The position numbers and the translations under genes were made by a program. The notes beneath the pieces are model-generated. The model searched no databases, was not told the origin of the DNA, and was given only the letters and a program-made list of their open reading frames with translations. A stretch of DNA of 64,000 nucleotides. Origin: Actinomycetota bacterium (GTDB lineage Bacteria > Actinomycetota > Actinomycetes > Streptosporangiales > Streptosporangiaceae). Location: assembly GCA_027313705.1 (NCBI GenBank), contig DAHVDE010000118.1, forward strand, positions 158,979-222,978, given 5' to 3'. Shown here piece after piece: positions 1-64,000 of this stretch; the first letter of the stretch is position 1; every line of letters starts with the position of its first letter.

Positions 1-1465
1 CTATCTGGGCAAGCACATCCGCTACGAGGTTTCCGGCCGCGCGGTCAGCGACCTGCGCCACGATCTGCTCGGCCATGTTCTTTCCCTTGGCCAAGGCGAA
101 GCGGACGAGGCCTCCGGCGGGCACGCGCTGACCAGGCTCACCTCTGACTCGGCCGGGCTGCGCGGCGTCATCAACGGCGGGTTCGGCGAGATCGTCAATC
201 AGGCGCTGATGGCCGTCGTCCTGCTCGTGGTCTGCCTGGTGCTCGACGTCAGGATCACCTTGATCGCCTTGATCCCCATGATCGTGGCGGCCGTGCTGAG
301 CATGCGCATCCAGTTCCGCCTGGTCAGGGTCTTCATGGAGATCCGCGGCCACTTCAGCGCCCTACTGTCCGGCGTCGTCGAGTCGCTGGCCAACGCACCC
401 GTCATCAAGGCGTTCGGCCGCGAAGCGCACTCGGAGGAAAAACTCGGCGGCATCAACGAGGTCATGGCGCAGCGTCGCCGCGAGATGCGCATGCGGCATG
501 GTGCCTACAGCTCGGTGACCAGCTTCATCAACGCCCTGCCGATGCCGGTCACGCTCTGGTTCGGTGCCAGGGCCGTTTCAGGAGGGCAGATCAGCATCGG
601 AACGCTGGTCGCGCTCTTCGCGCTGGTGATGATGCTCCAGATGAGCGTGCACATGATCACCATGGATGCCAACGGCGTGCTGCACGGCATGGTCAACGGT
701 GACCGGCTGCTCCGCCTGATGAACGCTCCGCCCGCGCTCCTGGCCGGCGGCGAGGGCAGGCAAGCGCCGCCGCTGACCGGGCGGCTGAGCGCCGAGGGCA
801 TTCGCGCCGAGATCGGCGGCCGGGCCGTGCTGGACGGTGTCGACCTCCGGGTCGAACCTGGCGAGTTCGTCACGATCACCGGCCCGACCGGCGGCGGCAA
901 GTCGGTGCTGCTCCAGATCCTGGCCAGGCTCAGCGACCCGGCGGCGGGAAAGGTGCGCTACGACGACATCGACGCGGCCGACCTGGATCCGCAGTCGCTG
1001 CGGCAGCAGGTACTCTGCCTGCCCCAGCGGCAGTGGATCTTCCGCGGCACCGTAGGCGACAACATTGCCTTCGTCCGCCCGGACGCGAGCCAGAGCGAGA
1101 TTGGCGCGGCGGCGGCGCAGGCCGGCATCGGGCACCTGCCGCTTGACCGCGAGCTCTCCGGGGGCGCGGCCGATCTGTCGGCTGGCGAGCGGCAGCGCGT
1201 GGGCCTGGCCAGGGCGCTGCTCGTCTCCCCTGTGATCCTCCTGCTCGACAATCCCACGGCCAACCTGGACGGCGAGACCGAGGCGAGGTTCATCGACACG
1301 CTGCTCGAGCTGCGCAGCACGAGAACGCTGATCGTCGCCACGCAGCAGCCAGCACTCGCCAGGCACGCGGATCGCGTGGTGACACTCGTGGACGGCAGGA
1401 TCAGCGGGCCGGAAGCTACCGGCCTCATAGCGGCCATGAGCACGGGAAGGACAGCCAATGACTGA
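1..1465 (+). CDS. ABC exporter half-transporter (TMD+NBD), 5' truncated by window edge; degenerate NBD
   Basis: Frame open from base 2 (YLGKHIRYEVSGRAVSDLRHDLLGH...). Walker A GPTGGGKS, signature LSAGERQRVGLARALL, Walker B LLLDNPT (N in place of catalytic E). Confidence 0.93.
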   Translation, partial: YLGKHIRYEVSGRAVSDLRHDLLGHVLSLGQGEADEASGGHALTRLTSDSAGLRGVINGGFGEIVNQALMAVVLLVVCLVLDVRITLIALIPMIVAAVLSMRIQFRLVRVFMEIRGHFSALLSGVVESLANAPVIKAFGREAHSEEKLGGINEVMAQRRREMRMRHGAYSSVTSFINALPMPVTLWFGARAVSGGQISIGTLVALFALVMMLQMSVHMITMDANGVLHGMVNGDRLLRLMNAPPALLAGGEGRQAPPLTGRLSAEGIRAEIGGRAVLDGVDLRVEPGEFVTITGPTGGGKSVLLQILARLSDPAAGKVRYDDIDAADLDPQSLRQQVLCLPQRQWIFRGTVGDNIAFVRPDASQSEIGAAAAQAGIGHLPLDRELSGGAADLSAGERQRVGLARALLVSPVILLLDNPTANLDGETEARFIDTLLELRSTRTLIVATQQPALARHADRVVTLVDGRISGPEATGLIAAMSTGRTAND

Positions 1466-3371
1466 CGCGGCGCTGCCGCGGGTGACCCCGGTCGCCAGCG
1501 ACATCGGGATGACGCTGCGCACCATCGTCCGGCGTTTTGCTCCCTATCTTCGGCCGAACAAGGTCGTCTTCACCGCCGCTTTGCTGACGACGGTGCTCTA
1601 CACAGTGCTCGGCCTGTTCGAGATGTACACGATCATGATCGGGATCAGCTACATCGTGGTGGGGAACATGGTGGCGATCAGCGCGATCGCACTCCAGCTC
1701 GTCGCGATCGCGCTCGCGCTCAGCTTGCTCAGGCTGGTGAATACGGCCGTCACCGTCCGGCTCAACCAGCGCATGACGGTCGCGATCCGCCAGGACCTGA
1801 TCAGCCGCCTGCACCGGCTTTCGCTGAGCACGAACGGCGAGCAGATCAGCGGCGCCTGGATGTCCAAGGTACTGTTCGAGGCCGACAGGTTCCGCGACTT
1901 CCTGACCAGCCGCCTGCTCGGCATACTGCACAGCGTGGTCTGGTTCGTCGCGGTGGCGATCTTCCTGCTGAGCATCAGCCCCAAGGTCACCGCGCCGACG
2001 CTGGTGGCGCTGCCGCTGATGGCGTATATCGCATTCCGCCGGGTGCGCAGCATGTCAGGCGAATGGCAGCAGCAGCGCGAGGAGTGGGACCACGTCGTCG
2101 GCTACCTGACCCAGCGCCTCGAAGGCACGCCGGACATCCGCGCCTTCGGCAGGGAAAGAGCCGTGCTCGCCGAGTTCGACGCCCTCGCCGAGAGATACCG
2201 GAAAATCCACACCGGCCTCGCGCAGCGGCGCGTGAGCCTGGCGTCCTACCTTGACTTCTGCGTGTACATAGCCCTGGCGCTGCTGATCTTCTTCGGCGGC
2301 CTCCAGATCGAGCATCAGGGCACGCTCGGCAACAGCTTGTTCTTCAGGTTCGCGGCCGGCATGATGCCGATGACATGGGCGCTGCTCGGGGCCAACTCCA
2401 TGATGGCTGCGATGGGGATGGCCAGCGGCGCGGCACTGGCGGCCGGCACGCTCGCCGCCTTCGTGCTGTTCACCAAGCGCATGCTGAACCCGGTACGCGA
2501 CATTTCGCATCAGCTCGGCGAGTTCGCTGACCTGAAGGTCTCCACCGGCCGGATTCTCGACATCCTCGACCTGCCGCCAGAGAGCGTGCAAGGCGCGACC
2601 CTCGGCGCGGTATCAGGGCACATCGAATTCGAGCACGTCAGCTTTTCCTACGCCCAGGGCACGCCGGTGCTGCGTGACATCAGCCTGGAGATCTCGCCTG
2701 GCGAGCACCTCGCGATCGTCGGGCCGACCGGGGCGGGCAAGAGTTCGCTGGTCCAGCTTCTGGTGCGCTACTACGAGCCCGACAGCGGCACGATCAGGCT
2801 GGACGGTCACGACCTTGCCTCACTCGCGCCGCCGAGCGTCCGCGCCAACGTCATCGTGGTCGCGCAGGAAGCCCAGTTGTTCGCGGGCACGGTCATGGAG
2901 AACATCAGGTTCGCCCGGCCGGAGGCCAGCGACGACGAGGTGATCGCCGCCGCCAGGGCGGTCGGAGCTGACGAGATCATCTCGGCGCTGCCCAAGAGCT
3001 ATGCGACCCAGGCGGGCGACCGGGGCACCAGGCTGTCCGTCGGCGAGCGCCAGCTTGTCGCGCTGGCCCGCGCCATGCTCGCCGACCGCCAGATCGTGGT
3101 GCTCGATGAAGCCGTCTCGAGCGTCGACCCGGCCAGGCAGCTCGCGGTCCTTGCCGCGACCCGCAAGCTGCTGGCCGGACGGACCGCCATTGTCGTCGCG
3201 CACTGGCTTGACCTGGTGCGCGAGGCAGACCGGGTGGTCGTTCTCGACCATGGCCGGATCGTCCAGGCTGACACGCCAGCACGGCTGCTGGCCGGTCCTG
3301 GCCGGTTCACCGAGCTCTGGACGGCGCAGAACAGGCCCGCAGGCGGAGAAAGGACCACGTCCGATGGCTAA
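1458..3371 (+). CDS. ABC exporter half-transporter (TMD+NBD), canonical NBD
   Basis: Walker A GPTGAGKS, signature LSVGERQLVALARAML, Walker B IVVLDEA, H-loop VVAHW. Overlaps the preceding ABC gene. Confidence 0.95.
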   Translation: MTDAALPRVTPVASDIGMTLRTIVRRFAPYLRPNKVVFTAALLTTVLYTVLGLFEMYTIMIGISYIVVGNMVAISAIALQLVAIALALSLLRLVNTAVTVRLNQRMTVAIRQDLISRLHRLSLSTNGEQISGAWMSKVLFEADRFRDFLTSRLLGILHSVVWFVAVAIFLLSISPKVTAPTLVALPLMAYIAFRRVRSMSGEWQQQREEWDHVVGYLTQRLEGTPDIRAFGRERAVLAEFDALAERYRKIHTGLAQRRVSLASYLDFCVYIALALLIFFGGLQIEHQGTLGNSLFFRFAAGMMPMTWALLGANSMMAAMGMASGAALAAGTLAAFVLFTKRMLNPVRDISHQLGEFADLKVSTGRILDILDLPPESVQGATLGAVSGHIEFEHVSFSYAQGTPVLRDISLEISPGEHLAIVGPTGAGKSSLVQLLVRYYEPDSGTIRLDGHDLASLAPPSVRANVIVVAQEAQLFAGTVMENIRFARPEASDDEVIAAARAVGADEIISALPKSYATQAGDRGTRLSVGERQLVALARAMLADRQIVVLDEAVSSVDPARQLAVLAATRKLLAGRTAIVVAHWLDLVREADRVVVLDHGRIVQADTPARLLAGPGRFTELWTAQNRPAGGERTTSDG

Positions 3372-3792
3372 CCGACATCATCGCGCGCTTGCGGTGCTGC
3401 CTGTGCTTGCCGCGCTGCTCCTGGGCGGCTGCGCCAGCGCCCGCGCGGGCAGCACCGGCACCAAGTCCGCTAGCTGCAACCTGCGCCGCAGCGCCGGCTC
3501 AGACACCGTCACCTTGACGACAGCGTGCCCGGCTGCCGCCGGGTCGACGACGACCATCACCATCACCATCACCAGCAGCACCGGGCAGCCTGTCACCGGC
3601 GCGGCCGTCACGCTCAAGTCGATCATGCCGTCCATGGGGATGTCCAGCGACGTGATCAGCGCGCTGCCGCACGGCGACAGCTATCAGGCCAGCGTGCTGT
3701 TCGGCATGTCAGGCACCTGGAACGTCGCGGTGACCATCGTGCCGCCTGGCTCAGGGCCGAAGGATGTTCGGTTCGCGGTCAAGGCCGGATAA
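3364..3792 (+). CDS. FixH/YtkA-like lipoprotein
   Basis: MANRHHRALAVLPVLAALLLGGCAS lipobox, then a beta-rich domain (TITSSTGQPVTGAAVTLKSIMPSMGM...GTWNVAVTI). Overlaps the upstream ABC gene. Confidence 0.7.
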   Translation: MANRHHRALAVLPVLAALLLGGCASARAGSTGTKSASCNLRRSAGSDTVTLTTACPAAAGSTTTITITITSSTGQPVTGAAVTLKSIMPSMGMSSDVISALPHGDSYQASVLFGMSGTWNVAVTIVPPGSGPKDVRFAVKAG

Positions 3793-3811
3793 CCGGATGA
3801 GAGGACCGCGG

Positions 3812-5059
3812 ATGACTGCACAGGACAACGGTCTGGTCGGGCGGCGGGCGGCCGCCCTGCCCGCCTCTGCGACCGCTTCGCTCGACGCCAGCATCAAAGA
3901 CCTCGCGGCCGCCGGGCACGACATCATCAACCTCACCTCAGGCGAGGTGGACTTCGACACGATAGCGCAGGCCAGCGCCGCAGGAATCGCCGCTATCGAA
4001 TCAGGGTTCACCCGCTACACGGCGGCGGCCGGCACCGCGCAATTGCGCCAGGCGGTCGGCGACTGGCTGGCGCGACGGCACGGCACCAGCTACGGAGCAG
4101 ACCAGGTCGTCGTCGCCAACGGCGCCAAGCACGCGCTGTTCAACGCGTTCATGGCGCTGCTCGACCCTGGAGACGAGGTGCTGCTGCCCGCGCCCTACTG
4201 GGTGAGCTTCCCGCACCTGATCACGCTTGCGGGCGGGTCCCCTGTCGTGGTGCGGGGAAGGGCGGAGAACGGGTTCAAGATCACCCCCGGCGACCTCAGC
4301 CAGCACCTGACCGGACGCACGAAGGTGCTCGTGCTGAACAATCCCGTCAATCCGACCGGCGCCGTCTACCGCAAGGACGAGCTGGAGGCCCTGGCCGACC
4401 GAGCCGCCGGTGCTAATTTGCGGATAATAAGTGACGAGATCTATGCCGAGCTCGCGTATCCGCCGGCCACCTTCACCAGCCTGGCGAGCATCAGCCAGGA
4501 CGCCATGAGCCGCACGGTGACGATCAACGGGGTGTCGAAGACCTTCGCGATGACCGGCTGGCGGATCGGGTACGCGGCCGCGCCTCTTGCGGTCGCCAAG
4601 GCCATGGCGGCGATCCAGAGCCATGCCGCGTCCGCGCCGTCCGCCATCTCCCAGCGGGCCGCGCTTGCGGCCCTCACCAGCGAGGGGGTAGTCGCGGAGC
4701 TCGACCGCAGGCGCGCCAGCCTGGACAGCAGGCGTCAGGTTCTGCTCGGCGGCCTGCGCGGCGTGCCTGGAATCGGTGTCCCGTTCGAGCCGGCCGGCGC
4801 CTTCTTCGTCCTGGCCGGAGTCGAGGCAAGCTACGGACCGCGCGGCGACGGCACCGTTATCGGCTCGGCGGCGGACTACGCGCGGCACCTGCTCGAGCGT
4901 GAACTGGTCGGCGTCGTGCCAGGCGAGAGCTTCGGTGCCCCGGGGTACGTCCGCATCTCCTATGTGGCGGAGGAGACGCGGCTGCGCGAGGCCATCGGGC
5001 GCCTGCGGCGGTTCGCCGCCGCTGCACCGCAGTCTTCCGCCATGGTCACGCCGGGCTGA
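3812..5059 (+). CDS. PLP-dependent class I/II aminotransferase
   Basis: NPTGAVYRKDEL, ISDEIYAELAY and SKTFAMTGWRIGYAAAP motifs. Confidence 0.93.
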   Translation: MTAQDNGLVGRRAAALPASATASLDASIKDLAAAGHDIINLTSGEVDFDTIAQASAAGIAAIESGFTRYTAAAGTAQLRQAVGDWLARRHGTSYGADQVVVANGAKHALFNAFMALLDPGDEVLLPAPYWVSFPHLITLAGGSPVVVRGRAENGFKITPGDLSQHLTGRTKVLVLNNPVNPTGAVYRKDELEALADRAAGANLRIISDEIYAELAYPPATFTSLASISQDAMSRTVTINGVSKTFAMTGWRIGYAAAPLAVAKAMAAIQSHAASAPSAISQRAALAALTSEGVVAELDRRRASLDSRRQVLLGGLRGVPGIGVPFEPAGAFFVLAGVEASYGPRGDGTVIGSAADYARHLLERELVGVVPGESFGAPGYVRISYVAEETRLREAIGRLRRFAAAAPQSSAMVTPG

Positions 5060-5063
5060 CCCG

Positions 5064-6080
5064 ATGGAGATCCGGTCCCTGGACGGCCTGGCCGTGGCAC
5101 TTGTCGACGCTGACGAGGCGCTGAGCACCAACTGGCACTCCTTCCGCGGGCAGGCAGACGTCGCCCGCGTCATCATGCCGCCGCGGCGGCGCAGGACCGA
5201 GCTGGCGGAAGCCGGGTTCCTGGCCAAGCCCGCCCGGCTGACCTGGATCGCCGCCTGCGGCGCGGATCAGCGGTCCTTTCTCGCCACGCTGACCGGACGT
5301 GCCCGCCGTAACCTGCATGTGGCTGGCCTGCAGGCGGAGGCTGACCAGGTCAGGTTCAGCCTGGTCGAGCCCGTCACCCCGGCGCTGCTTACCGAGTTCC
5401 TCGGGCTATACCAGGCCCAGGTCAAGGCAATGCGATATGGCGTAGCCATCGCCTCAGAACACCGGGATCGCCTGCTGTCAGGGCAAACGCGCTACTACGC
5501 CGTGACAGGCCGGGTGGCAGGAGAGCTAGTCGGGGCGTGCCTGGCTGAGGAACTTCCCGGTCAGGACACCGTCCGCCTGCGCTTCAGCGCGGCCGATCAG
5601 GTCCGTCAGCGCGGCAGCCTCGCGCCGCTGCTTTACCTGGAAGCGATCGCGATCGCCAGGGAGAAGGGATACCGGCGCGTCAGCCTGGGCACAGACCCGA
5701 ACCTGTTCGGCCATCTGGTCAAGCCCGGCCTGTTTGCCTTCAAATGGCGACTTGGCTTTACGGCCATCCCTTCGCAGGACTTCATTCCCGGTGACGGCTT
5801 CGACGAGGCCGACCTGATCATCAGCACGGCCCGGCTGGTAGAACCCGTGCTCTTGCTCTCGCACGAGGCGCAGGTCCGGCCTGGCGCCGCCGGCCATTGG
5901 CGGCTGCGCGCCGAGTTGTTCAGTTCAGAGCCTGCGACCGACACGCGGCCTTACGCGGCCCCCTTTCTCGCTGGCCTGCGGCTGCACAGAATGCGCGCTC
6001 GGGCCGGCCTCCCGCGCGGCCTGGAGGCCGCAGCGATCGGCTCGGCCGCTGCACATGCCGTTATCGACGGTAATCTATGA
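5064..6080 (+). CDS. GNAT/FemAB-like acyltransferase
   Basis: MEIRSLDGLAVALVDADEA...; GNAT-like C-terminal half (LLYLEAIAIAREKGYRRVSLGTDPNLFGHLVKPGLFAFKWRLGF). Starts 4 nt after the aminotransferase. Confidence 0.6.
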   Translation: MEIRSLDGLAVALVDADEALSTNWHSFRGQADVARVIMPPRRRRTELAEAGFLAKPARLTWIAACGADQRSFLATLTGRARRNLHVAGLQAEADQVRFSLVEPVTPALLTEFLGLYQAQVKAMRYGVAIASEHRDRLLSGQTRYYAVTGRVAGELVGACLAEELPGQDTVRLRFSAADQVRQRGSLAPLLYLEAIAIAREKGYRRVSLGTDPNLFGHLVKPGLFAFKWRLGFTAIPSQDFIPGDGFDEADLIISTARLVEPVLLLSHEAQVRPGAAGHWRLRAELFSSEPATDTRPYAAPFLAGLRLHRMRARAGLPRGLEAAAIGSAAAHAVIDGNL

Positions 6081-6116
6081 CCATGGCGAGCGACGGCTGA
6101 TAGATCGGGGACGGAC

Positions 6117-6449
6117 ATGACGACTGCGGCATCGTGCTGCTCGGCCCTGGTACGAGAACCGATCAGCGCGGCCCAGGCCAGCGAGCTAGCTGTCACGCTC
6201 AAGGCTCTCGGCGACCCGGTCAGGCTGAGGCTGCTCGGCCTGATCGCGGCCAGCGACGGCGGTGAGGCATGCGTCTGCGACCTGACCGCGGCGTTCGACC
6301 TTGCTCAGCCGACTATCTCGCACCATCTGAAGGTGCTGCGGCTAGCCGGTCTCATCAACGCCGAGCGCCGTGCGAGCTGGATGTATTACTCAGTTGTTCC
6401 TGGCGCGCTCAAGGCGCTCACGACCGCGCTCGACAACGCCGGCGCCTAA
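6117..6449 (+). CDS. ArsR-family transcriptional regulator
   Basis: Winged HTH (LGDPVRLRLLGLI...QPTISHHLKVLRLAGL) with the metalloid-site motif CVCDL typical of ArsR. Confidence 0.93.
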   Translation: MTTAASCCSALVREPISAAQASELAVTLKALGDPVRLRLLGLIAASDGGEACVCDLTAAFDLAQPTISHHLKVLRLAGLINAERRASWMYYSVVPGALKALTTALDNAGA

Positions 6450-7847
6450 TTCCGGCGCCAGGGTCAGCGCGGCCTGCATGCTCCAGGCCTGGGCCGCGAG
6501 CTGGACCGCGTCCCACGGGCTGCCCAGCGGCGGGGTGTAGGACAGGTCGAGTTCGCTCAGCCCGGCTACGGTCATGTGGTGATGGATCGCCGTCGCCGCG
6601 ATGTCGATGCGCTTGGCGACCTCGGCTTGCCGGTGACCGTAAAGCTGCATGCCGAGCAGCCGGCCGGTGACGCGATCGCCGGTGACGCGCATGGCGATGC
6701 GATGGCTGCCGGGGTAATAGGCCTTGTGATCGTCTGCCTGCGCGCTGATAGTGAACGGGTCGTAACCTGCCTTGGCCGCTTCGTGGTCACGCAGGCCGGT
6801 GCGGGCCACCGCCTGGTCGAAGATCTTGACAACCTGGGTACCGAGACTTCCGGCGAACTTGCGATCTCCGCCGAGGGCGTTCTCGCCGGCGACCCTGCCC
6901 TGCTTATGCGCGGTCGTGCCCAGCGGCAGGTACGTCTCGCCGAGCAGGCGGTGATAGGTGACGACGCAGTCGCCCGCAGCGTAGATGCCGGGAAGGCCCG
7001 TCCGCATCTGCCGGTCGACCGCGATGGCATGACCGGGCCCAAGGGCGGCTCCGGCCTGCGCCGCAAGGGTCGTATCCGGCCGCACGCCGACCACGACCAG
7101 GACCACGTCGACGTGGCGGGTCAGGGTGCCGCCGGCGGTCGTGGTGGCCTCGACGCTCAGCCTGCCGGGCGAGCCGGCCGCGGCGAGGCTGATGCGGCGG
7201 GCGGTGGTGCCGGTAAGAACCTCGACGCCATGGCTGGCGAGCTCGCCGTGCACGCGGCTGCCGAGTTCCGCGTCGACCGTGGGCAGCACCTCGGGACGCT
7301 GTTCCATCTGCACGACCGCCAGCCCGCGGCTGGTGAGTGCCTCCGCCATTTCCAGGCCGATATACCCGGCGCCCACGATCAGCGCCGAGGCGGGCTTGTC
7401 ACGCTCCAGCGTGCGCATGAGCGCGAAAGTGTCATCCATGGAGTGCACCACATGGACGCCATGTGCATGGCCTAGCTGGTCAAGGCCGCTGATCGCCGGG
7501 CGCAGCGGAAGCGCTCCTGTGCCGAGCACGAGCCGGTCGTAGCTGACCAGTTCCTCGCTGCCGTCGGCGGTGGTGACCAGTACCTTGCGGTCACGGACAT
7601 CGACCCGGCGTGCCCTCGTGTCAAGCCGCAACCGCATGCCTGCCGCCTGGAGATCACCGGCGGTGCGGTGGGCCAGGCTGGTCCACGGGCCAACCTCGCC
7701 CGCGACGTAATAGGGGATACCGCAGATGGAGAAGTTCGGGTAAGCGTCAGCGACTATCACCGTGGCGTCAACGTCCGCGCGCAGCTCCTTGGCGCGGAGT
7801 GCGGCGCTGATCCCGGCGTCGCTGCCACCGATCATGACCAAATGCAT
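6390..7847 (-). CDS. FAD-dependent pyridine-nucleotide disulfide oxidoreductase (CoA-disulfide reductase/NADH oxidase-like)
   Basis: MHLVMIGGSDAGISAALRAKEL; PNFSICGIPYYV; GAGYIGLEMAEAL; GIYAAGDC. Confidence 0.92.
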   Translation of the reverse strand: MHLVMIGGSDAGISAALRAKELRADVDATVIVADAYPNFSICGIPYYVAGEVGPWTSLAHRTAGDLQAAGMRLRLDTRARRVDVRDRKVLVTTADGSEELVSYDRLVLGTGALPLRPAISGLDQLGHAHGVHVVHSMDDTFALMRTLERDKPASALIVGAGYIGLEMAEALTSRGLAVVQMEQRPEVLPTVDAELGSRVHGELASHGVEVLTGTTARRISLAAAGSPGRLSVEATTTAGGTLTRHVDVVLVVVGVRPDTTLAAQAGAALGPGHAIAVDRQMRTGLPGIYAAGDCVVTYHRLLGETYLPLGTTAHKQGRVAGENALGGDRKFAGSLGTQVVKIFDQAVARTGLRDHEAAKAGYDPFTISAQADDHKAYYPGSHRIAMRVTGDRVTGRLLGMQLYGHRQAEVAKRIDIAATAIHHHMTVAGLSELDLSYTPPLGSPWDAVQLAAQAWSMQAALTLAPELGAGVVERGRERLERARNN

Positions 7848-7897
7848 CTTTGGCTACCCCCCTGGGCCCGGCCAGTCTGTTCGCCGTCACATTCATC

Positions 7898-7945
7898 GAC
7901 AACTGTCTATATAGATCAGCCTGCCAGGCTATATAGACCGTTGTC
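7898..7945. promoter_or_regulatory. 17-bp inverted repeat (1 mismatch), candidate operator upstream of the oxidoreductase
   Basis: GACAACTGTCTATATAG (7898-7914) and CTATATAGACCGTTGTC (7929-7945), 14-bp spacer. Confidence 0.65.
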
Positions 7946-8244
7946 AACATACTGGTCCTTGGGCTGGTAGAGAGCGGCGGAACTGCCGGCGAACGCCCCC
8001 GTAGCCGGACTGCCCGCCGAGACTTTGCCTGCGGGGTTGTAAGCATAGAAGGGGTCAAACGAGTTCCCGCCATCGAGCCATGGGTAGGCCGAGATCGCCG
8101 TCGGATTGAGGGACCAGGTGGCCGGCACGGCGAGCGTCACCCCGGAAACCCGCTTGCGGCAACTCGCTGGGCCGCCCAGGCAGGCGCGGACCTGGAATGG
8201 CGCGATGTCAAGATCGTCGTCAGCGATCTGAAGCAGGTAGGTAA

Positions 8245-10200
8245 CTAACGCCTCGCCCAGGCGAGCACCAGGTTCTCTAGTACGGCCAGGGGCACGGCGC
8301 CACTGCCAAGGACCACGCCGTGGAATGCCCTGATGTCGAAGCGACTGCCTAGCTCGGCTTCCGCGCAGGCGCGCAGGCGCTGGAGTTCGCGGCGGCCGAT
8401 CATGTAGGCGAGCGCCTGCCCTGGCCAGGCTATGTAACGGTCAATCTCGTTGATCACGTTGGCGCGGGTGGTCGCCGTGTTGGCCCACATGAAATCGATG
8501 GCTTGGGAGCGTGACCAGCCCAGGTGATGCATGCCCGTGTCCACTACCAGGCGGCAGGCGCGCAGCGCGTCGAATGACAGCATGCCAAGGCGCATCAGGT
8601 CAGAGGTGTAAAGACCCATCTCGTCGGCCAGGCGCTCGCAATACAGGCCCCAGCCTTCTACATAGGCGCAGACCTCGGCGTCCAGGTACCTGCGGTAGGC
8701 GGGCAGGTCAGTCAGGGTCTGGTTGGACGCGATCTGCAAGTGATGGCCTGGCGTGCTCTCGTGGAAGGCGAGGGCCTCGTATTCGTAGCGGAACCTGGAG
8801 GCTGGGTCGGCGGTGAGTACGCAGTGCGCTCCGGGACGCAGGCCGGCCGCGGCGGGCGGACGGTAGTAGGCCAGCGGGGCGTTGCCCGCCTCGACCGGAT
8901 CGATCTCCTCGACCACGCAGGAAGGGATGTCGTAATGCGGGAACCAGTCGTCGCGCGCGGCCTCGGCGCGTCCGAGCGCGTCTGTGACGACCGCCACAAT
9001 CTGCCCGGAAGTACTGAATCGAAGCGTCAGGTCCTCGCGCAGCCGCTGCACGATCGCCTCGAAATCAGAGAGTCCGAGCGTGGACGCGCCGAGTTCTGAC
9101 CATTCAGTCCGCAACTCCGCCAGCAGGTCCAGGCCGATCTGGTGAATCTCGTCTGGTGACAGCCAGGTGGTGGTGTGCCGCCTGACCGCCGCCAGGTACC
9201 CGTCGCTGCCGCCAGGCACGAACCTGATGCCGACCTGCTCGTCTGATCTGGCCACCGGCAACTGGTCGGACTCCAGGTAGGCAAGCAGCCGGGCGGCGGC
9301 CGGGCGTACCACCTCAGTCACCAGACGGGCGGCCTCGGCGCGGAACGCGCTCTCGTCGTCGAGACCAGACACCGGCACGGTCACCATCGTGTCCGCGGTG
9401 ACGTCCCTGGCCAGGTGGCCGGCGATCTGGTCGATGGCCTGCCTGACACCCACCTCAGTGGAAATCCGGCCATCGGCTCTGGCCTGCGCGTAGCGCTGCG
9501 CTGCTTCGTCGAAGTAGCCGCCAAGGTGACCGAGCCTGCTCAGGTAGGCACGGGCGGACTCCTGACCGGTGATCAATGCGGCCGGCACCGACAGGTACGC
9601 CATGGCCTGCGGCGACACGTAGCCTCCAGCCGAGACATTGGCCTCCCACAGGCTGTGCTCGAGGTCGGAACGCGCGCCCGAGGCCAGTTGGGTGAGCACG
9701 GCATGGTCAACGCGCCCCGCCTCGTCGAGCAGTTCAGGGTCGATTTCGGCGACGCGCTGCTCGATCGCCGCGAGTTCCCGCATTGTGCGAGCTGACCCGG
9801 CTCTGCTTGGGTCAGGCACCAGGGCGTCGAACCCGGCCACGCCCTTCTGGGTCGCGCTGAACGGGTCGGCTACGTGCAGGACCTCAAAAAACTCCGTGTC
9901 GAGCCCGCTAAGTGCGGCGGCAGCCTCTTCCTGGGTCAATGCTGGCAAGACTTTCCCCTCTTCGGTCAGAAAGCACCGGCGGCCGGCTGCCTCCATAGGT
10001 GCCCCCTTCACCGGGTCGCCTGCGTCAGTCACCTTGAAGACGAGCTTACGGGAGAATCCGTTCGAGATAGTCCGCGATCTCGGGCTCACGGTGAGAACGT
10101 AGTAGCCATCACGGCCAGCCGAGAAGACCTGCTCCCAGGCCAGGTAGAAGTCCTTATTACCGAAGATGTCGCTGGCGACACCCACGGCGCGGACGTGCAT
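8245..10200 (-). CDS. DUF885-family protein (HExxPGHH metallopeptidase-like); start uncertain, Met at 9996 possible
   Basis: FHESTPGHHLQIA and AYVEGWGLYCERLADEMGLY are typical of DUF885. Confidence 0.85.
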   Translation of the reverse strand: MHVRAVGVASDIFGNKDFYLAWEQVFSAGRDGYYVLTVSPRSRTISNGFSRKLVFKVTDAGDPVKGAPMEAAGRRCFLTEEGKVLPALTQEEAAAALSGLDTEFFEVLHVADPFSATQKGVAGFDALVPDPSRAGSARTMRELAAIEQRVAEIDPELLDEAGRVDHAVLTQLASGARSDLEHSLWEANVSAGGYVSPQAMAYLSVPAALITGQESARAYLSRLGHLGGYFDEAAQRYAQARADGRISTEVGVRQAIDQIAGHLARDVTADTMVTVPVSGLDDESAFRAEAARLVTEVVRPAAARLLAYLESDQLPVARSDEQVGIRFVPGGSDGYLAAVRRHTTTWLSPDEIHQIGLDLLAELRTEWSELGASTLGLSDFEAIVQRLREDLTLRFSTSGQIVAVVTDALGRAEAARDDWFPHYDIPSCVVEEIDPVEAGNAPLAYYRPPAAAGLRPGAHCVLTADPASRFRYEYEALAFHESTPGHHLQIASNQTLTDLPAYRRYLDAEVCAYVEGWGLYCERLADEMGLYTSDLMRLGMLSFDALRACRLVVDTGMHHLGWSRSQAIDFMWANTATTRANVINEIDRYIAWPGQALAYMIGRRELQRLRACAEAELGSRFDIRAFHGVVLGSGAVPLAVLENLVLAWARR

Positions 10201-10231
10201 GGCGAAGTCGGCGCTTACGTACAGTGTTGGG

Positions 10232-11329
10232 GTGAGGATTCCGGGACCAAGTCACGACACACGGCCATGGGCGGTGATCGCGGCGCTCGGCGTTCTCATT
10301 TCGGGTGCCGCCTTGTCCGGGTGCACAGGAACAGCCCAGGCTCGCCCCGGCCGGCCAGCCGCCGCCCGCGTTCACCCCAGACCTTCGCGAGCAAGCGGCC
10401 TGGGCGCCCGGTCTCATCTCACCGGATCACGAACGGCGCGGGCGAGCCGGCCCTGGCTGCCGGCCCCGTCGGCGCTGGTGCCATTTACCTTCCTCGGGCC
10501 ATCGGGCCAGGGAACCTGGCATCGCGCCGGGCGCCGGGTGCGCGGCCGGGTCGTGGTGTACGAGACCAGGCTGGTTCCGCCAGGCGGCAGCAAGCCGGCC
10601 GGGATCGCGTGGATGGACGCGAAGCTGCTAGCTGCCAGGCTCTACTCGGGTTCGGTCAGCCCGGGCGGCGGACCTTACCGGTACACGGCGCCCATCGAGC
10701 CCGCCCAGGCGGCTACCGTCGTCGCGGCGTTCAACGGCGGCTTCAAGATGAGAGATGCCCGCGGCGGCTACTACACCGAACATCGCGTCATCAAACCGCT
10801 CAGGACCGGCGCCGCGTCCCTGGTGATCTACGCCAACGGCAGCGTCAACATCGGCGCCTGGGGCAGCGATGTCTCGATGACGCCTGCGGTCGTCGGCGTA
10901 CGCCAGAACCTGGTGCCACTGGTGGCCGGCGGGCAGCCGACTGCCGCAGCCAGGGGAAACTGGCATGCCTGGGGTGCGACCTGCGGAGCCCATTCGTGCG
11001 CAAACTCGGTGCCTGGCATCGAGCATCAGTGGCGCTCAGGGCTTGGCATCACAGCGGACGGCGCCCTGGTATACGTCACTGGCCCTGCTCTTGACCCGCT
11101 GCAGCTCGCCAGGCTCCTGGCCAGGGCTGGAGCGATCCGCGCCATGCAACTGGACATCAACCCTTACTGGCCCGTCTTCGTCACCTACGATCCCGCGACC
11201 TTCGCCGGCCTTGCCGCTCCGTCGAACGGGCGCCGGTTGCTGCCCGGCACGATTCAAGGTCCTGCGACGTTCTTCACGCCGTCCTGGGGTCGCGACTTCA
11301 TCACGATGTCGGCCCGCCGGGCGGGTTGA
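10232..11329 (+). CDS. Phosphodiester glycosidase (NAGPA-like) family lipoprotein
   Basis: GTG start, lipobox ALSGC, FNGGFKM, GITADGALVYVTG, LDINPYWPVFVTY. Confidence 0.8.
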   Translation: MRIPGPSHDTRPWAVIAALGVLISGAALSGCTGTAQARPGRPAAARVHPRPSRASGLGARSHLTGSRTARASRPWLPAPSALVPFTFLGPSGQGTWHRAGRRVRGRVVVYETRLVPPGGSKPAGIAWMDAKLLAARLYSGSVSPGGGPYRYTAPIEPAQAATVVAAFNGGFKMRDARGGYYTEHRVIKPLRTGAASLVIYANGSVNIGAWGSDVSMTPAVVGVRQNLVPLVAGGQPTAAARGNWHAWGATCGAHSCANSVPGIEHQWRSGLGITADGALVYVTGPALDPLQLARLLARAGAIRAMQLDINPYWPVFVTYDPATFAGLAAPSNGRRLLPGTIQGPATFFTPSWGRDFITMSARRAG

Positions 11330-11409
11330 CCTGGACGGAATAATTCCGTTTCGGCCGCTTGCCTTGGCTGCGAAGATGGCCCGATGGACGTTGCCGGCAG
11401 CAGAACCTG

Positions 11410-12696
11410 ATGAGCAGGCTGGGCGAATCGCTGGCACCTGCCCGTCTCGGCCGCGGCTTCCGCTGGCTGCTTGCCTCCTCCTGGATTACCTACCTGGGCG
11501 ACGGCATCACGCTGGCCGCAGGACCTTTGCTGGTCGCATCGCAGACTCAGAACCCACTCGCCGTGGCGATGGCGGCGCTGCTGCAGCGGCTGCCATGGCT
11601 CTTGTTCGGGCTGTACGCCGGGGTCCTCGCTGACCGGGTGAGCAGGCGTGCCATCGTCATCGGCACGGGGCTGGTGCGGGTGGGCGTCCTGGCCCTGCTG
11701 ATCGCATCGATCCTCACCCACCGGGTCGACGTCGCGGTGGTGCTTGCGGCGCTCTTCTTGTTCGGGGTCAACGAGACCTTCGCCGAGACGGCGACCGCCA
11801 CCTTGCTGCCCATGCTGGTGGACAAAAGCGACCTCGGTACCGCGAACTCGCGCACGCTGGCCGGCATGATCATGGGCAGCCAGATGGCGGGCCCGCCGAT
11901 CGGAGCGGCGCTGTTCGCCGCGGGGATGGCACTGCCGTTCGTCAGTGAAATGGTATGCGTACTCGCCGGGGTGCTGCTGCTCGCCAAGGTAGGACTGCCA
12001 GCCAGGACCAGGCGGGAGCAGTCGAGCCGGGTGCGGGAGGAGATCCGCGAGGGCTGGCACTGGCTCTGGGGTCACAGCGCCGTCCGGACCCTGGCCATCA
12101 CCATCTTCACCTTCAACATCACCTTCGGTGCAGCCTGGTCCGTCCTCGTCCTGTATGCGCGGGAGCGACTCGGCACTGGTGCGGTCGGCTTCGGGCTGAT
12201 CACGACCGCCATGGCCATCGGCGGCCTAGCGGGCACGGTGTCCTATGGCTGGCTCGAACGGCATGTGCCGCTTGGCGTGATCATGCGGGGCGGGCTCATC
12301 ATCGAGACCTTGACCCATCTCGCGCTGGCGCTGACCCGCTGGATGTGGCTAGCCTTGATCATCTTCACCATCTTCGGCGCGCACGCGCTCATCTGGGGCA
12401 CCACCTCGACCAGCGTGCGGCAACGGGCCGTGCCAGAGGAGTTCCAGGGCCGCGTCGCCAGCGTGTACCTCACCGGTGTGGTCGGCGGCATCGTGATCGG
12501 CTCGGCGGTGGGCGGAACGGTCGCATCCGTCTGGGGCATCACCGCGCCGTTCTGGTTCGGTTTCGCCGGCTCGGCGATCATCCTCGCCTTCATCTGGCGC
12601 TCACTGCTGCAGATAGCCCACGCCGACGAAGGCCACCGCGCCGACGCTCCCGCCGGCCAGGCCCCGGCCAGGCAGGCGGTCCAGGCCGACCGCTAA
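11410..12696 (+). CDS. MFS transporter
   Basis: Multiple hydrophobic helices; LYAGVLADRVSRRAIVIG motif A-like loop. Confidence 0.9.
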   Translation: MSRLGESLAPARLGRGFRWLLASSWITYLGDGITLAAGPLLVASQTQNPLAVAMAALLQRLPWLLFGLYAGVLADRVSRRAIVIGTGLVRVGVLALLIASILTHRVDVAVVLAALFLFGVNETFAETATATLLPMLVDKSDLGTANSRTLAGMIMGSQMAGPPIGAALFAAGMALPFVSEMVCVLAGVLLLAKVGLPARTRREQSSRVREEIREGWHWLWGHSAVRTLAITIFTFNITFGAAWSVLVLYARERLGTGAVGFGLITTAMAIGGLAGTVSYGWLERHVPLGVIMRGGLIIETLTHLALALTRWMWLALIIFTIFGAHALIWGTTSTSVRQRAVPEEFQGRVASVYLTGVVGGIVIGSAVGGTVASVWGITAPFWFGFAGSAIILAFIWRSLLQIAHADEGHRADAPAGQAPARQAVQADR

Positions 12697-12702
12697 CCGC
12701 CG

Positions 12703-12733
12703 CCGCACTGCCCGCGTCAGCCGGGCAGTGCGG
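12703..12733 (+). terminator. Intrinsic-type hairpin after MFS gene
   Basis: Perfect 12-bp inverted repeat CCGCACTGCCCG / CGGGCAGTGCGG, 7-nt loop. Confidence 0.6.
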
Positions 12734-12955
12734 CCGGGTACCCAGGGCAGCATCAAGTTCCGTCCGCGTCGTTCTCGCCAGTAACCCGGCTGTCTCAGCC
12801 TGGCTTGGATGCCACGACCAGGAACCGGTGCCCGATGGCAATAACGGGCCAGGCGCTAACATCTTCATGCAGCGCACGTATGCCGAGCGGCAGCAGGCGC
12901 CTTCCAGCCACCGGCACTGGCCCGACCTGGCAGTGCTCCTTCAAGCCGCCGTACC

Positions 12956-13483
12956 GTGGATGACGTGATCAGCGACGGTGACGCGCAGGCAAGTGCCACG
13001 CCCGAGTACCCGCCGCTGCCAGCGGTTCCGGCGTCCGCAGGCGCTCTCATCTTCGATCGATCGGGACGGCTTCTCATCCTGAAGCCGACGTATAAGTCCG
13101 GCTGGACGATCCCGGGCGGCGTCATGGAAGCAGACGGCGAGACACCCTGGCAGGCGTGCAGACGCGAAGTCCGCGAAGAGTGCGGGATCGAACTGCACCG
13201 GGGACGACTCGCGTGCGTGGACTTCCGTCGTCCCCGGCCAGCGAGCCCTGGCGGCATCCGGTTCCTGTTCGACTGCGGAACCCTCGACGACGGCAGCCTG
13301 GCCGCGATCACCTTGCAGGCCGAGGAGATTTCCGAGCACCGACTGGCGAAGCTGCCCGAGGCCCTCGCGCTGCTCCGCCGCCCGATACGACGGCGAGTCC
13401 GGGCGGCGACCGCAGGCCGGGCACTGATCTATCTCGAAGACGGGCATAAGGTCCCCGCCATCAGCAAACTACGCCGTAAGTAA
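12956..13483 (+). CDS. NUDIX hydrolase
   Basis: Nudix box GGVMEADGETPWQACRREVREECGIEL. Confidence 0.92.
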   Translation: MDDVISDGDAQASATPEYPPLPAVPASAGALIFDRSGRLLILKPTYKSGWTIPGGVMEADGETPWQACRREVREECGIELHRGRLACVDFRRPRPASPGGIRFLFDCGTLDDGSLAAITLQAEEISEHRLAKLPEALALLRRPIRRRVRAATAGRALIYLEDGHKVPAISKLRRK

Positions 13484-13789
13484 ACGCCGGGACATCTCAG
13501 ATCCGCCGGCAACCTACCGGGAGCCCCATCGCGACGGCTTGTTGGCTATTCCCTGAGGCTCAGAGGGAATGCTCCGGCCAGACGTCCACGTTACCCGCCA
13601 GGGCCTGGTCATCGCGGGCAAGGAATGGAAGGTTCGCGTCCTGGACGGGTGTTACGTTGACTCGGCCGTCTGTCCCGGCAACCTTCCCCGTACTGGTGTG
13701 GAACCATTATGCGGGTCGGGCGATGAAGGCCAGGAAGCATGAGCGAGCTGCGCGCCTGAGTCGCGGAGCTGGCGAGGAAGGGGCAAATC

Positions 13790-14572
13790 GTGAGCGAGAA
13801 CGCGGCCAGGCTCGCCGTTCTGATCGACGCTGACAACGCGCAGCCGGCGATCGTCGATGATCTGCTCGCCGAGGTGACCAGGTATGGCACCGCCCACGTC
13901 AAGCGCGCGTATGGCGACTGGACAGGCACGAGCCTTAAGGGGTGGAAGGACCGGCTGCTTGCCCAGTCCATCCAGCCGGTGCAGCAGTTCGCTTACACCA
14001 CGGGCAAGAACGCTACGGACTCGGCCATGGTGATCGACGCCATGGACTTGCTCTACTCGGGCCGGTTCGACGGGTTCTGCCTGGTCTCCAGCGACAGCGA
14101 CTTCACCAGGCTGGCCGCCAGGCTGCGCGAATCTGGCCTGACCGTGTACGGATTCGGCGAGCGGAAGACGCCCAAGGCGTTCGTGGCGGCCTGCGACAAG
14201 TTCATCTACATCGAGAACCTGCGCAGGGAAGCTGCCAGCGCCGGATCGGCAGGTGCCGCGCCTGTGGCAGCGCCGCGCCTGTCCGCCGCGCAGCTCAAGG
14301 GCGACACCGCGCTGGTGAACCAGCTGCGCGAAGCCGTGGAAGCGGCCACCGACGACGACGCATGGGCCGCACTCGGCTACGTCGGGACACTGATCACCAA
14401 GCAGCAGCCGGACTTCGACTCACGCAGCTACGGTTACGCCAAGCTCAGTGACCTGATGGCGGCGACCGCCTTGTTCGAGATTGAGCGCCGCAGCACAGGC
14501 GACGGCAGGCCCGGCGTCGTCTACGTGCGCGACAAGCGGCGACACCCGACGGCAAGGAAACCCGCATCTTGA
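13790..14572 (+). CDS. NYN-domain protein (LabA/DUF88-like) with C-terminal OST-HTH/LOTUS-like domain
   Basis: LAVLIDADNAQPAIV, GKNATDSAMVIDAMDLL, FCLVSSDSDFTRLAARLRESG; C-terminus LRE...GYVGTLITKQQPDFDSRSYGYAKLSDLM. Confidence 0.9.
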   Translation: MSENAARLAVLIDADNAQPAIVDDLLAEVTRYGTAHVKRAYGDWTGTSLKGWKDRLLAQSIQPVQQFAYTTGKNATDSAMVIDAMDLLYSGRFDGFCLVSSDSDFTRLAARLRESGLTVYGFGERKTPKAFVAACDKFIYIENLRREAASAGSAGAAPVAAPRLSAAQLKGDTALVNQLREAVEAATDDDAWAALGYVGTLITKQQPDFDSRSYGYAKLSDLMAATALFEIERRSTGDGRPGVVYVRDKRRHPTARKPAS

Positions 14573-14601
14573 CGCCAGCCAAAGCATGGGAAACTGTTTC
14601 A

Positions 14602-16449
14602 ATGCCTACCGATATCCCCCAGATCCTCGATATTCGCCTCTATCAGGCATTTGACCTGGACGCCGGGGGTCGGGTGCTGGCCGGCGACGACGACACCGGC
14701 TCCAGCCAGCTCATCGAGATCGGGCCGGACGGCACGAGCACGCCGCTGACCGCGCTGCCAGGAGCGTGCGCGGGCCGGTACGTACCTGGCGAGCGTTCCG
14801 TGATCGTCTCTCATGATGAAGGCGGAAACGAGCGGCAGCAGCTTTCTATCCTCAGGCTGCCGCTGCCCCATGGCAGGCCAGCAACCCTGGAAGACCTCGA
14901 GCCGCTCGTCCGCGACCCGCGTTACATTCACCGGCTCGCCGATGCGCGAGCAGACCAGATCTGCTATGTCACGAACCGGCGCAACGGCGTGGCCTTCGAC
15001 CCGGTCATACGCAGGCTCGACGACGGATCTGAGCGAGTGCTCGTGCTCGCGGACGCGATGTTCGACGAGGCAGCCATCTCCCCTGACGGCAGGTGGCTAG
15101 CCATGACCGTCGTATCAGCGGTCACTGCGGCTTCTGCCCATGTCGTCCTGGTCGACCTGACCGACCCGGCTGGCCAGGAGCGGATGGCGGAGGTCACTCC
15201 CGCCGATGCGGCGGCGCTCAATAGCGCGCTGGCCTGGGCACCCGACAGTTCCGCCTTGTATTTCAGCTCGAACCTGGAAAGAGAATTCACCGGCATAGCG
15301 CGGTACGAGCTCGCGGGCGCCACCTTGACCTGGCTGGTGACGGCCGACGATGCGGACCTGACTGGCTGGCTGTCACCCGATGGCAAGGTCATCCTGGTAG
15401 AGCGCAACCACTCCGGTGCCTCCCTGCTCGCACTGCATGATGCGCCGACCGGGGCGAGGCTGGCCGATCTGCCGATTCCGGCCGGCGGCAGCGTGACTGA
15501 CCACCGGCCGCCGCCGCGCTGGGCACCAGATTCGGCCACCGTGGTCATGACTTTCACCAGCTCCGAACTTCCCGGCGACGTGCTGCTCGCTGACCGGGCT
15601 AATCAAAGTGCCCGCCCGCTCACCGACTCCGCGCGGCGCCTGGGCGGCATCAGGCCGGCCGTACCAGAAATGCACCAGGTGCCCGCCCCGGACGGCAGTC
15701 ACGTGCCCTGCATGGTCTACCGAAGCGCCGGTGCCGACGGCCGGACCGACCCGCTCGCCGGATCGGCCGTCGTAGTCGTGCACGGCGGCCCTGAAGCGCA
15801 AGCCAAGCCGGGATTCAGCACCTACGTACAGGTGCTGGCCGCAGCCGGCCATGCTGTACTCGTGCCGAACGTGCGAGGCTCGACCGGATTTGGCAAGCGC
15901 TGGTATACCGCCGACGACGGGCACCGGCGGCTTGACTCGGTAGCCGACCTCGCCGCCCTGCACGCCTACCTGCCAGCACTCGGCCTCAACCAGGCCATGG
16001 CCGCATTGTGGGGCGGCTCTTACGGCGGCTACATGGTGCTCGCCGGACTCGCGTTCCAGCCCGAGCTATGGGCGGCAGGCGTCGACATCGTCGGCATTGC
16101 TTCTCTCGTCACCTTCCTGGAAAAAACCTCGGCTTATCGCCGCGCCTACCGGGAGCGCGAATATGGCACGCTCGCCCGCGATCGCGACTTCCTGCATTCG
16201 GTCTCTCCGCTGACCAGGGTCGAAGACATCCGCGCGCCGCTGTTCATCATCCATGGCGCCAACGACCCGCGCGTGCCGCTGAGCGAGGCTGAGCAGATCC
16301 ACGCCGCCATGACCAGTCGCGGCCGCGAATGCCACCTGCTCGTCTACGGTGACGAAGGCCACGGCCTCGCCAAACGCGCGAACCGAGCCGATGCCGTGCC
16401 GCAGGCCGTAGCCTTCCTCGCCAGGCACCTGGCCGTCCAGAAGGGCTGA
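14602..16449 (+). CDS. S9-family prolyl oligopeptidase-like peptidase
   Basis: GGSYGGYMVLAGLAF nucleophile elbow; VVHGGPEAQ; IHGANDPRVPLSEAEQ; YGDEGHGL. Confidence 0.92.
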   Translation: MPTDIPQILDIRLYQAFDLDAGGRVLAGDDDTGSSQLIEIGPDGTSTPLTALPGACAGRYVPGERSVIVSHDEGGNERQQLSILRLPLPHGRPATLEDLEPLVRDPRYIHRLADARADQICYVTNRRNGVAFDPVIRRLDDGSERVLVLADAMFDEAAISPDGRWLAMTVVSAVTAASAHVVLVDLTDPAGQERMAEVTPADAAALNSALAWAPDSSALYFSSNLEREFTGIARYELAGATLTWLVTADDADLTGWLSPDGKVILVERNHSGASLLALHDAPTGARLADLPIPAGGSVTDHRPPPRWAPDSATVVMTFTSSELPGDVLLADRANQSARPLTDSARRLGGIRPAVPEMHQVPAPDGSHVPCMVYRSAGADGRTDPLAGSAVVVVHGGPEAQAKPGFSTYVQVLAAAGHAVLVPNVRGSTGFGKRWYTADDGHRRLDSVADLAALHAYLPALGLNQAMAALWGGSYGGYMVLAGLAFQPELWAAGVDIVGIASLVTFLEKTSAYRRAYREREYGTLARDRDFLHSVSPLTRVEDIRAPLFIIHGANDPRVPLSEAEQIHAAMTSRGRECHLLVYGDEGHGLAKRANRADAVPQAVAFLARHLAVQKG

Positions 16450-16659
16450 CAGAGCTGACCGGCCCGCCGCTCACCAGCGATTCACCCGGATCACACCTGG
16501 CGGTTCCAATCGGTCATAGCGCCGCGGTTGCTTCTAGCATTTCTGCGTGAACCCGCAGGCGCGATGGGGCGGGCAAGCTCCTGATCAGGCCAGCAGCGTG
16601 CGGGCCAGGCCGGTGCCGACAGCTCAGGGGACAGGTCAAACGAATCCCGGTCCTCACGG

Positions 16660-17055
16660 TGAATCCGGCGTGGCGGGCCATTTCCTTGCCGGTAAAGCGA
16701 CTCGCAGATAGTCTCAGGGCCGCATCTCGGCGTCGTCGGGATAATCCATTTCAATCTTCTTCCTGATCTGCTCAGGCGACCATTTATCCTTCAGCCCTTC
16801 GTTGACCGCGTCGTGCAGCCGCCGGCAGGTTCCCGGGTTACGCGGCTTCGGCCTTGCCCGCAATGTCACCACGCGGTCCTGCGCCGCCGCGGCAGGGCAG
16901 CTGTCTCGCCCGCCACTATCTTTTATCTCCCGAGGAACACGGAAATGAGGCCGACGGATCTTGGCGCCTATCTCTCATGCCGAAAGACGCTGCGCCAGGC
17001 CATTGATGAATTCCTCGCCTTGTTTGTTGTGGCGCTAGAATATCAGATCGATGTC
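16660..17055 (-). mobile_element. IS30-family transposase remnant (N-terminal part), with in-frame stop and frameshift
   Basis: Reverse-strand reading: GEEFINGLAQRLSA*EIGAKIRRPHFRVPREIKDSGGRDSCPAAAAQDRVVTLRARPKPRNPGTCRRLHDAVNEGLKDKWSPEQIRKKIEMDYPDDAEMRP[fs]ETICESLYRQGNG. Matches the IS30 pattern (REI..NGGRD.YRA..AQ.RA..RARPKP, WSPEQIS, FPDDPEM, HETIYxSLY). Confidence 0.8.
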
Positions 17056-17093
17056 GCTATCATTTTTTGAGACCGCCCCGGGAATTTGCCGCC

Positions 17094-17122
17094 TTGACAT
17101 GTGGGAATATTGTCCGTAACAT
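17094..17122 (+). promoter_or_regulatory. Near-consensus sigma70/HrdB-type promoter
   Basis: TTGACA (17094-17099), 17-nt spacer, TAACAT (17117-17122); 43 nt before the 17166 ATG. Confidence 0.65.
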
Positions 17123-17165
17123 CAGAAACTGGGTGATTCGGCCGCATCGGATTGCTTGCTCATAG

Positions 17166-19019
17166 ATGGGGACCATTTTGTCTGTTTCGGCACTAGTTGC
17201 TACTGATCTCATGGAAATTTCCGGTATAGAAAAGGATCTGCGGCGACGCCTGGATATGGTGTCCGGGAACGACGATTCAGCAGTCCTGCTCGGCCTGGTG
17301 GCGGCCGGTGAGGCGGGCCAGGAAAAGATCAGCGAATTGGCTTCGGGCGAGGGTGCCCACCTCGATCTGATCAGTTACGGCCTGCCACCGGAGAAGGTTA
17401 GCCGGTTCCAGCAGCTCTGGTATCACTTCAAGGTGCCCTTCGCTGAGGCATCTCTGGTCTGGTGGTATCTGTTCTGCCTGAACCTCGGGCGGGGCGGCGA
17501 CCTCGGTAACGCGCTGGCGCAACTGGATCAGCAGCTTGCCGCCCTGGGCCCGGAGCCAGCCACCCGGCTCAGCGACCTTGCCGACCTGCTCGGCCTGTCA
17601 CCGGAGGCGGTCATCGTCACCGACGACGAGGTCGGCGACACCGGCGCGCTGGCGGTCGCAGTCAAGCGCCACGTGCCGCTGATCTGGACTGACGACATCC
17701 AGGTGACGGCCGCCGCAAGCAACGGCGAGAGCACCGCTGCCGACGAGGGCACCAGCCGCTCCTGGTGGCTCGGGCCTTCGGCCGACCTGAGCGAATCGGA
17801 GGCCAGGACTCGAGCGCGCTGGTCAGACCTGCCTGCCGACGAGCGGGACGAACTGCTGGCCATGCTCGAGGAGAAAGTTACCTCGATCGAGCGGATGAGG
17901 TTCCGGTTCAGTGAATCTATCACCGACAATAAGGGCTCGGCCCGGATCGTAGGCGAGTGCCGAGCGCAAGATCCGGCTAGCTGGCCCTATCCGCACCTGG
18001 TACTCGCGACGGCCCTGTGGTGCTGGTACGTGGGTGGCTTCACTTTGCAGGAACTCAACCAGTCATTTCTTTCGCTGTCCTCGCTCACTCACTTCCTGGT
18101 GAGGCGGATGAGGCAGTACGAGATCACCTGCGGCCTGCCGGTCACCAGAATCGAGGGGCTCGACCCAGTAGCCGTGGCCGGCGAGTTCGCGAAGGCAAGG
18201 ATCAGGCTCGAGCAGACCAGCGTCCGGTGCATGCATTTCGACGGGAGCAACTGGGAGCGCCGCGAGTTCCTCGTGCCGAAGGCGGCCATGGACCGGCTGC
18301 ACGAGATCCCTGACAGCCTGCGCGAGATTCTCGGGAGGTGGATCGGCGTGGAATTTCCCGGACCGACCGGGACGCTCGAGGCCTGGGATCAGTTTCTCGA
18401 ACTGGCGCTTGCGGCCGGGCACACGCCTACCAGGGTGATGCAGGCGCTGACCACGCACGCCGCGAACGCCAGCGACCTCCCTCTCGACATGGCGGTGTTC
18501 ACCGCGCCCATGGGCTGCAAGCTGACCGAGCCGTGGACACTCGTTTACAGTGACATCTTCTGCTATACCGCGTTCAGGGACGGGTTCCAGCCCGCTGTGC
18601 ACGGGATTCCCGGTGATCTCGTCAGCATCCAGAACATCCAGGGTCAGCGGCAGCGATTCAACGCGGTCAAGAAGTCCCAGAACTACGCCCCGGTGCGCAA
18701 ACTCGCGCCGCAGGGCTTCAACCTCCCCGACATCTCGATCGCCGAAGACGCTCACCACGCCGGCCACTTCGCGGCCGGCGTCCGGCTCGCCTGCCGCGTT
18801 CCGATCACCATCTTCTACCGTGACATGCATTGGAACGGCATTTCCGACGTGCGCCTCAATCGGGTCGAGTACCGGCGGGATAACCGTTTCATGCCACGCG
18901 ACGTGCTACTGGCCAGCCGGTACGCGCAATGGGTGAAGGGCGTGGCTGACGCCACGTACCGCCGCGATCTGAGATTCGACGCCAAATGGGGAGCTAGGGT
19001 ACAAGACCTCACGTTGTGA
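17166..19019 (+). CDS. Hypothetical 617-aa protein, first gene of putative biosynthetic operon
   Basis: Long ORF at good spacing from a promoter and from the following Rieske gene. No family recognised. His-rich patch EDAHHAGHFAAG, then ITIFYRDMHWNGISDVRLNR. Confidence 0.9.
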   Translation: MGTILSVSALVATDLMEISGIEKDLRRRLDMVSGNDDSAVLLGLVAAGEAGQEKISELASGEGAHLDLISYGLPPEKVSRFQQLWYHFKVPFAEASLVWWYLFCLNLGRGGDLGNALAQLDQQLAALGPEPATRLSDLADLLGLSPEAVIVTDDEVGDTGALAVAVKRHVPLIWTDDIQVTAAASNGESTAADEGTSRSWWLGPSADLSESEARTRARWSDLPADERDELLAMLEEKVTSIERMRFRFSESITDNKGSARIVGECRAQDPASWPYPHLVLATALWCWYVGGFTLQELNQSFLSLSSLTHFLVRRMRQYEITCGLPVTRIEGLDPVAVAGEFAKARIRLEQTSVRCMHFDGSNWERREFLVPKAAMDRLHEIPDSLREILGRWIGVEFPGPTGTLEAWDQFLELALAAGHTPTRVMQALTTHAANASDLPLDMAVFTAPMGCKLTEPWTLVYSDIFCYTAFRDGFQPAVHGIPGDLVSIQNIQGQRQRFNAVKKSQNYAPVRKLAPQGFNLPDISIAEDAHHAGHFAAGVRLACRVPITIFYRDMHWNGISDVRLNRVEYRRDNRFMPRDVLLASRYAQWVKGVADATYRRDLRFDAKWGARVQDLTL

Positions 19020-19048
19020 CGACGACACCGACAAAGGTATGAACTTTC

Positions 19049-19339
19049 ATGCATTCTTCTGCTATACGACCGAGCCCTGTGCCATCTGATCCGGCTGTGA
19101 TCGAACCGGAAGGTCAGGACTACATCTCAGTCCGGCTTCCCCAACTCCATGTCCGGATACCGGCCTACTGCCCCCACAAGGGCGCGCCGTTATCACGCGG
19201 AACGGTGATCGGTTCCTTCCTTGAGTGCCCGTGGCACGGCGCGCTCTTCGACCTGCGGACAGGGCACCGCCTGCGCGGGCCCGACTGCGACGACCTCGAG
19301 GTGACATGCGTGCAACCGGCGGAGGGACCAGCCCAGTGA
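19049..19339 (+). CDS. Rieske [2Fe-2S] ferredoxin-like protein
   Basis: Rieske motifs YCPHKGAPLSRG and ECPWHGALFDL. Confidence 0.9.
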   Translation: MHSSAIRPSPVPSDPAVIEPEGQDYISVRLPQLHVRIPAYCPHKGAPLSRGTVIGSFLECPWHGALFDLRTGHRLRGPDCDDLEVTCVQPAEGPAQ

Positions 19340-19944
19340 ACCAGGCAAAAACGACGCTCAAGGCGCCGCAAGATGACTTGGTCATCGCCACGTGGGCACA
19401 GGCCGTCATCGGCGAAGACGCGACCTCCCTTGCCGTATCGCACCAGAAGCGACCAGTTCGGATGCACGGGGCTGACTCGACCGGTCTGGGCCTGGTCACC
19501 AACCAGACGATCGGCGCTGACCTTCTCCGCCTCCCCCGTGGCGCCGGCTTCCCGCCCCATACCCATCCCGGGCACCACGTGCTTGTCATTGTCGGCGGGA
19601 GAGGCACGATTACCTATGCCGGCCGGATCCACCCGACTCAGGCGGGCGAGATCTACTTGGTGGAAGGCTCGGTCGCGCACGCGGTCGGTGCCATTACAGA
19701 CCACGTCATCCTCGCGGTCGGGGCGCCGCACATGCCGCTCGACTCACATGAGCGCATGGCGGTCGTGCCCTATCAGGAGGTGCTGAGCGAGGTCGGTGAC
19801 CTGCACTGCCTTATCTGTGCCCGCCGCACGAGCCCGCCGCTGATGCTGCACAACACCGACTGTCCCCATTGCCCTTGCCAGCAGTGCACGCTGGGAGATG
19901 CCTGCGTTGCCGAGGTGGAGACGGCTGGCCAACTTGACCGCTGA
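19336..19944 (+). CDS. Cupin-domain protein with C-terminal Cys-rich tail
   Basis: GTG start overlapping the Rieske stop. Cupin motif PPHTHPGHHVLVIVGGRGTITYAG...GEIYLVEGSVAHAV; tail LHCLICARR...DCPHCPCQQCTLGDAC. Confidence 0.88.
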   Translation: MNQAKTTLKAPQDDLVIATWAQAVIGEDATSLAVSHQKRPVRMHGADSTGLGLVTNQTIGADLLRLPRGAGFPPHTHPGHHVLVIVGGRGTITYAGRIHPTQAGEIYLVEGSVAHAVGAITDHVILAVGAPHMPLDSHERMAVVPYQEVLSEVGDLHCLICARRTSPPLMLHNTDCPHCPCQQCTLGDACVAEVETAGQLDR

Positions 19945-22108
19945 TCCGCTTCTCGGCCCGGTCACCGAAGCGCTTGACGGCTTGCCTGAAGGCGCGCGGG
20001 TAGTGGTGTGCGGTCGTTCCGGGCCTGACTTCGCGCGTGTCATTACCCGCTGCCTGGACCGGGCGCTGACCGCCGTCCCAGTGGATCCCCAGGCCGGCGA
20101 GGCGCGGCTCACGGAGATTACGGGCCGGGTCGCCGCCAGCGTGGTCATCGACGGCAGGGGCGGGCACTGGTCTGCGCGAACCGGGCCATGCGCCCGCGCG
20201 GACCTCGGTGACCGGTGCCCCACCGACCTTGAGCGGCAGCCTGGCCTGAGATTCGTGATCTTCACCTCTGGCTCGACCGGTGTTCCTAAGGGAGTCATGC
20301 TCGGCTGGGACAGCGTGCGCGGCAACGCGGAAAAAGTGACCGGCGTGGTCGGCATAGACCCGGCCCGGCCGCACGCGACCTGCCTGCCCCTGTTTCACGT
20401 GAACGCCCTGCTGATGTCCCTGGTCGGCACCAGGATCACCGGGACTCCGCTAGTGATCTGCGACCAGTTTTCCCCGCACGAGTACTTCCGCCAGATCGGG
20501 CAGGCCCTCGCCGCGACCGCCGCGGTGGTCCCGGCACTCCTGCACCGGATCGTCGAAGCCAGGCCGCCCTGGCCAGACTCGCTGGAATGCCTGATCACGG
20601 CCGCCGCCCCGTTAGAGCGGGACCTAGCCCAACGGTTCTACCGCGCGTACGGCCCGCGCTTGCGGCAGGGATACGGCCAGAGCGAGGCGGTGAATTTCAG
20701 CTTCATGATGCCACTGCTGGACGCCGCCGGCTTCCGCGAACACTACCTGCGCAGGCACCCGCCTGTCGGGATTGCGCTACCGGCGACCGAACTGGCGATC
20801 GACGACGGCGAGGTCGTGCTGCGCACGCCCGATATCATGCGAGGCTACTGGGCTGATCCGGTGACCACCGCCAAAGTGCTCACCCCTGACGGGTGGCTAA
20901 GAACCGGTGACCTCGGCGAACTGCGTGATGAGTTCCTTGTCTTGCGAGGCCGGCGCGATGAGGTAATCAACCGGGGCGGGGTGAAGGTGTATCCGCTCGA
21001 CATAGAGCGCCAGTGGCGACAAGACGGGCTTGCCGGCCACGGTGCGGCCGTACCGGTGCAGGCCGGGTCCGAAGGGCAAGACATCGGACTGGTGCTGGCC
21101 GGCGGGTCGCTGCTCTGGGCACGCAGTCTCGGCGCAGCCGGCCGGACCGCGCCTTTGGCCGCCGAGACGGGTGGGCTGCTCATTACCCCGACCGGAAAGC
21201 TGAAGCGCAAGGAGATGGGCAGGCGGCTCACCGGACGGCGCGAAGACCCGGCTAGATACCAGGAACTCCTCGCCTACGCTGCCCAGGTCGCGGCGTCCAT
21301 TACTGCCAGCCAGACCCGCCCGCAGGGCGCGCAGGCCACTAGGCTCTGGGCCCAGGCAGCCTGGCTAGCCGGATCGCAGGCGGCGAAGCGCGGATCGCAA
21401 GCCGGATCGGCTGCCCGCAGTGCCGCCCACGACGCACTCGACCTGCTCGCTGGCTACTGGCCGACGATTGCGGTGGCGGCCGGCGACGGCGGCGACATGA
21501 TGCGTCAGCGACCTGGGCTGTGGCGACGGCTCATGACCGAATGGCCCATGGGCAGCTACGCCGAACTGGCATGCGCAGTACTTTCTGCTCGCGAACTCCT
21601 GCGCGGCCCGGTGCTCGAGGTCGGGTCGGGAGTCGGCAATACGACCGGCCTGATCGCACCGCTCGTCGGAGACGACTTCACCTGGTCGGACGGAAACCCC
21701 TGGCTCGTCGCCCGCGGGAGGTGGCCGGGTCAGGGTGTGGTCTTCGATTTTGACCAGTTGGCCCCAGATGGCCTCGGCCCCTTCGCGACCATCGTGGCCA
21801 CCAACGCGCTGCATTGCGCGGCCGACAAGGGGGCCAGCCTGGCCAGGCTGCGGTCGCTGCTTCGCCCTGGAGGCACGCTCGTGCTCGCGGAAGGCTCGAA
21901 CCCGACGACGCCCGACGGGCTGCCATGGGCGCTTGACTACCTGTTCTGCGCCTTCGGCGGATGGTGGGACCGCACCGGGTTCCTGACCCGGTGGGAGTGG
22001 CTGCGCCTGCTGACCGATGCAGGATTCGACCGACTCGGCTACAGCGTGCTGCGGGCTGGCCGGCACGATCTTGGCGGCGTGGTCTGGGGCAGCAACGGTG
22101 ACGGCTGA
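19898..22108 (+). CDS. ANL-superfamily AMP-dependent ligase fused to a C-terminal SAM-dependent methyltransferase
   Basis: FTSGSTGVPKGV (A3), YGQSEAVN (A5), RTGDLGEL (A7), GRRDEVINRGGVKVYPLDIE (A8), PTGKLKRKEM (A10); then VLEVGSGVGNTTGLIAPLV...LRPGGTLVLAEGS. Confidence 0.92.
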   Translation: MPALPRWRRLANLTADPLLGPVTEALDGLPEGARVVVCGRSGPDFARVITRCLDRALTAVPVDPQAGEARLTEITGRVAASVVIDGRGGHWSARTGPCARADLGDRCPTDLERQPGLRFVIFTSGSTGVPKGVMLGWDSVRGNAEKVTGVVGIDPARPHATCLPLFHVNALLMSLVGTRITGTPLVICDQFSPHEYFRQIGQALAATAAVVPALLHRIVEARPPWPDSLECLITAAAPLERDLAQRFYRAYGPRLRQGYGQSEAVNFSFMMPLLDAAGFREHYLRRHPPVGIALPATELAIDDGEVVLRTPDIMRGYWADPVTTAKVLTPDGWLRTGDLGELRDEFLVLRGRRDEVINRGGVKVYPLDIERQWRQDGLAGHGAAVPVQAGSEGQDIGLVLAGGSLLWARSLGAAGRTAPLAAETGGLLITPTGKLKRKEMGRRLTGRREDPARYQELLAYAAQVAASITASQTRPQGAQATRLWAQAAWLAGSQAAKRGSQAGSAARSAAHDALDLLAGYWPTIAVAAGDGGDMMRQRPGLWRRLMTEWPMGSYAELACAVLSARELLRGPVLEVGSGVGNTTGLIAPLVGDDFTWSDGNPWLVARGRWPGQGVVFDFDQLAPDGLGPFATIVATNALHCAADKGASLARLRSLLRPGGTLVLAEGSNPTTPDGLPWALDYLFCAFGGWWDRTGFLTRWEWLRLLTDAGFDRLGYSVLRAGRHDLGGVVWGSNGDG

Positions 22109-22529
22109 GCCGTCAGGTCCCGTGCCTCATCAACCTATGTTCGACGGCTGTTTCGGCTGCGCGCCCGCTCATCCTGGCGGCCTGCGGGTCAGGAAGACCG
22201 GCGATGCTTTCGAGTTCACGATCAGGCCCGGCCACCAGGGCACCCCTGGCCGGGCGCACGGTGGCGTGCTCGCGGCCGCCCTTGACGAGGCAATGGGCAT
22301 GGTGGCGTGGTCCCTTGGCCGACCTTGCGCGACCGCGCGGCTTGAGGTCGACTTCCTGATACCGGTACCACTCAACGGCGCTGTCCGAATCACCGCAAGG
22401 TGCACTGGCCAGGACGGGCGCAAGCTGACCCTAATGGCAGAGGCACGGCTGAACGACCCGTCCGGCCCGGTCGCGGCCAGGGCTGCCGCCTTGTACATCC
22501 AGGCCAGGCTCCCCGCTGAGCCAGGCTAG
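22098..22529 (+). CDS. PaaI-like hotdog-fold thioesterase
   Basis: GTG start overlapping upstream gene; CFGCAPAHPGGLRV...GTPGRAHGGVLAAALDEAMG. Confidence 0.88.
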   Translation: MTAEPSGPVPHQPMFDGCFGCAPAHPGGLRVRKTGDAFEFTIRPGHQGTPGRAHGGVLAAALDEAMGMVAWSLGRPCATARLEVDFLIPVPLNGAVRITARCTGQDGRKLTLMAEARLNDPSGPVAARAAALYIQARLPAEPG

Positions 22530-22557
22530 CAGACGGGCACCGCCCCGGCCGGGCCGT

Positions 22558-22592
22558 AACTGGACCGCTCAGCAGAAGCCTAACTGGAGCAT
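22558..22592. promoter_or_regulatory. Candidate MocR operator, site A
   Basis: AACTGGACC (22558-22566), N17, CTGGAGCAT (22584-22592). Same arrangement as 26592-26626. Confidence 0.6.
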
Positions 22593-22625
22593 TAGACCGG
22601 GCCAGTCAACCCTTACCTTGATCAG

Positions 22626-23906
22626 ATGCATACGGCTGAGCGGGCACCGCACGCACCTCCGCCACCGGCACCCCGCTGGGCACGGGTCATCGTCCCCGCC
22701 GACTACACCCTGTTCCATGTCGGGTATCTCGGCGCCCTTCCGCTGCTGCCTGTTATCTTGCGGTCGCTGCTCGGATCAGGCGACTCGCTGGCGGTCGGGG
22801 CCGTGCTGCTCGTGTACAACGCGGCGATTGGGGTTGCCTGCCTGTTCGCGGCGCCACTCATCGCGCGGGTCGACTCAAGAAACGCCATGGCCGCCGGGCT
22901 CGCGTGTTCCGCCGCAGGGATAGGCGTGCTTCCTTTCGCTCATTCCGCGCTCGCGGCCGGAGCAGCGCTAGCCGTCGCCGGAACCGGCATGAGCGTACAC
23001 GGAGTCCTCGCTCGGTCAATGGTGGCCAAGGCGGTGCCCGCCGATGCGGGCCGTCATCGCATCTATTCATTGATCCAGATCGGCGTTAACGTCGCGGCGG
23101 CGATCGGGCCGCTGATCGCGACCAGCGTGTACGCCATTTCCGGCGCCACGGCCGTGCTCTGGGGCGCCTGCGCGTTCTACCTGGCCGGCATGACCTTGGT
23201 CCTGACCTGCATCCCGGCCGGATTCCCTGTAGCTCAAAGGGAAAGTCGCTGGCCGCTGACCAGGGAAATGATCAGGCAACTGCTGACCCCGGCCAACGCC
23301 AGGACAAGCATCGCGGCCATGGCCGGCTATTTTCTCTATGCTCAGTTCTTTTCGGCAATCGCACTGCTTATCACGCTTCATGTCACGAAGGGACCGATCC
23401 AGGGCATGCTGTTCCTTGAGAACGCGGTCCTGATCGTCGCCTGCCAAGCGCCCGCATCGGCCGTGGTCCAGCGCCGGCTCAACCGGGGAGCGCATCCGTC
23501 GGCGGTGTTGCTGACCGGGATGGCCATGTTCGCGATCGCGCTGCTGCTGCTCGGAGTGCTCCTCGCCGTGCACGTGCCGGTCTTCACGGCCGCACTCGCG
23601 GCTATCGCCCTGTTCTCGCTTGCGGAGACGGTCTACACCCCGACCGTGAACACGGCTTTCGCCCAGATTCCTGCCTCGTCTCCAGTGGAGTCGTTCAATG
23701 CACAGCAGTTGCTTATTACCGTCGGTCAGTCAGCCGGCACGCTGGTCGGTACGAGCGTCTTCCTCGCCGTCTCCGCAGCCGGCCACGGACCGGCATACTG
23801 GCTACTGGTGGGAATTTCCGGCCTGTTCGCCGTAGGTGCTACCGCCGCCACCGCCATTCCTGTGCGCAGCCTGTTCCGTCCTTCGAGAGCCCGGAGAACA
23901 TCATGA
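22626..23906 (+). CDS. MFS transporter (probable product exporter)
   Basis: About 12 hydrophobic segments; followed by ATGA overlap with the ATP-grasp gene. Confidence 0.9.
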   Translation: MHTAERAPHAPPPPAPRWARVIVPADYTLFHVGYLGALPLLPVILRSLLGSGDSLAVGAVLLVYNAAIGVACLFAAPLIARVDSRNAMAAGLACSAAGIGVLPFAHSALAAGAALAVAGTGMSVHGVLARSMVAKAVPADAGRHRIYSLIQIGVNVAAAIGPLIATSVYAISGATAVLWGACAFYLAGMTLVLTCIPAGFPVAQRESRWPLTREMIRQLLTPANARTSIAAMAGYFLYAQFFSAIALLITLHVTKGPIQGMLFLENAVLIVACQAPASAVVQRRLNRGAHPSAVLLTGMAMFAIALLLLGVLLAVHVPVFTAALAAIALFSLAETVYTPTVNTAFAQIPASSPVESFNAQQLLITVGQSAGTLVGTSVFLAVSAAGHGPAYWLLVGISGLFAVGATAATAIPVRSLFRPSRARRTS

Positions 23907-25162
23907 CCGTCACCAGGCCTGTGCTCATGATGGGCTGGAACCAGCACTGGCTGACCGCACTGGACGAACTGCTGCCTGACGGCAGTGTCGTAGTCGTCGA
24001 GGAACCTGACGTCTACCAGGGCAAGCACATCGCCGCCCGCTGGTCAGGACATCCAGTAGTCAGGGAAGTCCTTTTCGCCGAATACCAGCAGACCGACCGT
24101 TTCCTCGACGTAGTGACCCGCCAGCACGCCCGCGAGCCGGTCCGGTGCGTCCTGCCCGCGCTTGAGTACTCGGTGGAGGCGGCCGCGCAGGCTGCACTCG
24201 AACTCGGCTTGCCAGGGGCCGGAGCAGTCGCCGCCCGCATCTTCCGCGACAAAATCGCCCAGATCACTACCTGCCAGCGGGCTGGCATCGCCGTCCCGCG
24301 ATTCGCTGAGATCAACGACGCCGCCGGCGTCGCCGCCTTCGGCGGCGACGAACCGTTCGTGCTCAAGCCCGCGAACCGACAGGCCAGCCTCGGGGTCGTA
24401 ATCGTGCGTCCGGGTGACGACCCAGAACAGACATGGCAGGAGTGCGTCGGCGCCGACGAAGGCCCGCAACTCGCCCGCCGCGACCTCCGGTGGCGGTACC
24501 TGGCAGAAGAATTCGTAGCCGGACCTGAGTACAGTGTCGAGGCACTGGTCACCAGCGGCGAGATCGTGTTTGCCAACGTGACAGCCAAACGCGTTCACCC
24601 AGGGCGCTACCCCGTCGAGGCAGGTCATGTCGTTCCGGCGCCCGCCGGTCCTGGCGTCGCCGAACTGCCTGCCCTGATGCAGGAACTGGTCCGTGCGACC
24701 GGGTTCGGCACCGGACTGCTGCACGGCGAGTGGATCATCAGCGATGGGACACCGGTGTTCGTGGAGTGTGCCGCCCGCCCGGCCGGAGACTGGATCTTCG
24801 ACCTGATCGACCTGGTGACCGGCGTCAATTTGTACGACGCCGCCGTCCGCGCGCTCGGTGGGCAGGACCCCTTGACACGCCGCAGGCACACCGGCTGTAC
24901 GGCGGCGGCCGCCGTACGGTTCGGGTTTCCCGCCGAGCCTGGCACGGTCACCGACGTGTCCGGCGTCGATGCGGCCAGCAGCGCGCCTGGTGTGGTCCGG
25001 GTACCGCATGTGCCGGCGGCCGGGGATGAGATCAGGTCGCTCGGATCGTCCTGGGGTCGGCTGGCAGCCGTGATCGCGACAGGCATGGACCAGGCTGATG
25101 CCGAGGCGGCGGCAGTCGCCAGCCTTGACAAGATCACCGTGACGATGCGGCCTTACAGGTAA
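23903..25162 (+). CDS. ATP-grasp carboxylate-amine ligase (L-amino-acid-ligase-like)
   Basis: FVLKPANRQASLGVVIV, YLAEEFVAGPEYSVEALV, GLLHGEWIISDGTPVFVECAARPAGDWI. Confidence 0.9.
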   Translation: MTVTRPVLMMGWNQHWLTALDELLPDGSVVVVEEPDVYQGKHIAARWSGHPVVREVLFAEYQQTDRFLDVVTRQHAREPVRCVLPALEYSVEAAAQAALELGLPGAGAVAARIFRDKIAQITTCQRAGIAVPRFAEINDAAGVAAFGGDEPFVLKPANRQASLGVVIVRPGDDPEQTWQECVGADEGPQLARRDLRWRYLAEEFVAGPEYSVEALVTSGEIVFANVTAKRVHPGRYPVEAGHVVPAPAGPGVAELPALMQELVRATGFGTGLLHGEWIISDGTPVFVECAARPAGDWIFDLIDLVTGVNLYDAAVRALGGQDPLTRRRHTGCTAAAAVRFGFPAEPGTVTDVSGVDAASSAPGVVRVPHVPAAGDEIRSLGSSWGRLAAVIATGMDQADAEAAAVASLDKITVTMRPYR

Positions 25163-25212
25163 GTTGCCAGGTCATGACGGCTGACCGCGGCCGGTTCGTG
25201 CAGGCGGTTCAG

Positions 25213-26613
25213 TCAGCCGCACGCTTCGGCGATGACCGCCGCCAGTTCGCTGATGCAGGACCGGAACGCGTTGGCAGGCGGGCGGCCATAGCCGACGACG
25301 ATCGCGTGCGGATGGGCAGGGTCGGGTTCGTGCCAGTACTCCTCAATCGTGTGCAACAACAGCCCGCGCCGCCTGGCGGCGGCGAGTACCGCCCGTGCCT
25401 GTGTCTCGCCTGGCAGCGTCACCAGGGCATGCATTCCGGCTGCAATCCCGGTGACCGCTGCCTGCGGCACATCCCTGGCCAGCACCCGCGCCAGGTAGTC
25501 CCTTCGCCCCCGGTATTCGACTCGCATGCGCCGGACATGCCGATCAAGGGCGCCCGAGTTGATGAAGTCGGCTAGGACAAGCTGCTCAAGTGCGGCGTTG
25601 CCCCGGTCGAGCCACTCCCTGATACCAACCGCCAGCGGGCGGATGGCTGCCGGAAGCGCGATCCAGCCGAGGCGCAGCGCGGGAGCGAGTGTCTTGCTGG
25701 CCGTGCCCACGTAGAGGACCCGGTCTGCGGCCATTTGCTGAAGGGACCCGACCGGCCGCCGGTCGAACCTGAACTCGCCGTCGTAGTCATCTTCGATGAT
25801 GAGCGCATCGCGCTGGCGTGCCCACTCAGTCAGCGCGTTCCGCCGGGCTGGGGACAACGTGACGCCAAGCGGGTACTGGTGCGCCGGCGTCACGATCACC
25901 GCTTGCACGTCGAGCGATTTCAGCGCCGCGACCTGAACGCCTTCGCCGTCGCAGGGCACACCGGCGATCCGGAGGCCGGAACTGGCGACCAGTTCCCTGT
26001 ATCTCGGCGCGCACGGGTCCTCCATCGCCACGGCGCGCGCACCGCTGAGCCGCAGTACCTCGCAGATCAGCCGAAGCGCCTGGGTGAATCCCGAGCAGAT
26101 CATGAGTCCTTCCGGGCTGGCCAGTACGCCGCGAGCGCGGCCGAGGTAGGAGGTCAGTGCCCGGCGAAGCTCGATCGTGCCCTGGCTGCTGCCGTAGCCG
26201 AAGGCGTCGGGGGGCAGTCGCTGGAACACAGAACGGGTGGTGCGCACCCACGCCTGACGGGGAAAGCTGGAACTGTCTGGCGATCCTGGCCGCAAGTCCC
26301 AGCGCGCTGCCCGGCCGGGTTCGGCCGCAGCCGGCGTCTCCGCAGCCGGCGGCACCCAGATCACCTCGCTGACGGCCCCAGGCCGCAACGTGATGTAACC
26401 TTCCGCCGCAAGCTGCGCGTACGCTCCCGCGATGGTGCCACGGGCGACGCCGAGGTCGTGGGCAAGCGCTCGCGTCGACGGCAGGCGGGCGTTGACGACG
26501 AGCCGGCCGTCGCAAATGGCCTGCCGGATGGCTCGCTCGACATCACGGCCGAGTGAACCCCTGTGGCTCAGCTCCACGCACAGGTCCACCGAACTGGACC
26601 ATTCATCTGCCAT
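25213..26613 (-). CDS. MocR/PdxR-type regulator (GntR wHTH + aminotransferase fold); alternative GTG start at 26589
   Basis: RLPSTRALAHDLGVARGTIAGAYAQLAAEGY; AT-I-like domain with DALIIEDDYDGEFR and YVGTASKTLAPALRLGW. Confidence 0.93.
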   Translation of the reverse strand: MADEWSSSVDLCVELSHRGSLGRDVERAIRQAICDGRLVVNARLPSTRALAHDLGVARGTIAGAYAQLAAEGYITLRPGAVSEVIWVPPAAETPAAAEPGRAARWDLRPGSPDSSSFPRQAWVRTTRSVFQRLPPDAFGYGSSQGTIELRRALTSYLGRARGVLASPEGLMICSGFTQALRLICEVLRLSGARAVAMEDPCAPRYRELVASSGLRIAGVPCDGEGVQVAALKSLDVQAVIVTPAHQYPLGVTLSPARRNALTEWARQRDALIIEDDYDGEFRFDRRPVGSLQQMAADRVLYVGTASKTLAPALRLGWIALPAAIRPLAVGIREWLDRGNAALEQLVLADFINSGALDRHVRRMRVEYRGRRDYLARVLARDVPQAAVTGIAAGMHALVTLPGETQARAVLAAARRRGLLLHTIEEYWHEPDPAHPHAIVVGYGRPPANAFRSCISELAAVIAEACG

Positions 26614-26636
26614 CGATCTGGAGCATACATTGGACC
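26592..26636. promoter_or_regulatory. Candidate MocR operator, site B (divergent promoter)
   Basis: AACTGGACC (26592-26600), N17, CTGGAGCAT (26618-26626), plus extra TGGACC (26631-26636). Confidence 0.6.
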
Positions 26637-26660
26637 TCCTGCACTCGTAGCGTGAGCGTC

Positions 26661-27911
26661 ATGACAAAGACCACACTGCTCATCGCGGGCAGTACCGTCA
26701 TCACTAGCTGGGGTCGTGATCAGATCCGCAGGCTCAGTGAACAGGCCAGGCGCCGCGACGTCTGGCTCATCGGCGCAGACTCGCCGCAGAACCTGGCGAA
26801 GGCCTCGCAGGACGAACTTGCCCAGGTCGACGAGATCCTGCCGCTCGACGTCAACGACCCGCAGGCATGCCTTGACTGGGCGAAGTCGGCTGCCCCTGCA
26901 GGCCTCAGCGCGGTGCTGACTATCCGTGAGCTCGCGGTCTACTCGACCGCGCTCATGGCCGGGCAACTCGGGCTGGCCGGGAATGACCCGGAGGCGGTCT
27001 TGCGCATCAGGAACAAGGATCTGTGCCGGACCAGGCTGCGGGAAGCCGGCTTTCGCCAGCCAGTCACGGCACTGGGACGGACCGGCGACGATGCACGCCT
27101 CTTCATGAAGGAGCACGGACCTGGTCCATGGATCATCAAGCCGCGGGACGGCTTGGCCAGCCTGGGCGTCTCGCTAATCCGGGGCGATGACGACATAGAG
27201 CCTGCACTGGCCAGGCTGGCGATGACGCCGCCTGGCGCATTCGGCTCGCTGTCATCGGACGCGCCGTTCCTGATCGAGACGTTCGTGGCGGGAGCGGAGT
27301 ACTCCGCCGAGGGCGTCATGGTCGGGGGAACCGCCAGGGTACTCGCGCTCACGCAGAAGAGGACCGCTGCCGGCTTCATCGAGACAGGGCACCGCGTCCC
27401 CGCCTCGCTGAGCACGGCCGTGGAAGATGCGGCCACGCGAGCAGTGACCGGGGCACTGCGTGAGGCCGGGATTACCAGAGGTATTTTCCACGTCGAGTTC
27501 TGGGTGAACGACGACGGCATCGTGATCGGCGAACTACATGACCGGCCGGGCGGAGACTACATTCACCTGCTGGTCGAATACGCTCGCCTGGGTCTTGAAC
27601 TCTACGGCATGCTCGTCGACGACCTGCTCGGCCGTGACCCTGGCCCGGTGCCAGCTCTCACCCGCGCAGCGGCGGCCGAGTTCCTGGTCTGCCCGCCCGG
27701 CCACCTCACGGCCGTCTCCGGGTGGAACGAGCTAAAGACCGACCCGGCCGTACTGACCTGCGACCTGAGCATCGCTCCGGGCGACTCGGTCGCGCCGGTG
27801 ACCGATTCGTGGGGGCGGCAGGGTCTGTTTGTCGTCGGCGGCAACAGTCCCGAGGAGGTAGATTCGCTCGCCAGCCGGCTGCGCGATGGCGTCGCCTTCA
27901 CCGTCGCCTAG
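26661..27911 (+). CDS. ATP-grasp carboxylate-amine ligase (second paralogue)
   Basis: WIIKPRDGLASLGVSLI, FLIETFVAGAEYSAEGVMV, FHVEFWVNDDGIVIGELHDRPGGDYI. Confidence 0.9.
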   Translation: MTKTTLLIAGSTVITSWGRDQIRRLSEQARRRDVWLIGADSPQNLAKASQDELAQVDEILPLDVNDPQACLDWAKSAAPAGLSAVLTIRELAVYSTALMAGQLGLAGNDPEAVLRIRNKDLCRTRLREAGFRQPVTALGRTGDDARLFMKEHGPGPWIIKPRDGLASLGVSLIRGDDDIEPALARLAMTPPGAFGSLSSDAPFLIETFVAGAEYSAEGVMVGGTARVLALTQKRTAAGFIETGHRVPASLSTAVEDAATRAVTGALREAGITRGIFHVEFWVNDDGIVIGELHDRPGGDYIHLLVEYARLGLELYGMLVDDLLGRDPGPVPALTRAAAAEFLVCPPGHLTAVSGWNELKTDPAVLTCDLSIAPGDSVAPVTDSWGRQGLFVVGGNSPEEVDSLASRLRDGVAFTVA

Positions 27912-28080
27912 CCCGGCGACCAGCTCAGCCTGCGCTGATCGCCTTTCGTGCCTGCCTGCAACCTCGGCGACTGCCTCCCTGACTTCGCGTTGTCAGCGTC
28001 ATCCGGGCGGCTGGGAGCGATCGGCCGGCGCGGCTTGCGCGCCGGATCCTTCCGGCGGTCCCGGCTCGCCCCCTTCCCGC

Positions 28081-28548
28081 CTGCTCACGCTGCTGCGGGC
28101 GGCGCCGGCCACCGGCCCGGCGCCAGGACCGGAGGACTGGTACGCGAACCTGCTGTGGATCGACGGCCGCAAGTGCCTGCTGCTGACCCACGCCGGCACG
28201 CTGTTCTCCGTCTTCGAGCCTGACGTGCCCGCGGCGGGCCTGCGTGACACCCGCCGTGCCGTGGCCGCGCTGATCGGCCGGGAACTCGCCCGCGAGGATC
28301 TGCCGACCGCCACATTCGGCGCGCCTGCCCAGGACGAGCTGATCATCGCCGCGACCGCCGACCGCAGCGTCCTGGGCTGCATGAACGACATGGCATTCCT
28401 GTGCGGTCACCAGATCGCTCAGTCCGGCGGCCTGGCCCGCACCGACCTCGCCGAGCTGAACCAGTCGCTGCGCCGCAACATCAACAGCGCCCGCGGCTAC
28501 CAGCGGCCAATCGACCTGACCGCCCAGCGCGCGTCCCAGCTCAGCTAG
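28081..28548 (+). pseudogene. DUF6933-like protein, apparently lacking a normal N-terminus
   Basis: WYANLLWIDGRKCLLLTHAGTLFSVFEPDV...RSVLGCMNDMAF; no clear start codon or N-terminal strand in the expected place. Confidence 0.5.
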
Positions 28549-29225
28549 GCTCGCCTGCCGGGCCTGAACGCCACGGCCGGTCCCGGCCGCGTCCGATCGG
28601 CGACACCGTGCACGCCCATCCGGCGAGCCGGCGGCGCGGCCAGCTGCGTGTCAGCCCTCAGCCAGGAGCAAGTTCTCCGAACTCGCCTGCGACCCGCGCG
28701 AGCCATTCCGCGTCACCCCGCAGATCGTGCCCGCCCGCCGCTCGGTTATCGCGCTCCCCTGCCGGGAGTTCCGCCCTGTCCCGGTCATCTCGCTCGCCGA
28801 CGACAGCGGCGAACGCGGCGGCGGTCCAACCTCCAGCTCCCGGCCGTCCCCGGCCCGGCGCCGTCCGGCACTCAGTTGCCGGCTTTCATGTTGCCCGGGC
28901 CTACCCCGGCCGCGGCCGCTCACCGGCCCGCCCAGGTCGCGATAAGCCCGTCCAGCGCTGATTTCCCCCGCCGGCCAGCCGGGCCATGAGCCCGGCGGCC
29001 TCCGCCACGCCCATCCGGGCAGTCTGATGGTTCCTTCCGATCACGTAGACACGCACGACTGATCTCCCCGCGCCGTGCCCCGTGCGATCCCCCCTCGCAA
29101 ACCCTCGTGCACCACCACAATGCGTTCCCAATGGCTGGCATGTCAACTCTGATCGGCCAGTATTGGCCGCTGATATTTGGCTAGCTAAGCTGAGCCGAAA
29201 GGCAGCGGCGGAAAGGAGCGAAGCG

Positions 29226-29752
29226 ATGACCGCCGACCCGTCCCCCGCCGTCCCCAGTACGCACGGATTGCCGCCGACCCTGCGCGGCAAGATCCGCGAC
29301 GGAACCTACGGGCCGGGCGCCTACCTTCCCAGCCGCAACGAGATCACCGCCCTCTACGGGGTCTCCGCGATCACGGCCCGCGACGCCCTCGCCGTGATCA
29401 GCCGCGAAGACTACGCCACTGCGGTCCGCGGCCGGGGCCACATTGTCCGCCGCAAGCGCTCCCGTCTCAGCCTCCCCAGCCGCCCATCCAGATCCACATC
29501 AGCTGGCTCCCCGGCCTCGTCGATACGACCGGGAACGCCCTGCGCTACGCCGACCCGGCCGCCCCATGGCCCGAGACCATCCAGTGCCTCACTGGCCGTA
29601 CCGTCACCTCGGTCCTGCAGCGCACCCGTGCCCGGCGCGTCGACCCCTGGGAAGCCGGAGCTTTTCGCCTCCCTGCCAGCGCGACCGTGTTCGTCGCCCA
29701 CGCCACCACGGCACTGGCGCCGGGTAGCGGACGACCTGGCGCCACCGACTAG
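29226..29752 (+). pseudogene. GntR/UTRA-type regulator disrupted by a frameshift near 29465
   Basis: Frame 1: LRGKIRDGTYGPGAYLPSRNEITALYGVSAITARDALAVI...GRGHIV. Continues in another frame: PPIQIHISWLPGLVDTTGNALRYADPAAPWPETIQCLTGRTVTSVLQRTRARR...SATVFVAHATTAL, stop at 29752. Confidence 0.65.
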
Positions 29753-29856
29753 ACTGAGGTATATCTGAAAACCTCGCCGCGTACTGGCGTCATAGCGCGG
29801 CACCGGGAGCCGGGCGCGGGATCGCCGGTAAGTCAGCGAAAGGCAGCGAGCGACAC

Positions 29857-30306
29857 ATGAGCCAGGACGCACCGCCCGGGCCGGGGCGTTTCGCGGAGCG
29901 GCTTGAGTACCTGTTCCGCACCGTCCACCCCAAGGACCGCAAGCCGTTCACCAACGTCGAGGTCGCCGACGCGATCAACCGCGCGGCCGGCGAGCAGGTC
30001 ATCTCCCAGGCCTACGTCTGGCAGTTGCGCAAGGGGAAGAAAGACAACCCCACCCGCAAGCACATCGCCGCCCTAGCCGCGTTCTTCGGGGTATCGCCAA
30101 TGTACTTCTTCGACGACGGCGAGCACGAACCGCTGGAGTCCGAGGTCAAGCTCGCCATGAAAGACGACGCTGTGCGAGACGTAGCGCTTCGCGCCGTCGG
30201 CCTATCGGACCAGACTCTCAAAGCAATGCAGGAACTGATCGACCGCGCGAGGATCCTGGAGGGCCTTCCGGCTCTTGAGGAACCAGGAGGATCCGCAACG
30301 GCGTAG
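29857..30306 (+). CDS. XRE-family/EspR-like HTH regulator
   Basis: FTNVEVADAINRAAGEQVISQAYVWQLRKGKKDNPTRKHIAALAAFFGVSPMYFF. Confidence 0.88.
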   Translation: MSQDAPPGPGRFAERLEYLFRTVHPKDRKPFTNVEVADAINRAAGEQVISQAYVWQLRKGKKDNPTRKHIAALAAFFGVSPMYFFDDGEHEPLESEVKLAMKDDAVRDVALRAVGLSDQTLKAMQELIDRARILEGLPALEEPGGSATA

Positions 30307-30469
30307 CGCGGTACCCGTCCAGGATTCAGCGCTCTGCCAGTGCAGGGCGGGCCGGTCTGGACTCAATTGTCATCGAGCATCAGCAGGTTGCTACCTGCCG
30401 CTGGGAGAGGCTTCGTAAGATGCCCGGTGCCCTGAGCGTGCCCTAAACCGCTCAGTGGCATAGCACGGA

Positions 30470-30510
30470 CGGCAGGTTGGAGGTAGCCTAAGCCTCTGAC
30501 CTGCCGTTTT
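30470..30510 (+). terminator. Hairpin plus TTTT, rho-independent terminator-like
   Basis: CGGCAGGTTGGAGG ... CCTCTGACCTGCCG (12/14 paired) followed by TTTT. Confidence 0.6.
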
Positions 30511-30515
30511 GCGGG

Positions 30516-30589
30516 TGGGGCGGGTGGGGATCGAACCCACGACCGGCGGATTATGAGTCCGCTGCTCTGACCGGCTGAGCTACCGCCCC
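30516..30589 (-). tRNA. tRNA with CAU anticodon (Met or lysidine-type Ile2)
   Basis: Reverse strand GGGGCGGTAGCTCAGCCGGTCAGAGCAGCGGACTCATAATCCGCCGGTCGTGGGTTCGATCCCCACCCGCCCCA; complete cloverleaf, anticodon loop CTCATAA. Confidence 0.93.
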
Positions 30590-30668
30590 TCGCTTCGCGT
30601 GCACACTACCGTACGCGAATCCTGACACGCTGACTCGACTCCAGCGGGCCATGCGTCAGGCACGCCCC

Positions 30669-31283
30669 TTAGCGCACGCTCAACTGCATCGCCATGGCAT
30701 GTTCCACCAGGGCTATCAGCACTTCCTTGGTTGAGCTCCTGCCGCGGGCGTCGCACTGCACGACTGGCACGTTCCTGCCTAGCGACATGGCTTCCCTGAC
30801 GTCGTCTACCTGGTGCGGGAAGTCACCATAGAAGCCGTTGATCGCCACGATGAAGGGGAGGCTGGCGGCTTCGAAGTAGTCTACGGCGGGGAAGGAGTCG
30901 GCGAGGCGACGGGTGTCGACCAGCACGACCGCACCGATGGCGCCTTGGATCAGGTCGTCCCACATGAACCAGAAACGGTGCTGGCCAGGGGTACCGAACA
31001 AGTAAAGCACCAGGCCCGCATCGAGGGTCACCCGACCGAAGTCCATTGCCACCGTCGTCGTCGTCTTGTCTGGTGTGTGGGAAAGGTCATCGACACCATC
31101 GCTCACCGCGGTCATGACGGCTTCTGTGGTGAGCGGGGTGATCTCGGACACCGAACCGACGAACGTGGTCTTGCCAGCGCCGAAACCGCCGGCCACGACG
31201 ATCTTTACAGACGTGACCGCCGCGTCTGCGTCAGAGCCTGGAACGGCTTTAGAGCTTGCGAAGTCCACTAAGCACCCTTTCAA
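30669..31283 (-). CDS. Conservon GTP-binding protein (CvnD-like)
   Basis: VKIVVAGGFGAGKTTFVGSVSEI...YLFGTPGQHRFWFMWDDL. Confidence 0.93.
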   Translation of the reverse strand: MKGCLVDFASSKAVPGSDADAAVTSVKIVVAGGFGAGKTTFVGSVSEITPLTTEAVMTAVSDGVDDLSHTPDKTTTTVAMDFGRVTLDAGLVLYLFGTPGQHRFWFMWDDLIQGAIGAVVLVDTRRLADSFPAVDYFEAASLPFIVAINGFYGDFPHQVDDVREAMSLGRNVPVVQCDARGRSSTKEVLIALVEHAMAMQLSVR

Positions 31284-31752
31284 GAAGGTTGAGATCTGGC
31301 CGACCGTGAGAGTGATCGGCCTGATGAACTCGGACCAGGCCTTCTACGGCCATATCGCCGATCAGCACGCGGGCCACGCCTAGCGGCATTCGCAGCACGG
31401 CGGAGATCTCGGCGACCGATCGCCAGTCGCGGCAGTAGCCGAGAATCGACTGGCACTCGGGGCTCAAAGACGACAGGTCGCGGGCCTCATAGTGTGACGC
31501 AGACACCATTGCCTCGATCTGCAGCTGATAGCTGGGCTTGGTCCGCCCGCCTGTGACCGCATAAGGGCGCACCAGCGAGCTCGACTTACTATCTGAAGTG
31601 GCAAATGGCGAGCCCTTTTCGGACACGCTGAAACTGCCTGGCCCGAACAGACCCCCCTCACGTCTGTCACCTGGCATAGGAAGACGGCCGTCCGAGTCAG
31701 GCTCGGACAGCCCGCCTTCCGCCAACCACTCGTCATGGCGGGGAACAGACAC
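31249..31752 (-). CDS. DUF742 protein (CvnC-like)
   Basis: SLVRPYAVTGGRTKPSYQLQIEAMVS...VAEISAVLRMPLGVARVLIGDMAVEGLV. Confidence 0.93.
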   Translation of the reverse strand: MSVPRHDEWLAEGGLSEPDSDGRLPMPGDRREGGLFGPGSFSVSEKGSPFATSDSKSSSLVRPYAVTGGRTKPSYQLQIEAMVSASHYEARDLSSLSPECQSILGYCRDWRSVAEISAVLRMPLGVARVLIGDMAVEGLVRVHQADHSHGRPDLNLLERVLSGLRKL

Positions 31753-31768
31753 CGCTCGCTCCTGCCGT

Positions 31769-32200
31769 TTAGCCGCCGGCGCCAGGCCAGCTAGGTGGAA
31801 TCGAACCGCGCATTTCAGGAGTCAGGGCACTTCCCACCCGCTCCACCATCAAGGCCATCTCATATGCGACCAAGCCCATGTCGCAGTCGGCCGCTGCTAG
31901 CACGGCCAAACTAGAGCCGTCGCTAATCGCCATTACGATCAGCAGGCCCCGCTGCATTTCCACGACAGTCTGCGAGACCGCACCACCTTCGAATACTCGT
32001 GATGCACCTTGAGTCAGGCTGGTGAGTCCTGAAGTGACTGCTGCCAACTGGTCGACCCGGTCAGGGGGGAAGCCCTGGGAGTAAGCCATTGGCAGGCCAT
32101 CTGATGAAACTACGATCGCATGCGCCACTGAGGGCACCCGCTCGACAAAATTCGTTACCAGCCAGTTGAGATCCTGTGCCGGACGGGTTAGCGGGCTCAC
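31769..32200 (-). CDS. Roadblock/LC7 protein (CvnB-like)
   Basis: LNWLVTNFVERVPSVAHAIVVSSDGLPMAYSQGFP. Confidence 0.93.
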   Translation of the reverse strand: MSPLTRPAQDLNWLVTNFVERVPSVAHAIVVSSDGLPMAYSQGFPPDRVDQLAAVTSGLTSLTQGASRVFEGGAVSQTVVEMQRGLLIVMAISDGSSLAVLAAADCDMGLVAYEMALMVERVGSALTPEMRGSIPPSWPGAGG

Positions 32201-32328
32201 CGGCGCTCCTTCCTGTCGTGACGGGTACTCGGCTCACCAACGCGGCTGAGCATTAGCGTATGTGGCCGGACTTGCCACGTAGTCGTCGGAGTACGCAGAC
32301 CTAGCATGACTGTGTCAGCGCCCTCATG

Positions 32329-35300
32329 TCACCCATCACTGGAAACTTCGCCCGTTCCCTGTGTCCTATCAATGCCCGTTGCGGCACGTCCTTCTCGCAT
32401 TCCTCGCTGGAGACTGGCAAAGCGTTCTCTGGTGGCTGCCGCGGACCGCGCAGGCGCTTGTGGTGGTGCCTCCGCAGCCGCCGCGCCTGGAATGAGATTC
32501 GCCTGGGGAACGCGGCGCGGCAGGCCCGCGACCGTCGTACCGCCAGAGGCTGGCGCCACTGCGACCTCTGCGGCCCGCCAGCCCGCATCACCGGGCGACG
32601 ACCAGCTAGTGGCCGCCGCAGGCTCAGGCTGAGCGATGGCGCCGGCAGGCCATTCGACGGATGGCCGACCTCGGCGGAACCAGTCCGATTCCACGGCCTC
32701 AAAGATCGGCAGCCTGTTCTCTTCTCCGAGTGACGCTGGAGGAGGCACGATCACCCCGCCACCGGCCGTTCCGAACTGCGATTCATGTGTCCGGAATGTA
32801 CCACTAGGTGGAGCGGATCTGGCGACAGGAGCACCGAAAACCGGCTGAGCACGTTGGTCTGACTGCTCGTCCCTCCAGGCAACGCGCTCGCGCGGAGCCT
32901 GGTGCGGCTGCCAGCTCGGAGCGGCAGGCCGAGCACCTGGCGACTGCCACTGCGCCGCAGGATCGCTGATCGCTGGGATGGGGCCGGTGCCCTGACCAGG
33001 CTGGTCGAACGAACCGCGGTCGGCGTTCTCCAGATCAGGCCCGCGTCCAGTAGTCGCGAACCACTCGGGATGCTCGACCGCCGCGCGCGGCCCTCGGTCC
33101 ACCGCCGGAATCGGTCCGGTAACAAAGCGGCCAGGATGCGGCCCGGCACCCGGAATCCGGTGCGGGCCGAGGCCACTGTCGCTGGCCCTGCCGGCGTCGG
33201 GCGCAAGCAGGTCTCGCTCGTCCTGGCGCCGGTCGCCAGGGCCGGCCTGATACCCGTCCCCGCCGAACCGCCGATGGCCAATCTGCGAGTCGTCGGAGAA
33301 CTGCCCGGCAGGGAACGGCCCGGTACCGAACTCGTCGGCAACACGCTGTCCCGCGCCGAAAGAACCCGTGCCGAAGGAACCCGTGTTGTAAGACCCGCTG
33401 TCGAACTGGCCGGTGTCGTACTGCCCGGTGCCGTACTGGCCGGTGCCGTACTGGCCGGTGTCGTACTGCCCGCTGTCGAGCTGCCCGGTGCCGTACTGGC
33501 CGTTGCCGAAGCCGGCGGATCCGGCGAACTCGCGGTCACGGCCGCCGTTGCCCGACTGGCCGAAGCCGGGCTGGCCCACTTCCGGCGGACCAAGGCCGGA
33601 ACGGCCGAAGTCGCCGTTACTTGCGGGCGACACCGGCGAGAACCTCGCTCTGGCGGCGGCCACCTCGTCATAGGCGGACGGCGGACCGCCGGGCGATTGG
33701 CTCCAGCCGCCCGAACCTGGCCCGCCTGGCCCGATGGCTGCCCGCAGCGGCTGGTCGGGCAGCCGACCAGGATCGAACGCGCTGTTCGCGCCCTCGTGCA
33801 CGATGACCTCGTCTGGCAGCCACACGAGCGCGGTCAGGCCATTTCCTGTCGCCGGCCGCAGCCTGACCCGGATTCCGTGCCTGGCGGCCAGCCGCGCCAC
33901 CACGAACAGGCCCATGCGCCTCGAGACCGCGACATCCACTACGGGCGGGTTATCCAGCCGCCAGTTCGCATGCGCCATCTCCTCGCTGCCCATGCCGACG
34001 CCTTCGTCGGTGATGTCAAGCAGTACGCCGCCGCTGCCGAGCAAGTGCCCGGAGACGCTGACCGGCGTATCCGCCGAGGAATACGAGGTCGCGTTCTCCG
34101 CCAGCTCGGCGATGAGGTGCACCACGTCGTTGACCGCCGGGCCGCGAACGGAGATGCCCGGCTGAATATTGAGCATGACCCGCTCGTACTGCTCAATCTC
34201 GGAGATCGCGGCGCGCAGCACGTCCACGAGCGGCACCGGCTGGTTCCAGCGCCTGGAAGACTCATGCCCGGCGAGAACCAGGAGGTTTTCTGAGTTGCGG
34301 CGCATGCGGGTGGCCAAGTGGTCCATCTGGAACAGGCTCGCCAGCCGGTCAGCATCTTGCTCACCTTGCTCCAGCTCGTCGATCAGCCTGATCTGCCGTT
34401 CCACAAGCGACTGGCTGCGGCGGGACAGGTTCACGAACATCGCGTTGACGTTGCCACGCAGCGCGGCCTCGGTAGCGGCCAGTCGCAACGCCTCGCGGTG
34501 AACCTGATCAAAAGCCCGGGCGACTTCACCGATCTCGTCAGAGGATTCCACGTCGATCGGCTCGACATCGACAGGCACGTTCTCGCCGTCGGCCTCGTTC
34601 ATGCGGCGGACCGTCTCAGGCAGCCTGACGCCTGCGACCTCGAGCGCCCCGGCTCGCAGCCGCCGCAGCGGCCTGACCATCGACCGGCCGACGAAGATGG
34701 TGAACAGCAACGACACGAGCAGGACAAGCAAGATGATGCTGCCGACGATGATCGCGGAGACGATCGCGCGCTTACGCAGATCCTGCGCCCGCGCGACGGC
34801 CGAGTTGGCCAGGTACTCCTCGAAGTGGTGCGTCTGGAGAATGGCGTCGCTCATGTCGCCCCACCAGTCCGAGTTCACGATCGGCAGGCTGGCGACGGCG
34901 CTCGGATGCGCGGTCACTGCTGACTCGTCGGCGAGCACGCGGTCTTCGAGCGAAGAGGAGAGGTCACTGCTGAACGCGTTGATCTGGGTGGTACTCGCGA
35001 AGTTCTGGAACTCGGTGGAGTCAGCGGCCTGGTTCGCCACTGAACCGGTGAAGTCGCTGTACAGCTCGTTGTTCAGCCCGCCTCTGTAGGTAAGCCCGTA
35101 CATGACGATGGCGCGCTGCACCGAGTCCTCGAACTCATACCGCGAGATCGAGGCTAGCGCGCGCGCCGTCGAGGCGAGCTGCGGGTCACTGCTGCTCTGG
35201 GCCACCTGGTCGTCGAAGGCGAGCAGCACCTGGATTATCGAGCGATACTCGTTGAGCACGTCGGTCGCGGGAACGGGGGTATAGAGAGCCTGATTCCGCA

Positions 35301-35979
35301 AGGCATCAAGGCCCTGGAGGGTCGAGACCACCGCATGGGCGTCGATCTGCACGTCCTGCGGATATCCTGCGCCAAGCTGCTCAAGCTGGTCCCTGACCGT
35401 CTTGATCCACCCGTTGGTGTCAGCGATTTCCTGCTTCGCGTACACCCGCTGGTCCGCGGCGATCCCCTCGTCCGCTTTCAGCGGGCCTCCGCCCACCCGG
35501 TCGGCTCGCACGTTGGCGCGGGCGGCGATGTCCCAGATTATCGCGTCCCGTTCAGCCTCGATCTGATAGGTCAGCTGGCAGATCTTCGTGCTGGCGATGG
35601 CCAGAGTTTCAGTCCGCTGGTTAGCTACCGCACTCTGCCAGGAACTCACGATGCTCGCGCCGCCAAGCGCGACCGCGGTCGCGACCGGAATGGTGATCAG
35701 CAGCACCAGCCTGGAACGCACGCGCCAGTTGCGCATCATGCGGTTGCCCGGACGACCGCGTCCTTGCCTGCCCCGCGCCGATTGGCCAGCGACCTCCACC
35801 GATCCGCTGGCGTGCGGATCTGCGGCTAGCGCGACCTCGCCATTCGGCCCGCCGTTACCGCGGGCGGCCGAGTCCCCGAAGTCGGGCGTCTGGGCATCGG
35901 CCCGGTACTGATCAGCTGAGCCGGGCGCGTCATCGCGGCTCTTCTTGAATCGGGACGGCACAGTGGGTGTACCTCTCAC
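32329..35979 (-). CDS. Sensor histidine kinase with extracellular nitrate-sensor-like region, HAMP and HATPase domains, long low-complexity C-terminus (CvnA-like)
   Basis: TM helices, HAMP region, ATPase motifs (ELAENATSYSS, DEGVGMG, GLFVVARLAARHGI); conservon order kinase-roadblock-DUF742-GTPase. Confidence 0.92.
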   Translation of the reverse strand: MRGTPTVPSRFKKSRDDAPGSADQYRADAQTPDFGDSAARGNGGPNGEVALAADPHASGSVEVAGQSARGRQGRGRPGNRMMRNWRVRSRLVLLITIPVATAVALGGASIVSSWQSAVANQRTETLAIASTKICQLTYQIEAERDAIIWDIAARANVRADRVGGGPLKADEGIAADQRVYAKQEIADTNGWIKTVRDQLEQLGAGYPQDVQIDAHAVVSTLQGLDALRNQALYTPVPATDVLNEYRSIIQVLLAFDDQVAQSSSDPQLASTARALASISRYEFEDSVQRAIVMYGLTYRGGLNNELYSDFTGSVANQAADSTEFQNFASTTQINAFSSDLSSSLEDRVLADESAVTAHPSAVASLPIVNSDWWGDMSDAILQTHHFEEYLANSAVARAQDLRKRAIVSAIIVGSIILLVLLVSLLFTIFVGRSMVRPLRRLRAGALEVAGVRLPETVRRMNEADGENVPVDVEPIDVESSDEIGEVARAFDQVHREALRLAATEAALRGNVNAMFVNLSRRSQSLVERQIRLIDELEQGEQDADRLASLFQMDHLATRMRRNSENLLVLAGHESSRRWNQPVPLVDVLRAAISEIEQYERVMLNIQPGISVRGPAVNDVVHLIAELAENATSYSSADTPVSVSGHLLGSGGVLLDITDEGVGMGSEEMAHANWRLDNPPVVDVAVSRRMGLFVVARLAARHGIRVRLRPATGNGLTALVWLPDEVIVHEGANSAFDPGRLPDQPLRAAIGPGGPGSGGWSQSPGGPPSAYDEVAAARARFSPVSPASNGDFGRSGLGPPEVGQPGFGQSGNGGRDREFAGSAGFGNGQYGTGQLDSGQYDTGQYGTGQYGTGQYDTGQFDSGSYNTGSFGTGSFGAGQRVADEFGTGPFPAGQFSDDSQIGHRRFGGDGYQAGPGDRRQDERDLLAPDAGRASDSGLGPHRIPGAGPHPGRFVTGPIPAVDRGPRAAVEHPEWFATTGRGPDLENADRGSFDQPGQGTGPIPAISDPAAQWQSPGARPAAPSWQPHQAPRERVAWRDEQSDQRAQPVFGAPVARSAPPSGTFRTHESQFGTAGGGVIVPPPASLGEENRLPIFEAVESDWFRRGRPSVEWPAGAIAQPEPAAATSWSSPGDAGWRAAEVAVAPASGGTTVAGLPRRVPQANLIPGAAAAEAPPQAPARSAAATRERFASLQRGMREGRAATGIDRTQGTGEVSSDG
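33356..33511. repeat. In-frame 15-bp imperfect tandem repeat inside the kinase gene
   Basis: Repeated gt(a)ctg(g/c)ccggt(g)c units encoding GQYGT/GQYDT/GSFGT pentapeptides. Confidence 0.85.
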
Positions 35980-36292
35980 CTGGTCGGCAGGGAGCGGCGT
36001 TCAGAGGCCGCGATGACCGGCAGTGTCATGACCACCCTCCTGAAGGACGAACCTGCGGCAAAACGCATCGTTGCGCGATCAAGGGCGACTCTATCTCTGG
36101 CCTGTCCGACATGCCGCTATAACAGGCTGTACCAGGTAAACCAGGTAGTTCGGAGTTCACCCTGCCACCCGACATGGCTAGGGTACTCTCTGCCGCATCG
36201 TCCTTGTTCTGAAAACTGTCCGGATCACCAACTATCTGCAGCAACATGGTGGTGCAGGCGTCACTTTTTCACCAGCCTTCATAAGGAGAGTC

Positions 36293-37363
36293 ATGTGGCT
36301 TTCGACCGCCAGGGTCATCGGGGCCGGTCGTAAGCGGCCGTTCCGGCGGCTGCGCAGGCACGTACCGGCAATACGCTCGGCGGCCGCCGTGCTCGCGGTA
36401 CTTACTCCCCTGTTGCTCGCCTCTGCCTGCGACCCCCTCTCATCGCAGTCCGGCGACCCGGTGGTGACGGTAGGGGCAGTGCCGGGAATCGAGAACGCCA
36501 ATCTTTACCTGGCCCAGCACGACGGCTACTTCTCTAAGCAGGGCGTCAGGGTCAGGATCGAGCGCTTCCAGTCAGTCAACGACGAGATCTCGGCACTCAA
36601 CGCTGGCAGTGTCGACGTCATCGCCGCCGACTATGGCGACATGTTCTATGCCGTCTCGATCTCCAACCAGCCTTCTCATCCGGCCTACAAGATCCTTGCC
36701 GATGGCTATGACGCCGCGCCAGGGGTGACCGAGGTGGTCACATTGCCGAACTCGGGCATCACCCAGCCCGGCGCGCTGGCCGGACTGAAGATCCCGGTAC
36801 CTGACAGCGAGCAGATCGCCAAGGCACCGCTCGGTGATCCCACCAGCCTCGCGGTCGCCTCCACGGCCTCGGTGCTGCAAAGTGACGGCGTCAACCTGGC
36901 GGCGACCGAGTGGGTGCCCATGCCTCAGCGGCAAGAAATCAGCCAACTGGTCAGGGGCAAGGCGAAGGCCATCTTGGTGAGCGGCACTGGCGTGTACGAG
37001 GCGCAGAAGGACGGCGCCGTGGAGTTGCTTGACGGGTGCAGCGGCCCGACATCGGGCATACCGCTCGACGGCTTCTTCGCCTCGGTGGGCTGGCTTGGCC
37101 AGTCCAAGTCCAAGAACGCCCAGGCCGCCAGGGACTTTCAGCAGGCTATCTACGCCGCCGATGCCGGCGCGGCCATGCCCGGCCCGATCCAGGAGATCCT
37201 GCCCGCCTACACCGGACTGTCCAGCCAGGAAGCTGACCTGGTAACTACCGGGACCTACCCGCTCTCCACGATCACCGCTAACCTTCAGCGGACGGCGGCA
37301 TTGCTGAATGACGAAGGCATGACGAAAATGGATGTCATCGTCTCAAACATGATATTCAGGTAG
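36293..37363 (+). CDS. ABC transporter substrate-binding lipoprotein, NMT1/SsuA-like
   Basis: Signal peptide with LLASACDP lipobox; VGAVPGIENANLYLAQHDGYFSKQGVRVRIERFQS. Confidence 0.88.
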   Translation: MWLSTARVIGAGRKRPFRRLRRHVPAIRSAAAVLAVLTPLLLASACDPLSSQSGDPVVTVGAVPGIENANLYLAQHDGYFSKQGVRVRIERFQSVNDEISALNAGSVDVIAADYGDMFYAVSISNQPSHPAYKILADGYDAAPGVTEVVTLPNSGITQPGALAGLKIPVPDSEQIAKAPLGDPTSLAVASTASVLQSDGVNLAATEWVPMPQRQEISQLVRGKAKAILVSGTGVYEAQKDGAVELLDGCSGPTSGIPLDGFFASVGWLGQSKSKNAQAARDFQQAIYAADAGAAMPGPIQEILPAYTGLSSQEADLVTTGTYPLSTITANLQRTAALLNDEGMTKMDVIVSNMIFR

Positions 37364-37374
37364 CCAGCCGAGGG

Positions 37375-37406
37375 TCCGCAGGGCCGATGGACACCGGCCC
37401 TGCGGA
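37375..37406. terminator. Bidirectional terminator-like hairpin between convergent genes
   Basis: Perfect 12-bp inverted repeat TCCGCAGGGCCG / CGGCCCTGCGGA, 8-nt loop. Confidence 0.65.
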
Positions 37407-37430
37407 ACGGCAGCCGCAGGGTGAATAATG

Positions 37431-38597
37431 TCAGGAAAATGAATTAAACCCGAGTTCACGGGCGATAATCATTCGCTGCACTTCTGACGTGCCCTCGCCG
37501 ATTTCAAGTATCTTGGCGTCACGGTAGAACCTGGCCACAGGAAACTCGTTCATAAAGCCATATCCGCCGAATATCTGAGTCGCATCACGGGCATTATCCA
37601 TAGCCGCGTTGGATGCCGTCAGCTTGGCAATCGCAGCGGCTTTCTTGATCGGCTGGCCTGCCGCTAGCCTGGCCGCCGCGTCGTACCAGGCGAGCCTGGC
37701 AGCACTGGCACGCGCCTCCATGTCAGCGATCTTGAACTGGATGGCCTGATAGTGGCCTAGTTCGTGGCCGAAGGCGACACGCTGGCCCGCATAGCGCACG
37801 CACTCGTCGACGCAGCCCTGCGCCAGGCCTGCCGAAAGCGCGGCGATCGCGACCCTGCCCTCATCCAGAATCTGAAGGAACTGCGCATATCCGCGCCCGA
37901 GTTCACCGAGCAGGTTGCCCGCGGGCACCCGGCAGTCGCTGAACGACAACTCGCGCGTGTCGGAAGCGCGCCAGCCGACCTTCGAATATTCTGGACCCAC
38001 GGTAAGGCCGCCTGTTCCGGCCGGCACCATGATGGCAGAGATCTGCGGCCTGCCTGCCTCAGTGCGGCCGGTGATCGCGAGTACGGTAATCACCGAGGTA
38101 ATCGAGGTACCTGAATTGGTGATAAATGCCTTGCTTCCGTTAATTACCCAGTCGTCGCCGTCGCGTACCGCAGTGGTGCGCATTCCGCCCGGAATATCGG
38201 AGCCGCCGCCTGGTTCAGTGAGCCCGAACGCGCCAAGTCGCTCGCCCTCGCACAGCGGCGGCAGCCACTGCGCGCGCTGCTCGCCGGTGCCGAAAAGGAA
38301 GATCGGCATGGCACCGAGGGCGACTCCGGCCTCGAGGGTGATCGCAACCGAGGAGTCGACTCTGGCCAGCTCGTGCAGGGCGAGACAGAAGGCGAAGAAG
38401 TCTCCCCCCATACCACCGTATTCTTCAGGAAAGGGCAAACCAAAAAGTCCGAGTTTGCCCATTTTAGAGATGAGTTCGTACGGGAACTCGCCCCGCTCGT
38501 AGAAGTCGCCGATCACTGGGGCCACGATGTCGAGGGCGAACTCTCGCACGGTCTGGCGAAGCGCCTCATGCTCATCGTTGAGACTGAAGCTGATCAC
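37431..38597 (-). CDS. Acyl-CoA dehydrogenase
   Basis: FGLTEPGGGSDIPGGMRTTA, DATQIFGGYGFMNEFPVARFYRDAKILEIGEGTSEVQRMIIAREL. Confidence 0.95.
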   Translation of the reverse strand: MISFSLNDEHEALRQTVREFALDIVAPVIGDFYERGEFPYELISKMGKLGLFGLPFPEEYGGMGGDFFAFCLALHELARVDSSVAITLEAGVALGAMPIFLFGTGEQRAQWLPPLCEGERLGAFGLTEPGGGSDIPGGMRTTAVRDGDDWVINGSKAFITNSGTSITSVITVLAITGRTEAGRPQISAIMVPAGTGGLTVGPEYSKVGWRASDTRELSFSDCRVPAGNLLGELGRGYAQFLQILDEGRVAIAALSAGLAQGCVDECVRYAGQRVAFGHELGHYQAIQFKIADMEARASAARLAWYDAAARLAAGQPIKKAAAIAKLTASNAAMDNARDATQIFGGYGFMNEFPVARFYRDAKILEIGEGTSEVQRMIIARELGFNSFS

Positions 38598-38712
38598 GCT
38601 AGCGATGTTACCTGGCCGCCCCGGCGGCAGCGCTAAGCTGAGCCCATGGTGTCGGATAGGTCTTTATCCACGCATTCGCGAGGGCACCACGACCCGCTCT
38701 GGCCGGCTAGCC

Positions 38713-38751
38713 GGCCCGGATAGCTGGCCCGGATAGCTGGCCCGGCTAGCT
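38713..38751. repeat. 3 x 13-bp tandem repeat, intergenic
   Basis: GGCCCGGATAGCT x2 then GGCCCGGCTAGCT. Confidence 0.8.
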
Positions 38752-38851
38752 AGTACCGACAAAACTGACACCTGCTTGACCGGCAAGCTAGGCTACGGAG
38801 TTCCTGCCCTACCCTGGAACCGAGCCAGTACCGAAAGGAAGGCTGCCCGAT

Positions 38852-39358
38852 ATGGCGACCCTGACCTGTCCGGCGTGCGCGGCTCGGGTCGGCCTCACCG
38901 ACCTGATCTGCTTCACCTGCGGTGCGAATTTGCCCAAAGGCGGACTGGTGCAGTTGGAGGACTCGCTTCCTGTGACCGTGGCGCAGAAGACGATCTCACC
39001 GCAGCGCCGACCAATCTCTTCGATGGTGCTGCAGATAAGCTTTCCGGCCGGCAATGTCGAGGTCCCGGCGGGTACCTCGGTTTTGCTCGGCCGCGACCCC
39101 GCCGAGTCGCTGGTCGCGGCCGCGTTCGATGGGTACGAGAACGTATCGAGGCGGCACGCGATGGTCCTGGTCGACGACGCCGGACACGCCTCGATCAGGG
39201 ACGAAGGGTCGACCAACGGCACGTACGTCAACGGTGACAGGCTCCTGCCAGGCATCGACGTCAGGCTGGTCGACGGCGACACGGTACGGCTCGCCGCCGA
39301 CGTGACCGGCAGGGTCACCTTGCCAGCCGCCGAAGCCGACCCGGCCGCCTTCGCCTGA
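38852..39358 (+). CDS. FHA-domain protein with N-terminal zinc ribbon
   Basis: CPACAARVGLTDLICFTCGANLP; VSRRHAMVLVDDAGHASIRDEGSTNGTYVNGDRL. Confidence 0.9.
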   Translation: MATLTCPACAARVGLTDLICFTCGANLPKGGLVQLEDSLPVTVAQKTISPQRRPISSMVLQISFPAGNVEVPAGTSVLLGRDPAESLVAAAFDGYENVSRRHAMVLVDDAGHASIRDEGSTNGTYVNGDRLLPGIDVRLVDGDTVRLAADVTGRVTLPAAEADPAAFA

Positions 39359-39485
39359 CCCTCCCGCCTGCCCGGCACTGGCAGCCGACCATGCCCTCGC
39401 TGTCCGCCACCGCCCGCCTGTGCCCATCTGCCACACCGCCGGCGCCTGTCCGCGCGGGGCTGGCCAGGGCCGGCCTTCACGCCGG

Positions 39486-39935
39486 TCACTCGGCGAACCA
39501 CGGCGCGCCAGGCTCGCCGTCCATGAACCACGGCCGGTACGGGTCGCCATGGCCCGGCCGACCAGGACCAAGCGGCGGCCAATCCTCGGCGCCACCAGCT
39601 TCCGCGCCCGCACTGGCCCCGTCGGTCACGCCTGCGTCACCAATCGCATCGGTCACGGAACCAGGCTCCGCTGCGCCCTGGCTTTCGCCAGTTAGCTCGC
39701 CAGGGTGACCGGCGTCCTCATCGTGAAAGGCGGCAGGCTCACCAGCATCCCTGGCGGCAGCGACCACCCGGCCGGCTGGTCGTGGGCATGCGGACGGATG
39801 GTTAAGCTCAAGCCGGCCGAGCCGCTCACGTAACTGGTCGAGCAGTTCGCCGGGCGGCCTGGCCTGTCCCTCGCCGAGCGCCCGGTCAACGCCGGCCAGT
39901 CGACGGGACCGATCTGACCAGTCTGCCGAGCACAT
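39486..39935 (-). CDS. Hypothetical protein
   Basis: 149-aa ORF (MCSADWSDRSRRLAGVDRALGEGQARPPGELLDQLRERLGRLEL...DPYRPWFMDGEPGAPWFAE) filling an otherwise empty interval. Confidence 0.5.
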   Translation of the reverse strand: MCSADWSDRSRRLAGVDRALGEGQARPPGELLDQLRERLGRLELNHPSACPRPAGRVVAAARDAGEPAAFHDEDAGHPGELTGESQGAAEPGSVTDAIGDAGVTDGASAGAEAGGAEDWPPLGPGRPGHGDPYRPWFMDGEPGAPWFAE

Positions 39936-40116
39936 CGCCGCTATTCTCCCAGGTCACCATTCAGCGGAACCTAGCAGCCGTCTGTCCTGCGGCACCGCTA
40001 GGCCGAAGGCCAGCCGTTTGCCCCACCCTATTGGCCCGTGCGGCAATTTGAAACCTCGTCGGGGGACTCGGCTCCTCATGGCGCTGTCACTGCCGGGGAA
40101 GTTACCGTAGCTTGTC

Positions 40117-41394
40117 ATGGACTTCGAACTGCCGGCCGAACTGGCGAGTTACCTTACCGAGCTTGACGAATTCATCGACCGCCAGATCAAGCCACTTGAA
40201 CAGCGGGACGACAATGTCAGGTTCTTCGATCACCGGCGTGAGGACTCGCGAACCGACTGGGAGCGCGGCGGGCTGCCGAACCGCCAGTGGGAGGCCCTGC
40301 TGCGCGAGGCGGTCGAGCTGGCAGACGCGGCGGGCCATTACCGTTATGCCTTTCCCGCCGAGTACGGCGGGCGGAACGGCACCAACCTTGGCATGGCGGT
40401 GATCCGCGAGCACCTGGCCGCCAAGGGGCTCGGGCTGCATTGCGACCTGCAGAACGAGCACATGATCGTGGGCAACAACGTCGGGTTGCTGCTGATGCTG
40501 AACTACGGTTCCGCGCCGCAGCGGGCCGAGTGGGTCAAGGGCCTGGCGGCGGGGAAGAAAGGGTTCGCCTTCGGCATCACCGAGCCTGATCACGGATCTG
40601 ACGTCACGTTCATGGAGACCGTCGCGGTGCGGGACGCCGACGAGTTCGTCATCAACGGGGCGAAGACCTTCAACACCGGAGTGCACGCGGCCTCGCACGA
40701 CCTGATCTTCGCCAGAACCGGCGGTTCCGCCGGGGACGCGGACGGCATCACGGCGTTCTTGGTGCCGGTCTCCTCACCAGGGTTCGTCATCGAGGAGTAC
40801 CTCTGGACCTTCAACATGCCGACCGACCACGCCAGGATCTCGCTGCACGACGTGCGGGTGCCCGCGAGCGCCATTTTCGGTGCTGAGGGGCGGGGTCTGG
40901 CCGTGGTGCAGCACTTCTTCAACGAGAACCGGATCAGGCAGGCGGCTTCTTCGCTTGGCGCGGCGCAGTACTGCATCAACGAGTCCGTCGCCTACGCCAA
41001 GGAAAGGGCACCGTTCGGCAAGCCGCTCGCGACTAATCAGGCGATCCAGTTTCCGCTGGTAGAACTGCAGACGCAGGGCGAGATGCTGCGGGCGCTTATC
41101 CACAAGACGGCCTGGCAGATGGACACCTACGGGCCGTTCTCCGCCTCGGACAAGGTGTCGATGTGCAATTACTGGGCTAACCGGCTGTGCTGCGAGGCAG
41201 CCGACCGCGCGATGCAGGTGCATGGCGGGCTCGGGTACTCGCGGCATCGGCCTTTCGAGCACATCTACCGGCATCACCGGCGGTACCGGATCACCGAAGG
41301 GACAGAAGAGATCCAGATGCGACGAGTCGCCGGATACCTGTTCGGGTACATGCGGCAGCGTGCGCCCAAGGGAGTCGCCGAGGAAGGTTCCTGA
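40117..41394 (+). CDS. Acyl-CoA dehydrogenase
   Basis: FAFGITEPDHGSDVTFMET; AMQVHGGLGYSRHRPFEHIYRHHRRYRITEGTEEIQMRRVAGYL. Confidence 0.95.
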   Translation: MDFELPAELASYLTELDEFIDRQIKPLEQRDDNVRFFDHRREDSRTDWERGGLPNRQWEALLREAVELADAAGHYRYAFPAEYGGRNGTNLGMAVIREHLAAKGLGLHCDLQNEHMIVGNNVGLLLMLNYGSAPQRAEWVKGLAAGKKGFAFGITEPDHGSDVTFMETVAVRDADEFVINGAKTFNTGVHAASHDLIFARTGGSAGDADGITAFLVPVSSPGFVIEEYLWTFNMPTDHARISLHDVRVPASAIFGAEGRGLAVVQHFFNENRIRQAASSLGAAQYCINESVAYAKERAPFGKPLATNQAIQFPLVELQTQGEMLRALIHKTAWQMDTYGPFSASDKVSMCNYWANRLCCEAADRAMQVHGGLGYSRHRPFEHIYRHHRRYRITEGTEEIQMRRVAGYLFGYMRQRAPKGVAEEGS

Positions 41395-41396
41395 CG

Positions 41397-42692
41397 GTGC
41401 CCGCGCAGGTCGACGCCGGCCGCCTCGCGGACGCGCTGTCGCCCGTGCTCGGGCAACCGGTGCGGGTCGAAGGGCTGACCAGGCTTTCCGGCGGTGCGTC
41501 CAGGCAGACCTGGGCTTTTGACGCCTGCCCGGAAGCCGGGGCGCGGGCCGAGCTTGTGCTGAGGCGCGATCCGCCCGGGCGGCCTGGCGAGCCTGGAGCG
41601 ATGGGGCGGGAGGCGCGCGCCCTCGGCCTGGCGCGAGCGGCCGGGCTGGCCGTTCCCGAGGTCATCTTGAGCAGCGATTCCACCGAGCCGTTCGGCACGG
41701 CGGGGCTGGTGATGCGCCGGGTGGCCGGAGAGACGATCGCGCGGCGGATCCTGCGGGACGACGCCTTCGCGCAGGCACGCGCCTTGCTGACCGGGCAGCT
41801 TGGGCGGTTCGCGGCCGCCCTGCACGCGCTCGCCGCGCCAGAGGACTTTCCCTTGCCTGACCCGCTGGCCGAACTTCAGGTCACGCTTGCCGAGTTCGCC
41901 ATGCTCGGGCAGGTCAGCGAGGTCTTCGAGCTAGCCGTAAAGGAACTCGGCGCGTCCCGCCCGGTCCGGCGCGACCCGGTGCTCTTGCACGGCGACCTGC
42001 GGCTCGGCAACCTGATCGTGGGGCCGCACGGGCTCGCGGCGGTCATCGACTGGGAACTGGCACATGCCGGGAACCCGGCGCAGGACCTCGGCTGGCTGTG
42101 CGTCAGGGCATGGCGGTTCGGGGAGACCGGTGCTGCTCGCGCCGTGGCCGGGCTCGGGTCGCGGGAGGAACTGCTTGCCGCCTACCATGGCGCCGGTGGT
42201 GTGCCAGTCACCCGCGACGAGCTGCGCTGGTGGGAGATACTCGGGACGTTGCAATGGGGCGTGATCTGCCTGAGGCAAGCGTGGGCGCACCTGTCGGGTG
42301 CGCACCGATCGGTCGAGCTCGCGGCCATCGGAAGGCGGGTGTGCGAGCAGGAGTGGGATCTACTGGAGTACCTGCGGCCAGAAGAGGCCAGGCGCGCGGC
42401 ACGCGCGGCGGCCGGGCGACGACAAGAACCTGGCCACGAGCCGGCGCCATACGGGCGGCCGACGGCCGGCGAAATGCTCGACGCCGTACGAGGGTTCCTC
42501 ACCGACGAGGTGATGCCTGCGACGAGCGGCCAGCTGGCCTTCCATGCGCGCGTGGCCGCGAACGCGCTTGCCATCGTCAGCAGGGAACTCGAGCTCGGCC
42601 CGGTACCTGCCGGCCTCGAGCTGGCGGAGCTGGTCGCCGCCAGGCTCGCCGTGGCCAATCCCCGTTACCTCGACGCGCAGCAGGCAACGTGA
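41397..42692 (+). CDS. APH-family phosphotransferase with C-terminal DUF6285-like region
   Basis: LLHGDLRLGNLIVGPHGLAAVIDWELAHAGNPAQDLGWLCVRAW; C-terminus EMLDAVRGFLTDEVMPATSGQLAFHARVAANALAIV. Confidence 0.88.
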   Translation: MPAQVDAGRLADALSPVLGQPVRVEGLTRLSGGASRQTWAFDACPEAGARAELVLRRDPPGRPGEPGAMGREARALGLARAAGLAVPEVILSSDSTEPFGTAGLVMRRVAGETIARRILRDDAFAQARALLTGQLGRFAAALHALAAPEDFPLPDPLAELQVTLAEFAMLGQVSEVFELAVKELGASRPVRRDPVLLHGDLRLGNLIVGPHGLAAVIDWELAHAGNPAQDLGWLCVRAWRFGETGAARAVAGLGSREELLAAYHGAGGVPVTRDELRWWEILGTLQWGVICLRQAWAHLSGAHRSVELAAIGRRVCEQEWDLLEYLRPEEARRAARAAAGRRQEPGHEPAPYGRPTAGEMLDAVRGFLTDEVMPATSGQLAFHARVAANALAIVSRELELGPVPAGLELAELVAARLAVANPRYLDAQQAT

Positions 42693-42707
42693 GCCGCTCC
42701 CGACAGG

Positions 42708-43115
42708 TCAGCGGATCCCTTCTGGCCGGAACTGGACGCTGATCCTCGGCCCGGCCGCCCTGGCCGACTTCGGCACGCAGTGCTCCCAGGTGCGCTGACA
42801 GGTGCCGCCCATGACAAGCAGGTCCCCGTGCCCGAGCATGAACCGCAGCACCTGATCGCGGCCGCCATCGGAGTACTCGCTACGGCCCCTGCGCCGCAAC
42901 ATCAGTGCACGAGGATTGCCGAGCGACAAGATCGCGACGATCGTCTCCCTGACCAGCCGGCCCGAGTTGTCGCCATGCCAGGCCACGCTGTCCCGCCCGT
43001 CCCTGTACAGGCACAGTCCGGCCGTGCACAGCGATTCGGCGAAACCTGGCCGGTAGTGGCTGTCGAGCGCGGACATCGCCTCTTCGAGTGCCTGATCGGG
43101 TAGCCGTTCCCCCTT
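42708..43115 (-). pseudogene. AlkB-like 2OG-Fe(II) oxygenase, N-terminally truncated
   Basis: LCLYRDGRDSVAWHGDNSGR...HGDLLVMGGTCQRTWEHCVPK...GPRISVQFRPEGIR. Upstream in-frame ERLPDQALEEAMSALDSHYR preceded by a stop, so the normal N-terminal ~half is absent. Confidence 0.7.
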
Positions 43116-43177
43116 GCTATATCAGATAACCAAACACCTGTTCGATTTAGTTGCTCGACCGGTGGCCGACGGGCAAC

Positions 43178-44875
43178 TCAAAGCGAAGGTGATCGGTACA
43201 CCGCTTCCCCCTCGATGAACGTCCCGAGCACCGCGGCCGATCCGATCTCGGCGGCCTGGCCGGCGATCGGATCTGCGTCGAGCACGATCACGTCGGCCAG
43301 CTTGCCCAGGTCAACGGACCCCGCCACGTCGTCGATATGGTTCACGAAGGCCGATCCGATCGTGTACGCGCCGAAGGCCTCGCCTGGGGTGAGGCTCTGC
43401 GCTGGCAGGAAGGGCGCAGCCTGGGGCCCCGACGAGCCCTGGAGCGAGCGGTTCACCGCGACGTGGATGGCCCGCAACGGGTTGGCGCTGCTCACCGCCC
43501 AGTCGCTGCCCGCCGCCAGCCGGGCACCTGACCGCAGCAAGTCGCCGAACAGGTACTGGCGCGCGGCTCGCTCCGGCCCGAGGACCGGGATGGTCAGTTC
43601 GTCGAGCTGCGGCTCGTGCGCCGCCCACAGCGCCTGCATGTTGGCCGTCACGCCAAGCTCGGCGAATCTCGGCAGGTCGTCTGGGTGTACCACCTGGAGG
43701 TGGGCAATGTGGTGCCGATGATCGTTGCGCCCGTTGGCCGCCAGTGCGGACTCGATGGCGTCGAGGCATTCCCGTACCGCGCGGTCGCCGATCGCGTGGA
43801 AGTGCAACTGGAATCCGAGCGCATCAAGCGCGGTCGCGCTCTCGCGCAACTCCTGCGGGTCGACGTGAGACAGGCCGCGTTCAGTGGTCTGGCAGCCGCA
43901 CGAGTCCAGGTAGGGCTCGAGCATGCCTGCCGTGTAGTTCTCGGCGACGCCGTCTTGCATGATTTTCACGGTGTCAGTCCTGAACCGGCCGACGCGCGAG
44001 GTTTCCCTCCGGCCGAGCAGGTCGTCGATCTGCCCGGCGCCACGCCCCCTTTCCCACCACAGGGCACCGCGTACTCGCGCAGTGAGCTGACCGGACCTGG
44101 CTGCGGCCAGGTAAACGGGCAGCGGGTCCTGCGAACCGAGGTACTCCCCCACGATCGCGTCCTGCCAGGAAGTGATGCCGCGCTGATGCATGTGCTGCTG
44201 CGCGAGCAGCAGCCCGGCCAGTCGCTCGTCGAATGACGGCTTCGGCACGTACGCGCCGACCAGGTCGGCGGCCCCCTCGTGCACCGTGCCCTGAAGCGAG
44301 CCGTCAGCTTCGCGCTCGAACCTGCCGTCCGCCGGGTCGGGCGTTCTCGCGTCGAATCCGGCCAGCTCGAACGCGCGAGTGTTGGCCCAGCCGCCGTGCC
44401 CGTCCCTGTTGAGCAGGAACGCAGGCCGGCCACCAGTCACCCGATCGAGCTGCCGCCGGCTAGGCGTGCCGTGGTCGAACCACTCCATCCGCCAGCCGCT
44501 GCCAGAGATCCACTCGAGCTCCGGATGGGCATCGCCGTAGGCCTTGATCCGGCCAAGCGCGTCGTCGAGCGTCTCCGCGCCGATCAGGTTGCAAGCGATC
44601 ATGGTCACGCCGGCGAACGCCGGATGCACATGAGCGTCAGTGAACCCGGGCAGCAGCGCCCGCCCGGCCAGGCTGACTATCTCGGTAGCTGGCCCCTTGA
44701 GCTCGCGTACCTCACCGTCGTCCGCGGCCGACACAGCGATGATCTTGCCTCCGGCTACCGCTACTGTGTCCGCAGGCCTGCCGTCCTCAATCGTCGCGGC
44801 GACCATGCGCCTTCCCGCTGCGTCCGCGGTATACACGGGTCCGCCGCTGAAGATCACGTCCGCGTAGCTCGACAC
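43178..44875 (-). CDS. YtcJ-like amidohydrolase
   Basis: RALLPGFTDAHVHPAFAG; LHFHAIGDRAVRECLDAIE; AAGSDWAVSSANPLRAIHVAVNR. Confidence 0.92.
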   Translation of the reverse strand: MSSYADVIFSGGPVYTADAAGRRMVAATIEDGRPADTVAVAGGKIIAVSAADDGEVRELKGPATEIVSLAGRALLPGFTDAHVHPAFAGVTMIACNLIGAETLDDALGRIKAYGDAHPELEWISGSGWRMEWFDHGTPSRRQLDRVTGGRPAFLLNRDGHGGWANTRAFELAGFDARTPDPADGRFEREADGSLQGTVHEGAADLVGAYVPKPSFDERLAGLLLAQQHMHQRGITSWQDAIVGEYLGSQDPLPVYLAAARSGQLTARVRGALWWERGRGAGQIDDLLGRRETSRVGRFRTDTVKIMQDGVAENYTAGMLEPYLDSCGCQTTERGLSHVDPQELRESATALDALGFQLHFHAIGDRAVRECLDAIESALAANGRNDHRHHIAHLQVVHPDDLPRFAELGVTANMQALWAAHEPQLDELTIPVLGPERAARQYLFGDLLRSGARLAAGSDWAVSSANPLRAIHVAVNRSLQGSSGPQAAPFLPAQSLTPGEAFGAYTIGSAFVNHIDDVAGSVDLGKLADVIVLDADPIAGQAAEIGSAAVLGTFIEGEAVYRSPSL

Positions 44876-45074
44876 ATGTCCTCCTGATCATCACCGGCCA
44901 GGCGACACGTCGCTGACCATGTACTTGATGATCTTCTCGCGACCGCCGGGCTGCGGCCAGCCCTCGTTTTCCGCTGCTACCCCGCGCCGTCCTGACGGCA
45001 GGCGCAAAGGACCGCCAGCATAACGCAGCCACCCGAACCGGCCACTGGAGCACTTCTTGTGGCACAGTTCTTTC

Positions 45075-46562
45075 ATGGAGCGGATCACTGCGACCAGGTA
45101 CGGGCAGGTGCGGGGCCAGATCAGGGACGGCGTCGCCAGCTTCCTTGGCATCCCCTACGCGGCCGCGCCGACCGGCACGCGCCGGCTCGCCGCCCCAGAG
45201 CCACCAGAGCCGTGGACCGGAGTGCGTGACGCGATCGCCTACGGGCCGACACCGCCAAAGCCCGCGTACCCGGCACCATTCGACACAATATTGCCAGAAC
45301 CGGATATACCAGGCGATGATTGGCTGAACCTGAACATCTGGGCGCCTGAGGATCTGTCGGGCCACCGTCCGGTGATCGTCTGGATCTACGGCGGCGCGTT
45401 CGCCAACGGGAACTGCGCGATTCCCGTGTACGACGGCCACGCGTTCGCCAGGGATGGCGTGGTGTTCGTGGCATTCAACTACCGCCTGGGCGCCGAGGGC
45501 TTCGCGCTGCTGCCTGACGCCCCGGCAAATCGCGGACTGCTTGACCAGATCGCCGCGCTCGAGTGGGTACGCGACAACATCAGCGCCTTCGGCGGTAACC
45601 CGGCTAACGTCACGATCGCCGGTGAGTCCGCTGGCGCGATGAGCGCGATCACGCTGCTCACCATGCCCGCCGCCGCCGGGCTGTTCAGCAAGGTCATCGC
45701 GCAAAGCGGTTCGGTCCAGGCCGCCGCCGAGCCGGCCGACGCGGCCCTGGTCACCGCCGAACTCGGGCTCGCGCTCGGCAGCGAGCTCAGGGAAAACGAC
45801 GTGTCGGCGGCCGGCATCGCCGAACTCGGGACCGACACGCTCATCAAGGCTCAGGTCGCGGTGCGGGACGCGCTGGCCGCCGAGCCGGACGCCGCCAGAT
45901 TCGGCGCCACGATCGTGGCCAGCTCGATGGCGTTCATTCCAGTGCTCGACGGCGAGGTGCTGCCCATGCATCCTCTGGCGGCGATCGCGTCGGGTACCGG
46001 GGCACAGGTACCGCTGCTCATCGGCACCAACGCAGACGAGTTCAGGTTCTTTCTCGTCCCGCCCGGCACGATCGACACGATCTCCGCCGACCTGCTCGGG
46101 TTCCTTGGCGCCGCCATCGGCGCCACCGGCGAGGTGATCGCTCGGTATCAGGGCAATCGCCCCGGCGCGCCGGCCGGCGACGTATTCGCCGCCATGCTGA
46201 CAGACAAGTTCTTCAGGCTGCCCGCGCTCGCGGTTGCCGACGCCAGGTCAGGCGGCCAAGCACCTACGTACTTTTACGAGTTCAGGTGGGGTGTTCCACC
46301 GATGGGCGCCGGTCATGCGATGGAGATCCCATTCGTCTTCGACAATCTGGCTTCGCCCGGCACCGGACCCCTTATCGGCCCAGATCCTCCAGCGGACCTG
46401 GCTGCTGACATGCATGCTGCCTGGATCGCGTTCGCGCGGGACGGCGATCCCGGCTGGCCGGCGTTCGACGCAAGCCACCAGGTACGCGTGTTCGACGCCG
46501 GCGGCGGTTCGGTCGAGATCGACCCGCGCCACGATGAGCGCACAGTCTGGCCAGCCGGGTGA
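45075..46562 (+). CDS. Type-B carboxylesterase
   Basis: GIPYAAAPTGTRRLAAPEPPEPW; GGNPANVTIAGESAGAMSA; TNADEFRFF. Confidence 0.93.
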   Translation: MERITATRYGQVRGQIRDGVASFLGIPYAAAPTGTRRLAAPEPPEPWTGVRDAIAYGPTPPKPAYPAPFDTILPEPDIPGDDWLNLNIWAPEDLSGHRPVIVWIYGGAFANGNCAIPVYDGHAFARDGVVFVAFNYRLGAEGFALLPDAPANRGLLDQIAALEWVRDNISAFGGNPANVTIAGESAGAMSAITLLTMPAAAGLFSKVIAQSGSVQAAAEPADAALVTAELGLALGSELRENDVSAAGIAELGTDTLIKAQVAVRDALAAEPDAARFGATIVASSMAFIPVLDGEVLPMHPLAAIASGTGAQVPLLIGTNADEFRFFLVPPGTIDTISADLLGFLGAAIGATGEVIARYQGNRPGAPAGDVFAAMLTDKFFRLPALAVADARSGGQAPTYFYEFRWGVPPMGAGHAMEIPFVFDNLASPGTGPLIGPDPPADLAADMHAAWIAFARDGDPGWPAFDASHQVRVFDAGGGSVEIDPRHDERTVWPAG

Positions 46563-46601
46563 CCTGCCACTGTGAACTACCGGTACTAGGCACCGGCGGA
46601 C

Positions 46602-46901
46602 CTAAGCCGCGCATTCCCGGCAGATGAGCTCTCCGCCGCGGGTCTGCGCGAGCTGGCTCCTGTGGTGCACAAGGAAGCAGCGTGAGCAGGTGAACTCGTC
46701 CGCCTGCCTGGGGATCACGCGGAACGAAAGCTCCTCGTTCGACAAGTCAGCCCCAGGCAGCTCAAGTGACTCAGCAACGTCATCCGGGTCAAGGTCGATC
46801 GCCGTCGACGACTTGTCCATCCGGCGCGCCTGCAGCTCTTGCAGGCTGTCTTCGGTGATCTCCTCGTCAGTCTTCCTCGGGCTGTCGTAGTCAGTAGCCA
46901 T
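46602..46901 (-). CDS. DUF4193 protein
   Basis: MATDYDSPRKTDEEITEDSLQELQARR...CSRCFLVHHRSQLA...ICRECAA. Confidence 0.92.
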   Translation of the reverse strand: MATDYDSPRKTDEEITEDSLQELQARRMDKSSTAIDLDPDDVAESLELPGADLSNEELSFRVIPRQADEFTCSRCFLVHHRSQLAQTRGGELICRECAA

Positions 46902-47141
46902 GTCGGCTTTACTCCTCCGTCGTTAAACATCGTCGCGCGATTGCAACGCTTTAGCGGGCTCAGTTGTGCCCGAATCCGGCGGCAAATTCTGGCACGTCCA
47001 CTCGAGCCAAGTACACCTAACCCACCTAGCCCACGCTCCGTGTCGCGGCGGCATGGCGGCAGATCACTGCTAATCACGACATCGGAACATGGTCCCCGAC
47101 TCAGTGCTCCCGAGTCCGTGTCCCCAGATCTGTTCCCAGCC

Positions 47142-47963
47142 TCAGGCATCCCACTCGGGGTTCAGGCTCAGCAGCAGGTCATGCAGCTCGGAAAAGAGCT
47201 GCGGGCCGCCGCCGACCGTCATCGAGGGGCCGGGTGGCTTACCGCCAAGTCCGCCCACGATCGCTCCCGCCTCGCGGGCGATCAGGCTACCGGCAGCGAT
47301 GTCCCAGTACTGCACGCCACGCTCGTAGTAGGCGTCAACATTTCCCGCCGCGAGCAAGCAGAGGTCGACGGCGGCGGCACCGTTCCGCCTGATATCGCGC
47401 ACCTTCGGCAGCACCGCCCCGGCAACCGCGCCTTGCACCTGTCGCCTGCCAGGAGCGTAGCCGAATCCGGTCGCCACCAGCGCCCGCGCGAGCGGTACGC
47501 CGAGGTTGCAGGCCAGGCGCTCGGGCTGGCCACCGGCCAGGCTCCTTCGGAACGAGCCGCCGCCGAGCAGGCCGTAATAAGCCACGTCGCGACGCGGCAC
47601 GCAGACGACTCCGGCGACGACCTCCCCGCCGACTTCAGCCGCGATGCTCACCGCCCAGTCGGGCAGGTCGTAGAGGTAGTTGACGGTACCGTCGAGCGGA
47701 TCGACGATCCACCTGACCAGCGCACCTTCGCCGGTCTCGCCGCCTTCCTCGCCCAGAATCGCGTCGCCGGGCCGAGCGGCGAGTATCCGCTCCCTGATCA
47801 GCCGCTCCGCCGCCTGGTCCATCTCGGTAACCACGTCGGTCGGGCTCGACTTGGTGGCCACCACGACCGCGCGCCCGGCCCGGTCGGCGAGCATGGCCCC
47901 CGCCTCCCTGGCGACATCGCTGGCAAGCTCGAGCAGGGACTCCGGCTCGGCGCCTCCCGTCAT
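47142..47963 (-). CDS. Inositol monophosphatase family protein
   Basis: ILGEEGGETGEGALVRWIVDPLDGTVNYLYDLPDWAVSIA. Confidence 0.92.
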   Translation of the reverse strand: MTGGAEPESLLELASDVAREAGAMLADRAGRAVVVATKSSPTDVVTEMDQAAERLIRERILAARPGDAILGEEGGETGEGALVRWIVDPLDGTVNYLYDLPDWAVSIAAEVGGEVVAGVVCVPRRDVAYYGLLGGGSFRRSLAGGQPERLACNLGVPLARALVATGFGYAPGRRQVQGAVAGAVLPKVRDIRRNGAAAVDLCLLAAGNVDAYYERGVQYWDIAAGSLIAREAGAIVGGLGGKPPGPSMTVGGGPQLFSELHDLLLSLNPEWDA

Positions 47964-49015
47964 CGCAGCCAGCCAGCCGACCGGTCAGGGCCGGGCCCGC
48001 AGCAGTCCCGCGTGCAGAAGTCAGGCGCCGCAGGCCCGAGTGCCGCGACCACCGGGTCCGCGAGGCATCGCGCGTAGTCGCGTGCCAGTTCGGTGATCAT
48101 TCCCACGAATCCTGGATCGGTGCCAGGCGTGGCCGCTCTGACCAGCGGCACGCCAAGCCGTTCCGCCGTCTGAGCGGCCTCGACGTCCAGATCGAAGCGC
48201 ACTTCCATGTGATCACTGACGAAACCAATAGGAATCAGGCAGAAAGCACCGCTGCCGGACGCCGCCAGTTCGGCCAGGCACTCGTTGACGTCAGGACCAA
48301 GCCACGGCACGGCAGGCGGCCCGCTCCTGCTCTGGTAGGCCAGCCGCCAGGTCGCCCGCCCGAGCCCGGTCGCGACACGTTCAGCGACCTGCGCAAGCTG
48401 GGCGGCGTATGCCCCGCCCGATGGCCCGCTCGATGCCGCCATCGACACCGGAGTCGAGTGCGCGGTGAACACCAGATCGGCCCGCGCGGCGAGGTCAGCG
48501 GGGAGCAACGCCAGCGCGCCCGCCGCCGATCGTACGAAAGATCCGACGAAACCGGCATGCCGGTAATAGGGAGGTATCTTGATCACGGCCGGGGCGTCAG
48601 GGCCGACCGCGGCCCTGGCCTTGTCGATGTCGTCCAGGTACTGCCTGCAGCTAGAGAAGGAGCTGTACGCGGAGGTCGCGAGGGCTACGACGTGCTTGAT
48701 GCCGTCCTGCGCCATCGCCCGCATGGTGTCGCCCAGATAAGGCGCCCAGTTCCTGTTCCCCCAGTAAACGGGCAACTCAACGGCATTGGCCAAGAAGTCC
48801 TTCTCGATGGCGCTAACCAGGTCACGGCACTGGCCGTTTATCGGACTGACCCCGTCGAACAAGTAGTAGTGCTCGGCCACGCTAGCCAGCCGTTCGTCAG
48901 GCACGCCGCGCCCGGCCGTCACATTACGCAGGAATGGCATTACCTCATCGCGGCCCTCTGGCCCGCCAAAAGACACGAGCAAGAACGCGCTGTCGCCAGG
49001 CATACCGCCATCCAA
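47960..49015 (-). CDS. hemH: Ferrochelatase
   Basis: AFLLVSFGGPEGRDEVMPFLRNV; VVALATSAYSSFSSCRQYLDDI; LVFTAHSTPVS; IPIGFVSDHMEVRFDLD. Confidence 0.92.
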   Translation of the reverse strand: MDGGMPGDSAFLLVSFGGPEGRDEVMPFLRNVTAGRGVPDERLASVAEHYYLFDGVSPINGQCRDLVSAIEKDFLANAVELPVYWGNRNWAPYLGDTMRAMAQDGIKHVVALATSAYSSFSSCRQYLDDIDKARAAVGPDAPAVIKIPPYYRHAGFVGSFVRSAAGALALLPADLAARADLVFTAHSTPVSMAASSGPSGGAYAAQLAQVAERVATGLGRATWRLAYQSRSGPPAVPWLGPDVNECLAELAASGSGAFCLIPIGFVSDHMEVRFDLDVEAAQTAERLGVPLVRAATPGTDPGFVGMITELARDYARCLADPVVAALGPAAPDFCTRDCCGPGPDRSAGWLR

Positions 49016-49054
49016 CCAGGTCGTGCTTCCGCCCGCCTGGCACCCCCGCCGCAG

Positions 49055-50239
49055 CTAGCGGTATTCCGCCGCGTACTCGGCGGCCAGGGTCAGCACCTCG
49101 TTCACGTACCAGTCCGCGTGGTTGTAAGCAAAGATCGCGCTTCGCAGGCCGGCCGCAGTTCCCGACGAGGCGCCGGCGGCGCAGAGATAACGGGCGGCCG
49201 ACGGCACCGCGTCGAAGGGATTCATCACCTCTGGCGTGCCCTTGGGACCGAAGCCATCTATGCCCCACTCCGCCCAGGTAGATGGCAGGAACTGCATCGG
49301 GCCAAGCGCACCCGCGCTCGACGGGCCGACGTTGCGGCCGTCGCCGCTTTCGATCTGGCCGATCGCGGCGAGCACCGTCCAGGAAAGCGAAGGGCAGTAC
49401 CTGGCCGCGGATTCCTGGAACAGCTGGATGTAGTTCGAGATATGCCTGGCTACGGCCGGACTCGACGCCGGCGACGCGGTCAGCTCGCCTGAACGGCGCA
49501 GGGACACCAGCTTGACCGCCTGGCCGAGGATCCGCCGCACGCTCGTAATCAGGCTCGTCATGCTCGGGCCAGGGGCGCTGATCAAGGCGGCGACCTCGCG
49601 GACCAGGCCGAGCCGGCGCGACAGCGTCTCGTTGACGACGAGATCCACGCCCGCTATGGCGAGTTGCGCCGAGCCGCCGAACGCGACCCTGACCGCCGAC
49701 TTACCGCTCAGCTTGTACTTCGCGGCCGGTGTCAGCTTGAACGCGGACGCCGTGGTGGTGCCGGCGATGAAGTCGCCGGCCGCGAGCCTGGTCCACAATG
49801 ACTGGTCTGAGGCAGTGCCAAGCGGCACCCAGGACCTGAACTGGCCAGGTTTTACCCCGATGACGCTGGCCGGATGCCCGGCCACGGTGATCTCGGCGCC
49901 GTCGAAGGAGATCAGTTTCCTGATCCCCCTGGTCGCCCGCAGCCGCGAAAGCTCGGGACCGGTGAGCCCGGCTGGCAGTACGACAAGCAGGTCGGGCAGT
50001 GTAATGCCGCTGAATGCGGAGGCCGTCGCCACCGCGCCAGAAGCCGGGCTCCTGGCGCCCCCATCTGGATTTGACTCGCCAGGCCGGGTCGCGTGCAATC
50101 CGGTCATTCCGACCACTACCGCGATCCCCGCCATGACCGCGCCAGACGACACCAGCGCCGAGGATCTAGGCGGACGCCGTGCGGGACGGAGGTTAAGGCG
50201 GAGGTCAGATAGGCGAGCGAGCGGCAGCAGTCGTTTCAT
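49055..50239 (-). CDS. Lytic transglycosylase (SLT-like)
   Basis: LAAIGQIESGDGRNVGPSSAGALGPMQFLPSTWAEWGIDG...AIFAYNHADWYVNEVL. Confidence 0.88.
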   Translation of the reverse strand: MKRLLPLARLSDLRLNLRPARRPPRSSALVSSGAVMAGIAVVVGMTGLHATRPGESNPDGGARSPASGAVATASAFSGITLPDLLVVLPAGLTGPELSRLRATRGIRKLISFDGAEITVAGHPASVIGVKPGQFRSWVPLGTASDQSLWTRLAAGDFIAGTTTASAFKLTPAAKYKLSGKSAVRVAFGGSAQLAIAGVDLVVNETLSRRLGLVREVAALISAPGPSMTSLITSVRRILGQAVKLVSLRRSGELTASPASSPAVARHISNYIQLFQESAARYCPSLSWTVLAAIGQIESGDGRNVGPSSAGALGPMQFLPSTWAEWGIDGFGPKGTPEVMNPFDAVPSAARYLCAAGASSGTAAGLRSAIFAYNHADWYVNEVLTLAAEYAAEYR

Positions 50240-50420
50240 GGCAATCAACACTGTAACCCTGATAACCGAACTTTCCCTGGCCGCCGCACTGATCGGTAGT
50301 TTTCCCGACACGTTGCGCTAACCCGGCGAGCTGGCCGGCGGTACGACAGCCGTCAAACTCACCCCTGGCGGACAAACCGCGCAGGTCGCCCCGATACGGT
50401 CTGTTCGGGAGGTCGCCGCA

Positions 50421-51722
50421 ATGAAGCAGCTTGACAGGGACCCGGGCAGCCCTGGCGAAGAAGGCACGGCTGCTCAGGCCCGCAACCCTTACCAGGTCCT
50501 GATCAAGACTCCCGGCGCTTTCGCGTTCTCCAGCGCCGGCTTCGTCGGCCGGATGTCGATGTCCATGTACGGCCTGGGAACCGTGCTGCTCATCGCCGCC
50601 ATCACCGGCAAGTACGGCACCGCGGGCACGGTGGCGGCAGCGGGCTCGATCGGCTACGCGCTGCTCAGCCCTTACCTCGCCAAGCTTTCTGACCAGCTTG
50701 GGCAAAGCCGGGTGCTGCTGACCCAGGTGACGATCTTCGCGATCACCGGCGCCGCCTTCATCACCTGCGCCGAATTGAGGGCACCGCTGCCTGCGCTGCT
50801 GGCGACAGGGACGCTGGCCGGGGCATGCATGCCGTCGATGAGCAGCATGGTCCGCTCCAGGTGGAGCTGGCTGCTCCGCGACAAGCCCAGGCAACTGCAC
50901 TCGGCGTTCGCGCTCGAGTCGGTGAACGACGAGATCATCTTCGTCATCGGCCCGGCCCTCGCCACGCTGCTCGCCACCCAGCTTTTCCCCGCCGCCGGCG
51001 TCGGCACGGCGACCGTGCTCGCGGTCGCCGGAACCCTGCTCTTCGCCCTGCAGCGCCGAACGCAGCCTGCCCTGCCTGAGGTCAAGGCCCCCCGCGCACC
51101 CGAAGAGCCGGCCAAGCGGTATCTGCACGGGGAGACGACCCCCCGTATCCCCCGCTGGCGCATCCCGGCGAGCGGCCTTGTGACGCTTTCCCCCGCCTTC
51201 TTGATGTTCGGCATGATGTTCTCCTCGATCGACCTCAGCACGGTCGCGTTCGCCTCCGAGTTCGGGCACCGGCCGCTGGCCGGCCTGGTACTCGGCACCT
51301 ACTCGCTTGGCAGTGCCGTCGGCGGGCTGTGGTACGGGTCAAGGCACTGGCAAAGCCCGCCCGGCCACCGGTTCGTCGTCACCGCCGCGATCACGGTGGC
51401 CGGGGTCGCGACCTTCTGGCTGATGCCAGGACTGCTGGCATTGTTTGCCGTCTGCCTGGTCGCCGGGCTGCCGGTGGCGCCGACCCTGATCGCCGGCTAC
51501 GCGATCCTCGAGCAGCAAGCCGAGCCGCGCCGCAGGACCGAGGCCATGGCCTGGCTGGGGTCCACGATCTCGGTCGGAATAGCTGCCGGCTCTGCCGTCG
51601 CCGGGCACATCATCGACGCCCACGGCGCCAGGGTCAGTTATGCGTTCGCCGCATGCTGTGGCACTCTCGCGGTACTGATCTGCTTGGCCGGGCGCGCCAA
51701 GCTGCACACCACCGACAGGTGA
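50421..51722 (+). CDS. MFS transporter
   Basis: Multiple TM helices; SFLMFGMMFSSIDLSTVAFA and SLGSAVGGLWYGSRHW. Confidence 0.9.
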   Translation: MKQLDRDPGSPGEEGTAAQARNPYQVLIKTPGAFAFSSAGFVGRMSMSMYGLGTVLLIAAITGKYGTAGTVAAAGSIGYALLSPYLAKLSDQLGQSRVLLTQVTIFAITGAAFITCAELRAPLPALLATGTLAGACMPSMSSMVRSRWSWLLRDKPRQLHSAFALESVNDEIIFVIGPALATLLATQLFPAAGVGTATVLAVAGTLLFALQRRTQPALPEVKAPRAPEEPAKRYLHGETTPRIPRWRIPASGLVTLSPAFLMFGMMFSSIDLSTVAFASEFGHRPLAGLVLGTYSLGSAVGGLWYGSRHWQSPPGHRFVVTAAITVAGVATFWLMPGLLALFAVCLVAGLPVAPTLIAGYAILEQQAEPRRRTEAMAWLGSTISVGIAAGSAVAGHIIDAHGARVSYAFAACCGTLAVLICLAGRAKLHTTDR

Positions 51723-51736
51723 CGGGAGCCGAGGTC

Positions 51737-54492
<2,756 letters not shown>

Positions 54493-54602
54493 TCTCCTCG
54501 CCGCCCCAGCCGCCGCCAGCGAGCAGCAGGCACGCCCTGGGCGGGTAGCGTTACGGCCATCGGGTACCTAGGCGGGTGGTAACCTGCTCTACCCTCGGTT
54601 GC

Positions 54603-55310
54603 ATGAGCGCGCCAGTCACGCCAGCCACGCCGGCCGTCCCAGGGGAGCCTGGGTCAGGACCTCGCGTGCTGATCGTCGAAGATGACGTGGCGATCGCTAC
54701 CCAGCTCACCAGGGGCCTGGTCCGCGGCGGGTACCGGGTCGACCATGTGACCACAGGCAGGGAGGCGCTCAACCGTAACCTGCCCGACGTCGTGCTGCTT
54801 GACCTCGAGCTCCCTGACAGCGACGGCGTCTCGGTCTGCCGGGCGCTGCGTGACCGCAGCGACATCGCGATCATCGTCATCACCGCCTACGGAGAGGAGG
54901 TCGACCGGGTAAGCGCACTCGACGCGGGTGCCGACGACTACCTGGTCAAGCCGTTCGGACTGGCCGAGCTTCAGGCACGGATCAGGGCCGTGCTGCGGCG
55001 GGTCAGGCCAGGGGGCGCTGACGTCATGAAGCACGGGCCCCTGATGATCGACTCACGGACCAGGAAGGTCACCGTCGCTGGCGAGGAGATCCCGCTCACG
55101 GCAAAGGAGTTCGACATACTCGAGTGCCTGGCGATCGACCCCGGCCGGGTGGTCAGCCGCCAGGAAGTGCTGGAAACCGCCTGGGACGCGCACTGGTACG
55201 GCCCGACAAAGGTGCTTGACGTGCACGTGGCCGCGCTGCGCAAGAAGCTCGGCGTGCCTGGCCTGATCGAGACGGTCTACGGGCGCGGGTACCGGCTCGG
55301 CGATTTCTGA
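54603..55310 (+). CDS. OmpR-family response regulator
   Basis: VLIVEDDVAIATQL, PDVVLLDLELPDSDG, DDYLVKPFGLAELQARIRAVLRR, C-terminal wHTH. Confidence 0.95.
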   Translation: MSAPVTPATPAVPGEPGSGPRVLIVEDDVAIATQLTRGLVRGGYRVDHVTTGREALNRNLPDVVLLDLELPDSDGVSVCRALRDRSDIAIIVITAYGEEVDRVSALDAGADDYLVKPFGLAELQARIRAVLRRVRPGGADVMKHGPLMIDSRTRKVTVAGEEIPLTAKEFDILECLAIDPGRVVSRQEVLETAWDAHWYGPTKVLDVHVAALRKKLGVPGLIETVYGRGYRLGDF

Positions 55311-56707
55311 TGGCCCGCCGGATCACGCTGGCCGTCATTGCGCTGGTGGCGGTGCTGCTCAGCGTGGTGGCGGTGCCCCTCGGCCTGCACATCGCCAATC
55401 AGGACACGGCCGAATTCACCGCGCAGACCGCGACATCGGCGGCCGCGGTCGCCAGCGTGGCCGAAGAGCATCTCGACGACCGGGCGCCCATCGGCTCGCT
55501 TCGCCAAGCGGTCGTCGAGGTCGCTGAGCACGGCGACCGCATCGTGGTCTACGGCAAGAACGGCCGGCTGCTTACCGGGCACGGCACGATCCGCGAGGTG
55601 TCCAAGCAGCGGATAGACCTGGCACTGGCCGGCGTGGCGTCGGTGAACAGCCCGTCGTCCGACGAAATGGTCGCGGTAAGCCCGGTGATCAAGGACCAGG
55701 GTGCGACCAGCATCGGCGTCGTCGTGCTCGCCAGGTCGACCGAGCCGCTCGATCACCGGATCGACGGGCTATGGGCCTGGCTGACCGCGGTGTCTGTGGC
55801 GGCGCTCGCTGCCGCCGCGGTCACCGCCACCGGCTTGGCGCGCTGGCTGAGCAAGCCGCTCAGCGGGCTCGAACTGGCCGCGCAGCGACTCGGTACCGGT
55901 CACTTCGACGCCCGCGCGCCTGCCGGAACCGGACCGCCTGAGGTACGCAGGCTGGCGGATAACTTCAACATGATGGCCGGCCGCCTCGAAACCCTGCTAA
56001 GCGGTCACCAGGCCATGATCGCCGACGTTTCTCACCAGCTAAGGACGCCGCTCGCGGCGCTCAGGCTGCGGCTCGACGTGCTCGCGCTCGCCGCTCCCGG
56101 CCCGGTCGCCGACGAGCTGGCCGGTGCCCAGGACGAGATCGCGCGGCTCTCCCGGCTGGTCGACGGCCTACTGGCGATCGCCAGGGCGGAAAACGCCACC
56201 AGCCCGGCCGTTTCCGTGCCTGTCGACGTGATCATCCGCGAGCGGGTGGCGGCCTGGCTGCCTGCCGCGGAGGAAAAGGCGATCTGGCTTGACGCCAGGT
56301 CAAGGGACCGGCTCTGGGCCAAGCTCGGCGAAGGCCATCTTGACCAGATTCTCGACAACCTGATCGCCAACGCGCTCGAGGCGGTGCCTGCCGACGGGCA
56401 CATCCAGGTGGGCGCCGGTCAGGTCGACGGGGTGGTCAGGGTCGTCGTCGCGGACGACGGACCAGGCATGTCACCGCAGCAGCGACGATCGGCCCTGCGG
56501 CGTTACGTCTCGGCGACGCCTGGCGGCACCGGTCTCGGACTGGCTATCGTGCACCGGCTCGTCACCAGCGACGGCGGCACCATCGGCCTGTCGGACACAC
56601 CTGGCGGCGGCCTGACGGTTACGCTCGACTTGCCCGCGGCCGTCCGCGAACGTCCGCATTGGCGAGCTGGAAATGTCACGACAGCCCGGAATCTTAAGCA
56701 GTTCTGA
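55310..56707 (+). CDS. HAMP sensor histidine kinase
   Basis: IADVSHQLRTPLAALRLRLD H-box; NLIANALEAV; VADDGPGM; GTGLGLAIVHRL. Confidence 0.95.
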   Translation: MARRITLAVIALVAVLLSVVAVPLGLHIANQDTAEFTAQTATSAAAVASVAEEHLDDRAPIGSLRQAVVEVAEHGDRIVVYGKNGRLLTGHGTIREVSKQRIDLALAGVASVNSPSSDEMVAVSPVIKDQGATSIGVVVLARSTEPLDHRIDGLWAWLTAVSVAALAAAAVTATGLARWLSKPLSGLELAAQRLGTGHFDARAPAGTGPPEVRRLADNFNMMAGRLETLLSGHQAMIADVSHQLRTPLAALRLRLDVLALAAPGPVADELAGAQDEIARLSRLVDGLLAIARAENATSPAVSVPVDVIIRERVAAWLPAAEEKAIWLDARSRDRLWAKLGEGHLDQILDNLIANALEAVPADGHIQVGAGQVDGVVRVVVADDGPGMSPQQRRSALRRYVSATPGGTGLGLAIVHRLVTSDGGTIGLSDTPGGGLTVTLDLPAAVRERPHWRAGNVTTARNLKQF

Positions 56708-56865
56708 AGGTTTGCTAAACCTGATCTCCAAGCTCGGAGTGAATGCTGGATGACGGCAGCCGGCCGGGGGCTTTGGCTTTGGCATATGCTCGTGCGTTCG
56801 CTTGTAATGTTTGCTTGCGGCTCATCACAGACAAGGCTCACCGTGTACAGAGAGGTGCGAACCGG

Positions 56866-57252
56866 ATGCGTCCAGCGCTGGAGCACGCCATCATCAGGCG
56901 AGATGACCGCCTCATCCGCACCCGCCGTCTTACGCTCTGGATCGCGGGCGGCGCGACGGCCGCGACACTCGGCCTGGCCGGCGTGCTTTCCTCGGCGATC
57001 CCAGGTCATACGGCCACCACAGGCAGCGGCGCCCAGTCAGGTCAGGTAAGCAGCGGCCAGCCTGGCGGCACCACCTCGGGTGCCACGGGGAGCGGCGACG
57101 ACGGCGGCAGCTCTGACGACGGCTCAGGAAAGTCGGGCACCAGTTCCGGTCACTCGCACAAGTCCGGTAAGGCACGGACCCACCTCACCGCACCGCCGCA
57201 ACCGCCGGCCGCCACAACCGCACCGCCGGTAGTGTCATCGGGAGGTTCATGA
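56866..57252 (+). CDS. Membrane-anchored Ser/Gly-rich protein
   Basis: Single TM (LTLWIAGGATAATLGLAGVLSSAI) plus low-complexity tail; 4-nt overlap with the next gene. Confidence 0.75.
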   Translation: MRPALEHAIIRRDDRLIRTRRLTLWIAGGATAATLGLAGVLSSAIPGHTATTGSGAQSGQVSSGQPGGTTSGATGSGDDGGSSDDGSGKSGTSSGHSHKSGKARTHLTAPPQPPAATTAPPVVSSGGS

Positions 57253-57929
57253 CCAGCCAGGCACTGTGGTACCTGACGAGGGCCACGGGAATCGTCGCGC
57301 TTGTCCTGCTGACCGGCACGATCGTGCTCGGAGTGCTCGGCACCGCGCGAGTAGCTACCGAGCGCTGGCCTCGGATCGTGACGGCCGGGCTGCACCGTAA
57401 CCTCGCCCTCACGGCCATCAGCGTGGTAGGCGTGCACGTGCTCACCACCTTGCTCGATCCGTTCGCGCCGATCGGCCTAGCCGATGTCTTCATACCGTTC
57501 GGCGGGAGCTATCGCCCGTTCTGGCTTGGCCTCGGCTCGCTCGCCTTCGACATGCTCCTCGCGGCGATCGTCACGAGCCTGCTCAGGGATCGCCTTAGCC
57601 ATCGCCTCTGGCAGGGGGTGCACCTCCTGGTCTATGCCTGCTGGCCGGTCGCGCTGTGGCACGGCCTGGGCACTGGCACGGACACCAGGCTGACCCTGGT
57701 GCTCGGAATCGACGCGATCTGCGCGGTGGCCGTGCTCGGCGCCGTCGGCTGGAGGCTGTCGCTGACCGGGAACCCGCGGCTCCGCACCACCGGCCTGCTG
57801 GCCATGACCGCGCTGGTCCTCGCGACCTTGATCTTCGCGCTCATCGGACCGCTTCGGCCCGGCTGGGCACTGCGGTCGGGAACGCCGCCTTCGCTGGTGT
57901 CCTTCATCGCCCGCAGGATGAGCCGGTGA
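57249..57929 (+). CDS. Ferric reductase-like transmembrane protein
   Basis: Multi-TM with spaced His (TAGLHRNLALTAISVVGVHVLTTL; HRLWQGVHLLVYACWPVALWHGLGTG). Confidence 0.88.
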   Translation: MTSQALWYLTRATGIVALVLLTGTIVLGVLGTARVATERWPRIVTAGLHRNLALTAISVVGVHVLTTLLDPFAPIGLADVFIPFGGSYRPFWLGLGSLAFDMLLAAIVTSLLRDRLSHRLWQGVHLLVYACWPVALWHGLGTGTDTRLTLVLGIDAICAVAVLGAVGWRLSLTGNPRLRTTGLLAMTALVLATLIFALIGPLRPGWALRSGTPPSLVSFIARRMSR

Positions 57930-59284
57930 CGGCAGGCAGGTCCAGGCACGCTCAGGCCGGGTACGAACTCGCGCGGCGGCTAGGTACCACGAGCCGGCTG
58001 ACCTATGGCTGGCGTGATTCTGACCGGCCAGCCTCGCTGCGCACGCACGTGGCCAGGTACGGCCCCGCGCCCGCCGCCGTACCTGGGCGCACCGGCTGGC
58101 TGATCGATGTGGTGACAGAAGCCGGGCTTACCGGCCGGGGCGGCGCAGGCTTTCCTTCCGGCGTCAAGATGCGCTCGGTGGCCCGTCAGCGCGGCCCAGC
58201 CGTGGTTGTCGCCAACGGGATGGAAAGCGAGCCGGCCAGCGACAAAGACGAGGCGCTGCTTTCCCGCGCGCCGCATCTGGTTCTTGACGGGGTGGCGCTC
58301 GCGGCCGCCGCGGTCGGTGCCGACCAGGTGCACCTGGCGCTGCCGCATGACAAGCGGTGGCTGGCCGCCGCGCTCAGGCACGCGGTGACCGAACGCACCC
58401 ACGCGCGCCTTGACCCGGTGCCGATCGAGGTGCACGGGCTGCCGCACGGTTACGTCTCCAGCTCGGAGTCCGCGGTCATCTCGTGGCTGAACGGCGGGGA
58501 GGCCAAACCCACCGCGGTGCCGCCGCGCCCGTTCGAGCGGGGCGTTGACCGCCGGCCGACGCTGATCAGCAACGTAGAAACCTTCGCGCACATCGCGCTG
58601 ATCGCAAGGCTAGGGCCCAGGTGGTTCAGGCGAGCCGGGCTGCCAGACGCGCCTGGCAGCATGCTCACCACGATCGGCGGTGCGGTCACCGCGCCAGGCG
58701 TGCATGAGATCGAGGCGGGCACCACGATCGGGGAACTGCTCGAGCTCGGCGGTGCCGACAGGGACGCCAGCGCGGTGCTGATCGGCGGCTATTTCGGAAC
58801 CTGGAGCCGGATCGCCGACGCGGCCAGGCTGCCGCTGGCGAAGACCGCGCTCAAGCGGATCGATGCCTCCCCTGGCGCGGGTGTTCTGCTCGTGCTGCCC
58901 GCGGGCACCTGCGGGGTAATCGAGACCGCACGGGTGCTCGCCTGGCTCGCCAGCCAGAGCGCCGGGCAATGCGGGCCGTGCATGTTCGGTCTCCCCGCAA
59001 TCGCCGATGACTTTGCCCAGCTGGCGAGTTGCCGGCCCCAGGGACGGGTACTTGACCGGCTAGACCGCAGGCTCGGGGTAGTCACCGGACGTGGCGCCTG
59101 CGCGCACCCTGACGGCACCGCGCGGCTGGCCAGGTCGGCACTGTACGCCTTTGCCGCGGATGTGCATGCCCACGCGACCGGCCGGCCCTGCCTTCAGGCG
59201 CGGCGGGCACGCGAGCGCGGCTCGTCGGCGCGGGTCAGGATGCTGCCGATCCCTGAGCTGGCGGGAACGAGATCCAGACCGTGA
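57926..59284 (+). CDS. NuoF-like (NADH/FMN, SLBB, Fe-S) oxidoreductase
   Basis: GRGGAGFPSGVKMRSV; VVVANGMESEPASDKDEALL; STLISNVETFAHIA-type segment; SAGQCGPCMFGLPAIADD; GRGACAHPDG. Confidence 0.92.
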   Translation: MTAGRSRHAQAGYELARRLGTTSRLTYGWRDSDRPASLRTHVARYGPAPAAVPGRTGWLIDVVTEAGLTGRGGAGFPSGVKMRSVARQRGPAVVVANGMESEPASDKDEALLSRAPHLVLDGVALAAAAVGADQVHLALPHDKRWLAAALRHAVTERTHARLDPVPIEVHGLPHGYVSSSESAVISWLNGGEAKPTAVPPRPFERGVDRRPTLISNVETFAHIALIARLGPRWFRRAGLPDAPGSMLTTIGGAVTAPGVHEIEAGTTIGELLELGGADRDASAVLIGGYFGTWSRIADAARLPLAKTALKRIDASPGAGVLLVLPAGTCGVIETARVLAWLASQSAGQCGPCMFGLPAIADDFAQLASCRPQGRVLDRLDRRLGVVTGRGACAHPDGTARLARSALYAFAADVHAHATGRPCLQARRARERGSSARVRMLPIPELAGTRSRP

Positions 59285-59487
59285 ACCGTTGGCTACGTAT
59301 CAACCCGATCGCCTGCACCGGTCACGGTCTTTGCGCGGAAATACTGCCTGAACTGATCAGGCTGGACGAATGGGGGTATCCGATCTTGCCATCAAGCCAG
59401 GTGCAAGAACATCTGCTTCCGCTCGCCAAGCGGGCCGTGCGGTTGTGCCCGGCCCTTGCTTTGCGGCTTGACCGGGAGGCGAAATGA
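59281..59487 (+). CDS. Small ferredoxin
   Basis: RINPIACTGHGLCAEILPELIRLDEWGYPI...AVRLCPALALRL; 4-nt overlaps both sides. Confidence 0.9.
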   Translation: MNRWLRINPIACTGHGLCAEILPELIRLDEWGYPILPSSQVQEHLLPLAKRAVRLCPALALRLDREAK

Positions 59488-60131
59488 AGACCATGACCGA
59501 GCCGCGGCACCGGCGGGTGACGCGGGACAAGTCCGGTGGCGCGTCAGGCAACGAGAAGCTGACCGCCATGACCGGTTCTGTGCTGCTCATCTTGCTGGCC
59601 GTCGAAGGACTGACCATCCTGCGCATCCACCAGCTGCTTACCCTGCACTTCTTCTTCGGCATGCTGCTGCTCGGACCTGTGCTGCTCAAGATGTGCTCGA
59701 CCGGCTACCGGTTCATGCGTTACTACACCGGTTCGATGGATTACGTCCGCAAGGGCCCGCCTGCGATCGTGCTGCGGCTGCTCGGCCCGGTGGTCATGGC
59801 GACCTCGCTCGGCGTGCTTGGCACCGGGGTGGCACTGGCCGCGTTCGGGCCGGGAAACTCGCTCTGGCTGTTCGCGCACAAGGCGTTCTTCGTCCTCTGG
59901 TTCGGCGCGATGTCGATCCACGTGCTCTGGTACGCGCCGCAGCTTCCTAAGCTGCTGCGCGGCGGCGGCGATTCTCCGCACCTGCAACGGACCCACGCCG
60001 TGATCGCCGGAGCTGGCAAGCGCTGGCTGCTCCTCGTGGTAGCGCTCGCGGCCGGGCTCGTGATCGCCATCGCCACCTACCACACCGTGGGGAACTGGCA
60101 TAGCTACATGCGACCGGGTTTCCTCGGCTGA
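59484..60131 (+). CDS. Multi-TM membrane protein, cytochrome b561/DUF4405-like
   Basis: Conserved His in TM helices (LRIHQLLTLHFFFGMLLLGPVLLK; LFAHKAFFVLWFGAMSIHVLWYAPQ). Confidence 0.75.
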   Translation: MKTMTEPRHRRVTRDKSGGASGNEKLTAMTGSVLLILLAVEGLTILRIHQLLTLHFFFGMLLLGPVLLKMCSTGYRFMRYYTGSMDYVRKGPPAIVLRLLGPVVMATSLGVLGTGVALAAFGPGNSLWLFAHKAFFVLWFGAMSIHVLWYAPQLPKLLRGGGDSPHLQRTHAVIAGAGKRWLLLVVALAAGLVIAIATYHTVGNWHSYMRPGFLG

Positions 60132-60159
60132 CCGCCCAGGAGGCCACCGGTCGGCCGAG
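60123..60159. terminator. Hairpin between convergent genes
   Basis: CTCGGCTGACCG / CGGTCGGCCGAG (11/12), 13-nt loop. Confidence 0.45.
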
Positions 60160-60164
60160 TGCTC

Positions 60165-60584
60165 CTAGTCAGGTATGGGTTCGCTGATGTCAACCATCCA
60201 GGAGACGCCGAACTGGTCGGTGCACATGCCGAACTCGTCTCCCCACGCCTGCCTGGCCAGCGGCATGGTCACGGTCCCGCTCGCGGATAGCTTGCTCCAA
60301 TAACCGCGCAGCGCCTCTGCGTCATCGCCGGACAGGCTTACCGAGACTCCTGCCATCGGCTGATACCGCATGTCATTGGTGACGTCCGCGCCCATGATCG
60401 TGTATCCGGCGTCAGTTTCAAGCAAGCCGTGCATAATGCGACTCGCATCGGGACCTTCCATACCGTACTCGCCGAAAGTATTGAGTATTAGCGTGCCTCC
60501 GAAAACGCCCTCATAAAATCCCATCGCCTCGCGGGCATTGCCATTGAAATTTAGATATGGGTTTAGGCGGGAAAACATGCGCAA
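60165..60584 (-). CDS. VOC family (PhnB/glyoxalase-like) protein
   Basis: LNPYLNFNGNAREAMGFYEGVFGGTLILNTFGEYG...WGDEFGMCTDQFGVSWMVDI. Confidence 0.92.
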   Translation of the reverse strand: MRMFSRLNPYLNFNGNAREAMGFYEGVFGGTLILNTFGEYGMEGPDASRIMHGLLETDAGYTIMGADVTNDMRYQPMAGVSVSLSGDDAEALRGYWSKLSASGTVTMPLARQAWGDEFGMCTDQFGVSWMVDISEPIPD

Positions 60585-60744
60585 TCACCCCTACCGAATC
60601 AGGTATTTAGATCACGCAATGCTAACACCATTTTCCTGGAGCGGACGAGAGAAGGCCGGGGCACTGACAGCAAGGGTCAGGACACCCGGCCTTCCCGCAC
60701 CGCCAGGCGGGAAAGCGCCAGGGCGGGTCTAGCTCAGGTCTAGC

Positions 60745-62154
60745 TCAGTCCGATGAATCAACTCCGACCAGGTGGTGGTGGTGGTGGTGTTCTTGCGGCT
60801 GCGGCTCGCCAGGCACCTCGCCGAAGTCGCCCTCGTCTGGCTCCTCGTCGGGGTAGGCGACCTCGCCGTGTACCGCCACGTCCCCGGCGGCCAGTTCGGC
60901 ATCGGGAATGCGCAACTTCATGAACAGCCCGATGCCCTTCAGGATCAGGAAGGTCACCAGTGCGTCCCAGACGATCACGGTGAGCGCCGCGCCAGCCTGG
61001 ATCAGCAACTGCCTCGGGTGTCCGTAGAACAGGCCGGCGGTCGTGACATCCGGGTTCTTGCCGAGCCCGAGGTAGACGATCATCTTCGGATCGGCGAGCA
61101 GGCCGACGAGCAGCCCGCCGAGCAGGCCGGCGAAGCCGTGGGTGTAGACGACGCCGAGGGCGTCGTCCACCTTGTTGAACGGCCAGACCTTACGCGGCAG
61201 GTAGGCGAAGAGCACCCAGACCGCGGCCGAGGTGACCAGGCCGATCACGATGGCGCCAGCGCCATTGACGTAGCCGGCCGCCGGCGTGATGCCCACCAGG
61301 CCGCAGATCATGCCGTTGAGACCGCCAAGGAACGTGGGCTTGCGGTCCTTGCCGAAGCCCATGTCCATGACGATCCAGGTCATCATGGCCACCGCGGTGG
61401 CGAGGTTGGTGTTGATCACCGCTGCCGTCGCGTCGGCCCCGGCGAAGTAAGGATCACCTCCGTTGAAACCGTTCCACCCCATCCAGAGAAGGCCCGCGCC
61501 TACCGCGATGAACAGGAGGTTGTTCGGCACCGCCTTCTCGCGGTCGCGCTTGAGCCTTGGCCCGATCACCGCGGCGGCCACGAAGCCCGAGACGCCCGCG
61601 GCCAGGTGGATCACGTAGCCGCCGGAGAAGTCGAGCGCTCCCTTCGCCGCCCAGAAACCGCCGCCCCAGAGCATGAACGCGTTCACGGCGTAGGCGAATG
61701 TGATCCAGAGCGGCACGAAGATCAGCCAGACCTTGAACTTGATCCGGCCGATGACGCTGCCGATGAACAAAATCGGCGTGATGGCGGCGAACACGAACTG
61801 GAAATAGACCAGCGAGCCCTCGGGGAACCTGAAGTTCGGCATCAGGCCCTTGAGCAGCGGGATGCTGGCTTGCGCTTGTTCCCCGCCGGCACCGACGACC
61901 GTGGCTGGCTTACCGACGAACGTCGATATCCACGGCGAGCCGAAGCCCATCTTGAAGGCCCACAGCACCCACACGATCAAGGTAAGCGCGAACGCGGCGA
62001 ACACCATCATCATGGTGTTCACTGCCCACTTGCGCTGGACGATGCCGCCATACAAGACGGCCAGCGCGGGAATGCTCATCAAGCCGACGAGCGTGGCCGC
62101 TGTCATCTGCCAGGCGTTGTCGCCCGAGCTGAGCCAGCTTAGGTAGGGAGTCAC
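60745..62154 (-). CDS. amt: Ammonium transporter, His-rich C-terminus; GTG start at 62154 preferred over 62214
   Basis: SGDNAWQMTAATLVGLMSIPALAVLYGGIVQRK; DFSGGYVIHLAAGVSGFVAAAVIGPR; YTHGFAGLLGGLLVGLLAD; tail PQEHHHHHHLVGVDSSD. Confidence 0.95.
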   Translation of the reverse strand: MTPYLSWLSSGDNAWQMTAATLVGLMSIPALAVLYGGIVQRKWAVNTMMMVFAAFALTLIVWVLWAFKMGFGSPWISTFVGKPATVVGAGGEQAQASIPLLKGLMPNFRFPEGSLVYFQFVFAAITPILFIGSVIGRIKFKVWLIFVPLWITFAYAVNAFMLWGGGFWAAKGALDFSGGYVIHLAAGVSGFVAAAVIGPRLKRDREKAVPNNLLFIAVGAGLLWMGWNGFNGGDPYFAGADATAAVINTNLATAVAMMTWIVMDMGFGKDRKPTFLGGLNGMICGLVGITPAAGYVNGAGAIVIGLVTSAAVWVLFAYLPRKVWPFNKVDDALGVVYTHGFAGLLGGLLVGLLADPKMIVYLGLGKNPDVTTAGLFYGHPRQLLIQAGAALTVIVWDALVTFLILKGIGLFMKLRIPDAELAAGDVAVHGEVAYPDEEPDEGDFGEVPGEPQPQEHHHHHHLVGVDSSD

Positions 62155-62333
62155 TCTCCGCCTCCAGAGGCTGAAGCGAAGGGTTGCCGGGTGCCAGGCG
62201 TCGGCGACCAGCACGGTCCCAGCCGACCGCTTCGGTTTCGTCAGGTCGGTTCATGTCTCCCACGAGATCGTTTCCGCCAGATTTCGCGATCGTTACGCCG
62301 GCCGCACAAGCCGCCTGCGGGGCGCCAGCCTTG

Positions 62334-62840
62334 TTAAACCTCTGTTTCCGCGCGTTCCTCCGCGCCCGGATGCCGCGTAATCCGGCACCACGTAACCCGG
62401 CTGCCGGGACCGGAAATCGTGCCCCATCTGTCGGCAAGCGCATCGACTAACAGCAGGCCGTAGCCGTGCTCGGCACCACCGGTGCCGAGCTCAGCCAGGC
62501 ATGGCCCGGTCAGGCACGGCTCGGACGGGCCGCCGTCGTCGCGAACCTGAACCAGCACCCCGGCGGGCACCGGGCAGAGCGTTACCGTGACCGTGCCGCC
62601 CGGCGCGCCCGACTGACTGTGCACGATCGCGTTGGTGACCAGTTCGCTCACGAGCAGCACCACGGTCTCGGCAGCAGGGTCCCCGTCGCCGAGTAACTGA
62701 CGCGCCATCAGCCGTGCCGTGTGCACCGAATCCGGCGTTCCCGGCAGGACCCGCAGGATCGGCTGGCGGGCGTGGCCCCGAATCGTTCCAGGTACGGGTT
62801 GCGGAAGAGTCGACGCCCTGTCAGAGCCCCTCGCAGTCAT
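62334..62840 (-). CDS. HATPase_c ATP-binding protein (anti-sigma regulatory factor type)
   Basis: VVLLVSELVTNAIVHSQSG; VQVRDDGG; EHGYGLLLVDALADRWGT. Confidence 0.9.
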   Translation of the reverse strand: MTARGSDRASTLPQPVPGTIRGHARQPILRVLPGTPDSVHTARLMARQLLGDGDPAAETVVLLVSELVTNAIVHSQSGAPGGTVTVTLCPVPAGVLVQVRDDGGPSEPCLTGPCLAELGTGGAEHGYGLLLVDALADRWGTISGPGSRVTWCRITRHPGAEERAETEV

Positions 62841-63110
62841 GCCGCGCTCCGGCGGAAGGCCGGCTCGGGCAGCGCAGCACAGGTAGCAAGCGCCGGCACG
62901 CTAATGGTCATAGCTCTGCTCCGATTACTCATTTGGCCCGGATTGATGCACTTCGGCGACTTGGCTCACGACCATAACGAAGCGATCATTACCGAGCTGT
63001 TGCCTAGGTGTAACCGGGCTCGCGATTACATCGCACGCCCAGCTAGGTGACTAAGCGATCGGGCAGTTGCACGTTACGATTACGCCAATCCATGACAGCG
63101 TAGGTGATCA

Positions 63111-64000
63111 GTGGAATATCGGATCCTCGGGCCGCTCTATGCGGATGCAGGCACCGGCCATGGCCCAGCGGCCATCTGCCAGCCGTTACTCCAGTCCGCT
63201 CTCGCAGTCCTGCTGCTGCGCGCCAACAGGACCTGCCCGCGAACGATGCTGATCGACGCCCTCTGGGGCGCTGAAGCGCCGAACGCCCCCGAGGCGGCCC
63301 TGCGGGTGTGCATCAGCCGACTGCGGCGGTGCCTCGGCGATTGCGCCGGGCGGCTGGCCACTGTCGGACCGCCCGGCGGTCGCTCGCCGGCCCACCGCCA
63401 GCAGCGTGGCTACGTCATGGTGGTACGCCCAGGCGAACTCGACGTCGACGAGGTCACCGATCTCGCAGCACAGGGACAGGCCGAGTTCGACTCAGGCAAC
63501 GTCACCGCCGCGGCCGCGTCGTTCATCCAGGCACTCGCGCTTTGGGGCGACCCGCCACTGCCCGACGTGCCACGGAGCGGCGCGTTGGCCGACGACGTCG
63601 CCAGGCTGACCAACCACCGCCGGGCAGTGATGGACGCGCTCATTGACGCCCGGCTCGCCGCTGGCGAGCAGGAACAAGTACTCGGCCAACTGCGCGCCGC
63701 GGTCCTGGCCGATCCCAGCCGGGAACGGGCGTGCGAACAGCTGATGCGCGCCTGCCACGCGCTAGGGCTGCACAAAGAGGCGCTGGATGCCTATCAGCAA
63801 GCTCGTCGGGCAATGCTCGAGCAGCAGGGCGCCGAGCCAGGGCCGGCGCTGACCGTGCTCTACCGTCGCATCCTGGCCGAGGAGACGGCTACGGTGCGTT
63901 CCGCGGCCAAGATCACCGAACTGTCGGCTGGCCTGCCGAAGCCCGGCGCCTCGCAGGCTCCCGGTCCTCCCGCCGATTTCACTGGCAGGTCGGCGGAGAT
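63111..64000 (+). CDS. AfsR/SARP-type BTAD-domain regulator, 3' end beyond window
   Basis: GTG start; frame open to the window end (VEYRILGPLYAD...LIDALWGAEAPNAPEAALRVCISRLRRCL...RGYVM...RACEQLMRACHALGLHKEALDAYQQARRAMLEQQGAEPGPALTVLYRRIL). Absent from the ORF track because no stop is in the window. Confidence 0.9.
   Translation, partial: MEYRILGPLYADAGTGHGPAAICQPLLQSALAVLLLRANRTCPRTMLIDALWGAEAPNAPEAALRVCISRLRRCLGDCAGRLATVGPPGGRSPAHRQQRGYVMVVRPGELDVDEVTDLAAQGQAEFDSGNVTAAAASFIQALALWGDPPLPDVPRSGALADDVARLTNHRRAVMDALIDARLAAGEQEQVLGQLRAAVLADPSRERACEQLMRACHALGLHKEALDAYQQARRAMLEQQGAEPGPALTVLYRRILAEETATVRSAAKITELSAGLPKPGASQAPGPPADFTGRSAE

Follow-up and report, generated by a model that had tools for sequence, protein, structure and literature searches.

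Does a small bacterial gene cluster with no polyketide synthase (PKS), nonribosomal peptide synthetase (NRPS) or carrier protein combine two unusual chemistries, one making a sulfonamide and the other an N–N bond? Both N–N bonds and natural sulfonamides are rare, and the enzymes that make them have come to light only recently. The genes that raise this question (Table 1) lie in a 64,000-nucleotide stretch of actinomycete DNA, hereafter the window, and appear to constitute a small, previously undescribed cluster of a soil actinomycete. The sequence-only reading had listed nine genes there; each is a genuine open frame and has the domains predicted for it, and their content bears out its view of a compact biosynthetic cluster lacking PKS, NRPS and carrier protein. 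Two of the starts did not stand. Judged by the starts of homologues, the cupin gene begins at a GTG near 19336 rather than at 19225, which is inside the Rieske frame, and the second ATP-grasp gene begins near 26652 rather than at 26553. The thioesterase probably starts near 22137, its open frame reaching upstream to 22017. With moderate confidence, we read the locus as a cryptic cluster whose product is small and peptide-like, bearing a sulfonamide derived from cysteine and, probably, an N–N (hydrazine or hydrazide) unit as well.

Table 1. Genes of the cluster, with positions in the window and the basis of each assignment.
Feature	Position	Strand	Basis
KinJ/FzmP-family heme-enzyme homologue, 617 aa, divergent clade A	17166..19019	+	profile comparisons, residues
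Small Rieske [2Fe-2S] ferredoxin, candidate electron donor	19049..19339	+	PF00355 E 1.9e-10; CPH...CPWH motif intact
SbzM-like cupin (sulfonamide synthase type), conserved Cys-rich tail	19336..19944	+	9UG7 E 2.5e-64, about 60% identity
ANL adenylating domain + methyltransferase domain fusion (ANL-MT; PKS C-MT-like)	19898..22108	+	PF00501 E 3e-34; Methyltransf_23
Hotdog (4HBT) thioesterase (TE)	22137..22529	+	PF03061 E 2e-11
MFS transporter, probable exporter	22626..23906	+	PF07690 (MFS_1)
ATP-grasp L-amino-acid ligase LAL1	23903..25162	+	PF18603 E 7e-19; BL00235 3VOT E 5e-15
MocR/PdxR-type regulator	25213..26613	-	GntR + aminotransferase I fold
ATP-grasp L-amino-acid ligase LAL2	26652..27911	+	PF18603 E 3e-18; BL00235 E 2e-15

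The 617-residue protein had been left as unknown. It has no Pfam or NCBIfam match, no homologue among solved structures and, with the window sequence as query, none on plasmids, but profile comparison makes it recognisable as a relative of the heme hydrazine synthases KinJ, FzmP and NegJ of kinamycin, fosfazinomycin and negamycin biosynthesis (PMC12154649), to which it is homologous over about 360 residues at only 16–22% identity. An HMM built from kin-type proteins alone matched all eight members of its clade, clade A (E 1e-7 to 1e-13), the window protein among them at E 1.6e-8; against 2000 shuffles and about 470 decoys it matched nothing but one true KinJ fragment. Profile–profile comparison with KinJ-type proteins (hhalign) scored 99.1%, with E 7.9e-19 over 363 columns. 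The kin-type loci were recognised through cassette synteny, the AlpH match and residue spacing rather than from a deposited KinJ sequence. Their cassettes encode a ferredoxin, an amidase, GS-like and GNAT proteins, an ADSL-like lyase, flavin hydroxylases and an O-methyltransferase whose best solved match is AlpH (E 6e-110); these genes, the AlpH-like one included, mark them as real kin cassettes. The eight published KinJ residues (PMC12154649) are all present, at the exact spacing, in 14 of the kin-type relatives.

Of the eight published residues the window protein retains six, and every clade-A member keeps the His that ligates the heme, the Asn501 equivalent, the Cys and all three substrate arginines. 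In the window protein, C466, R495, N499, H534, R544 and R563 correspond to KinJ C468, R497, N501, H541, R551 and R570. Four positions that are invariant in 21 canonical KinJ-like proteins are changed in clade A, namely K356 (to R), M498 (to Q, M or L), W503 (to V) and H504 (to K, in 8/8 members); the window protein has R365, Q496, V501 and K502 there. We therefore class it with a divergent clade of the family and not as a canonical KinJ. The clade A branch, at 3.6 changes per site, is a deep split. M498 and H504 are among the residues reported to be important near the KinJ heme (PMC12154649), so that nitrite-dependent N–N formation may be changed or lost in clade A; judging from sequence, we infer that the clade may form N–N bonds. 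A structure model of the 617-residue protein was fair (pLDDT 77) and gave weak Foldseek matches (E at least 0.37), mostly to phytochrome GAF domains. A resemblance to these domains has been reported for KinJ too (PMC12154649); because the matches are weak, they are only suggestive.

The plain label of cupin overlooked the protein's likeness to 9UG7, a solved structure deposited as the sulfonamide synthase SbzM. The cupin His positions and the Cys-rich tail (C-x2-C...H...C-x-H-C-x-C-x2-C) are conserved in 9UG7 and in all eight cupins linked to clade A. Sequence search alone had already found 9UG7; the structure model of the cupin was poor (pLDDT 49). SbzM converts L-cysteine to 2-sulfamoylacetaldehyde, and as it makes the aldehyde alone (PMC6331615), its partner SbzJ is not needed for this step. 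SbzJ-like aldehyde dehydrogenase genes occur at five of the eight clade-A loci, with none in the window cluster or on the contig of its counterpart in the metagenome-assembled genome G425. The altemicidin and SB-203208 clusters (PMC6331615; 9UG7) share with the window the cupin with its His motif and tail, whereas the window is without their aldehyde dehydrogenase, azaindane, tRNA-synthetase-like and GNAT-transfer genes and adds the KinJ-like enzyme. SbzM homologues clustered with ATP-grasp enzymes are depicted in Fig. 7D of a review (PMC9113183), and the window cluster is probably of this general type; hydrazine chemistry is nowhere mentioned in the text of that review, and its passages on those clusters describe no KinJ-like or Rieske gene.

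The Rieske ferredoxin and the SbzM-like cupin adjoin the clade-A gene in all eight genomes and are found at none of the 21 canonical KinJ-like loci. A 4Fe-4S ferredoxin is clustered at six of the eight clade-A loci but is absent from the window cluster and from G425; a relative, 54% identical, is encoded elsewhere in the window's genome. Dedicated 4Fe-4S/7Fe ferredoxins occur in about 55% of KinJ neighbourhoods, and FzmP and NegJ clusters often have none (PMC12154649), so that a clustered ferredoxin is not strictly defining for the KinJ type. Like many KinJ clusters (PMC12154649), in which ATP-grasps are common, the window has ATP-grasp ligases, a methyltransferase and an MFS exporter. Unlike the KinJ, FzmP and NegJ systems, it has a Rieske protein in place of the clustered 4Fe-4S ferredoxin, adds the cupin, and is without the hydrazino cassette (GS-like, amidase, GNAT and lyase genes). 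Negamycin biosynthesis follows the same logic, in which an N–N-forming enzyme works with methylation and ATP-grasp ligation, but the window cluster genes include the cupin and none for beta-lysine; moreover, negamycin is made with N-methylation, whereas the window methyltransferase is joined to an ANL domain and is of a PKS C-methyltransferase-like type. Among the known systems compared here, the cluster matched no characterised one.

As to the source of nitrite, no nitrosuccinate lyase scored above the curated cut-off in the window's genome. A DUF3050 oxidase in place of CreDE was considered and rejected: DUF3050 occurs in 9 of 27 genomes and nitrosuccinate lyase in 3 of the 27, never both, and this mutual exclusion is not significant (hypergeometric, about 0.28). 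Azoxy (VlmA/VlmO/VlmB) pathways, considered because some relatives have AurF-like and aminotransferase genes, were likewise set aside, the azodyrecin paper offering no matching cassette.

ATP-grasp (PF13535) and LAL_C2 (PF18603) domains score above cut-off in both LAL1 and LAL2. With the MFS_1 domain of the transporter, this agrees with the earlier prediction of putative amide-forming ligases and an exporter. The proposed analogy to BacD/BacE holds only at a distance: BacD shares the ATP-grasp fold with LAL_C2 and the dipeptide-ligase type, as does BL00235, the nearest solved relative of both ligases, but LAL2 matches BacD at E 1e-9 and BL00235 more closely (E 2e-15). The best likeness of the methyltransferase domain is to polyketide C-methyltransferase domains (CurJ, E 2e-7), and a methylated acid, as previously suggested, is a possibility.

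The complete gene set was seen in only two genomes, the second being G425, with 72–81% identity. One G425 contig carries the 617-residue gene, Rieske, cupin, ANL-MT (77%), TE (72%) and MFS N-terminus in the same order; another carries an MFS remnant followed by LAL1 (73%), and a third has MocR (81%) divergent from LAL2 (81%) across an identical 38-bp gap. Both operons are therefore co-conserved elsewhere, so that the lack of co-conservation which the sequence-only reading named as grounds for its rejection is not borne out, and the retention of genes, order and pairing indicates more than a chance arrangement. Relatives of LAL1 (46% identical) and LAL2 (48–50%) both lie beside one KinJ homologue in another genome, G591, and two LAL2-type copies (54 and 57%) flank the cassette in Streptomyces olivoverticillatus.

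The analysis establishes homology, retention of key residues, a shared gene order and co-conservation; beyond these, a pathway can be proposed. The cupin, by analogy with SbzM, would oxidise, decarboxylate and rearrange L-cysteine to 2-sulfamoylacetaldehyde. The KinJ-like enzyme would reduce nitrite and join its nitrogen to an amine, reactions demonstrated for KinJ, FzmP and NegJ (PMC12154649) and extrapolated here to a divergent clade; its electrons may come from the Rieske protein, from a ferredoxin encoded elsewhere, or both. From their domains, the ANL-methyltransferase would activate and methylate an acid and the hotdog protein would hydrolyse a thioester. LAL1 and LAL2 would attach free amino acids through amide or hydrazide bonds, the MFS protein would export the product, and MocR may control LAL2, from which it is divergently transcribed, and perhaps the other genes too. 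It is distinctly unlikely, though conceivable, that the clade-A enzyme, working with the Rieske protein and a reshaped heme pocket, takes the cupin-made sulfonamide, or an intermediate bearing it, as nitrogen acceptor; this would give an S–N–N linkage (a sulfonyl hydrazide or derived diazo or hydrazone), a group from an enzyme pair not described before.

SbzM-like cupins are also found without KinJ, so that the sulfonamide and N–N chemistries need not share one molecule. The product might be a sulfonamide peptide with no N–N bond. In that case the KinJ-like enzyme would have taken on a new role, perhaps that of a heme reductase or oxygenase supplied with electrons by the Rieske protein, its substrate being the sulfonamide or an intermediate derived from cysteine. 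The depth of the clade A split, the four replaced positions and the strict coupling to cupin and Rieske instead of the usual KinJ partners fit such a change. We nevertheless consider it somewhat unlikely, as the heme-ligand His, the Cys, the substrate arginines and Asn501 persist throughout the clade, six of its eight loci still have the 4Fe-4S ferredoxin, and a KinJ homologue that keeps W503 and H504 (L016) likewise has relatives of LAL1 and LAL2 beside it.

The sequence-only reading saw a generic amide or dipeptide cluster, which was right as to compact amide-forming machinery but missed the KinJ-family enzyme and the SbzM-like cupin. It is these two, rather than the ATP-grasp/MFS pair, whose likely functions suggest the identity of the product. 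A bacilysin-like dipeptide amide, built from free amino acids and an adenylated, methylated acid, with only routine tailoring done by the 617-residue protein and the cupin, would suit two LAL_C2 ligases and an exporter without carrier protein or NRPS; it is improbable given that those two proteins are specific relatives of N–N and N–S bond-forming enzymes and that BacD is a distant relative. Nor do we give much credence to two independent pathways lying side by side, one from the KinJ/Rieske/cupin/ANL-MT operon and the other from the MFS, ligase and MocR genes, with separate products. The 97-bp gap between TE and MFS and the divergent transcription of MocR and LAL2 would allow this, but G425 keeps the TE–MFS adjacency, LAL2-type ligases flank the S. 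olivoverticillatus cassette and both ligase types accompany the KinJ homologue in G591, making it highly improbable. The reading with a sulfonamide and a probable N–N unit is thus the one we prefer.

The component families are known; what appears new against the accessible literature is their combination, together with the Rieske partner and the changes in the heme pocket. Because culturable relatives (S. olivoverticillatus CECT 3266, Actinomadura barringtoniae GKU 128 and Actinomadura sp. KC216) carry the cassette, the hypothesis is testable now. Cluster families of this kind could escape genome miners that rely on PKS or NRPS rules. Clade A members are natural active-site variants, with Lys at H504 and a Rieske instead of a 4Fe-4S donor, for probing nitrite reduction and amine choice by KinJ. 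The product may be a peptide of a new type, rich in nitrogen and sulfur, and a cluster family in which a KinJ-like heme enzyme is always accompanied by a sulfonamide synthase would offer a compact source of new natural products rich in both elements.

The nine genes of the cluster, in a window drawn from a 5.3-Mb actinomycete draft genome, carry the domains that the sequence-only reading had named. Genes 1–5 overlap or are closely packed, the MFS gene overlaps that of the first ATP-grasp L-amino-acid ligase (LAL1) by 4 bp, and the MocR gene and that of the second ligase (LAL2) are oriented divergently. The 617-aa protein matched no family in Pfam or NCBIfam and was absent from four other draft genomes of the same genus.

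Locations of the cluster and related loci (G, genome, with G000 that of the window; C, contig; L, retrieved locus); scan loci are the four found with the 617-aa protein in 85,462 species genomes
Feature	Location	Strand	Identity to 617-aa protein
Window	G000:C68:158979-222978
Nine-gene cluster	window 17166-27911
617-aa protein	window 17166-19019	+
Rieske protein	window 19049-19339	+
Cupin	window 19336-19944	+
Upstream ATP-grasp cluster	G000:C68:153.6-158.5 kb (L103:13594-18476), into window 2-3371
Second KinJ homologue, canonical type	G000:C10:6061-7995 (L064; also L104)
Scan locus	G425 contig (FK1.bin32 MAG)
Scan locus	Streptomyces olivoverticillatus		50%
Two scan loci	Actinomadura sp. KC216, A. 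barringtoniae		38%

A single-sequence search of same-family genomes returned one close homologue of the 617-aa protein (G425, 73%), one at ~40% (G503) and several weak C-terminal matches; profile searches gained ~20 more. The homologues form two deep groups, clade A (eight members, the window's included) and the other 21; the branch between them, at 3.6 changes per site, is fully supported. Most of the 21 share one conserved neighbourhood encoding a ferredoxin, glutamine-synthetase-like, amidase, GNAT and adenylosuccinate-lyase-like proteins, several FAD-binding aromatic hydroxylases, in some cases DUF3050, and an O-methyltransferase-like protein that matches solved AlpH, the diazo-installing enzyme of kinamycin (E 6e-110). 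These are kinamycin-type cassettes, in which the homologue gene adjoining the ferredoxin holds the KinJ position. This assignment was checked independently against the eight KinJ residues named in a 2025 preprint (C468, R497, M498, N501, H504, H541, R551 and R570; PMC12154649): all of them are found, spaced exactly as published, in 14 sequences outside clade A, two of which also share the numbering.

KinJ, FzmP and NegJ are reported to contain heme and to work with a ferredoxin, reducing nitrite and linking its nitrogen to an amino acid (PMC12154649). A profile built from kin-type sequences alone recovered every clade-A member and matched no unrelated decoys, and comparison of the clade-A and kin-type profiles gave E 8e-19 over 363 columns; judged by sequence, the 617-aa protein is KinJ-like. 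Foldseek matches to its AlphaFold model were weak and mostly to phytochrome GAF domains, which KinJ itself is reported to resemble distantly (PMC12154649), a parallel that is no more than suggestive. All eight clade-A proteins keep counterparts of C468, R497, N501, R551 and R570 and of H541, the heme ligand. K356, M498, W503 and H504 are invariant in the other 21 and replaced in clade A, which has R, Q/M/L, V and K, respectively, so that the 617-aa protein is placed on a divergent branch of the family rather than among the canonical KinJ proteins. By analogy, clade-A proteins may form N–N bonds.

The sole solved relative of the cupin is 9UG7 (E 2.5e-64, ~60% identity, Cys-rich tail included), titled 'sulfonamide synthase SbzM from Actinokineospora mzabensis', and its sequence marks the cupin as SbzM-like. 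In the altemicidin/SB-203208 pathway, SbzM converts L-cysteine to 2-sulfamoylacetaldehyde, which is oxidised by the aldehyde dehydrogenase SbzJ (PMC6331615). An aldehyde dehydrogenase gene directly follows the cupin gene in five of the eight clade-A loci, and is absent there from the window and G425. Among 348 order-level genomes, the seven cupins scoring >330 bits fell in exactly the seven clade-A genomes, a ranking that is not independent because the profile was partly built from them. SbzM-like cupins also occur without KinJ, on a Pseudonocardia plasmid beside a type I PKS and, in L120 and L121 (G588 and G476), with an aldehyde dehydrogenase, a PLP aminotransferase-fold protein and a TauD dioxygenase, possibly as altemicidin-like clusters; a 2021 review (PMC9113183) had already recorded SbzM homologues in clusters containing PKS, NRPS and ATP-grasp genes. 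The degenerate locus L119 (G699:C18), in which an SbzM-like cupin frame with a stop is fused to a condensation-domain-like fragment, probably arose by decay of an Actinomadura-type cluster.

Rieske and SbzM-like cupin genes accompany the homologue in 8/8 clade-A loci versus 0/21 others, a coupling that counts as few independent events because the eight loci form one clade. A 4Fe-4S ferredoxin is present in six of the eight and missing from the window and G425; a 54% relative is encoded elsewhere in the window's genome. The G425 operon runs from the 617-aa gene through the thioesterase to the first 54 MFS residues at a contig end, a second contig begins within the MFS gene and continues with LAL1, and a third carries MocR divergent from LAL2. 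In G591, the KinJ homologue is followed by LAL1-type (46%), third and LAL2-type (48%) ligases and an MFS-like gene, and the S. olivoverticillatus cassette has two LAL2-type ligases (54 and 57%) and a methyltransferase around it. These neighbours tie the ligases to the N–N-type enzyme, in agreement with the preprint, where ATP-grasps are common in KinJ clusters (PMC12154649). Five clade-A loci (L013, L066, L068, L070 and L074) additionally encode an AurF-like diiron oxygenase, a GNAT protein, an adenylating enzyme, a carrier protein and a class III aminotransferase. Their logic resembles that of the dob diazo pathway, in which AurF-like Dob3 converts a hydrazone to a diazo group, making them candidate sulfonamide/diazo hybrids.

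In the proposed pathway, the cupin would convert cysteine to a sulfamoyl aldehyde, and the KinJ-like enzyme, with the Rieske protein or a ferredoxin, would carry out nitrite-dependent N–N formation, as relatives of each do. From their domains, the adenylating-methyltransferase fusion, whose methyltransferase domain is nearest to PKS C-methyltransferases, would activate and methylate an acid, the thioesterase would hydrolyse a thioester, LAL1 and LAL2 would form amide or hydrazide linkages, and the remaining genes would serve export and regulation. The window's genome held no nitrosuccinate lyase above the cut-off and no DUF3050. DUF3050, a heme-oxygenase-like family mentioned by name in a study of the mangotoxin mgo operon (PMC3298696), has a solved relative (9VWB) and is found repeatedly next to KinJ homologues (L029, L066, L017-L019, L067 and L073); seven of its ten copies among 27 KinJ-bearing genomes lie within ~10 kb of the KinJ gene, and it could bear on nitrite supply.

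The window's genome has ~ten ATP-grasp ligase-type genes. A separate cluster just upstream holds three ligase-like ones with a further gene interspersed, as well as an ABC exporter. Near the second KinJ homologue are genes for two carbamoyltransferases, a TruD-like pseudouridine synthase and an EPSP-synthase-like protein, together with an adenylation/NRPS-like gene; this set may represent a C-nucleoside-type cluster whose product contains an N–N bond.

Neither the enzyme families nor the general concept of cryptic KinJ clusters and cryptic SbzM clusters is new. Neither 'Rieske' nor 'cupin' occurs in the preprint's main text (PMC12154649), and hydrazine goes unmentioned in the text of the review (PMC9113183); the fixed combination of KinJ-like protein, Rieske protein and SbzM-like cupin, like the altered heme pocket, thus appears new relative to those texts.
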